From positions 1 to 37,596 of the forward strand of contig CALXML010000009.1 of the NCBI GenBank assembly GCA_944389465.1: a stretch of 37,596 bases of DNA, given 5' to 3'. The translations under genes were made by a program, and so were the position numbers. Below the pieces are notes generated by a model. That model saw only the letters and a list, made by a program, of their open reading frames with translations, ran no database searches and was not told where the DNA came from. Shown here one piece after another: positions 1 through 37,596 of this stretch. Position 1 is the stretch's first letter; each line of letters opens with the position of its first letter. This stretch comes from an uncultured Alphaproteobacteria bacterium. GTDB lineage: Bacteria; Pseudomonadota; Alphaproteobacteria; Rs-D84.

Positions 1-21
1 CGTCAGCAAATGCGTTTTTAT

Positions 22-56
22 GGATTGCCACGCCATCTGCGATGGCTCGCAATGAC
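22..56. repeat. Short palindromic-type repeat GGATTGC...CGCAATGAC, copy 1
   Basis: The segment begins GGATTGCCACGCC and ends CTCGCAATGAC. The same ends occur at 16209-16242 and, inverted, at 16279-16305. It lies about 115 bases beyond the 3' end of groEL. Interspersed repeats with GATTGC / GCAATGAC ends are widespread in bacterial genomes; I cannot assign this one to a named family. Confidence 0.6.
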
Positions 57-67
57 ATACAAAAAAA

Positions 68-92
68 CACGAGTAACTAGTTACCAGTTACC
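68..92. repeat. GTAAC/GTTAC cluster, copy 1
   Basis: An ACGAG lead-in is followed by GTAAC, GTTAC and GTTAC blocks that can pair with each other. The same kind of cluster (ACGAGTTACGAGTTACCAG and onward) lies at 16393-16424, again between a GATTGC repeat and a CGGGGC terminator. The repeated order suggests one module present at both places. Function unknown. Confidence 0.5.
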
Positions 93-149
93 ACTTGTCA
101 ATGCGCCCCGCACATTCGCGCGGCCAACATCTGTACTCTGTTCTTTAAC

Positions 150-175
150 AAAAACGGGGCAGTGCCCCGTTTTTT
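150..175 (-). terminator. Rho-independent terminator of groES-groEL
   Basis: The hairpin ACGGGGCA / TGCCCCGT is flanked by A and T runs, so it can work on either strand. Its edge overlaps the groEL stop codon (174-176). Confidence 0.85.
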
Positions 176-1793
176 ACATCATGCCTGCTGGCATTCCGCC
201 ACCCATTTGTGGGGCGGGTTTTTCTTCTGGGATTTCAGACATAACCGCACCTGTTGTCAGCAATACGCCCGCGGTACTGGCGGCCGCCTGAATTGCTGTT
301 TTTACAACTTTGGCTGGGTCAATAATGCCTGATTTCATCATATCAACATATTCGCCTGTTTGCGCGTTGTATCCGAAATTATAATCTTTGGCTTCCATAA
401 CTTTGCCAACAACTATTTCACCGGATACGCCTGCGTTTTCAGCAATCTGTGCACATGGTGCAACCAACGCACGGCGAACGATATCAATACCAACGTTTTG
501 GTCTTGGTTTGCGCCACTTAATTTATCCAATGCGGCTGTTGCGCGGACCAGTGCAATACCGCCACCTGCAACAATTCCATCGGCCACGGCGGCACGTGTT
601 GCGGCCAATGCGTCATCAACACGGTCTTTCTTTTCTTTTACTTCAACCTCGGTCATGCCGCCAACTTTGATAACGGCAACGCCACCAACCAATTTAGCCA
701 GACGTTCGGCTAATTTTTCGCGGTCATAATCACTGGTGGATGTTGACATTAATTTGCGGATTTCATCGGCGCGTGCATTAATCGCAGATTTATCGCCGCC
801 ACCCTGTGCCAACAGTGTGGAATCCTTGGACACAACGATTTTCTTGGCAGTGCCCAAAACATCGGTTGTAATGTTTTCAAATGTCATGCCCATATCATCG
901 GATACAACAGTTGCACCGGTAACAGCGGCAATATCTTTTAACATTTCTTTGCGTCTGTCGCCAAATCCGGGGGCCTTGACCGCGCAAACCTTTAATCCGC
1001 CACGCAATTTATTTAATACCAATGTTGCCAAAGCCTCGGATTCAACATCTTCGGCAATAATCAATAACGGACGGCCAGATTGTGCCACCGGTTCCAAAAT
1101 AGGTAACAACGCCTGCAGACCCGTGATTTTCTTTTCAGAAACCAGAATTTGTGCGCCATCCAGTTCCGCCAACATTTTTTCACTGTTGGTCACAAAGTAT
1201 GGTGACATAAATCCTTGGTCAAATTGCATGCCCTCTACGACATCAATTTCTGTTTCCAGACCCTTGGCTTCTTCTACGGTAATAACACCTTCTTTGCCAA
1301 CTTTTTCCATTGCGCCGGCAATTTTTTCACCGATTTCAGAATCAGAATTAGCAGAAATCGTCGCCACCTGTGCAATTTCGGCACTGTCCTTGACCGGACG
1401 GGCGTGTTTTTCAATGTCGTTAACAACCGCGGCAGTTGCCATATCAATACCGCGTTTAATATCCATTGGGTTCATCCCAGCGGCGATAACGCGGCGACCC
1501 TCGCGGATGATTTTTTGCGCCAATACGGTTGCAGTTGTTGTGCCGTCACCGGCGTCGTCACCAGCCTTTTTGGCAACTTCCTGTACCATACGTGCACCGA
1601 TATTTTCCTGTGGGTCTTTCAGGGATACGGCCTTGGCCACGGTGACACCATCCTTGGTTGCAACAGGTGCGCCATATGATTTATCAATTACAACGGTGCG
1701 CCCCTTTGGTCCCATGGTAATTTTAACGGCATTGGCCAATTTATCAACGCCGGCCGCCAATTTATCTGTATCAAATACAATTTCTTTTGCCAT
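174..1793 (-). CDS. groEL: Chaperonin GroEL (60 kDa, Cpn60)
   Basis: ATP-dependent chaperonin that folds proteins inside a double-ring complex capped by GroES in the cytosol. The 539 residues match the usual GroEL length. Visible family features are the N-terminal [17 protein letters not shown] segment, DGVTVAK, the nucleotide-binding [14 protein letters not shown] motif near residue 85, GGGIALVRA near 410, and the C-terminal Gly/Met tail GGGMPAGMM. The start is preceded by AAAGGA at good spacing. It lies 15 bases downstream of groES in one operon; transcription should come from the RpoH-type promoter upstream of groES and end at the hairpin overlapping the stop codon. Nothing unusual is seen in the protein. 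Confidence 0.99.
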
Positions 1794-1808
1794 TATTAAA
1801 TCCTTTCG

Positions 1809-2102
1809 TTATTCCAAAATTCCCAAAATATCTGTTTCTTTGACCAGAACATAATCTTTGCCATCAATTTTAACATCGTTTGCAGATGCGGCCCATTTGG
1901 CAAACAATACCACATCGCCAACCTTGACCGTCATGGGCACGCGGTCATCACCATCAAATGCGCCATCACCAACGGCAATTACGCGCCCGTGTGAAGGTTT
2001 TTCTTTTGCATTATCGGGGATGATAATTCCGCCGGCTGTTTTATTTTCTTCTTCTATACGTTCCAACAGAACATAATTATGCAGTGGCTTAAACATATTC
2101 AT
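1809..2102 (-). CDS. groES: Co-chaperonin GroES (Cpn10)
   Basis: Ten-kDa lid of the GroEL chamber. The 97 residues begin MFKPLHNYVLLERIEEENKT after two extra residues and contain the mobile-loop region KTAGGIIIPDNAKEKP, which binds GroEL, then the beta-barrel ending KETDILGILE. The start has a strong AAGGAGAA Shine-Dalgarno at 2103-2110. It is the first gene of the groES-groEL operon and is preceded by a heat-shock-type promoter (2136-2163). Length and motifs are normal for the family. Confidence 0.99.
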   Translation of the reverse strand: MNMFKPLHNYVLLERIEEENKTAGGIIIPDNAKEKPSHGRVIAVGDGAFDGDDRVPMTVKVGDVVLFAKWAASANDVKIDGKDYVLVKETDILGILE

Positions 2103-2135
2103 TTCTCCTTATGTTCAATTTGCTTCTGGGTATGG

Positions 2136-2163
2136 ATATAGTGCGACGGAATGCAATTTCAAG
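2136..2163 (-). promoter_or_regulatory. RpoH (sigma32)-type heat-shock promoter of groES-groEL
   Basis: On the minus strand the sequence reads CTTGAA, 16 bases, CTATAT, ending 33 bases before the groES start codon. CTTGAA with a C-TATAT -10 element is the usual alphaproteobacterial RpoH pattern. No CIRCE inverted repeat (TTAGCACTC-N9-GAGTGCTAA), the HrcA operator, is present, so regulation looks sigma-factor-based. Confidence 0.7.
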
Positions 2164-2231
2164 GGCTTGATTTTATATCATCATTATACTATTCTGTACG
2201 ACAACGAACAATGGGAATCAAAGGGGATAAA

Positions 2232-2579
2232 ATGTACGACAAAGATAACATATTTGCAAAAATTCTGCGTGGCGATGCACCATCAACCAAGGTGTACGAG
2301 GATGATTACGCATTGGCATTTCAAAACATTGCCCCACGTGCAAAAACACACATTTTAATTGTGCCAAAGGGCGACTATACCGATATTTATGATTTTACCG
2401 CAAATGCGCCGGCCGAATTACAGACTGGATTTTGGACTGCGGTACGTAACACGGTGGAAAAACTGGGCCTGCGTGATAATTTCCGTACTGTTGCAAATAC
2501 AGGCGTCGGCGCGGGTCAAAGTGTTTTTCATTTCCATTTGCATATTATGAGTGATGAACGATTCAAAACAGACTTTTAA
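2232..2579 (+). CDS. HIT-family nucleotide hydrolase/transferase
   Basis: Histidine-triad protein of about 115 residues; bacterial members (HinT type) hydrolyse purine phosphoramidates such as AMP-lysine. The N-terminal DNIFAKILRGDAPSTKVYEDD and the closing triad FHFHLHIM (H-x-H-x-H) near the C-terminus define the family. The ATG at 2232 is preferred because AAGGGG lies five bases upstream; a longer reading from 2211 (MGIKGDK...) is possible. A plausible promoter (TTGATT at 2167, 17 bases, TATTCT) lies upstream, divergent from groES. The 3' end overlaps the next gene by 29 bases, suggesting translational coupling. Confidence 0.93.
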   Translation: MYDKDNIFAKILRGDAPSTKVYEDDYALAFQNIAPRAKTHILIVPKGDYTDIYDFTANAPAELQTGFWTAVRNTVEKLGLRDNFRTVANTGVGAGQSVFHFHLHIMSDERFKTDF

Positions 2580-2784
2580 CATTCGCGTAATACCACGTGC
2601 CCGCAAAAATGGGGTAACCATTGACGCTGATGGCACTGTGCGTGTGCATACAACCGCCGCCCCGTCTGATGGGGCGGCAAACGCGGCGGTAATAAAAATG
2701 CTGGCGAAACATTTTGATGTTCCAAAATCCAGCATAGAAATCATTCGTGGCCAAACCAGCCGCGATAAAGTAATACGTTTTTAA
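2551..2784 (+). CDS. DUF167 / YggU-family small protein
   Basis: A 77-residue protein with the family pattern IRVIPRARKNG, TVRVHTTAAPSDGAANAAVIKMLAKHF and IEIIRGQTSRDKVIRF. The fold is known from structures of YggU relatives but the function is not. The first codon is GTG at 2551, immediately followed by ATG at 2554, and either could be the start. It overlaps the end of the HIT gene and its stop overlaps the convergent LOG gene by four bases, a very compact arrangement. Confidence 0.88.
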   Translation: MMNDSKQTFNIRVIPRARKNGVTIDADGTVRVHTTAAPSDGAANAAVIKMLAKHFDVPKSSIEIIRGQTSRDKVIRF

Positions 2785-3332
2785 TATTCCATAACCAACT
2801 GAATCAAATCATCGGCTGTTTCAGCGGCGTGAATATTGTAATCGTGGATACTTTCAATAAATCCGCAATCTTTCATATGTATAAACAGGCGTACAAACGG
2901 AATCCAAAAGCCATCTGTATTCAAAAAGAACAACGGTTTCTTGGATTCGCCAATTTGCTGCATTGTCATAATATCGGTTAATTCATTCAGTGTACCAATC
3001 CCCCCCGGTAAAATGATAAAACCATCAGATAAATCAACCATTTTCTGTTTGCGTTCATTAACACCATCAACAACCGTAACGTCAATTCCGGTATGCACAG
3101 GTTCCTGTCGTTCAATAACGTTATTTGTGGATACGCCAATAACGTGCCCACCCGCATTCAGTGCGGCCGTGGCAACAGTGCCCATTAATCCGACGTTTCC
3201 CCCACCAAATACCATATTAATTTTGTTTTTTCCCAGAAATTCGCCAATTTTTTCGGCATCGCGTTTATATTGTGGATTGGCCCCAAATTGATGCCCACAA
3301 TATACAGCAATTGATTTTAACTTGTTCGCCAT
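2781..3332 (-). CDS. LOG-family protein (TIGR00730; nucleotide monophosphate nucleosidase-like)
   Basis: Rossmann-fold protein of 183 residues. The diagnostic PGGxGTxxE motif appears as PGGIGTLNELTDIM near residue 110, and FGGGNVGLMGTVA near 43 forms the nucleotide-binding loop. Plant LOG and its bacterial relatives cleave nucleoside 5'-monophosphates to base and ribose 5-phosphate; the physiological role here is unknown. The start at 3332 has AAAGGAAAAAT upstream. It is divergent from tilS, with about 50 bases between, and convergent with the DUF167 gene. Confidence 0.92.
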   Translation of the reverse strand: MANKLKSIAVYCGHQFGANPQYKRDAEKIGEFLGKNKINMVFGGGNVGLMGTVATAALNAGGHVIGVSTNNVIERQEPVHTGIDVTVVDGVNERKQKMVDLSDGFIILPGGIGTLNELTDIMTMQQIGESKKPLFFLNTDGFWIPFVRLFIHMKDCGFIESIHDYNIHAAETADDLIQLVMEY

Positions 3333-3382
3333 AATTTATTTTTCCTTTATTTTTGCGAATTATATCATAAAATGACAATATT

Positions 3383-4384
3383 ATGAACCAAAACTTTGTG
3401 GATTTTATGCATACGTTCGGCATATCAGACCCCATGGCGGTTGCCGTCAGTGGTGGGGTTGATTCTGTGTGCTTGCTGTGCTGGTTGGCAGAAATGGGTG
3501 CAAATATTGTGTGTTTGCACGTAAACCATGGATTGCGTAAAAATGCAGAAACAGAAACCCAATATGTGTGCGATTTATGCAAAAAATTAAATGTTCCATG
3601 TGAAATCTTTTACTGGACGGACGACAAACCCACCAGTGGGCTAGAGGCCGCCGCCCGCACCGCCCGATATAAATTTATGATGGATTATTGTCATATGCAT
3701 CATATAAAAGCATTATTAACCGCCCATCAGTCAGACGACCAAATTGAAACATTTTTAATGAATCTGGGGCGGGGCAGTGGTCTGTATGGATTGGCCGCAA
3801 TGCGTCAGGAAACATATCGTGACGGCATTAAAATTGTGCGGCCATTATTATATGTTCCACGGGCGGAGTTAAAAAAATATTGTGATGATAATGGTATCAG
3901 ATATTTTATGGATGAAATGAACGACGACCCACACTATACACGTGTTCGCATTCGTCAGAATCGCCATTTGCTGTCAGAAAAATTGGGAATCAGTGATACG
4001 CGTATTTTATTGGCAATACAAAATTTGGGGCGCGTGCGCGACGCATTGGACGAAAAAATCACAGAAATGGTGAAATCTGTTGTAAATAATGACCGTGCAG
4101 TGTTTACTGATTCTTTTCTATTTGACCCCGCCCCCGATATTAGATTAAAGTTGCTGGGGACGTTGATTCAAAAAATAGGGGGGGATGAATATCAACCACG
4201 CTTGCATTCACTGTCAAATGCACTAAATAATCTGCAGCACGATTGTAAATTTACATTGGGGCATTGCACATTACGCAGACTGAACAATAAAATTTTAATC
4301 GTACCAGAAGGAAAAAAAACAAGTTTTAGGACAAGAAATGGAAAATCAAAATCAGCAATTAAAAAAACAACTTCAGAAAAATAA
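3383..4384 (+). CDS. tilS: tRNA(Ile)-lysidine synthase TilS
   Basis: Converts C34 of the tRNA-Ile CAU anticodon to lysidine using ATP and lysine, changing its specificity from Met to Ile. The PP-loop AVSGGVDSVCLLC lies near residue 22 and the HVNHGLRKNAETE block near 50; the HQSDDQIETFLMNLGRGSGL block follows near 112, all typical of TilS. At 333 residues it is shorter than E. coli TilS, and the C-terminal substrate-binding domain appears reduced, as in many alphaproteobacteria. It overlaps the start of ftsH by 47 bases, so the pair is probably translationally coupled. Confidence 0.96.
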   Translation: MNQNFVDFMHTFGISDPMAVAVSGGVDSVCLLCWLAEMGANIVCLHVNHGLRKNAETETQYVCDLCKKLNVPCEIFYWTDDKPTSGLEAAARTARYKFMMDYCHMHHIKALLTAHQSDDQIETFLMNLGRGSGLYGLAAMRQETYRDGIKIVRPLLYVPRAELKKYCDDNGIRYFMDEMNDDPHYTRVRIRQNRHLLSEKLGISDTRILLAIQNLGRVRDALDEKITEMVKSVVNNDRAVFTDSFLFDPAPDIRLKLLGTLIQKIGGDEYQPRLHSLSNALNNLQHDCKFTLGHCTLRRLNNKILIVPEGKKTSFRTRNGKSKSAIKKTTSEK

Positions 4385-6266
4385 TTCTTTTCGTGGTGGT
4401 AACAGTGGCAATATATTTCTGATAATATTTGCCGCATTATTTGTCATTATGATGGCATATTCGTTCAAGGGCACTGCCCCACAAATGTTGCCAAATGGTG
4501 AACCTGTGCCCCAGCCAATTGAATTAAGTTTTTCTGATGTACTGCGTCGTGCGCCTGAAATCAAGACGATGGATATTCGTGGAAATGATGCGTCTGGTAC
4601 TTTAACAGATGGCACACCATACACCGCCACAATCACATATGACCCAGAATTATTAAGTCAAATTGCAGAAAACGGCGCGACAATATCCATTGATACATCA
4701 AAAACATGGGTGGATTATCTGGGGACGTGGGTTCCGATTTTAATGGGATTGTTCTTTATATGGTGGATTTTCCGTGGATTTCGTGGCGCGGCCGGCGGAT
4801 TGGGACGCAGTTTAACCCAATCAAATCCAACGAAAATTACAACCGGCAAAACCAAAACCACGTTCAAGGATGTTGCCGGCATAGATTCTGAAAAACAGGA
4901 ATTAATGGAAATAGTTGATTTCCTGCGTGATGGGAAAAAATTCCGTGATGTTGGTGCGCGTGTACCACGTGGAATATTGCTATCTGGTGAACCGGGGACG
5001 GGAAAAACATTATTGGCGCGTGCCATCGCAGGCGAAGCGAACGTTCCATTTTTTGCCGCATCCGGCAGTGATTTTTCCGGAATAATTGTCGGTTTGGGTG
5101 TGGCAAAGATAAAGGAAATCTTTGAAATGGCAAAGCGTAATGCCCCGTGTATATTATTCATTGATGAAATTGATGCAATTGGTCAACGACGCAGCACGCA
5201 TTCTTATAATGACCAAGACAGGGAACAAACCTTGAACCAATTATTAATAGAAATGGATGGTTTTGCAAATGATACCGGCATTATCGTAATTGGTGCAACG
5301 AACCGTGCGGATATGTTGGACCCTGCATTGCTGCGACCGGGGCGTTTTGACCGTCAGGTATATATTGAATTGCCGGATTTATCCGGTCGTCGTGAAATTT
5401 TGGATTTGTACGCCAAAAAAGTACACATTGGCACGGATGTAAACTTGCAGGATTTGGCGCGTGGTACAACTGGTTTTTCGGGTGCTGATTTGGAAAATTT
5501 ATTGAACGAAGCGGCCCTGCACGCCGTGCGCAACGGCAGAACAGAAATATCACAGGTTGATGTAGAAGAGGCACGTGATAAAATCCTGATGGGCCCGCGC
5601 AAGGTTCGTAAAATGCGCCCCGAAGATATTAAATTAACCGCCTATCACGAGGCTGGCCACGCATTCGTCAGCATTATGTATGCCGATATCACAGACCCAA
5701 TACACAAGGCCACAATCATTCCACGTGGACGTGCGCTGGGGATGGTGCAGCACTTGCCCATTGATGACAAGGTTTCAATGACAATTGCCGAAGTGCGCGC
5801 AAACCTGTCCATCGCATTGGCGGGCCGTGCCGCCGAAGAGGTTTTCTTTGGCCACGATAAAATCACCACCGGTGCAGAAAGTGATATTGCCATGGCAACG
5901 CGTTTGGCGCGTTATTCAATAACAACGGCCGGTTTGTCTGATAAAATCGGTTTGGCGGCCATTAATCAGGTTAATACATTTGGTACGCGCAGCGCGTTGG
6001 AAAACGCGTCTGAAAAAACGGCCGAACTTGTTGATGCCGAGGTTAAATCATGGTTGGATACCGCACACGCGGATGCAACAAAACTGTTGTCCAAAAACAA
6101 AGAAACGGTTCGTAAACTGGCCGAAGAATTGTTGGCACGTGAAACCCTGACCGGTGAAGAGATAAAGGAAATTGTTTCAGGTAAATCCGCCAAGGCTGCG
6201 CCAAAGAAAAAAACAGAAAAAACAAAGCAAAATACCAAAAAAGTAAAGTCAAATGTCACAAAATAA
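4338..6266 (+). CDS. ftsH: ATP-dependent membrane zinc metalloprotease FtsH, with altered pore loop
   Basis: Hexameric inner-membrane AAA+ protease that degrades unfolded and regulatory proteins. The 642 residues show a first membrane segment near 27-43, a periplasmic stretch, a second membrane segment near 130-147, Walker A GEPGTGKT near 217, Walker B ILFIDEIDAIG, the second region of homology GATNRADMLDPALLRPGRFD, and the zinc site HEAGH near 437 with the TTGAESD region further on. The pore loop is odd: the usual MFVGVG is IIVGLG (about 247-252), so the conserved substrate-gripping Phe is Ile. The C-terminus is a lysine-rich tail. The gene overlaps tilS upstream and the next gene by 14 bases. 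Confidence 0.98.
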   Translation: MENQNQQLKKQLQKNNSFRGGNSGNIFLIIFAALFVIMMAYSFKGTAPQMLPNGEPVPQPIELSFSDVLRRAPEIKTMDIRGNDASGTLTDGTPYTATITYDPELLSQIAENGATISIDTSKTWVDYLGTWVPILMGLFFIWWIFRGFRGAAGGLGRSLTQSNPTKITTGKTKTTFKDVAGIDSEKQELMEIVDFLRDGKKFRDVGARVPRGILLSGEPGTGKTLLARAIAGEANVPFFAASGSDFSGIIVGLGVAKIKEIFEMAKRNAPCILFIDEIDAIGQRRSTHSYNDQDREQTLNQLLIEMDGFANDTGIIVIGATNRADMLDPALLRPGRFDRQVYIELPDLSGRREILDLYAKKVHIGTDVNLQDLARGTTGFSGADLENLLNEAALHAVRNGRTEISQVDVEEARDKILMGPRKVRKMRPEDIKLTAYHEAGHAFVSIMYADITDPIHKATIIPRGRALGMVQHLPIDDKVSMTIAEVRANLSIALAGRAAEEVFFGHDKITTGAESDIAMATRLARYSITTAGLSDKIGLAAINQVNTFGTRSALENASEKTAELVDAEVKSWLDTAHADATKLLSKNKETVRKLAEELLARETLTGEEIKEIVSGKSAKAAPKKKTEKTKQNTKKVKSNVTK

Positions 6267-6900
6267 TCCGACGCCAACATTTGAAGTTTTGCATATGCCG
6301 CCAGAAAACACCAATTCAGTATTGGTTGCATCTGGTGGTGATGCGGTAATTTTTGATGCATGGGGCAATGCTGTTGATTGGGAACGATTGTTGGAAACAC
6401 GTGGACTGCGTCTGCGGGCGATATATTCAACCCACGGCCATGGCGACCATATATCGGCTGCACCGGCGTTGGCGGAAAAATATGATGTGCCATGGTATTT
6501 GAACAGTGACGATAACGATTTAATTTCATGGTCTAATAAGTTGCTGGATTATTTCGGTCTGCCACAGATTCAGGACACATATCGCCGGCCCACTGATATA
6601 GAATCTGGTACAATTGAAGTATTGCCAAACGTTATTGTTGATGTTATTGAATCCCCCGGCCATACCGCGGGTGGTGTTATGTACTATTTCCCAGATTTTG
6701 GAATTTTGATTACGGGCGACACATTGTTCCGTGATGGATTTGGCCGTTATGATATGGTTGGTGGCGATGCAAACGCACTGTGGCAATCAATTTCAAAACT
6801 GTATGAAATGAATTTGCCGGATGAAACATACGTTGTACACGGCCACGGTGTTGATTCAACAATTGAAATTTTAAAACGCGAAAACCCGTATTTTAAATAA
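6253..6900 (+). CDS. Metallo-beta-lactamase-fold hydrolase (glyoxalase II-like)
   Basis: Cytosolic metal-dependent hydrolase of 215 residues. The metal-binding motif is STHGHGDH (H-x-H-x-D-H) near residue 57; further ligands are SPGHTAGG near 135, TGDTLF near 155 and VHGHG near 197. The compact length resembles the YcbL/short glyoxalase II group rather than full GloB, so the likely substrate is a thioester, but this is not settled by sequence. It is the third gene of the tilS-ftsH cluster, overlaps ftsH by 14 bases, and converges on prmC with only two bases between. Confidence 0.9.
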   Translation: MSQNNPTPTFEVLHMPPENTNSVLVASGGDAVIFDAWGNAVDWERLLETRGLRLRAIYSTHGHGDHISAAPALAEKYDVPWYLNSDDNDLISWSNKLLDYFGLPQIQDTYRRPTDIESGTIEVLPNVIVDVIESPGHTAGGVMYYFPDFGILITGDTLFRDGFGRYDMVGGDANALWQSISKLYEMNLPDETYVVHGHGVDSTIEILKRENPYFK

Positions 6901-6902
6901 GT

Positions 6903-7676
6903 TTATTTACTGAATACCAACACGCGTTCAATGCCGGATAAATCGGGTTCAGCGCGGTCAAATTTCCACCCCTGTTGTGCAAATATTTCGCGAACGCGTT
7001 CGCCCATATTTGCGCCGATTTCCAGATAAATTTTCCCGCCATTGCGTAACCATCCACGTGCATTTTTTGCAATTGCCATGTATGCCGCATATCCGTTGTT
7101 TGCCGCATATAATGCGCGTCGTGGGTCGTGCATTGCCCCCGCATCCACGCGCACATCCCCCGTCGCAATATATGGCGGGTTGGAAACGATAATGTCAAAT
7201 TGTTCGCCGTTAAAGGCATGCGGATTATTAAAATTTTTACGCACAACACGTACACGTTCGGTCAAACCCAAACTGCGAATATTTCGTCGCGCCACGTGAA
7301 TTGCGCCGCGCGATATGTCCGTCGCAACGCCGTTCGCACCATAAATATTCTTTACCACCGCCGCGATAATGCAACCCGTGCCCGTTCCCAAATCCAATAT
7401 ATATGGTCGCGTGCCTGTGGGACAATCAGAAATCACCGCGGACACCAACGTTTCAGTATCAGGCCGTGGGTCCAATGTGTGTTTATTGGTATAAAATTTC
7501 AGTCCATAAAACCACTTTTGATGAATTATTTTTGCCACCGGTACACCGCGACGTAACGCGTGTGCCATCCACCAAATTTTTATTGTGGAAAAATTTGCTG
7601 TATTTTCAGTAATTACCCGTGCGGCCCGCACCCCGCCAGCAGATTTAAGAATTTCAAACGCTTGATTTATTGTCAT
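6903..7676 (-). CDS. prmC: Peptide chain release factor glutamine N5-methyltransferase PrmC
   Basis: Methylates the glutamine of the GGQ motif in RF1/RF2. The N-terminal domain includes YGLKFYTNKHTLDPRPDTETLV, the signature region before the SAM-binding DLGTGTGCIIAAV (about residue 96), and the catalytic SNPPYIA motif that binds the glutamine side chain. The length of 257 residues is slightly short for the family. It is transcribed towards the MBL-fold gene and divergent from the M23 peptidase, with 21 bases between start codons. Confidence 0.95.
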   Translation of the reverse strand: MTINQAFEILKSAGGVRAARVITENTANFSTIKIWWMAHALRRGVPVAKIIHQKWFYGLKFYTNKHTLDPRPDTETLVSAVISDCPTGTRPYILDLGTGTGCIIAAVVKNIYGANGVATDISRGAIHVARRNIRSLGLTERVRVVRKNFNNPHAFNGEQFDIIVSNPPYIATGDVRVDAGAMHDPRRALYAANNGYAAYMAIAKNARGWLRNGGKIYLEIGANMGERVREIFAQQGWKFDRAEPDLSGIERVLVFSK

Positions 7677-7697
7677 AAAGCAATTATAATCGCCGAT

Positions 7698-8957
7698 ATG
7701 AAAAAAGCAAAAGATATTCTGAATACAACCAATATTGTACGGGGCATATTTGCACTGGCAATAATATTAATAATTGTGGCTGTTGTGTTGGCGTTCACGC
7801 ATCGTAAGGGCGGGTCAATTTTACATGATGGCACACCTGATGATAATCGTCATATTGTTGTTGTGAACAGTGGTGATACACTGTCAAAAATATTGACTGA
7901 AAACGGATTTACCAATGCACAGGTTTTGGAAATAGCACAGGTTCTGAAATCAGACGCAAATTTAACCAGTTTGCGTGCTGACAATGATAAAATAGAATTT
8001 GTACGTTCGGACGCCGATGCACCGGTATCTAAAATTGTAATTATTCCGTCCCCATGGCGTCAGATTGAAATCACGGGCACTGATGATGGGTGGAAATGCC
8101 AAACTGTTGAAATTCAACCGGAACGTCGTGCGGTATATCGCGCCGGTGAAATTCTGGACGGGGACAGTTTTTATTTGGCCGGTGCACGTGCCGGTATACC
8201 AGATGGCATTCTGGCCGAGGTTTATGATTTATTGGCATTTGAAATGGACTTTGAACGTGATGTTCGTGCCGGACAACACTTTTCCGTATTATACGAAGAA
8301 AATTTTGCCAACGGTCAAAAGGTTGACAATGGCAATGTCTTGGCCGTTCAATTTGAGGCCCTGCGTGGTAACGTAAAAATGTACCGCTTTAAAAAGGCCG
8401 ATGGCAAAACAGGATATTATGATGAAAATGGTAATGGTGCGATTAAGTCTTTAAAGCGTACCCCCATTAATAATGCCAAGGTTACCAGCAGTTTTTCCAC
8501 CAGTCGCAAACACCCAGTTTTGGGATATACCCGTGCGCACAAGGGTGTTGATTTCCGTGCGTCAACCGGCACACCGATTCCGGCCGCCGGCGCGGGACGC
8601 GTGGTTGCGCGTGGTTACAACAACGGTCACGGTAATTACATAAAATTGCGCCACAATTCATCTTTTGAAACATTGTATGCGCATATGTCCCGTTTTGCCA
8701 AGGGCGTCGTTGTTGGCACAACGGTAAAGCAGGGCCAAACAATTGGATATGTTGGTTCAACTGGGTTATCCACCGGCCCGCATTTGCACTATGAAATTAT
8801 CAAGGATGGCAAACATGTAAATCCAATGACGGTAAAATTGCCCGCCATCAGTAATTTGGGCAAGGAAGATAAAGAAAAATTCTTGGAATATCGTAAAACA
8901 TTGGATGCAGGGATTGAACATTTGTCCCAACATCCCGATTGGTTTATTCAATTATAA
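7698..8957 (+). CDS. Membrane-anchored M23 peptidase (MepM-like, LytM domain)
   Basis: Probable cell-wall hydrolase or divisome-associated LytM factor. About 419 residues from the ATG at 7698, chosen because a membrane segment GIFALAIILIIVAVVLAF follows immediately (about 16-34) and upstream sequence belongs to the divergent prmC. A LysM/OapA-like stretch (VVNSGDTLSKILTENGF) lies near residue 55. The C-terminal M23 domain carries the zinc ligands HKGVDF (H-x3-D) and PHLHYE (H-x-H), so it appears catalytically intact. A strong terminator begins at the stop codon. Confidence 0.93.
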   Translation: MKKAKDILNTTNIVRGIFALAIILIIVAVVLAFTHRKGGSILHDGTPDDNRHIVVVNSGDTLSKILTENGFTNAQVLEIAQVLKSDANLTSLRADNDKIEFVRSDADAPVSKIVIIPSPWRQIEITGTDDGWKCQTVEIQPERRAVYRAGEILDGDSFYLAGARAGIPDGILAEVYDLLAFEMDFERDVRAGQHFSVLYEENFANGQKVDNGNVLAVQFEALRGNVKMYRFKKADGKTGYYDENGNGAIKSLKRTPINNAKVTSSFSTSRKHPVLGYTRAHKGVDFRASTGTPIPAAGAGRVVARGYNNGHGNYIKLRHNSSFETLYAHMSRFAKGVVVGTTVKQGQTIGYVGSTGLSTGPHLHYEIIKDGKHVNPMTVKLPAISNLGKEDKEKFLEYRKTLDAGIEHLSQHPDWFIQL

Positions 8958-8983
8958 AAAACGGGGTCACGCCCCGTTTTTTA
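8955..8983 (+). terminator. Terminator of the M23 peptidase gene
   Basis: The stem ACGGGG / CCCCGT is preceded by A's and followed by T6, starting at the stop codon. Confidence 0.85.
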
Positions 8984-9032
8984 TGGACTGCACGTTTGAC
9001 CACGGCAATCCAGTTTAAATAAAAAACATCGC

Positions 9033-9218
9033 TTGACTTGTGGGGCAAAATCCCATAAAATATATGGCGTTACAGATATTTTTTTATGCCGAATGCAAAC
9101 GTCCGTTTAAACGACGTTTTTTTTGTTTTTTAAAAATCCCTGTTTCCTGCGTGTTTTTTCTTTGCTGTTATGCCGAATTTAAACGGACGTTTTTAAACGA
9201 CATAATCGGGGGGATATA
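9033..9218 (+). promoter_or_regulatory. Promoter plus candidate attenuator leader RNA, divergent copy (D)
   Basis: The promoter is TTGACT (9033-9038), 17 bases, TAAAAT (9056-9061). The leader then holds ATGCCGAA, segment 1 AAACGTCCGTTT (9097-9108), a terminator formed by AAACGTC with GACGTTT (9113-9119) followed by a long T tract, the block AAAAATCCC (9132-9140), ATGCCGAA again, and segment 3 AAACGGACGTTT (9181-9192). Segment 3 is the exact 12-base reverse complement of segment 1, so pairing 1-3 would prevent the terminator. The order of parts matches the leaders at 15941, 19973 and 35541, but the stem sequence differs. The start codon of the secreted protein lies 26 bases after segment 3. 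Confidence 0.65.
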
Positions 9219-9863
9219 ATGAAATATATGAACAAGTTTTTTTGTATGATTGCCGCGGCGATTACATCATATGCAGTAAATATGATATATAATATAACAA
9301 ATTCATTTGCTGCAGCGTATGTATGTGGTCAAACCACCATTACAACCCATACTTATAATATTTGCCAATCTGGAAATTGGTGGCGTCCAGAAATGATGGG
9401 TGCCCGCTGTGGCACAAATGGAGATGAATGGCGTTCCCACTGCCCATCGGTTGCATATGATTCAGTATATAACAGTTGGGTAAGTGGTTGGACATGTTCC
9501 GGCACAATTTATCCTTCTAGCGAATCCGGACTATGCGATTGCTGGAATACATATGGGTCGCAAATTTATGCATCTACATCCGTCGGTGTTTGTGGCACTA
9601 TGCATATTTGCAGTGGAACAGTGCGTTCGGCTGAATGTAACACAGGGCCGTATAATGCCGGATATAGTGTTGGTGGAAATATCAGAACGTGCGCCTGTTG
9701 TCCCACTGGTCCGGTTGATGGCGTCCCGACCCAAAATTCTTTGACGGTATTGTCCATGTATAATGCAACATCATCAGCGGGGTGCTATATCGTTGGTGAT
9801 TTTTCGGATGACACCGGTTTATTTGAATACACGGATGATAACAGATGTTATTACGCTTCATAA
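9219..9863 (+). CDS. Secreted cysteine-rich protein, unknown function
   Basis: Not recognised as a named family. The 214 residues begin with a signal-like hydrophobic stretch (FFCMIAAAITSYAVNMIY...FAAAYVC). The mature part is rich in Cys, Trp, Gly and Ser and includes CDCWNTYGSQ and RTCACCPTGPVDG. The end, GLFEYTDDNRCYYAS, resembles the ends of the 34527-35537 protein (GIYMYTSDCYYDN) and, more loosely, the 13819-14100 protein (GTYVFTMPC). Disulfide-bonded export is likely. The ATG follows CGGGGGGATAT and the candidate attenuator leader. It overlaps the downstream glycosyltransferase-like gene by 19 bases. Confidence 0.8.
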   Translation: MKYMNKFFCMIAAAITSYAVNMIYNITNSFAAAYVCGQTTITTHTYNICQSGNWWRPEMMGARCGTNGDEWRSHCPSVAYDSVYNSWVSGWTCSGTIYPSSESGLCDCWNTYGSQIYASTSVGVCGTMHICSGTVRSAECNTGPYNAGYSVGGNIRTCACCPTGPVDGVPTQNSLTVLSMYNATSSAGCYIVGDFSDDTGLFEYTDDNRCYYAS

Positions 9864-11884
9864 AGGCAGCGGGCGCATATTATCAAAAAATAAAAAGCAT
9901 ATTTACACGTTGGCGTCCGGTGCGTTATATTTTGTTCTGGCGTAAATTTTATAAAATGCGTCGGTTGGGTGTGCCGGTAATGACACTGCGCATGGCGCGC
10001 CGGCACGGCATTCATGATGTTTATCATTTGAACAAAGGCGTTGGTGACGGGCTGATGTTCGCAGGCGTTGCACGTGAATATTACAAAAAAACAGGCGTGC
10101 GACCATTATTATATGTGCCCCAATGGCAGATATTCAGATATTGTGATTTTTGTTGGTATTTATATGATTGGCGTTTATTGTATGAAAACGTCCGTGGTGC
10201 ACATCATACAATGGATGCTTTTTATATATTTTATATGGAACAATTGCACGGCGCGCCACTGAAATTACGCAACGGTTACACATTTAATTTAAAGCCGTTG
10301 GAATATTTAAAAAATGGATACGTATGGGGCAATACATTTACTAAATTATTTGGGGGCTTTCCAAAGCGTGGACAAATAGTCCAATGGGTTGCAAACCGTA
10401 TGGATATTACCGGTGAAATAAATGTAAAACCTGAAATTCGCTTAACAGAATACGAACGTGATTTTGGCAAATTCGCAGATGGTAAAATAGTAATTAAATG
10501 TGGTGGCAATGGTCCATATAAATATCTGATTCCTAAAATAGCACAGGGCATTATTGATGAATTGCGCGGTGAATATGAATTTCTGCAAATTGGTGATTTT
10601 GGTGACCCCGTGTTAAATGGTGCAGAAAATCTGTTTAAACTGAATTTGCGGGAATTTGCAGGTGTATTAAGCCACGCACGTATGTTTGTTGGCGCAATTG
10701 GTGGTATGATGCATCTGGCGCGTGCGGTGGATTGTCCGGCTGTGATACTGCACGGGTGTGAACATGATGATTTTTATTATCCGTCCCAGCGGCGGGTGTT
10801 TTCAGAACATCGTTGTATGCTGTGCGCCCAAAATTGTTGGTGGCCGGACAAGGACGATGAACGTCGTTGCCCCAATCGTTATAAATGTATTGTTGATTTT
10901 GACGTGCATCGCGTTGTGCAAATAATCCGCGCAGAAATGCGGCGTCCCCGTGAATTGGCCGCAACGCCAGATTTATTTAAATGCGTTGGCCATATTGTTG
11001 ATTGTAATACAACAATGAATTGGTGGTTTACACTGGATGATTTTATAACCAATTTCGTATGGCCACAAAAGTCAGACGAATGCAGGGTGGAAATATTTTC
11101 CGAAATCTTTGATTATTCGGTGATTCAGCCCGATTACAGTAAATATGAAATATCGCAAATTTTATATACGCCGGTAACCATAAACACTGCCGTTATGGAT
11201 ACAGTTGTATTTAATGAAAGCATTATTTCTGATAATCCACTTATTATCAGATTGCAGCCACGTCCATCATACTTTGCGTATATTGCAAAACTGGCAGATA
11301 TGCAGAAAAAGTGGACAGCCGAATGGCACAAACAGGAACCAATTGACGACATAAAATATTGGCACGACGAAACCGCACCAAAACCAGAATATAAAACCCT
11401 AGAGGGCTATGCCCGCGCCAATCATATGATGAATTATTTCCTGTGGCACACCGAAGATACCGCCCGCCGCCGCGATGTGCCTGATTCAGTAATTGCAGAT
11501 GCAAAACGAAAAATAGATAATTACAACCAATTGCGTAATGATTTTGCAGAAAAAATGGACGAAACCATGATACAGATTCTGAACCCTGCATTACCATTTG
11601 CCCAAAAAGCACCAATGAATACAGAATCATTGGGAATGGTTTTGGACAGATTATCAATATTGGCACTGAAAATATATCATATGGACGAAGCATCACATAA
11701 ACGTGGCAATCGTGAAAAGTGTTTAGAAAAACTAAAAGTCCTGAAACGCCAGCGTCTGGAATTATTGGAAGCCACAAAATATTTATTGGTGGATTTTATA
11801 AACGGTGCGCGCCAACCGCGTGCGTATTACCAGCATAAAATGTATAACGACCCAAAATTAAATCCGCAATTGTCCGGAAAATAA
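9845..11884 (+). CDS. GT9-like glycosyltransferase fused to DUF4254
   Basis: A 679-residue cytosolic or membrane-associated protein. The first half (to about 390) resembles ADP-heptose:LPS heptosyltransferase folds: VYHLNKGVGDGLMFAGVARE near the N-terminus and VGAIGGMMHLARAVDCPAVI near 280, where GT9 enzymes bind the nucleotide sugar. The last about 170 residues match DUF4254: YFLWHTEDTARRRDVPDSVI, NQLRNDFAEKMDE and LGMVLDRLSILALKIYHMDE. DUF4254 proteins usually sit beside surface-glycan glycosyltransferases, so a role in LPS or glycan assembly is inferred. The ATG at 9845 has GGATG upstream; ATG 9956 is an alternative. It overlaps the secreted-protein gene, so it is probably under the same leader. 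Confidence 0.75.
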   Translation: MLLRFIKAAGAYYQKIKSIFTRWRPVRYILFWRKFYKMRRLGVPVMTLRMARRHGIHDVYHLNKGVGDGLMFAGVAREYYKKTGVRPLLYVPQWQIFRYCDFCWYLYDWRLLYENVRGAHHTMDAFYIFYMEQLHGAPLKLRNGYTFNLKPLEYLKNGYVWGNTFTKLFGGFPKRGQIVQWVANRMDITGEINVKPEIRLTEYERDFGKFADGKIVIKCGGNGPYKYLIPKIAQGIIDELRGEYEFLQIGDFGDPVLNGAENLFKLNLREFAGVLSHARMFVGAIGGMMHLARAVDCPAVILHGCEHDDFYYPSQRRVFSEHRCMLCAQNCWWPDKDDERRCPNRYKCIVDFDVHRVVQIIRAEMRRPRELAATPDLFKCVGHIVDCNTTMNWWFTLDDFITNFVWPQKSDECRVEIFSEIFDYSVIQPDYSKYEISQILYTPVTINTAVMDTVVFNESIISDNPLIIRLQPRPSYFAYIAKLADMQKKWTAEWHKQEPIDDIKYWHDETAPKPEYKTLEGYARANHMMNYFLWHTEDTARRRDVPDSVIADAKRKIDNYNQLRNDFAEKMDETMIQILNPALPFAQKAPMNTESLGMVLDRLSILALKIYHMDEASHKRGNREKCLEKLKVLKRQRLELLEATKYLLVDFINGARQPRAYYQHKMYNDPKLNPQLSGK

Positions 11885-11892
11885 AGGGGTAA

Positions 11893-12195
11893 TTATTTTA
11901 TACGAACGCCTTCGGATAATAACAGACGGCGTTTTTGTGTAACCCCACCAGCCGCAGAATATCCGCCCAGTTTGCCATCACTGCGCACAACGCGATGACA
12001 TGGAATATGTGGGGGCAGGGGATTTTTTCCCACCGCATTTGCTACCGCCCGCACTGCATTCGGATGCCCCGCCATTTTTGCCAGTTCTGTATAAGTGCAC
12101 ACAGTGCCACGCGGAATGCGTATCAACGCCCGCCACACATCGTGCTGAAATGGTGTCCCAGCCAATTTTTCAATATCTGCATCGGTAATTTTCAT
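11893..12195 (-). CDS. Methylated-DNA--protein-cysteine methyltransferase, single-domain form
   Basis: Repairs O6-alkylguanine by transferring the alkyl group to its own cysteine. Only the C-terminal DNA-binding/catalytic domain is present (100 residues): FQHDVWRALIRIPRGTVCTYTELAKMAGHPNAVRAVANAVGKNP, then the active site IPCHRVVRSDGKLGGYS. The cysteine is kept, unlike alkyltransferase-like (ATL) proteins, which have PWHR. The usual N-terminal domain of Ogt/Ada is missing; short versions are common. It converges on the glycosyltransferase gene. Confidence 0.92.
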   Translation of the reverse strand: MKITDADIEKLAGTPFQHDVWRALIRIPRGTVCTYTELAKMAGHPNAVRAVANAVGKNPLPPHIPCHRVVRSDGKLGGYSAAGGVTQKRRLLLSEGVRIK

Positions 12196-12303
12196 ACCAT
12201 AATTATAAACTTTTCACAGTGTTGTGCAAGCACAGGAAAATCTTCTCCTTTTAATCAATGGAATAAAGTATCAATATATTCATATCTGACAAAGAGAGAG
12301 AAT

Positions 12304-12570
12304 ATGCAAAAACAAAACGCGGCCATGTGGAAAAGCATGGATTATCTGGCACAAAAAATGAAAATATCTTGTTCCAGATTGGCAAAAAATGGCGGGCTGG
12401 ATGCAACCACATTTAATAAAAGCAAACGTAAATCCAAATATGGTCAATTACGTTGGCTGTCCATGGAAACTATATTCAAGATATTAAAAACATCGCACAC
12501 CAGTGTGCTGGAATACGCAATAATTCTGCAGACATTGATGGATAAATACGACGAAAAAACAGATATGTAA
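12304..12570 (+). CDS. Small HTH protein resembling the N-terminus of S24/LexA-like repressors
   Basis: 88 residues: MWKSMDYLAQKMKISCSRLAKNGGLDATTFNKSKR, then LRWLSMETIFKILKTSHTS. From family knowledge, this is the DNA-binding domain typical of alphaproteobacterial XRE/S24 phage-repressor-type regulators (pattern LDxTTFNxSKR...RWPSxExIxKIL). The C-terminal S24 peptidase domain is absent and the protein ends shortly after the HTH. AGAGAGAG lies upstream of the ATG. It could be a stand-alone regulator or the remnant of a longer one. It sits at the edge of the secreted-protein operon and could regulate it; that is inference. Confidence 0.72.
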   Translation: MQKQNAAMWKSMDYLAQKMKISCSRLAKNGGLDATTFNKSKRKSKYGQLRWLSMETIFKILKTSHTSVLEYAIILQTLMDKYDEKTDM

Positions 12571-12901
12571 AAATATATCTGTGTCCGGTTGTGTTGTCAT
12601 AATATGCATGTGCCGTTGTTGCCGTTGCGACAATATCAGTTATATTGCCGATGTGATTTTTTGTGCAAATTTTGTGCCGAATAAAAATATATGAACACGG
12701 CAGAAAATCAATAAAAATTGCAAAAAAATAAAGCCGAAAATAAAGGGCCGTTTGTTTTCTGTATTTGCTTGGTATCATTTTAGCCAATTTTTCGCCGTTC
12801 AGTCAACTATAAAATATGCTGAATCCAAACGGCCATTTGCATTCAGCCAAACCCAGCGAATCGCATCAATGCATAATGGCCCAGCAACAGGGGAAACAAT
12901 A
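12571..12901 (+). promoter_or_regulatory. 331-base gap: possible degenerate leader (E) before the secreted-protein operon
   Basis: No convincing gene is seen. It contains GCCGAAAATAAA (12733-12744), identical to the motif in the leaders at 15941 and 35541, followed by GGCCGTTTG (12746-12754). Downstream lies GCTGAATC and then CAAACGGCC (12826-12834), the exact 9-base complement of the first segment. The distal part can also form its own hairpin (GCTGAAT / ATTCAGC, 12818-12847). No clear intermediate terminator or AAAAATCCC block is visible, so membership in the leader family is tentative. Confidence 0.35.
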
Positions 12902-13345
12902 ATGCATTTTTCAAAAGGCGTATTTTTATTTGGGGCGATAATCGCACTTTGCCCACCGGCATATGCCACAACTGTAAAATGTGTTCGTCTGGATATAAAT
13001 AACACCGGAAAAATTTGTTATGATGGCAGTTATTCTGGTGTGAATTGGTCAATTCATTGTTCATCCAGCAGTACCGGTGTCACGATGAGTGGCGTTGCCA
13101 TGTGTTCGTCCAGCAACATAGGTACGGCTGGCAGAAGTCTGGAATTTATTCCAACACATTCATATTATAATGCTTTAATAAATTGTTTCTGCAGAATGCT
13201 TACCCCCGCTGTTTCGTTGTGGGTGGCATCTGGGACCAGGGCGTCTTCTAACGCTGATTGTGTTAGTAATTGCGCAAGCTATTGCATAGAAGCGATTAAG
13301 AATAAACCAGAAGTTCGCAATGCATTATTTACCAATATATTATAA
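12902..13345 (+). CDS. Secreted cysteine-rich small protein, paralogue 1
   Basis: 147 residues of unknown function. The signal peptide MHFSKGVFLFGAIIALCPPAYA is clear, and AGGGGAA precedes the ATG at 12902. The mature domain pattern (VNWSIHCSS, GVTMSGVAMCSSSN, NCFCRMLTPAVSLWV, CVSNCASYC, then an N/R-rich end) is shared with the next gene and with the truncated copy at 24834-25169. Paired cysteines suggest a disulfide-stabilised periplasmic or extracellular protein. It is the first of four closely spaced genes for secreted proteins. Confidence 0.8.
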   Translation: MHFSKGVFLFGAIIALCPPAYATTVKCVRLDINNTGKICYDGSYSGVNWSIHCSSSSTGVTMSGVAMCSSSNIGTAGRSLEFIPTHSYYNALINCFCRMLTPAVSLWVASGTRASSNADCVSNCASYCIEAIKNKPEVRNALFTNIL

Positions 13346-13355
13346 GGAGAAAGCA

Positions 13356-13808
13356 ATGAAAAAATTTTCTATTTTATTTGCTTTGCTATTACCAAATGCG
13401 ACCTTGGCCAGTTTTAATCAATGTGTGAATCTTGGTTTTAACAGTTGCACACTACAGGCAATAGATTGTGGTTCAACAGATTGTGGACATGATTGGACAA
13501 CAACATGTACAACATCCAATGGCAACAGTGTCGCTGTTCGGGGCATAGCAACATGTGCAGCAAACCAAGTTACGGCAACGGCTCAAACCGCCGGCTCTTT
13601 AAATATCAATTCAAACCTTGATGATAATAAATATTGTTGGTGCAAAATGGTTTATCCGGCGGTTTCCACAAATTGGGTTAGTGTTTATTTAGCGTCTACG
13701 AATGTCACTTATATGTCGTGTACGCTGACTTGTGCGGAGTTGTGTGCCGGAAATTTTCAGCCAAGCGGCACTATGTTTTTACAAAGGTTAACAAACTCTA
13801 TTCAATAG
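13356..13808 (+). CDS. Secreted cysteine-rich small protein, paralogue 2
   Basis: 150 residues. Signal peptide MKKFSILFALLLPNATLA, then a domain homologous to the preceding gene: HDWTTTCTTSNGNSVAVRGIATCAAN, YCWCKMVYPAVSTNWVSVYL, CTLTCAELC. The ATG at 13356 follows a strong AAGGAG (13344-13349) that overlaps the previous stop codon, so the pair is co-transcribed. The function is unknown; the tandem arrangement suggests duplication and divergence of a surface or secreted protein. Confidence 0.85.
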   Translation: MKKFSILFALLLPNATLASFNQCVNLGFNSCTLQAIDCGSTDCGHDWTTTCTTSNGNSVAVRGIATCAANQVTATAQTAGSLNINSNLDDNKYCWCKMVYPAVSTNWVSVYLASTNVTYMSCTLTCAELCAGNFQPSGTMFLQRLTNSIQ

Positions 13809-13818
13809 GACCCCAAAT

Positions 13819-14100
13819 ATGAAATATGTATTTTTATTTATTTTTCTGTTCGTGCCAACTGTTACATTTGCCGCCACAATGCCGTCGGCAGTATGCCCAA
13901 CAGGTTACACCACACTGGTCAAAGAACAAATAATACTGGCAGAAGACACGTGCCCTGTTGGATATTCTGCTGTTGATACTGTTGAAAATTGTCAGGGTTC
14001 AAACGCAGACATATGTGCATTGTTTGTGCCTGCAAATACCGAATACAATAGCCGTTCCGGTACATATGTATTTACCATGCCATGTACTGATATTGAATAA
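13819..14100 (+). CDS. Small secreted protein, unknown function
   Basis: 93 residues with signal peptide MKYVFLFIFLFVPTVTFA. The mature part has two similar units, CPTGYTTLVKEQ and CPVGYSAVDTVENC, and ends GTYVFTMPCTDIE, which recalls the ends of the cysteine-rich proteins at 9219-9863 and 34527-35537. AGGA lies upstream of the ATG, ten bases after the previous stop codon. Third gene of the four-gene operon. No known family recognised. Confidence 0.78.
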   Translation: MKYVFLFIFLFVPTVTFAATMPSAVCPTGYTTLVKEQIILAEDTCPVGYSAVDTVENCQGSNADICALFVPANTEYNSRSGTYVFTMPCTDIE

Positions 14101-14138
14101 ATGCACATCATTTGGATTAAGCCAAAGTAATAACAAAA

Positions 14139-14969
14139 ATGAAAAAATTTTTTTTAATACTTGCTTTGATAATGATGCATCCGACATATGTGCATGCAAT
14201 GTTTGGGATACGATTTGGATATAATAACCAGTGTATCATAGATTACTTTGCATCGCGTCAAGATTGGTATTTTTGTGGCAAAGCACTTTTTAAACATCCG
14301 GTTTGCTCTGGCAGAAGAGCATTGAATGGCTATAACAGACAGTGGTTGCTGCATGGCGAGGGCTTTTCTTCTGTATATGATAACAGCCGTCATTTTTGGT
14401 GTTGCCACGGCAAAGATGATTATATGGGCAGATTTGTTGAAACCCATTTACCATTCCAAACCAGTGAAGTAGTCACTGTTGATTTGGGTAATGGCCGTAC
14501 TTGTACATATGAAAGAATAACAAACGTATGTGGTGACGTTATTGATGTGCCGTGTACAACACCAACAAATTGCCCAGATGGCACATTGTTTCGTAATAAT
14601 GATTGCGTTGCGCCCTGCAGTGGTACTACTGCATTTGAAAGTGTGACATCAAATAAATGCATTGAATGTGAAACGACCGCATATCAGGGTATAAGCACCG
14701 ACCGACAGTGTGTTACGTGTGATTCTGAAACGGAATTTTTTGATAAATTTGCAAAAAAATGTGTGTTAAAAACATCAATGAGTATGATTACGGCCACTGC
14801 AATGCAAAAATGCCATGGCTGTCCAAATAATCAAATGTTAAAAGAATGCGGCTTGCTGTTCAGTTTATCTGAATCAGAATGTCGTGCGGCCGATAATTAT
14901 GAACAAATTATCACTGATTGTTATATAACTGATGACACCCCATCATCAAATACAGATGCAACAGAATAA
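14139..14969 (+). CDS. Secreted cysteine-rich protein, paralogue of 15116-15910
   Basis: 276 residues. Signal peptide MKKFFLILALIMMHPTYVHA. Domains visible: an N-terminal part with DWYFCG and RHFWCCHGKDD, a conserved middle SEVVTVDLGNGRTCTYERIT, then growth-factor-receptor-like cysteine repeats NCPDGTLFRNNDCVAPC, NKCIECETTAYQGIS and CVTCDSETEFFDK, and a C-terminal helical part MQKCHGCPNN...NYEQIITDCYIT. It closely matches the facing minus-strand gene 146 bases away. Probably a disulfide-rich surface protein; no function assigned. Last gene of the 12902-14969 cluster. Confidence 0.85.
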   Translation: MKKFFLILALIMMHPTYVHAMFGIRFGYNNQCIIDYFASRQDWYFCGKALFKHPVCSGRRALNGYNRQWLLHGEGFSSVYDNSRHFWCCHGKDDYMGRFVETHLPFQTSEVVTVDLGNGRTCTYERITNVCGDVIDVPCTTPTNCPDGTLFRNNDCVAPCSGTTAFESVTSNKCIECETTAYQGISTDRQCVTCDSETEFFDKFAKKCVLKTSMSMITATAMQKCHGCPNNQMLKECGLLFSLSESECRAADNYEQIITDCYITDDTPSSNTDATE

Positions 14970-15115
14970 TTTGTAAAATAATTAATATCAGGCCCGTCCC
15001 GTGGTTCTGTACCGGTGCACCCAGAAAGCATTTCCCCAAATTGTGTTTGGCTGCACCGCCCATGGGGTGTTTATTTATTGCTTTAAATATCGGTTGCAGA
15101 TGTTTTGATAATTTA

Positions 15116-15910
15116 TTAATTATCCGTGCCGGAATCGCTGTCTTCAGTGATATAGCAATCTTTGATAATTTGTGTATAATTGCTGGCTGCGCGGCGTTCA
15201 CTGGCGGATTGGCTAAACAACGAACTGCATTCCGCAAACAATTCATTATTTGGACAACCATAACATTTTTGCATTGCGCTGGCACTGATGCGTTTCAGCG
15301 ATGTTTTTGATATGCACTTTTTATTCGTTTTATCAAAAAATTGGGTGGCGGGGTCGCATTTAACGCATAATTTGTCATTGTTTATACCCTGATATGCGGT
15401 CGTTTCGCATTCAATGCATTTGTTTGATGCCGTGCTTTCAAACGCAGTGTTGCCATCACATGGGGTGACACACGTGTCGTTGCGTAAAATTGTTCCGTCC
15501 GTACAGTTGGTCGGGGCGGTACACGGTTCGTCAATTACGTCACCGCATACATTAGTAATTTTTTCATATGTACATGTACCATTCCCTAAATCAACAGTTA
15601 CAATTTCGCTTGATGAAAAGGGTGCTGTGCTTTCAACGTATTTGCCGGCGGTATCGGTTGTACCATCACAGCACCAAAAATGTCGTCCTTCGGATTCAAA
15701 TTCGTCACCATGATATTGATATGTACGGTCATGATATTTTCTTAATTTTTTACCGGCGCAATCACTGCCCTGTGAACCACAATACCAAAAATGATTTATT
15801 CCGCCGACATTTACAAAACATTTGTTGTTGTCACCGGCACGTAATTTTACACGTGCAAACGCAGGCATTGAAATTGCCAATATTCCCAAAAATACAAAAA
15901 TTTTTTTCAT
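15116..15910 (-). CDS. Secreted cysteine-rich protein, inverted paralogue of 14139-14969
   Basis: 264 residues from ATG 15910, which has the strong ribosome site AGGGGGAC upstream; a longer reading starting 30 bases earlier lacks one. Signal peptide MKKIFVFLGILAISMPAFA. It shares the whole domain order with 14139-14969: HFWCCDGTTDTAGKYVE, SEIVTVDLGNGTCTYEKITN, NCTDGTILRNDTCVTPC, SNKCIECETTAYQGI, FFDKTNKKC, MQKCYGCPNN and NYTQIIKDCYIT. Candidate leader A (15941-16118) lies directly upstream. The two paralogues converge, which suggests an inverted duplication. Confidence 0.87.
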   Translation of the reverse strand: MKKIFVFLGILAISMPAFARVKLRAGDNNKCFVNVGGINHFWYCGSQGSDCAGKKLRKYHDRTYQYHGDEFESEGRHFWCCDGTTDTAGKYVESTAPFSSSEIVTVDLGNGTCTYEKITNVCGDVIDEPCTAPTNCTDGTILRNDTCVTPCDGNTAFESTASNKCIECETTAYQGINNDKLCVKCDPATQFFDKTNKKCISKTSLKRISASAMQKCYGCPNNELFAECSSLFSQSASERRAASNYTQIIKDCYITEDSDSGTDN

Positions 15911-15940
15911 TTTTGTCCCCCTGTAACAGGACTGTCGCAA

Positions 15941-16118
15941 CCCACCGTTTTATTTCAGCAAAATGGGGAAACAAAAAAATGCATAAATCTGGGATTTTTT
16001 CAAAAACAAAAACACCGATTCTTATCGGTGGTTTATTTTCGGCATTTGTTTACACATATTTTACCCCAAATTCCGTCCCCACGTCAATTATAAAAAATAT
16101 AATACGGGATTTGCAGCA
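15941..16118 (-). promoter_or_regulatory. Promoter plus candidate attenuator leader RNA, copy A
   Basis: Read on the minus strand: TTGACG (16082-16087), 18 bases, TAAAAT (16058-16063), ATGCCGAAAATAAACC, terminator CACCGAT-loop-ATCGGTG (16013-16030) followed by TTTTTGTTTTT, AAAAAATCCCAGATTT, a long T run, GCTGAAAT, and CGGTGG (15941-15946), which is complementary to CCACCG of the terminator's 5' arm. The upstream flank (TAATTGACG preceded by a TGCTGCAAATCC block) is shared with copy B but not copy C. The gene start codon lies 31 bases downstream. Confidence 0.65.
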
Positions 16119-16208
16119 CTCAACATTGTGTTAATTTGCCTGAAAACAAAAATCCCGCAGGAACGATAAAGGGGGGGCAATGTGTGGACTATTCGTGGGC
16201 TGCTTGCC

Positions 16209-16242
16209 AGATTGCCACGCCACTGGCGTGGCCCGCAATGAC
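16209..16242. repeat. GATTGC...CGCAATGAC repeat, copy 2
   Basis: AGATTGCCACGCC...CCCGCAATGAC, with an internal CCACGCC / GGCGTGG hairpin. It shares its ends with 22-56. Confidence 0.6.
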
Positions 16243-16278
16243 AAAAATGTCAGTATGCTGAATAGTTATTCAAATCTT

Positions 16279-16305
16279 GTCATTGCGAGTGAAACGAAGC
16301 AATCC
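16279..16305. repeat. GATTGC...CGCAATGAC repeat, copy 3, inverted
   Basis: GTCATTGCGAG...GAAGCAATCC is the reverse orientation of copy 2 with a different interior. Copies 2 and 3 could fold against each other. Confidence 0.55.
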
Positions 16306-16392
16306 AGTCATTATAAACTTATTTTGCGATAGTAAATACCGAGAATACACACAGGACGCAACGCGTCCGAGCGACACACGCATACAAAAGGC

Positions 16393-16424
16393 ACACGAGT
16401 TACGAGTTACCAGTAACCAGTAAC
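16393..16424. repeat. GTTAC/GTAAC cluster, copy 2
   Basis: Two GTTAC blocks are followed by two GTAAC blocks, forming an imperfect inverted repeat immediately before the terminator. It matches the arrangement behind groEL (68-92). Confidence 0.5.
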
Positions 16425-16450
16425 AAAAAACGGGGCGATGCCCCGTTTTG
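16425..16450 (-). terminator. Terminator of the rlpA-like gene
   Basis: Stem CGGGGC / GCCCCG with loop GAT, A6 on one side and T4 on the other, two bases beyond the stop codon. Nearly the same hairpin ends groEL. Confidence 0.8.
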
Positions 16451-16451
16451 T

Positions 16452-17378
16452 TTAAATGCTGTCGGCGTTAACCCAACGACCGTTTCTTAACAAACCGGGG
16501 GCCATACCTTCGTTATTACGCAGGGCATCAATTACACTGCGCGCCTGTGCTGCATCCAGATTGACGATGCGTACTTTGTACATATCGCCCTCTTGCACAA
16601 CGACGGCGTTGCCATATTTTGCCATACGGGCCGCCAATGAATCTGCACTGTCTTGGGCATAGAATGCGGCAATTTGTACACTGTATTCACCAGTTGTGGC
16701 CGCCGCAGTTGATGTTACAACCGTTCCTGTTGTTGGTGCAGCGGTTGTTGTAACAACCGTTGTTGTTGTCGTTTCAACAGGTTGTGGCTGGGCCACCGGC
16801 TGTGTGGCAGGTGTTGTTGCGCCAATTGTTGCGTTTTTAACCGCCATTGATTCATTTGCCATAACCTGAACCTGAACCTTGGTCTGGCCATTCATACCAA
16901 TTTTCTGGGCGGCCGCCGGTGACAGGTCCATAATACGCGTATTTACAAATGGCCCACGATTATTTACACGGACAACAACAGATTGACCGTTATCCAAATT
17001 AGTTACACGTGCAATTGTTGGCAACGGCAATGTTTTGCTGGTTGCGACCATTTGGTTCATATCAAAAACTTCGCCATTGCTGGTTTTTGTTCCGTTCAAT
17101 TCAGCCGGTATAATACCCGCAATACCGGTTTGATTGTATGTTAAATCCTCTACAGGGATGTATTGTACATCTTCTACCTTGTATGCACTGCCGACATAAT
17201 ATTTTGGTGCGGGTGCCAACAGGTATGTATTATTCAAACTTTCATCCGATGTCACCAGCGTTTCTTCACCAAATCCGTCGGCCGCATAGCCGTTTACAGA
17301 ACTGGTATCCGTGGTGCTTAAATCCGTACATGCCGCCAGCACCGCAGTTAATACCGCCAAAGATATGATTTTTTTCAT
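16452..17378 (-). CDS. RlpA-like lipoprotein with SPOR domain
   Basis: 308 residues. Lipoprotein signal LAVLTAVLAAC (lipobox LAAC). The double-psi beta-barrel of RlpA runs about 100-170, with GEVFDMNQMVATSKTLPLPT, ARVTNLDNGQSVVVRVNNRG and IMDLSPAAAQKIG; a Pro/Thr-rich linker follows, then a C-terminal SPOR domain (YSVQIAAFYAQDSADSL...) that binds denuded septal peptidoglycan. RlpA of Pseudomonas is a lytic transglycosylase; whether this one is active cannot be told from sequence alone. The start at 17378 has AAGGAG upstream. Confidence 0.93.
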   Translation of the reverse strand: MKKIISLAVLTAVLAACTDLSTTDTSSVNGYAADGFGEETLVTSDESLNNTYLLAPAPKYYVGSAYKVEDVQYIPVEDLTYNQTGIAGIIPAELNGTKTSNGEVFDMNQMVATSKTLPLPTIARVTNLDNGQSVVVRVNNRGPFVNTRIMDLSPAAAQKIGMNGQTKVQVQVMANESMAVKNATIGATTPATQPVAQPQPVETTTTTVVTTTAAPTTGTVVTSTAAATTGEYSVQIAAFYAQDSADSLAARMAKYGNAVVVQEGDMYKVRIVNLDAAQARSVIDALRNNEGMAPGLLRNGRWVNADSI

Positions 17379-17449
17379 TATGGGACTCCTTACATTCTTT
17401 TATGATTAAATTTTATCACATAAAAAGCCCGCTTTCAACTTTATTTTGA

Positions 17450-18928
17450 CTATATTTTTTTATCAATCAAATACGCAATTGGTAAATACAAAATTGCAAA
17501 TCCACCAATTGCGACAAACAAAATAAATATGTTGGGAATTGGAACAAACCATAACCCTGCACCCAAAACAATCGCCAGTGCACCAAATGCGCCCATCGCA
17601 ACCCAAGTTTTTTTGCTGGGTTGAATCAGATTACGCCGTTTACATGCGCGACGCAGCAGATAATTTTTCAAATATCCACTGACCACCACGCCAACTGGGA
17701 TTGCCAAATATCCAATAAAGTGAAATGCAGTTAAATATATCGCAATCGCCACAGCCAATGATGTTATACTGGTTTTTACAGGAGTGCGGACATCCTGTGA
17801 CGCGTACAGAGTCTTGCTGTAAATTTGGCTTATCATCATTGCGGGCAAAACCAAAACCTGAATCATTATTGCCAATGCCACCGCGTGTGTTGATTCAGGT
17901 GTCCACGCGCCATATTCAAACAAATATTTTATAATTGGTTCAGCCAATACAAACAGCCCAACCATACACGGCATAATCAGCATCATTGATTTGCGCATTG
18001 ATACGTTTTGCTGGCGGTATACACTGGGCATATTTTTTGCAGCCATCGCATTTGATATTGACGATATTAAAACCGTTCCAACCGCCAAACCAATTAAAGC
18101 AAACGGTAATTGAACCATTCTGTCAGAATAGTACAGCCATGATACCGCGCCGCTTTGAAAACTGGCCACCAATGTTCCGACAATTATTGTAATTTGATAA
18201 AAGCCATTGCCAACAATACTGATACCCAAACGTTTAAACATACTTTTAATTTCTGGTGTCCAACGTGGGCGAATCAGGCGCAACCCGAAATGATGCCGGC
18301 GTATGCGCGACCATAAAATTCCAAACTGAACAATTCCAGATAAAACAACAGTAAATGCCATTATGTACAATACTGTTTCAGGCGCAAACCATAATGCCGT
18401 AACCATTGCCAAAATCAACATAATGTTTAACAGCACCGGCATAAAAGCAACCAATAAAAATCGTGAAAAAGCATTTAATATTGCCGATAAAAACGCAGAA
18501 CCACAAATAAACACAACATACCAAAACATAATGCGTGAAACAGTAACAGTCAGTTGCATTTTTGTTGGGTCGTCTGCAAATCCGGGGGTTAAAATCCATA
18601 CAACCACCGGCATTAATATTTCAAACACCAATGTTATAAACAACAGCACGACCATCAGCCAAGAAAACACATTCTTGGCAAAATTTTCATTTTTATTTTG
18701 TGCCGTGTACATTGGAATGAATATAGATGATAATGCACCTTCGCCCAATAAATCACGGAATAAATTCGGCAATTTGAATGCGGCCAAAAATACGTCTGAT
18801 AAACGTCCCGCCCCAAAAATGTGCGCGATACACAGGTCACGCAGGAATCCGAACACACGACTGATTCCTGTCATAACGCCAACACCGAAAATATGTTTGC
18901 CTAGTCCCATAGTTTGGATTATACTCAC
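17450..18928 (-). CDS. murJ: Lipid II flippase MurJ (MviN)
   Basis: Exports lipid II across the inner membrane. The 492 residues contain about 14 hydrophobic segments and the family N-terminus TGISRVFGFLRDLCIAHIFG, DVFLAAFKLPNLFRDLLGEGALSSIFIPMY and the mid-protein YYSDRMVQLPFALIGLAVGTVL. ATG 18910 (MGLGKHIFG) is an alternative start 18 bases downstream of 18928. It is divergent from bamD with about 28 bases between, so the two promoter regions must overlap the coding ends. Normal length. Confidence 0.97.
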   Translation of the reverse strand: MSIIQTMGLGKHIFGVGVMTGISRVFGFLRDLCIAHIFGAGRLSDVFLAAFKLPNLFRDLLGEGALSSIFIPMYTAQNKNENFAKNVFSWLMVVLLFITLVFEILMPVVVWILTPGFADDPTKMQLTVTVSRIMFWYVVFICGSAFLSAILNAFSRFLLVAFMPVLLNIMLILAMVTALWFAPETVLYIMAFTVVLSGIVQFGILWSRIRRHHFGLRLIRPRWTPEIKSMFKRLGISIVGNGFYQITIIVGTLVASFQSGAVSWLYYSDRMVQLPFALIGLAVGTVLISSISNAMAAKNMPSVYRQQNVSMRKSMMLIMPCMVGLFVLAEPIIKYLFEYGAWTPESTHAVALAIMIQVLVLPAMMISQIYSKTLYASQDVRTPVKTSITSLAVAIAIYLTAFHFIGYLAIPVGVVVSGYLKNYLLRRACKRRNLIQPSKKTWVAMGAFGALAIVLGAGLWFVPIPNIFILFVAIGGFAILYLPIAYLIDKKI

Positions 18929-18956
18929 GATTAATAAACAAAATCAAGGCAGGAAT

Positions 18957-19718
18957 ATGCACACAAATAAAATTTTTTTAATCTGGTTGGCAGCCGTACT
19001 GACGGCGTGCGCCAGCACGAATGAAGTACCAGTTGAACGCAGTTTGCCGGAAATTTATGAATCGGCATACGCTGAATTTAATGACAAGGATTATGAAGAG
19101 GCCGCCGCAGAATTTTTGCATGCGGAAACCCAATATTCGGCCAGTCCATGGGCGGCCGACGCACTGGTTATGGCGGCATATTCGCAATATATGGATGATG
19201 ATTTTGCCGGTGCAATTATGACAGTTGACAGATTTATGCGTTTTCACCCCGGAAATGCAAATGTGCCATATATGCTGTACCTGCGTGGAATGTGCTATTA
19301 CCGTCAGGTCAGTGACGTGCGCCGTGAACCGGGGATGTCTGCATATGCACTGCAACAATTTCAGCAATTGGTTGACAGATTTCCAAAATCTGAATACGCA
19401 AAAAATGCACAAAATAAAATTAATATCTTGAAAAACTATATTGCTGGCAAGGCCATGTATTCTGCACGTGCCGATATGGCACGGAAAAATTGGCCCAGCG
19501 CAATTTCACGTCTGCAATCAGTGGTGCAAACGGCCCAAGAAACCGTTATGACGCCCGAGGCACTATATCGCCTGACCGAATGTTATACAGCGATTGGATT
19601 ACCAGAACAGGCGTATGGATATGCAGAAATGTTAAAGTTAAACTTTCCAGATAATGAATGGACAAAAAAATTGGATAAACAGCCCGCGGATTTTGAATCT
19701 GGCAAGGATAACAAATAA
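18957..19718 (+). CDS. bamD: Outer-membrane assembly lipoprotein BamD
   Basis: Lipoprotein subunit of the BAM complex that inserts beta-barrel proteins. About 253 residues starting at ATG 18957 (AGGA upstream); the lipobox is LTAC. TPR-like repeats include YESAYAEFNDKDYEEAAAEF, HAETQYSASPWAADALVMAAYSQY, VDRFMRFHPGNANVPYMLYLRGMCYY and LVDRFPKSEYAKNAQNKI, the last two being BamD signatures. A reading frame continues further upstream but lies antisense to murJ and is not used. A bidirectional terminator follows. Confidence 0.95.
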   Translation: MHTNKIFLIWLAAVLTACASTNEVPVERSLPEIYESAYAEFNDKDYEEAAAEFLHAETQYSASPWAADALVMAAYSQYMDDDFAGAIMTVDRFMRFHPGNANVPYMLYLRGMCYYRQVSDVRREPGMSAYALQQFQQLVDRFPKSEYAKNAQNKINILKNYIAGKAMYSARADMARKNWPSAISRLQSVVQTAQETVMTPEALYRLTECYTAIGLPEQAYGYAEMLKLNFPDNEWTKKLDKQPADFESGKDNK

Positions 19719-19745
19719 AAAAACGCCCACTTGGGCGTTTTTTAT
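19717..19745. terminator. Bidirectional terminator between bamD and a small minus-strand gene
   Basis: AACGCCCA / TGGGCGTT stem with a two-base loop, A-rich on the left and T-rich on the right. Confidence 0.85.
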
Positions 19746-19954
19746 TACAGCGATATATTGAAATCCCGCGAACGTTGACGTGCGGATAAATCTATTAATT
19801 TGCGCCACATTCCACAACGGCGGACCATACGGAATGCCATGGTTTCCGGGGTGACCGGTTGCATATAATTTTTAGCAAAACTGTCCTTGCGTTCCATACT
19901 GATGCGCGCCATAAACGTATCAACAAAATCAGCCCCCATATTATTTCTGCGCAT
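19745..19954 (-). CDS. Small hypothetical protein downstream of leader copy B
   Basis: 69 residues, charged and Met/Arg-rich (MRRNNMGADFVDTFMARI...WRKLIDLSARQRSRDFNISL), with no signal peptide and no family I recognise. The start at 19954 is 19 bases from the end of leader copy B; no clear Shine-Dalgarno is visible, and ATG 19939 is an alternative. The stop codon abuts a terminator. It may be a real small gene or the remnant of a longer one whose 5' part was replaced by the leader element. Confidence 0.5.
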   Translation of the reverse strand: MRRNNMGADFVDTFMARISMERKDSFAKNYMQPVTPETMAFRMVRRCGMWRKLIDLSARQRSRDFNISL

Positions 19955-19972
19955 TTGTTTATATTGCCGACG

Positions 19973-20153
19973 AAAACCACCGATTTATTTCGGCAAAATG
20001 GGGAAACAAAAAAATGCAGAAATCTGGGATTTTTTCAAAAATAAAAACACCGATTTTTATCGGTGGTTTGTTTTCGGCATTTGTTTAACCTTATTTTACC
20101 CCAAATTCCATACCCACGTCAATTATAAAAAATATAATACAGGATTTGCAGCA
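19973..20153 (-). promoter_or_regulatory. Promoter plus candidate attenuator leader RNA, copy B
   Basis: Minus strand: TTGACG (20117-20122), 18 bases, TAAAAT (20093-20098), ATGCCGAAAACAAACC, terminator CACCGAT-loop-ATCGGTG (20048-20065) with TTTTTATTTTT, AAAAAATCCCAGATTT, GCCGAAATAAA, and segment ATCGGTGGTTT (19974-19984). That segment is exactly complementary over 11 bases to AAACCACCGAT at the terminator's 5' arm (20059-20069). This copy has the longest alternative pairing of the three close relatives. It leads into the 69-residue gene. Confidence 0.65.
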
Positions 20154-20171
20154 TTTGCCAGATATATAAAA

Positions 20172-20197
20172 AATAAAACCGCCGTTTCCGGCGGTTA
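20172..20197 (-). terminator. Terminator of tRNA-Arg
   Basis: On the minus strand AACCGCC / GGCGGTT is followed by TTTATTTTTTA, just after the tRNA 3' end. Confidence 0.75.
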
Positions 20198-20202
20198 AAT
20201 TC

Positions 20203-20279
20203 TGGCGCGCCCAGAAGGATTCGAACCCTCAACCTTCTGATCCGTAGTCAGATGCTCTATCCAATTGAGCCATGGGCGC
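20203..20279 (-). tRNA. tRNA-Arg (anticodon ACG)
   Basis: 77 bases including an encoded 3' CCA. Acceptor GCGCCCA / TGGGCGC pairs fully, the D arm is GCTC / GAGC, the anticodon arm TCTGA-CTACGGA-TCAGA gives ACG (wobble A34, normally edited to inosine by TadA), and the T arm contains GGTTCGAAT. It is followed by its own terminator. Confidence 0.95.
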
Positions 20280-20290
20280 AACGTTCGTAT

Positions 20291-20318
20291 ATTTTATACG
20301 ATTTTATCCAGATTGCAA
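20291..20318 (-). promoter_or_regulatory. Likely promoter of tRNA-Arg
   Basis: Minus strand TTGCAA, 16 bases, TAAAAT, ending 12 bases before the tRNA. The tRNA-Gly gene has the same cTTGCAA -35 element. Confidence 0.55.
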
Positions 20319-20426
20319 GAAAAAATATTATATGGATTGTTTGGGAATGTTTTGATAAAATAGTCATAAATCCAAGACGGGGATTTTACTGTATCTTCAG
20401 ATTAGATATAAGCAAAGGTGAAAATT

Positions 20427-20777
20427 ATGGCAAATGTAAAAAAAGCTGCATTTACATTGGGTGTGGCAGGCATGACATTGATGTCAATGAAGTCAATAGC
20501 ACAAAATCAAGAAAGTTTAATTAAAGAATTTAAAAAGCAGCAACAGGTTGAATTACGTGAGTTTAAAAGTGCCATTGATTCTGCGTTTGCGGAATTTAAA
20601 TCAAACCAAGAAAAAAAATACGAAAATTTTTATGCGGCTATGCGTAACATCGTAAACAATACAAAATATGCCGAAGAATTGGCAAAGCCGTGGGGGCGGT
20701 ATGATTTAAATCGTAATGATGTGGAACTGGATAATCCATTAGAAACACAAAAATATAAAAAACAAAAAACACATTAA
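20427..20777 (+). CDS. Small exported protein, predicted helical
   Basis: 116 residues from ATG 20427, chosen because AGGTG lies six bases upstream; a GTG nine bases earlier is less likely. The N-terminus (ANVKKAAFTLGVAGMTLMSMKSIAQ) looks like a signal peptide. The rest is highly charged and probably coiled: LIKEFKKQQQVELREFKSAIDSAFAEFKSNQEKKYENFYAAM. No family recognised. A terminator shared with the convergent thymidine kinase gene follows. Confidence 0.72.
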   Translation: MANVKKAAFTLGVAGMTLMSMKSIAQNQESLIKEFKKQQQVELREFKSAIDSAFAEFKSNQEKKYENFYAAMRNIVNNTKYAEELAKPWGRYDLNRNDVELDNPLETQKYKKQKTH

Positions 20778-20804
20778 ACTTTTAATGTTTCTTTTAATTC
20801 AACA

Positions 20805-20830
20805 AAAAACGCCAAAATGGGCGTTTTTTA
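20805..20830. terminator. Bidirectional terminator
   Basis: AAAAAACGCC-AAAATG-GGCGTTTTTT hairpin between the exported protein gene and the convergent thymidine kinase gene. Confidence 0.8.
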
Positions 20831-21418
20831 TCTGCTGTTTTGGCTGTTGTGGCCAGTGCCGTGATACAGCATATTAAAATGCTGCCGGCATACGGATTTA
20901 TAATTGCTGTCGCCGACTGCTATTTGTGCGCCTGCACGTACGACATTGCCAGCCGCGTCATATCGCAGGTGATGTGTTGCCAAATGCATACATCCTGCAA
21001 TTTGGCATGTTGATTCCATACGGTGCAGTTTTGCGCCAACCTCTATTAATCTGCGTGACGCTGGGAAAATATGCTCGTTACTGTCAATCATCAGGCCATA
21101 ACACATAATTATAATCGGTCTGCTGTCGGCAATGTGAACCAGTCTGTCCACATCGTCAGGGGTAAAGAACTGAATTTCATCAATTAAAACCATTTTTGTG
21201 TCGGTGGCCGGCGACCAATCGCGCAAAGATTCCAACACGACTGCATCCGCCGATATACCAATTCTGGAATTAACCTTGTTTTCACTGAAACGATTGTCTA
21301 TTTTAGGTTTAATGATTTCAGTTTTATTGCCGTTTTTATTTTGGTTATACGCGTTTATAACCAGTTGTGCTGATTTACTGCACCCCATTGTTCCATAATG
21401 AAAATGTAAGTTCGCCAT
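20828..21418 (-). CDS. tdk: Thymidine kinase, type II
   Basis: Phosphorylates thymidine to dTMP with ATP (salvage). About 196 residues from ATG 21418 (MANLHFHYGTMG...), which follows GGGGGATAAT; a longer reading overlaps htpX and lacks support. The P-loop reads GTMGCSKS, with Ser where most members have Gly before Lys. Walker B is VLIDEIQFF near 90, the lasso Zn site is TCQIAGC, and VGDSNYKSVCRQHF supplies the final Cys/His. The length is typical. It sits 17 bases downstream of htpX and is probably co-transcribed. Confidence 0.93.
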   Translation of the reverse strand: MANLHFHYGTMGCSKSAQLVINAYNQNKNGNKTEIIKPKIDNRFSENKVNSRIGISADAVVLESLRDWSPATDTKMVLIDEIQFFTPDDVDRLVHIADSRPIIIMCYGLMIDSNEHIFPASRRLIEVGAKLHRMESTCQIAGCMHLATHHLRYDAAGNVVRAGAQIAVGDSNYKSVCRQHFNMLYHGTGHNSQNSR

Positions 21419-21434
21419 ATTATCCCCCAATTTT

Positions 21435-22370
21435 TTAAGATGCCATAGATTCCAACCGTTCAATACGCTTTTCCACCGGTGGATGCGTTGCCATCAGCGA
21501 ACTGATAAATTCGCGCGGGCCACTGGGGTTCGCAATGCATACTGTTGCCATAGATTTTACTTTGTCCAGACATTCCACGCGTGAGTCCGTTGTAATTTTG
21601 CGCAGTGCATTTGCCAACGCCATTGGGTTGTGTGTAATTTGTGCACCTGTTGCGTCGGCTGCATATTCGCGGTTGCGTGACACGGCCATTCGCAACAGCG
21701 GCGTAATAATCCAATTAAACACCATAAATGCCAGCCATACCATTAACAGCACCGCTGCACCATTGCCGCGGTTGTCGTTGTCATTATTACCACCAATCAA
21801 AGCCATTCTTAATATTATATCGGCGGCAAATACAGTTACGCCAACACCCGTTATTAACATCATATCCAACCTGATATCACGGTTACCAATGTGCGCCATT
21901 TCGTGCGCAATTACGCCCTGTAATTCCAGTTTGTCCAGTTTTTTTATAATTCCGCGTGTTAATGCCACAGATGCATCACGTGGACTGCGCCCAGTGGCAA
22001 AGGCATTCATGGAATCGTCGTCTATGATATACACGCGTGGCCGTGGCAGGCCGGCTGCGATGGCAACATTTTCAACAGCGCGAAATATTTCACGGTTTTC
22101 GGGGTCTGTATCAAAAATTTCATGCGCATGTGCCGAATGCAACATCATAGAATCGCCAAAAGCCCACGAAATTAACAGCCATACCCCACACGCAATAAAT
22201 GTTGGTATTGCCACGGACAGCGTTGTTTCCCACGCCTGATTAACCGGTACAACAATCCAACTGAATAAAAATACCAGCGCAATAAATATCAATGGGAAAC
22301 AGATTACCAACAGTATGGTTTTAATATTATTGCTGCGAATATAATCGTATACAGTTTTGATTTTGGCCAT
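21435..22370 (-). CDS. htpX: HtpX-family M48 membrane protease
   Basis: Inner-membrane zinc protease in quality control of membrane proteins. Its 311 residues have two N-terminal membrane segments (TILLVICFPLIFIALVFLF and a second near 47-68), the active site VIAHEMAHIGN near 155, two further membrane segments, and the third zinc ligand in SRNREYAADATGA. It is slightly longer than E. coli HtpX, with an Asn/Asp-rich loop GGNNDNDNRGNG. HtpX is often heat-shock or Cpx controlled; no such promoter is evident here. Confidence 0.95.
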   Translation of the reverse strand: MAKIKTVYDYIRSNNIKTILLVICFPLIFIALVFLFSWIVVPVNQAWETTLSVAIPTFIACGVWLLISWAFGDSMMLHSAHAHEIFDTDPENREIFRAVENVAIAAGLPRPRVYIIDDDSMNAFATGRSPRDASVALTRGIIKKLDKLELQGVIAHEMAHIGNRDIRLDMMLITGVGVTVFAADIILRMALIGGNNDNDNRGNGAAVLLMVWLAFMVFNWIITPLLRMAVSRNREYAADATGAQITHNPMALANALRKITTDSRVECLDKVKSMATVCIANPSGPREFISSLMATHPPVEKRIERLESMAS

Positions 22371-22438
22371 AGTAAATGCTTCCTATTAAAAATTAATCTG
22401 TTGGCATTTATTATAAACAAAAAACAGGATACGTCATT

Positions 22439-23596
22439 ATGAAAAATTTAATTATACCAATTTCAGTGCTTTTTTGTTGTGGGGCGATGGCCGCGCCGGC
22501 AAACAATAATATATTTTCAGGTATGCCAGATTATTTAATTGATACCGCGCACGCGTGGGCGGGCATATATTCTGAATTTGGGCCCGCCGCAGGTGTGGCA
22601 TCATATATAACTGATGTGCAATCCAGTGATGTGGCACAATATTTGAATACTATTTCAATATTGGGATTTAATAATACTGCAATGGCATTATTTGAAATGA
22701 CGCATCATATCAGTCAGGCTTTTGATATCATAAACACGCCAACGCTGGCACGTCGCGGAACATGTCCAGCAAATTTTAATATGTGTGATACGACAAAGGA
22801 TACTTTTTCTGTAAATGGCGCGGTGTTTGGCAATTTTGCAGGTTATGATTCTGAACAGAATGGTGATTTTAATACCAGCAGTACGGGATTTGCCATATCG
22901 GCCAGTGGTTATGCCACAGATGGCATAATTTTAGGTGTTGAATATACAAAAACTATGACAGACACCCATGACACCCGCGTTTACAGCGACGCCAATGGAA
23001 ACAGTATAACCGCATTTATGAAATATATATCACGAAACGGATTTTTTATAAACGCGGGCGCAAATATGGGAAATATAGGCTGGAATATGGATAAAAGCAT
23101 TGCCAGCATTTCTGATGATGGCGTTTACGACACAGATTTTTATGCCGCCCAAATGAATATGGGAATGCGAATGATGCGCGGACCTATATCAGTAATACCA
23201 AATGTTTCATTGCGATATATTTTATTTTCTGCTGATAAATACATAGATGACGTGGCGCAATCATTTGATGACTGGTGGTATAATACTTTAAATGCATCGG
23301 CCGGCGTGGATATGGGGTTTGATTTTGTGGGCACTGATTTTATTATCAGACCAAAAATGTATTTGGGTGGTGGATACGATATAATCAGTCGCGGTTCAGA
23401 AAATATACACGTTAAATTAATAGACAGACAATCTTATGACATCCCAGTTGACGTCCCGCGTCGTGCGTTGTTCAGGGGCGGATTGGCAATAGATGTTATA
23501 AATAATTATTTTAATGCAGGGCTGAATTATACGTTGGATATGCGGTCTGGATATACATCACATACAATTATGGGGCAAATAAAGATTGCATTTTAA
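22439..23596 (+). CDS. Autotransporter-like outer-membrane beta-barrel protein
   Basis: 385 residues. Signal peptide MKNLIIPISVLFCCGAMA. The body alternates polar and aromatic residues as in beta-barrels (SGYATDGIILGVEYTKTMTD, FFINAGANMGNIGWNMD, VSLRYILFS, FIIRPKMYLGGGYDII), and it ends GQIKIAF with the C-terminal Phe recognised by BAM. The second half resembles the C-terminal barrel of autotransporters; no long passenger domain is present, so it may act as a stand-alone porin or adhesin. Substrate unknown. Confidence 0.8.
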   Translation: MKNLIIPISVLFCCGAMAAPANNNIFSGMPDYLIDTAHAWAGIYSEFGPAAGVASYITDVQSSDVAQYLNTISILGFNNTAMALFEMTHHISQAFDIINTPTLARRGTCPANFNMCDTTKDTFSVNGAVFGNFAGYDSEQNGDFNTSSTGFAISASGYATDGIILGVEYTKTMTDTHDTRVYSDANGNSITAFMKYISRNGFFINAGANMGNIGWNMDKSIASISDDGVYDTDFYAAQMNMGMRMMRGPISVIPNVSLRYILFSADKYIDDVAQSFDDWWYNTLNASAGVDMGFDFVGTDFIIRPKMYLGGGYDIISRGSENIHVKLIDRQSYDIPVDVPRRALFRGGLAIDVINNYFNAGLNYTLDMRSGYTSHTIMGQIKIAF

Positions 23597-23631
23597 TATC
23601 TGATATATTTTTGATATAATATTTCAGATAT
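23596..23631 (+). promoter_or_regulatory. Extended -10 promoter inside an inverted repeat, near-leaderless start
   Basis: ATATCTGA (23596-23603) and TCAGATAT (23624-23631) are perfect 8-base inverted repeats. Between them lies TGATATAAT, a perfect extended -10 element (TATAAT at 23615-23620). The start codon at 23630 is about three bases from the expected transcription start, so the mRNA could be almost leaderless. The repeat could be an operator or a hairpin. Confidence 0.45.
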
Positions 23632-24439
23632 GAAAACAATACGTGTTGCTGTATTTATAGGATTTATTTGCTGTGCTGCGCACAGTGCCAGTTTGTTGCA
23701 ATCGCAATCTTTTCCAAAAACGGCGAACGATTTAACTTTTACCCAGCGCACCAATCTGTTGGCGGCTGGATATGAACCGTGGGAATCAGAATACGATGCA
23801 AATGGGCATTGTATATCGGGCTGTATTTACAGTGGAATAACAATAAAAGATGAATTAAACGTTTTGCAACAAAACACAAATAATGCGCGGCGTAATTTGG
23901 TGCAATATATACAGAATCAACCGCAACAGCAAAATATAATAAGCCAACCGCAACAATCTGGGCAATCGCCGGTGGTTATAATTGCGCAAAATGCCCCACG
24001 ATGCGAACCGCATAATACAAATACGCCGGCCGGTCAAACAATGCCGTTGGGCGTTCCTTTGACGGGAAACCCGCGCGTAACATCGCCATATGGCCAGCGT
24101 ACAAACCCAGTAACCGGCAAACAACAGGTCCATCGTGGAATTGATTTTTCAGCCACTGTCGGAACACCGGTATATTCGCCTGCAATTGGCACGGTGAAAT
24201 CTGTGTGGCGTGATTCAACATGTGGCAATGGGCTAAAAATTGCGCATGCAAACGGATATGAAACAGTATATTGTCATTTAAACACTGTGACTGTAAAAAA
24301 TGGCGACAGCGTTGGCGCGGGGTGCGTGGTTGCCGAAACGGGTAACAGTGGCCGCACAACGGGCCCGCATTTGCATTATGCCATTAAATATAATGGCGAA
24401 TACATAAACCCAACCGATTGGGTTAATAATCGTGGCTAG
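23630..24439 (+). CDS. Secreted M23 peptidase
   Basis: 269 residues. Signal peptide MKTIRVAVFIGFICCAAHS. A region with two Cys (GHCISGCIYSG) and a Gln/Asn-rich linker precede the C-terminal LytM domain (about 140-265): VTSPYGQRTNPVTGKQQVHRGIDFSA has the first zinc ligands and GPHLHYAI the last. Catalytic residues look intact, so peptidoglycan endopeptidase activity is likely. It lies 33 bases after the barrel gene but has its own promoter-like element. The stop overlaps the convergent Smr gene. Confidence 0.88.
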   Translation: MKTIRVAVFIGFICCAAHSASLLQSQSFPKTANDLTFTQRTNLLAAGYEPWESEYDANGHCISGCIYSGITIKDELNVLQQNTNNARRNLVQYIQNQPQQQNIISQPQQSGQSPVVIIAQNAPRCEPHNTNTPAGQTMPLGVPLTGNPRVTSPYGQRTNPVTGKQQVHRGIDFSATVGTPVYSPAIGTVKSVWRDSTCGNGLKIAHANGYETVYCHLNTVTVKNGDSVGAGCVVAETGNSGRTTGPHLHYAIKYNGEYINPTDWVNNRG

Positions 24440-24807
24440 TTTTTTTGTTTTCGGAATTTTACACTGAAACTGCCGTTATTTATTGGTGTTGATGACACAA
24501 TGTATGGTGATAAAATGCTGGCCGTTGCCCATTGTGGAAATTGTTTATGTAAAACACCACTGGCCCCCGTGATAATTGTGGCACTGCGCACACCAGATGT
24601 GGCCAAATCCATAATTTCAGCCCACGCCTGTTCAACAGTTTTCTGATGCAAATCCAACACAAAGTGTTCCGGCACGGGTTGCGGTGCGTCGGGTATACGG
24701 GTGGACAGTTTTAATTCACTGCGCACGCGGCGACGTATGTCATCGTCGTTTGGTGTGAATTTTATATCCGCCATTTTTGCAATATCAGAATCAGTCAGAT
24801 GTTTCAT
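24436..24807 (-). CDS. Smr-domain protein
   Basis: Small MutS-related domain protein of about 123 residues. The motif FVLDLHQKTVEQAWAEIMDLATSGVRSATIITGASG corresponds to the Smr LDLHG...ITGKG pattern, with Gln for the usual Gly after DLH and ASG for the usual KG. Smr domains act as nucleases on branched DNA or on RNA. ATG 24807 (MKHLTDSDI) is preferred over a GTG six codons upstream. Its 3' end overlaps the secreted peptidase gene. Confidence 0.82.
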   Translation of the reverse strand: MKHLTDSDIAKMADIKFTPNDDDIRRRVRSELKLSTRIPDAPQPVPEHFVLDLHQKTVEQAWAEIMDLATSGVRSATIITGASGVLHKQFPQWATASILSPYIVSSTPINNGSFSVKFRKQKN

Positions 24808-24833
24808 AGTAATTGGATTATACACAGTTTTTT

Positions 24834-25169
24834 ATGAAAAATTACAAAAAAATACCGCCGAAAAAAATCGGTCAGTTAAATTGGGCCACAACCAGTGGTA
24901 GTGTATCCATTCAGGGTGTTGCGTTTTGTGGTTCAAAAAATGGTGACGCAATCAGTTCCACGTCCAATGCCGTTACAAGCAGTACAGCCGGCAATAATAA
25001 TGCGCATTGCTGGTGCAAAATGACCAATCCAGTGGATTCGCCGTGGGTATTCTTTGTCACCCCAACGTCTGCTGATTATTGTGTGGCACATTGTGCGTTT
25101 ATCTGTGCGGCCAACACACGGGCCAATGCGGCCTTTCGGTCGCTGTTGCTGGATGGGGAGTCTGACTGA
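24834..25169 (+). pseudogene. Truncated copy of the secreted cysteine-rich small protein family
   Basis: 111 codons, open. From LNWATTSGSVSIQGVAFCGSK onward it matches the mature domains at 12902-13345 and 13356-13808 (HCWCKMTNPVDSPWVFFV, CVAHCAFICAANTRANAAFRS). The signal peptide and first cysteine are missing; instead there are about 16 basic residues (MKNYKKIPPKKIGQ). The nucleotides encoding these include GCCGAAAAAAATCGGT, similar to the distal end of leader copy B. This looks like a deletion that joined leader remnant to mature domain. Without a signal peptide the cysteine-rich domain could not be exported, so it is probably not functional. Confidence 0.65.
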
Positions 25170-25195
25170 ACGTATGTTGCAAATATGAAATAAAA

Positions 25196-25215
25196 AGCCG
25201 CCCATTTGGGCGGAA
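25196..25215. terminator. Terminator hairpin between the truncated gene and the dCTP deaminase-like gene
   Basis: CCGCCCA / TGGGCGG stem with A5 before it, serving the minus-strand gene that ends at 25217; the T tract on the plus side is poor. Confidence 0.65.
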
Positions 25216-25216
25216 T

Positions 25217-25936
25217 TTATCGTTGTTTTTGTTTTATATCCTCTATTGGGATTATCGCGGCCGGTGTCGGGCCCATTTGCCCGTTATAATGACTGGCGCG
25301 GTTTTCATTATATGGCTTTCTGTCGCCAATAAATTGTTCATAATAAATCTGGCCAATCCGCATATCAGGGTACACGACGGTTGGGTACAAAGTTTTTATT
25401 TCCAACGTCCATTGACCACAGAATCCGTCATCGCCACGGCCTGCCGTATGATGATTTAATATAAAATTACGTCCCACCGATGATTTGCCATCAATATACG
25501 GGAACAGGTTATATGTTTCAGTATATTCCACCGTGTGTCCCAAATAGCCAATGTCTGGCGATAAAATTAATCCACCACGTGGTATTGTTATATCAATTGT
25601 TTCGTGGGTTTGTTCATCGCACGGGTCCAACAGAAATCTGGGGTTTCGTGGGTCGTATTTTTCAGGATATTTGTGGTATTCCAAATATGCGCTGTAATCC
25701 CAGAACCAATCCCGCATAGAATACACCGTCCCACGCCGATATTCAATTGCCGGACGCATACCATACGGCAACGTGCGTTTGTAAATCTTTAATTTGTCCC
25801 CCAGATGCAGGTCATAACTGTTACTGCCCAAACATTTTTCATCAAAAGGTTCAATAATAATATCAGGCTTGTATTCAGGGTTGGACATATTCGGCGTATG
25901 CATACGACGTAAAATTTCAGGACCAGTTAATTGCAT
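25217..25936 (-). CDS. dCTP deaminase / dUTPase-family protein, enlarged
   Basis: 239 residues from ATG 25936 (MQLTGPEILRRM). Family features: LGSNSYDLHLGDKL near 37, ITIPRGGLILSPDIGYLGHTVEY, the substrate motif IDGKSSVGR, GFCGQWTLEI with the Glu expected to be catalytic in Dcd, and a C-terminal SHYNGQMGPTPA. E. coli Dcd has about 193 residues; the excess here lies between about 60 and 110 (YSMRDWFWDYSAYLEYHKYPEKYD...), an aromatic insertion. It probably makes dUTP from dCTP for dTMP synthesis, though dUTPase activity cannot be excluded. It is divergent from era. Confidence 0.85.
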   Translation of the reverse strand: MQLTGPEILRRMHTPNMSNPEYKPDIIIEPFDEKCLGSNSYDLHLGDKLKIYKRTLPYGMRPAIEYRRGTVYSMRDWFWDYSAYLEYHKYPEKYDPRNPRFLLDPCDEQTHETIDITIPRGGLILSPDIGYLGHTVEYTETYNLFPYIDGKSSVGRNFILNHHTAGRGDDGFCGQWTLEIKTLYPTVVYPDMRIGQIYYEQFIGDRKPYNENRASHYNGQMGPTPAAIIPIEDIKQKQR

Positions 25937-26041
25937 AAAAAATCCTTTATACGGCTGCCTCTCCGTGCTGGATTTTACAATACCTTTTAATGTTTGCAAG
26001 ATTTTTATTCACTTTTGCATTTGGTGTGCTATGGTTGCGGT

Positions 26042-26934
26042 ATGACTGAAACATATTCTGGATTTATTGCAATTGTTGGCCCGACTAATGCGGGCAAAAG
26101 CACCTTGATTAATCAAATTATGGGGCGCAAGGTATCAATTGTTTCGCACAAGGTGCAAACCACGCGTACAAATCTGCGTGCGGTAAAAATGGTGGGGGCG
26201 CGGCAATTAATTTTTGTTGATACCCCCGGAATTTTTCGTCCGTCGCGTCGGCTGGACCGTGCAATGGTTGGTGCCGCGATGGATGCAACATCTGATGCAG
26301 ATGCCATATTGTTGGTAATTGATGCGCAAAAGGGCATAACCGATACAGTGCGCGGATTGGTTGAAAAAATTCGTGACCATAAAAATCTGTTTGTTGCATT
26401 GAACAAGGTTGATTCAGTGCCTAAAACCGATTTATTGCCAGTAACCGCCGAAATAAATGAATTGGCGCACCCGCGTGAAATATTTATGATTTCCGCGCTG
26501 AAAAATGATGGTGTGGATGAAATGTTGCGCGCATTGGCGGATGTTATGCCGGCTGGCCCTTATTTATTTGAAGCGCACGATGCAACGGATGTGCCGGATA
26601 ATTTATATTTATCGGAATTAACCCGTGAAAAGATTTATAAATATATTCATCAGGAATTGCCTTATCACATAAATGTGGTAACTGAACGCGTTGATGTTGC
26701 GGATGATGGCGTTTTGGATATATATCAAAAAATCGCTGTGCGCAATGACGCGCATAAAAAAATTGTAATTGGACGCGCGGGTGCGCAATTAAAGAAAATT
26801 GGAACTGCCGCCCGTCATGATATTCAGAACCAATGGGGGGTGAATGCGCGCCTGCATTTGTTTGTGCGTGTTGAACCAAATTGGGAAGATGTATCTGAAA
26901 ATTATGAAGAACAGGGATTGGAATTTAAGAAATA

Positions 26935-26935
<1 letters not shown>
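26042..26935 (+). CDS. era: GTPase Era
   Basis: Assembles the 30S subunit by binding the 3' end of 16S rRNA. 297 residues from ATG 26042. G1 GPTNAGKS near 13, switch region VQTTRTN, G3 DTPGIF near 61, G4 NKVD near 121, G5 SALKNDG, and a C-terminal KH domain with KIVIGRAGAQLKKIGTAARHDI. GAQLKKIG is the KH signature. It overlaps queA by one base. All motifs are normal. Confidence 0.97.
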
Positions 26936-29095
<2,160 letters not shown>

Positions 29096-29096
<1 letters not shown>

Positions 29097-29455
29097 TGAA
29101 TAAAAGTACAGCAGATAAAACACAAAAAATAACCATAAACCAGAATACGACCACGGTGGCCGGTGCGCCAAAATTGGTATTGAACAATATTGACAGATTG
29201 TATTTGGCCACAGCGGTAAAATCTGTGCGGAATTTAACATTTATATATACTTTGGTATGTCGTAATACCGGCAATCGTCAATATGAAATATTTCCTGTAA
29301 CAGAAATCGCCACATTTGATAATGCGCGTGATGCGGCGATATATCATCAAACTGTAAATCAGGTTATGGCATATCAGCAAAAAATGGCTGGTCCACAAAA
29401 AATACGTGAAATGTTGGCCACAGAAATAGATGCTTTTAAACAACAAACACGATAA
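29096..29455 (+). CDS. Hypothetical protein coupled to tgt
   Basis: 119 residues, no signal peptide, no family recognised. The N-terminus is polar (MNKSTADKTQKITINQNTTT), followed by LNNIDRLYLATAVKSVRNLTFIYTLVCRN, and a helical end QVMAYQQKMAGPQKIREMLATEIDAFKQQ. The start overlaps the tgt stop codon (TAATG), which supports it as a real gene of the era-queA-tgt operon. Function unknown. Confidence 0.7.
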
Positions 29456-29523
29456 AAGGGGTTGAAATAAAATCCCAAATTTTATTACACTGATTGTATC
29501 CAAGCAGGAAAGGAGATTTTACC

Positions 29524-30555
29524 ATGCCAAGAAAAAAGAAAGAAGTAGAAGTAATAGATATGGGTGGCGCAAAAACGGTTAAAAAGAAAAAATCGTTTGT
29601 AACGCGTATAAAGGTTATTTTTGCAGTTATATCCATTATATGGATTGCGCTGGTTATCAGTTTGCCGTTATGGGTAAAAAATACTTATTCACAACCGATT
29701 AAGAAATCTATTGTTGTGTCTATGTTTTTTGACCTGCAACGTAATATTGTTGAACAGTATGAAAAATTGCTGGACGGGATTAAGGACGCAATTAATCTGG
29801 AACAGCCCGTTGCCTTTGCCATTGACAAGGTTCGTATGGTCGGCGATGCGGTTGACGTCGTAACAGATACCACCGATAAGGCCAAGGATGTAACTGCCAA
29901 GGCCAGTGAAACAACAGATAAAGTAACAGATACCACCGCCAAGGTTGGTAAATTAACCGGTTTGGCCAATATGTTTGGCATTGATACCAGTGGCATTGAC
30001 AAGGCTTTGGATGAAGTAGACAAGGGCGTTGAACAGGTAAATACCGGCATAGACAAAGCCAACGAAACAATTGCACAGGTTGATAATACCGCGGCAATGG
30101 TAAATGAAAAACTGGATGAAATAGAAACGCAATTAACCAGTGTTTTACAGGTTCAAATTGATGATATGATTGATGACGTTATAAAAACACAATTGGATAA
30201 AAACACCGGTGGATTGGGCACAACGCTGCTGACCAATTATGGTATTGAACATGTGTATCCGTGGCGTCCATCTTCATGGCCAGTTGCAACAAAAATCTAT
30301 GATGATTTGTCTGCATCTAATGTTCAGGTTATAACCGTTATAACCGATACAGTTGACCAATACTTTAACTATGTCGCGTGGGGATTGGTAATTGCGGTTT
30401 GGGTTCTGGGTTTGTGGATATGGCATGCCATGTTTAAAAAGACCAAATCTGTAATTGCACCGTTCATAGTATGCCCACGTTGTGGTCACACATTTGCGGA
30501 CAAACGTACAGCATACGGATTCCTGCAAATCCTGCAACCGTGGAAGTGGTTGTAA
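29524..30555 (+). CDS. Membrane protein with coiled-coil repeats and C-terminal zinc ribbon
   Basis: 343 residues from ATG 29524, with a strong AAGGAG upstream. A basic N-terminus is followed by a membrane segment IFAVISIIWIALVISLPLW (about 32-50), a Thr/Lys/Asp-rich repeat region (DTTDKAKDVTAKASETTDKV and onward, roughly 11-residue periodicity, about 115-205), a second membrane segment YVAWGLVIAVWVLGLWIW near 290, and CPRCGHTFAD, half of a zinc-ribbon motif. The repeats resemble LEA/apolipoprotein-like amphipathic helices. No known family. A possible promoter (TTGAAA...TACACT) lies in the 68-base gap before it. Confidence 0.75.
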   Translation: MPRKKKEVEVIDMGGAKTVKKKKSFVTRIKVIFAVISIIWIALVISLPLWVKNTYSQPIKKSIVVSMFFDLQRNIVEQYEKLLDGIKDAINLEQPVAFAIDKVRMVGDAVDVVTDTTDKAKDVTAKASETTDKVTDTTAKVGKLTGLANMFGIDTSGIDKALDEVDKGVEQVNTGIDKANETIAQVDNTAAMVNEKLDEIETQLTSVLQVQIDDMIDDVIKTQLDKNTGGLGTTLLTNYGIEHVYPWRPSSWPVATKIYDDLSASNVQVITVITDTVDQYFNYVAWGLVIAVWVLGLWIWHAMFKKTKSVIAPFIVCPRCGHTFADKRTAYGFLQILQPWKWL

Positions 30556-30557
30556 AT

Positions 30558-30815
30558 ATGGTGGAAAAACGCGAGGTTTCCGGTAATGATTTCGGCACCC
30601 CAGTCAAAGTAAAATTGACTGGGGGCCGATATTTCTTTATTGCGCTGGGGATAATGATGATAATGTTGGCGGCATACGGTATGGTGGATGCATTGAATGA
30701 CGCAAATGAATTAAAACGCACTGAATTGGATATTTTGCGGCAAAAATTGGATGTGGCCAAACGCCAATATACATTGGATTCACTGAAATATTTCGGCAAT
30801 CAAAAAATCAGATAA
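30558..30815 (+). CDS. Small single-pass membrane protein
   Basis: 85 residues from ATG 30558, two bases after the previous stop. Basic N-terminal part (VKVKLTGGR), a membrane segment YFFIALGIMMIMLAAYGMV (about 25-43) and a charged helix ELKRTELDILRQKLDVAKRQYTLDSL. No family recognised. Tight spacing with the zinc-ribbon membrane protein suggests that the two act together. Confidence 0.68.
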   Translation: MVEKREVSGNDFGTPVKVKLTGGRYFFIALGIMMIMLAAYGMVDALNDANELKRTELDILRQKLDVAKRQYTLDSLKYFGNQKIR

Positions 30816-30823
30816 AAAATTAC

Positions 30824-30852
30824 TTGCAATGTATAAAAAGATATGTCAGAAT
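30824..30852 (+). promoter_or_regulatory. Likely promoter of tRNA-Gly
   Basis: TTGCAA, 17 bases, CAGAAT, ending 12 bases before the tRNA; the same cTTGCAA -35 occurs upstream of tRNA-Arg. Confidence 0.5.
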
Positions 30853-30864
30853 ATGCCTCACAGT

Positions 30865-30941
30865 GCGAGCGTAGCTCAGTTGGCTAGAGCGCAACCTTGC
30901 CAAGGTTGAGGTCGAGGGTTCGAGCCCCTTTGCTCGCACCA
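30865..30941 (+). tRNA. tRNA-Gly (anticodon GCC)
   Basis: 77 bases with encoded CCA. Acceptor GCGAGCG / TGCTCGC (one G-U), D arm GCTC / GAGC, anticodon arm CAACC-TTGCCAA-GGTTG giving GCC, T arm with GGTTCGAGC. Confidence 0.96.
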
Positions 30942-31017
30942 AAGTTTTATTGGGGTCACATTAACAATGAAATTGGTTTTGAAATTCTTTTATTGATACG
31001 GTGCGACCATCAGAATT

Positions 31018-31051
31018 TGACGGACGCACTTTTTATGCGTCCGTTTTTTTA
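31018..31051 (+). terminator. Terminator hairpin between tRNA-Gly and lysS
   Basis: ACGGACGCA / TGCGTCCGT stem followed by T7, 25 bases before the lysS start codon. It probably ends the tRNA transcript; an attenuator role for lysS cannot be excluded. Confidence 0.75.
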
Positions 31052-31076
31052 ATTTTAACGCCCAAAAGGAAAAACA

Positions 31077-32555
31077 ATGTCAGAAAACGCAAACAACACA
31101 ACAAAAATATCAACCAATGAATTACAGGCACGTCTGCAAAAGGCTGAAAATATTCGTGCTCGCGACGGTGTTGTTTGGAAAGATAAATATGACCGCACCC
31201 ACAGAATTTGCGACGCACGTGAATTAGCGGACGGCACGCATGTGCGTTTGGCGGGGCGTGTAACGGCGTTGCGTTGGCTGGGCAAATTGATGTTTGGCCG
31301 CATTTATGATATTGATGGCGAAATTCAGTTTTCTATGTCCCGCGAAGAGCTGGGTGAAGAACAATATAAATTTATGAAATCCAATGTTGATTTGGGTGAC
31401 TTTATTGGTATTGATGGCGAATTGTATCATACGACCGCCGGTGAATTGACTGTGCGCGTGGCGAAATATGAAATTTTGTCCAAGGCTTTGCGCCCATTAC
31501 CTGAAAAGTTCCACGGTCTGACCGATATGGAAACGCGTTATCGTCAACGCTATTTGGATATTATATCAAACGAAGATACGCGTCGCACAATGAAAATGCG
31601 TTTTCAAATGTTGCGTCTGATACGCGAATATTTGAATAATAATGGATTTACAGAGGTTGAAACCCCAATTATGCAGGTTGTTGCCAGTGGGGCCGCCGCG
31701 CGTCCGTTTATAACGCATCATAATGCGTTGGATGCAGATTTCTATTTGCGTATTGCACCTGAATTGTTTTTAAAGCAGACAATTGCTGCCGGCTTTGACC
31801 GTGTATATGAATTAGGTAAAAATTTCCGGAACGAAGGTATGGATGCAATGCATCTGCAGGAATTTACCATGCTGGAATGGTATGCTGCGTACTGGAATTA
31901 TCAGGACAATATCCGTTTTTCGTGGGATATGATTCAAAAACTGTTAATGGAATTGCGTGGCACATTACAGATAGAATATCAGGGTACAAAATTAGATTTC
32001 AGCAAATATGATGAAATAGATTATACCGCGCGTATGAATGAATTGTTGGGTGTTGATATTCTGGAATTTAAGGACACAGATGCATTAAAACAGCAACTGG
32101 TTGCAAATCAAATGTTTACGGCCGATGAACTGGAACCGCTGAAATCTGTGCCTGCAATTGTTGATTATGTATTCAAGCACAAGATTCGTGAACAAATTAT
32201 TCAACCAACAATAGTATATAACTATCCGGCGTATTTAATCCCATTGGCGCGCAGAAACGATGCGGATAATCGTCGTATTGATATATTCCAATTAATTGTT
32301 TGTGGTGCAGAATTGATAAAGGCTTATTCCGAATTAGTTGACCCAATTGTTCAACGTGCCGCATTTGAAGAGCAGGCCAAAAACAAGGCCGCCGGTGATG
32401 ACGAGGCCTTTGATTTAGACGAAGATTTTCTGCGTGCAATGGAACATGGTATGCCACCGATTTCAGGGTTGGGATTGGGCATTGACAGATTCTTTTCTAT
32501 CATTGCCGACGCACCAACACTGCGTGATGTGATATTGTTCCCGATAATGAAATAA
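31077..32555 (+). CDS. lysS: Lysyl-tRNA synthetase, class II
   Basis: Charges tRNA-Lys. 492 residues: an N-terminal OB-fold anticodon-binding domain (VRLAGRVTALRWLGKLMFGRIYD), class II motif 1 region (FTEVETPIMQ), motif 2 (FRNEGMDAMHLQEFTMLEWY) and motif 3 (GLGLGIDRFF). AAAGGAAAAAC precedes the ATG. The short gap (19 bases) to the next gene suggests co-transcription with the RelA/SpoT-like protein, of interest because both respond to amino-acid supply. Confidence 0.97.
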   Translation: MSENANNTTKISTNELQARLQKAENIRARDGVVWKDKYDRTHRICDARELADGTHVRLAGRVTALRWLGKLMFGRIYDIDGEIQFSMSREELGEEQYKFMKSNVDLGDFIGIDGELYHTTAGELTVRVAKYEILSKALRPLPEKFHGLTDMETRYRQRYLDIISNEDTRRTMKMRFQMLRLIREYLNNNGFTEVETPIMQVVASGAAARPFITHHNALDADFYLRIAPELFLKQTIAAGFDRVYELGKNFRNEGMDAMHLQEFTMLEWYAAYWNYQDNIRFSWDMIQKLLMELRGTLQIEYQGTKLDFSKYDEIDYTARMNELLGVDILEFKDTDALKQQLVANQMFTADELEPLKSVPAIVDYVFKHKIREQIIQPTIVYNYPAYLIPLARRNDADNRRIDIFQLIVCGAELIKAYSELVDPIVQRAAFEEQAKNKAAGDDEAFDLDEDFLRAMEHGMPPISGLGLGIDRFFSIIADAPTLRDVILFPIMK

Positions 32556-32573
32556 AAAACATAAGAGACGTTT

Positions 32574-34001
32574 ATGTCAGCAAAAAATTCCGAAAGTTAT
32601 GCGGCTGATTTAACAGCAGAACACGACCGGAAAAATCAGGCCGCCATAGAAGAGGCCCGTCTGTCAGGGCGCATAAATGACGAAGCCGCCGCCTATTTAT
32701 CTGAATTGTATTCAGACAGTTTGCAATGGTTTCGCGAAGTATTTTATTTTCTTGGCAAATGTTTTGGTGCGCCAAAGGCCCCAGTTATGCGCTATGACTA
32801 TGCAACCGACAGTGCAATTGATGAACCAATCAGTGTGTCGGATATAAATCCGCTGTCGCCGTACATTGTACATCACCGTTTGGATGCGGACCCAATGCGT
32901 AATCAGTTTTTTACCAGTGGTGCAGGGCACAAGATAGATTTGGCCGTATCTTCCATTGTAACCGTTATTGTCGGCGCACAGAAAAGTATTAATCGCGCAT
33001 TGGACAAGGTAACCGGTAAATACTATGCCGCATATGTTGATGAAGTTGCAGATACTGTATATCGTGTAATTGCATCACACGACAGATTGGCGTCTGCGCG
33101 TGCGGTATCGGATAAAATCCGTGCAAAGTTAAATGAAAAATATATATCAACACCATCTGAAACAGTTCTGTCAATTATTGGTTCTGGCCACGAAGACATT
33201 GCCGTTGAATTGGTGCGTGCATTGGACAAAGTACCACGTCCACGTATGCGCCTGCAGGATGTGTGGCGTGTAAAATGTTTGTTTGATTTAATTCCACAGG
33301 CGCGTACTTTTATTGAACGTGTTTGTGATATGATGCCGGACAGGATATTATCTGTGCGCGATAATTTTTACGATATGAAAAATCCGCGTAACTATCGTGA
33401 TGCGAAATTGATAATAGATATTGGTACAAATGGCCACGTTGTGCCCATGGAAATCATATGTCAGGTTCGTACATTCTTTGAATTTGAACGCAAAACACAC
33501 GGGCATTATGAAATTTCACGCAAAAGTGAAAACAAGAAAACCAGTAAAATGGCCGCCACCAGTGCGAATATTGAACGTCAATTGGCGGATTTTATGGAAT
33601 GCGGGGTCAAAGAATACAATTTAATGATTTGTCAGTGCCTAGAGGATTTATTTGACCGTGTCGGTTGGAATTTGTTATACAGTCAGGGCAATGGTGGGTC
33701 TATGTTTGACGGATTTCCAAAAACATGCAAATTGTATTATCCGTCAAAGATATTGGATATAATTACCGATAAATTGGATAACGCAATTGAAAACGAAGTA
33801 TTTCATATCAAAAATGCGCCTGTAAAATTAACACAGGCCCAAGAAAGCGAAATCTTTCACTTTATGGGGCGTTTCATACTGGTTGCGGCAATGCCGTATT
33901 TTGGGCGCGATTGGACTGTTCCATTGGACACAATGGCCGGCAAATTGTTCAACTTTGTTATGACCGAAGTCCAACGATACTATAAAAAATCCAGTAAATA
34001 A
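32574..34001 (+). CDS. RelA/SpoT-like nucleotidyltransferase-fold protein (possibly degenerate)
   Basis: 475 residues, cytosolic. The central part (about 160-310) follows the order of an RSH alarmone synthetase: RMRLQDVWRVKCLF (cf. DxxGxR), then VRDNFYDMKNPRNYRDAKLI (cf. KDY...NGYRSLHL), and VPMEIICQVRT with FERKTHGHYE (cf. VEIQIRT...EH..YK). Two extra residues separate the Glu from QVRT, and the R-x-K-S GTP motif is not evident, so activity is uncertain. No HD hydrolase, TGS or ACT domain is seen. N- and C-terminal helical regions are unrecognised. It follows lysS closely and ends at a terminator. Confidence 0.55.
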   Translation: MSAKNSESYAADLTAEHDRKNQAAIEEARLSGRINDEAAAYLSELYSDSLQWFREVFYFLGKCFGAPKAPVMRYDYATDSAIDEPISVSDINPLSPYIVHHRLDADPMRNQFFTSGAGHKIDLAVSSIVTVIVGAQKSINRALDKVTGKYYAAYVDEVADTVYRVIASHDRLASARAVSDKIRAKLNEKYISTPSETVLSIIGSGHEDIAVELVRALDKVPRPRMRLQDVWRVKCLFDLIPQARTFIERVCDMMPDRILSVRDNFYDMKNPRNYRDAKLIIDIGTNGHVVPMEIICQVRTFFEFERKTHGHYEISRKSENKKTSKMAATSANIERQLADFMECGVKEYNLMICQCLEDLFDRVGWNLLYSQGNGGSMFDGFPKTCKLYYPSKILDIITDKLDNAIENEVFHIKNAPVKLTQAQESEIFHFMGRFILVAAMPYFGRDWTVPLDTMAGKLFNFVMTEVQRYYKKSSK

Positions 34002-34010
34002 AATATGTTA

Positions 34011-34052
34011 AACGCCACAGGAAATCAAACCAAAAAAACTGGGGCGTTTTTT
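34011..34052 (+). terminator. Terminator after the RelA/SpoT-like gene
   Basis: AACGCCaCAG pairs with CTGgGGCGTT across an A-rich loop, followed by T6. Confidence 0.65.
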
Positions 34053-34139
34053 CTTGCTTTCATACATTTTATCGGCAACAATTATTACAGGTTCACAGTA
34101 TTTGGGAACCATAACCAGCATAAGAAAGGAAGGCACATT

Positions 34140-34484
34140 ATGCGTCAAGGTAAAGTAAAATGGTACAATGGTAAAAAGTGCTTCGGCTTTATTACGCCGG
34201 ACGCACCAAATGAAAACGGCAATACAGATGATGTATTTGTTCATTCCAGTGCATTAAAGGCTGCAGGTATCAGATTCTTGAATGAAAATGATATTGTGGA
34301 ATTTGAGGAAGAGGTCCGCAACGACAAGTTATCTGTTACCACATTGAAATTAATTCAACGTGACGAAGAATCGGCACGTCGTTTTCAGGAACGTCGCGCG
34401 GAACGTCGTCGTGCCATAGAGGACAGAAAACAACGCGAAGAAAAATCAGGCCGTCGCAGTGGCTTTGCGTTTTGGAAAAAATAA
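34140..34484 (+). CDS. Cold-shock-domain protein with basic C-terminal extension
   Basis: 114 residues from ATG 34140 with GGAAGG upstream. The cold-shock domain runs about 1-70: GKVKWYNGKKCFGFITPD includes RNP1 (KCFGFI, with Cys where most have Gly) and VFVHSSAL is RNP2. The tail (RRFQERRAERRRAIEDRKQREEK) is a charged helix rich in Arg/Glu, longer than classical CspA of about 70 residues. It binds single-stranded RNA or DNA, and the tail may increase RNA affinity. The roughly 85-base leader could hold thermosensing structure, but none is clear. A terminator follows. Confidence 0.92.
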   Translation: MRQGKVKWYNGKKCFGFITPDAPNENGNTDDVFVHSSALKAAGIRFLNENDIVEFEEEVRNDKLSVTTLKLIQRDEESARRFQERRAERRRAIEDRKQREEKSGRRSGFAFWKK

Positions 34485-34503
34485 TTTTTACAGTTTATAA
34501 ATT

Positions 34504-34528
34504 AACCGCCCACAACAGGCGGTTTTTT
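34504..34528. terminator. Bidirectional terminator
   Basis: AACCGCC-CACAACA-GGCGGTT with T6; it overlaps the stop codon of the minus-strand SusC-domain gene. Confidence 0.8.
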
Positions 34529-35537
34529 AATTATCATAATAACAATCGCTTGTATACATGTATATGCCACTTTCATCATTTACGGGCGTTGATGACGGAA
34601 TCCTGCAGTAATATATGGTGTTATTGTGTTGTCCATTATTGCTGGATGGAATAACCCCCGCTGTTTCCCCGTCGGACGGACACAGATTACACGTACTTTG
34701 TCCTGTGGACCAATCCATATAATACCCTGAATCACATATGCCAATTCCTGTGTCATCTGTCATACTGACAATTAATCCTGATTTATTATTGGCTGTAACA
34801 ATGATTTCCTGCCGCGCCATACCCAAGAACAAAAATACCAATTTATCACCAACTTCACACGATATTTGATACATACCATCCATATCACTTATAACGCCCG
34901 CGGCAATGCTGTTTGATGGTGTTGTCGGTTTCATTAAAACAACGCTTGCACCAATCAGGGGCAAACTATCAGATTCCGCAATTACAGTGCCGCAACAGCC
35001 AGATGTGCATGTTGCGTTACGTATACATCCTGTCTTTCCATCGGTTGTTGTACCTGTATATCCATCGGCACATCTGTATTGTGTTATTTGGCCTGTACAT
35101 ATTCCGTGTGAAGTGCTGGTATTTCCACTGCACGTCCCACCCGCCAGCCGTGATTCATATCCCGCTGTGCCGGTTGGTTCCCATTCTGTTGCGGCCGTTT
35201 CACAAGCGGTGCAGGGCAATTTTTCAGCACTGCTGCTGCATGGGTTACCATAACATCCAATACCAATGTCCCCAAAATCTTCACACAATTGAACATTTAT
35301 ATCGGCAAAATTTTCTACGCAGTGCTCGTACGTTACATATCCGATATATGAAATCTGTAATGTGTCACCTGTTTTACAACCATTAAGCATAAAATTACCA
35401 TCTATATCAGTTATTGTGCCATTTGTTGTGCCTTTGACCATCACAGATGCACCTATTACACTTTCGCCCATACTGTCTGTAACAGTTCCTTTGCATACGT
35501 TGCTTTGTGCATATGCATTTATTGTGCTCAAAAACAT
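34527..35537 (-). CDS. Secreted protein with two CarboxypepD_reg-like (SusC N-terminal type) domains and cysteine-rich linkers
   Basis: 336 residues if started at ATG 35537 (MFLSTINAYAQ). Domain 1 (about 17-90) contains GASVMVKGTTNGTITDIDGN and DTLQISYIGYVTYE, the hallmark of the domain at the N-terminus of Bacteroidetes SusC receptors. A second copy (about 185-255) reads GTVIAESDSLPLIGASVVLM...ISDMDGMYQI. Between and after them are cysteine-rich stretches (TACETAATEWEP, GYTGTTTDGKTGC), and the end GIYMYTSDCYYDN matches the 9219-9863 protein. No TonB barrel follows. The signal peptide is too short from this start; a start at 35618 would use codons from leader copy C. Confidence 0.75.
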   Translation of the reverse strand: MFLSTINAYAQSNVCKGTVTDSMGESVIGASVMVKGTTNGTITDIDGNFMLNGCKTGDTLQISYIGYVTYEHCVENFADINVQLCEDFGDIGIGCYGNPCSSSAEKLPCTACETAATEWEPTGTAGYESRLAGGTCSGNTSTSHGICTGQITQYRCADGYTGTTTDGKTGCIRNATCTSGCCGTVIAESDSLPLIGASVVLMKPTTPSNSIAAGVISDMDGMYQISCEVGDKLVFLFLGMARQEIIVTANNKSGLIVSMTDDTGIGICDSGYYMDWSTGQSTCNLCPSDGETAGVIPSSNNGQHNNTIYYCRIPSSTPVNDESGIYMYTSDCYYDN

Positions 35538-35540
35538 AAT

Positions 35541-35690
35541 AAAACCACCGTTTGTTTTCGGCGAAATGGGGGAATAAAAAAATGCAGAAATCTGGGATTT
35601 TTTCAAAAATAAAAACACCGATTCTTATCGGTGGTTTATTTTCGGCATTTGTTTATACGTATTTTACCCCAAATTCCGCCCCCACGTCAA
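35541..35690 (-). promoter_or_regulatory. Promoter plus candidate attenuator leader RNA, copy C
   Basis: Minus strand: TTGACG (35685-35690), 18 bases, TAAAAT (35661-35666), ATGCCGAAAATAAACC, terminator CACCGAT-loop-ATCGGTG (35616-35633) with TTTTTATTTTT, AAAAAATCCCAGATTT, GCCGAAAAC, and CGGTGGTTTT (35541-35550), complementary over nine bases to AAACCACCG of the 5' arm. The element ends three bases before the start codon at 35537 and reads into the SusC-domain gene. A CGTCAA / TTGACG inverted repeat (35685-35704) overlaps the -35 element. Confidence 0.65.
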
Positions 35691-35722
35691 TACTATTTTT
35701 GACGTTTATCAGTAACGTATAA

Positions 35723-36658
35723 CTATTTATTTTCTGTTGATGTGTTGTTTAAATCAGCCATGGGATGGGCGTGTTCGTAAATGTTCATTATTTCTGACAT
35801 ATTTACGCGCGTATATAATTGTGTTGTGGACAATGACGCGTGCCCCAATAATTCCTGCAAGGTTCTTAAATCCGCGCCGCCGGCCAATAATGCTGTTGCA
35901 AAAGTATGGCGCAGTGCATGCGGGGTTACGTAATCGGGCAACTGTAAATAATGGCGCAATTTTTCAACAACCTTTTCTGCCATACGTGGCGACATGGGCA
36001 ATCCCCGCACACTGCGAAACAATGCGTCATTTGCTGCGGCACCAAACGGGCGTAATTCAGTATATTTTTCAATTGCGTCCAGTACCGCCGGCAATATTGG
36101 CACAATGCGTTCCTTGGACCCTTTGCCCAAAATTCGCAGGGCATCTGGCCGGCCACGAACATCAATATTTTTTAGCGATAACGCTTCGGATATACGCAGA
36201 CCACATCCAAATATCAACAGCACCAACGCCCAATCGCGTGCCGCAATCCATGGTTCAGCATTGTCAATTTCACGAATTGCGTCGTGCATATGTTCAACAT
36301 CCGTGACTTCAATGGCCTTGGATAATTTACGTGGTATTTTTGGTGATGAAATCAGCCCGATTGCATTATTTTGGATATTGTGTTTTTTTGATAAAAATTT
36401 ATAAAATCCGCGCAGTGATGACAGCGCACGTGCAGTTGATTTATGCGCCAGATTACGGTGTGCCCTGTCTGCCAACCATGCACGGAAACAGATTGTATCA
36501 GCCCGCACCATATCAGACAACGAAACATCCGCACCATTATAGTTTTCATAAAACTTTATAAAATCGCGGATGTCCGTTTCGTACGCAGTCGCCGTATGCA
36601 CAGAATAATTTTTAGTCTGTGTCAAATAATCCAAAAATTCGGCGACATAGTCATTCAT
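35723..36658 (-). CDS. xerC: Tyrosine recombinase XerC/XerD
   Basis: Resolves chromosome dimers at dif with its partner and FtsK. 311 residues: N-terminal SAM-like core-binding domain (FLDYLTQTKNYSVHTATAYETDIRDFIKFY), then the catalytic domain with Arg in GCGLRISEALSL, Lys in GKGSKERIVPI, HALRHTFATALL, GHASLSTTQLYT with the nucleophilic Tyr, all five catalytic positions present. I favour XerC over XerD from the SIMPL-neighbouring context common in alphaproteobacteria, but the paralogues are hard to separate by eye. Starts four bases after the SIMPL gene. Confidence 0.9.
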   Translation of the reverse strand: MNDYVAEFLDYLTQTKNYSVHTATAYETDIRDFIKFYENYNGADVSLSDMVRADTICFRAWLADRAHRNLAHKSTARALSSLRGFYKFLSKKHNIQNNAIGLISSPKIPRKLSKAIEVTDVEHMHDAIREIDNAEPWIAARDWALVLLIFGCGLRISEALSLKNIDVRGRPDALRILGKGSKERIVPILPAVLDAIEKYTELRPFGAAANDALFRSVRGLPMSPRMAEKVVEKLRHYLQLPDYVTPHALRHTFATALLAGGADLRTLQELLGHASLSTTQLYTRVNMSEIMNIYEHAHPMADLNNTSTENK

Positions 36659-36662
36659 TTTG

Positions 36663-37406
36663 TTATTTTATTTCAAATGTTGCAGATACTGTGACGGAAA
36701 CTTCTGTATCCTTGGCAACAATGCTGCCGGCGGCCGAAAAAGCCTCGGCATCGGCAACGGCCATTTTCGCAGACGCGGTCAAGAAATTAGACGCGCGTGG
36801 TTGCACTGATGATGAACCACCCACAGCGTATGATGCACTTAACATTTTCCCCGCACTGCGCCCATCACCCGCAGCCAACGCATTCGCGCGTGCACGGGCA
36901 TTTTCAACCGCTGTGCCAAGGCAATCTTCCAATACTGGTTTCATGGCTTCGGCACTGGTATACATACGCAAGTTTTCAGAATACACATCTTCTTGGCCGG
37001 CGAATTGCGTTAATATCTTTTCAATTGTTTCAATATTGTCGGCGGAAACCTCCAGTGCGATGGTTGTTTCTGTACCCAATACAACAGATTTTTCCAATTC
37101 GCGATTCCATTCAGAACGTTCATACGAATTAAATTCGGTTGTTTGCATCTGGACATCTTGGGTTTTCAGGAAATTTGTAATTTCTGCAATTTTTGCAGTC
37201 GCCTGCTTCATGGATGTGGCGGCCGATTTATCCAACGTGGTTACACGCAATGTGATTGCAGTTCTGTCCTTTGGCGCGGATGCCAAACATTCCCCATTGA
37301 CCGATATTACACGTGGTGTATCGGGTTTGTCCAGCCATCCAAACAATAATGCCAACACCGCCCCAACACCAATTACACTGCCGGTCCAAATTAATGCGTT
37401 TTTCAT
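36663..37406 (-). CDS. SIMPL-domain (DUF541) periplasmic protein
   Basis: 247 residues. N-terminal anchor or signal ALIWTGSVIGVGAVLALLFGW, then the SIMPL domain: ITLRVTTLDKSAATSMKQATAKIAEITNFLK, VQMQTTEFNSYERSEW, and NARARANALAAGDGRSAGKMLSASYAVGG. The C-terminus is a beta-strand VSVTVSATFEIK. DUF541 proteins are exported and little understood, with links to stress and signalling in mammalian namesakes. It sits between trpS and xerC in one direction with short gaps, so they probably share an operon. AGGAGAGC precedes the start. Confidence 0.85.
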   Translation of the reverse strand: MKNALIWTGSVIGVGAVLALLFGWLDKPDTPRVISVNGECLASAPKDRTAITLRVTTLDKSAATSMKQATAKIAEITNFLKTQDVQMQTTEFNSYERSEWNRELEKSVVLGTETTIALEVSADNIETIEKILTQFAGQEDVYSENLRMYTSAEAMKPVLEDCLGTAVENARARANALAAGDGRSAGKMLSASYAVGGSSSVQPRASNFLTASAKMAVADAEAFSAAGSIVAKDTEVSVTVSATFEIK

Positions 37407-37443
37407 TTTTGCTCTCCTTTCCTGTGTTCTTTATATATAATAT

Positions 37444-37596
37444 TTATCCCAACATAGCGCGACGTACGCGTTCATATGTTTTTTCGGCAACAGCGCGTGC
37501 ACGCGATGCACCAGCCGCTAAAATTGAATCCAATTCTGATGTGTTTGACATTAAACGTTCGTATTCAGCACGCGGGGTGGCCAATACAGAATTTAT
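37444..37596 (-). CDS. trpS: Tryptophanyl-tRNA synthetase, C-terminal end (partial)
   Basis: The 50 residues before the stop codon are visible; the gene continues beyond the window. Translation gives ATPRAEYERLMSNTSELDSI, then LAAGASRARAVAEKTYERVR and an end RRAMLG. From family knowledge this is the TrpRS C-terminus (Y-x-x-L-M...LDxILxxGAxRARAIAxxxL). The partial state and lack of the HIGH and KMSKS motifs limit certainty. Confidence 0.72.
   Translation of the reverse strand: MNSVLATPRAEYERLMSNTSELDSILAAGASRARAVAEKTYERVRRAMLG

Follow-up and report, generated by a model that had tools for sequence, protein, structure and literature searches.

The window, that is, the whole stretch of DNA that was analysed (37,596 nt), contains five inverton elements. 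Copies A, B and C are located on the minus strand and a divergent copy, D, is located on the plus strand, essentially as the initial annotation had described. All members of the four-copy family that it named are present, but a fifth element at 12732-12848 was overlooked. Copies A and B are 92% identical across 183 nt, and A and C are 79% identical across 183 nt without gaps. The promoter motif TTGAC[GT]-N17/18-TAAAAT is found where it had been reported, at 16087-16058 (A), 20122-20093 (B) and 35690-35661 (C) on the minus strand and at 9033-9061 (D) on the plus strand, and in these copies the promoter is fixed.

In copy A the promoter (TTGACG-18-TAAAAT) lies outside the invertible segment. On the same strand are a promoter-side recombination site (16013-16044, core C[AC]C), the hairpin and U tract of a putative OFF-state terminator (16007-16030) and a gene-side recombination site (15929-15960, core GGTG). 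Between the two sites the plus strand carries a Shine-Dalgarno sequence, GGGGAA, and an ATG at 15979 (together 15965-15989), and in the OFF orientation these and the gene lie on opposite strands. The gene (15116-15940, minus strand) encodes a Cys-rich protein predicted to be secreted. Its open frame reaches back to the site, and it has an additional Shine-Dalgarno sequence and ATG of its own near 15910. Copy B has its promoter-side site at 20048-20079, its hairpin at 20042-20065 and its gene-side site at 19964-19995, all on the minus strand, and an inverted Shine-Dalgarno sequence and ATG (20014) at 20000-20024 on the plus strand. The corresponding features of copy C are at 35616-35647, 35610-35633 and 35532-35563 on the minus strand, with the inverted GGGGGAA and ATG (35582) at 35568-35592 on the plus strand. 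The outer half of the gene-side site of C codes for signal peptide, and the gene behind it (34527-35562, minus strand), which encodes a putatively secreted CarboxypepD_reg-like protein, has no usable start in the OFF orientation.

Copy D is organized differently. Its sites, at 9087-9118 (core G[TC]C) and 9171-9202 (core GGAC, matched to the other site), and its OFF-state hairpin and U tract (9097-9124), which folds weakly, are on the plus strand, as is its gene (9219-9863), which encodes a secreted Cys-rich protein and has its own Shine-Dalgarno sequence and ATG. D would thus be a terminator-only switch. The fifth element has sites at 12732-12763 (core G[GC]C) and 12817-12848 (core GGCC) on the plus strand and an internal promoter, TTGACT-18-TAAAAT, at 12777-12806 on the minus strand, which points away from the genes in the OFF orientation. 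Since the GGCC core is palindromic, the orientation of these sites may be ambiguous. The element is followed at 12869-14969 on the plus strand by four ORFs in tandem, most of which have signal peptides. The genes at 14139-14969 and 15116-15940 are convergent paralogues that encode secreted proteins, one behind the promoter-type element at 12732 and the other behind copy A, and they form 441-nt arms that are 71% complementary. Three of the four genes behind the copies had been described as encoding secreted Cys-rich proteins. Most of the genes appear to encode secreted proteins, with signal peptides called by eye, but the in-frame ORF downstream of B (94 aa after inversion) has no obvious signal peptide. 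The CarboxypepD_reg-like domains of protein C (Pfam 7.9e-26) are the sole known domain among the downstream proteins tested; Pfam returned no domain in the others, including the proteins of the ON-oriented loci L086, L087, L111 and L125.

When the copies were read side by side, a start codon proved to be missing from several of the downstream genes. The stretch just before the gene, segment 3 of the initial annotation, can be read in frame as ATC GGT GGT TTA (I-G-G-L), and this continues directly into the hydrophobic core of a signal peptide. On the opposite strand of the element, GGGGGAA-N5/6-ATG is followed by MQKSGIFSKIKTPILIGGLFSA, passing through ATCGGTGGTTTA. Segment 1, the 5' arm of the hairpin, and segment 3 are therefore inverted repeats with common codons, and flipping the DNA between them would join the start to the gene. 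The cassette that would be moved consists of a Shine-Dalgarno sequence, an ATG and a signal-peptide N-region, MQKSGIFSKIKTPILIGG, about 18 codons in length. The conserved block that had been noted between the segments, AAAAATCCC, is present and represents coding sequence (MQKSGIF) in reverse complement. Variability within the cassette is highest at codon position 3 (0.31 vs 0.22 and 0.21).

Inversion was carried out in silico on the start-type loci of the organism's own genome and of related genomes. Inverted copy C reads MQKSGIFSKIKTPILIGGFIMFLSTINAYA^QSNVCK... and inverted L007 reads MQKSGIFSKIKTPILIGGLILATTLSFNARA^DNITL.... An ORF of at least 90 aa was obtained at 50 of 58 loci, whereas shifting the junction by one or two bases left such an ORF at only 1 and 4 loci, respectively. 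The exceptions are L006, L008, L011 and L121, in which the gene has its own start, L109, which is truncated at a contig end, L091, which is promoter-type, L116, which is a mis-pairing, and L094. Of 45 start-type copies, 42 have an SD-like match ahead of the start in the ON form. In the OFF form an upstream in-frame start with an SD-like match was found in 3 of the 45, and 13 of the 45 have a possible start of their own further inside the gene. That the start-less frames are intact argues for recent or frequent ON states.

The recombination sites are palindromes of about 32 bp, TGCCGAAnnTAAAC-N[NN]N-GTTTAnnTTCGGCA, and the full palindrome is visible in ON copies. Each element has two sites, inverted relative to each other, with cores 83-86 bp apart in the pairs of the own genome, except for L017 (96 bp). 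The central dinucleotide of the core varies across loci (AC, TC, GC, TT, AA, GA and GT) and is identical between the paired sites in all 24 own pairs, while the outer core bases differ between paired sites in 7 of the 24. In related genomes the central dinucleotide is matched in 50 of 57 pairs, and four of the seven unmatched pairs look like mis-pairings. The overlap at which strands are exchanged is 2 bp for serine recombinases and 6-8 bp for tyrosine recombinases, so a constraint on two bases only fits a serine recombinase. In L118 and L122 of genome G029 the core of one site has changed from CACC to CATC, turning GG into DG, and these two loci may be locked, by prediction in the OFF state. 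L004 (G000:C7:10461-10611) may have a third site, 84 bp upstream of its pair; the core of this site matches, and alternative inversions could perhaps result.

The comparison of orthologues provides a view of both states. ON orientation with the predicted fused ORF occurs in sister genomes at L086, L087, L109, L111 and L125, and L142 is an ON-oriented terminator-type copy in a sister genome. L014 of the own genome (OFF) and L087 and L125 (ON) are the same locus in opposite states. Their flanks are collinear in one direction with 72-78% identity over about 2 kb, whereas the inner 96-114 bp align in the opposite direction with 81-84% identity. The paralogues L111 (ON) and L120 (OFF) of genome G029 likewise differ by reversal of the inner segment alone. 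At the level of sequence comparison, both orientations occur within unchanged flanks, across species and also across paralogues, which is the pattern that in-place inversion leaves. The inverton of L014, L087, L125 and L115, found in several species, lies upstream of a small pilin-like protein (GLCDMIARFQDVFKLLRTLAFVGAGF). This likeness is putative, and the protein of L087, L125 and L014 has no Pfam match.

Three kinds of switch use these sites. A, B, C and the majority of the others are start-type, with the Shine-Dalgarno sequence, the ATG and the N-region inside the segment. D, L006 and L008 are among the terminator-type copies, in which the gene has a start of its own. In the promoter type the promoter is within the segment (the fifth element, L017, L211 and L212). 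The hairpin of segments 1 and 2 with its U tract, described in the initial annotation, is real; in A-type copies it folds at -15.3 kcal/mol (z = -6.5), and in D it is weaker (z = -0.65). Of 68 copies, 53 show a terminator-like hairpin at the promoter-side junction in the OFF form, and 37 have a weaker one in the ON form when lenient rules are applied, which makes the terminator step less certain than the start-codon step.

The family extends well beyond the window. BLAST detected 16 strong copies in the own genome (954 kb), and BLAST together with a pattern search gave at least 24 pairs of recombination sites, a lower bound, five of them in the window. In the own assembly, OFF is the orientation of all 16 copies detected by BLAST and also of D and the fifth element, which counts against active inversion. 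No comparable site pairs were found in 287 kb of control loci, and the family is far more frequent than chance would explain. Among the genomes of the same genus, 40 of 96 have an element match at E <= 0.001, and the family-level search gave element matches in 2 of 10 genera. An Rfam search of the window matched two tRNAs only; the elements match no family, in agreement with the earlier statement that no named RNA family has these motifs. Elements are located at contig ends in G018:C34, G029:C5, G068:C6, G051:C32 and G012:C3, as is expected if assembly breaks at repeated or invertible sequence. By the names of the nearest Mpi matches, the host is close to Candidatus Enterousia, a group of gut alphaproteobacteria with genomes of about 1 Mb or smaller (PMC12306168).

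The own genome has two genes for serine recombinases of the Mpi ('master DNA invertase') family. One (C3:83685) scores 309 bits against NF009949, above the family cut-off of 272 bits. The other (L149, G000:C6:18001-18591) scores 256 bits, below it. A second group of such lower-scoring Mpi genes recurs across the genus, several of them at contig ends. An above-cutoff Mpi is present in all 17 genomes with strong elements, the own genome included, compared to 39 of 96 overall (Fisher p = 1.6e-8 across the 96 genus genomes, uncorrected for phylogeny). No element pairs were found in the flanks examined around the Mpi genes. Three tyrosine recombinases are also encoded in the own genome, one XerC-like, one XerD-like and one phage-integrase-like.

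Taken as a whole, the sequences make it very likely that about 24 loci are phase-variation switches that operate by site-specific DNA inversion, most likely through an Mpi-family serine recombinase. The fixed promoter would transcribe into the invertible segment. In the OFF state the transcript would run into the terminator hairpin at the first site, where transcription presumably ends, and in start-type copies without a start of their own the secreted-protein frame would lack any usable start codon. The segment between the two sites would be reversed by recombination at the 2-bp core, presumably by one of the two Mpi enzymes and presumably reversible in a population. In the ON state the U tract of the terminator would be moved away, and the Shine-Dalgarno sequence, the ATG and about 18 codons would join the rest of the signal peptide in frame, giving a product that we infer to be secreted. 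In variants on the same sites the terminator would flip alone, as in D, or the promoter would flip, as in the fifth element and L017.

The initial annotation was correct that these are multi-copy, promoter-proximal regulatory elements with a terminator and that they form a regulon mostly of secreted proteins, but its proposal that they are RNA attenuators or riboswitches, in which a signal decides whether segment 1 pairs with segment 2 (terminator) or with segment 3 (antiterminator), did not hold up and is now considered very improbable. The fixed upstream promoters, the terminator-like hairpins at the promoter-side junction (53 of the 68 copies) and the complementarity of segments 1 and 3, which is genuine, all agree with attenuation. 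However, segments 1 and 3 correspond to the paired recombination sites of one invertible stretch, so that their matching follows from the identity of the site pair, and covariation cannot tell the two readings apart. What separates them is that many genes have no usable start in the OFF state, so antitermination alone would yield no protein, and that in orthologues the segment is flipped. In addition, the identity between sites is focused on the dinucleotide core, the same sites bound invertible promoters, a setting that offers no leader RNA for attenuation, and there is no Rfam match. An attenuator was therefore rejected as a sufficient explanation because of the missing starts, the flipped orthologues and the promoter variants. 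That the ORF on the opposite strand is a small gene in its own right, e.g. for a toxin or a membrane peptide, is extremely unlikely. In favour of it, its Shine-Dalgarno sequence, ATG and 18 codons are well conserved and its third codon positions are the most variable, but in OFF copies its 3' end varies without constraint and leads into unrelated sequence. An independent antisense peptide was rejected since in ON relatives the ORF runs on continuously into the secreted proteins.

Could the elements instead be mobile repeats, MITE or REP-like, that were inserted by chance upstream of genes for secreted proteins? Their many near-identical copies per genome, their terminal inverted repeats and the position of several at contig ends are in line with such an origin, which is nevertheless highly doubtful, because the elements keep a constant position between promoter and gene, the frame into the gene is preserved at 50 of 58 loci, a site duplication of the insertion type was not seen, and between orthologues the inner segment alone inverts. 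A mobile-element or phage origin was rejected, as phage records, and viral contigs for two patterns, gave no match. It is also improbable that the inversion is real but is carried out by a tyrosine recombinase similar to XerC or XerD. Copy C has a XerC-like gene next to it (35723-36658) and the genome has three tyrosine recombinases, but the constraint on the central dinucleotide alone fits the 2-bp overlap of a serine recombinase and not one of 6-8 bp, and an Mpi gene is present in every genome with strong elements. Inversion by an Mpi-family enzyme is the preferred reading.

The nearest known systems are the Mpi regulon, the cwpV terminator inverton, the Vsa inversions and the intragenic invertons cited in PMC11868660. 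In Bacteroides fragilis, Mpi controls 13 invertible promoter regions (PMC4747536, PMC5903667). The two systems are alike in having one master serine recombinase family and many scattered small invertons at genes for surface structures. They differ in that the present host is an alphaproteobacterium with a 0.95-Mb genome, in which the promoter is mostly fixed and the segment holds the start codon, the signal-peptide N-region and the terminator. For cwpV of Clostridioides difficile, the source describes a promoter outside the inverton, a proposed OFF terminator at the inverted-repeat junction, the recombinase RecV and an invertible segment without a promoter or ORF (PMC2784873). The outside promoter, the proposed OFF terminator, the mostly OFF state in the genome and the surface protein are shared; however, the segment described here holds a Shine-Dalgarno sequence, an ATG and coding sequence, the switch is repeated at many loci, and the recombinase there is RecV. 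In the Vsa system of Mycoplasma pulmonis, silent genes for surface proteins are connected by inversion to a ribosome binding site and 5' coding sequence (PMC2268961). The present elements resemble it in this respect, but Vsa has a single long expression site (promoter, ribosome binding site and 714 nt) for one gene family, whereas here each locus has its own cassette of about 85 bp and its own fixed promoter. In the intragenic invertons of Chanin et al. (2024), inversion within or at the end of a coding sequence reportedly alters the protein product. The protein product is altered by inversion here too, but it is the whole initiation region that inverts, in a homologous family with one type of site.

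A survey from 2018 detected no invertons in its four alphaproteobacterial samples (PMC5903667). Our literature search, of partial coverage, found no invertons in alphaproteobacteria and no small cassette that supplies a start codon and a signal-peptide N-region at many loci. The start-codon cassette design is probably novel. We consider it likely that the elements represent a new switch design, a portable Mpi-inverted cassette of about 85 bp that gives or withdraws the Shine-Dalgarno sequence, the start and the signal-peptide N-region for many secreted proteins. The same bases would serve as signal-peptide codons or as terminator, depending on orientation, the recombination site would code for Gly-Gly-Leu-Phe-Ser-Ala, and the design would be used genome-wide in a gut alphaproteobacterium with a reduced genome.

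Global invertase regulons are known chiefly from Bacteroidota. The design described here uncouples the switching of translation start from the promoter, and it is a compact and testable genetic part. Gene callers can be expected to miss such proteins or to misplace their starts, since a start codon is often absent from the assembled state. A genome of less than 1 Mb appears to spend two dozen switches largely on its secreted proteome, which in principle allows 2^24 states. Through ON/OFF switching of secreted proteins, related cells could present different surfaces. Members of the genus inhabit animal guts, where the switches may be relevant to encounters with phages, mucus and immunity.
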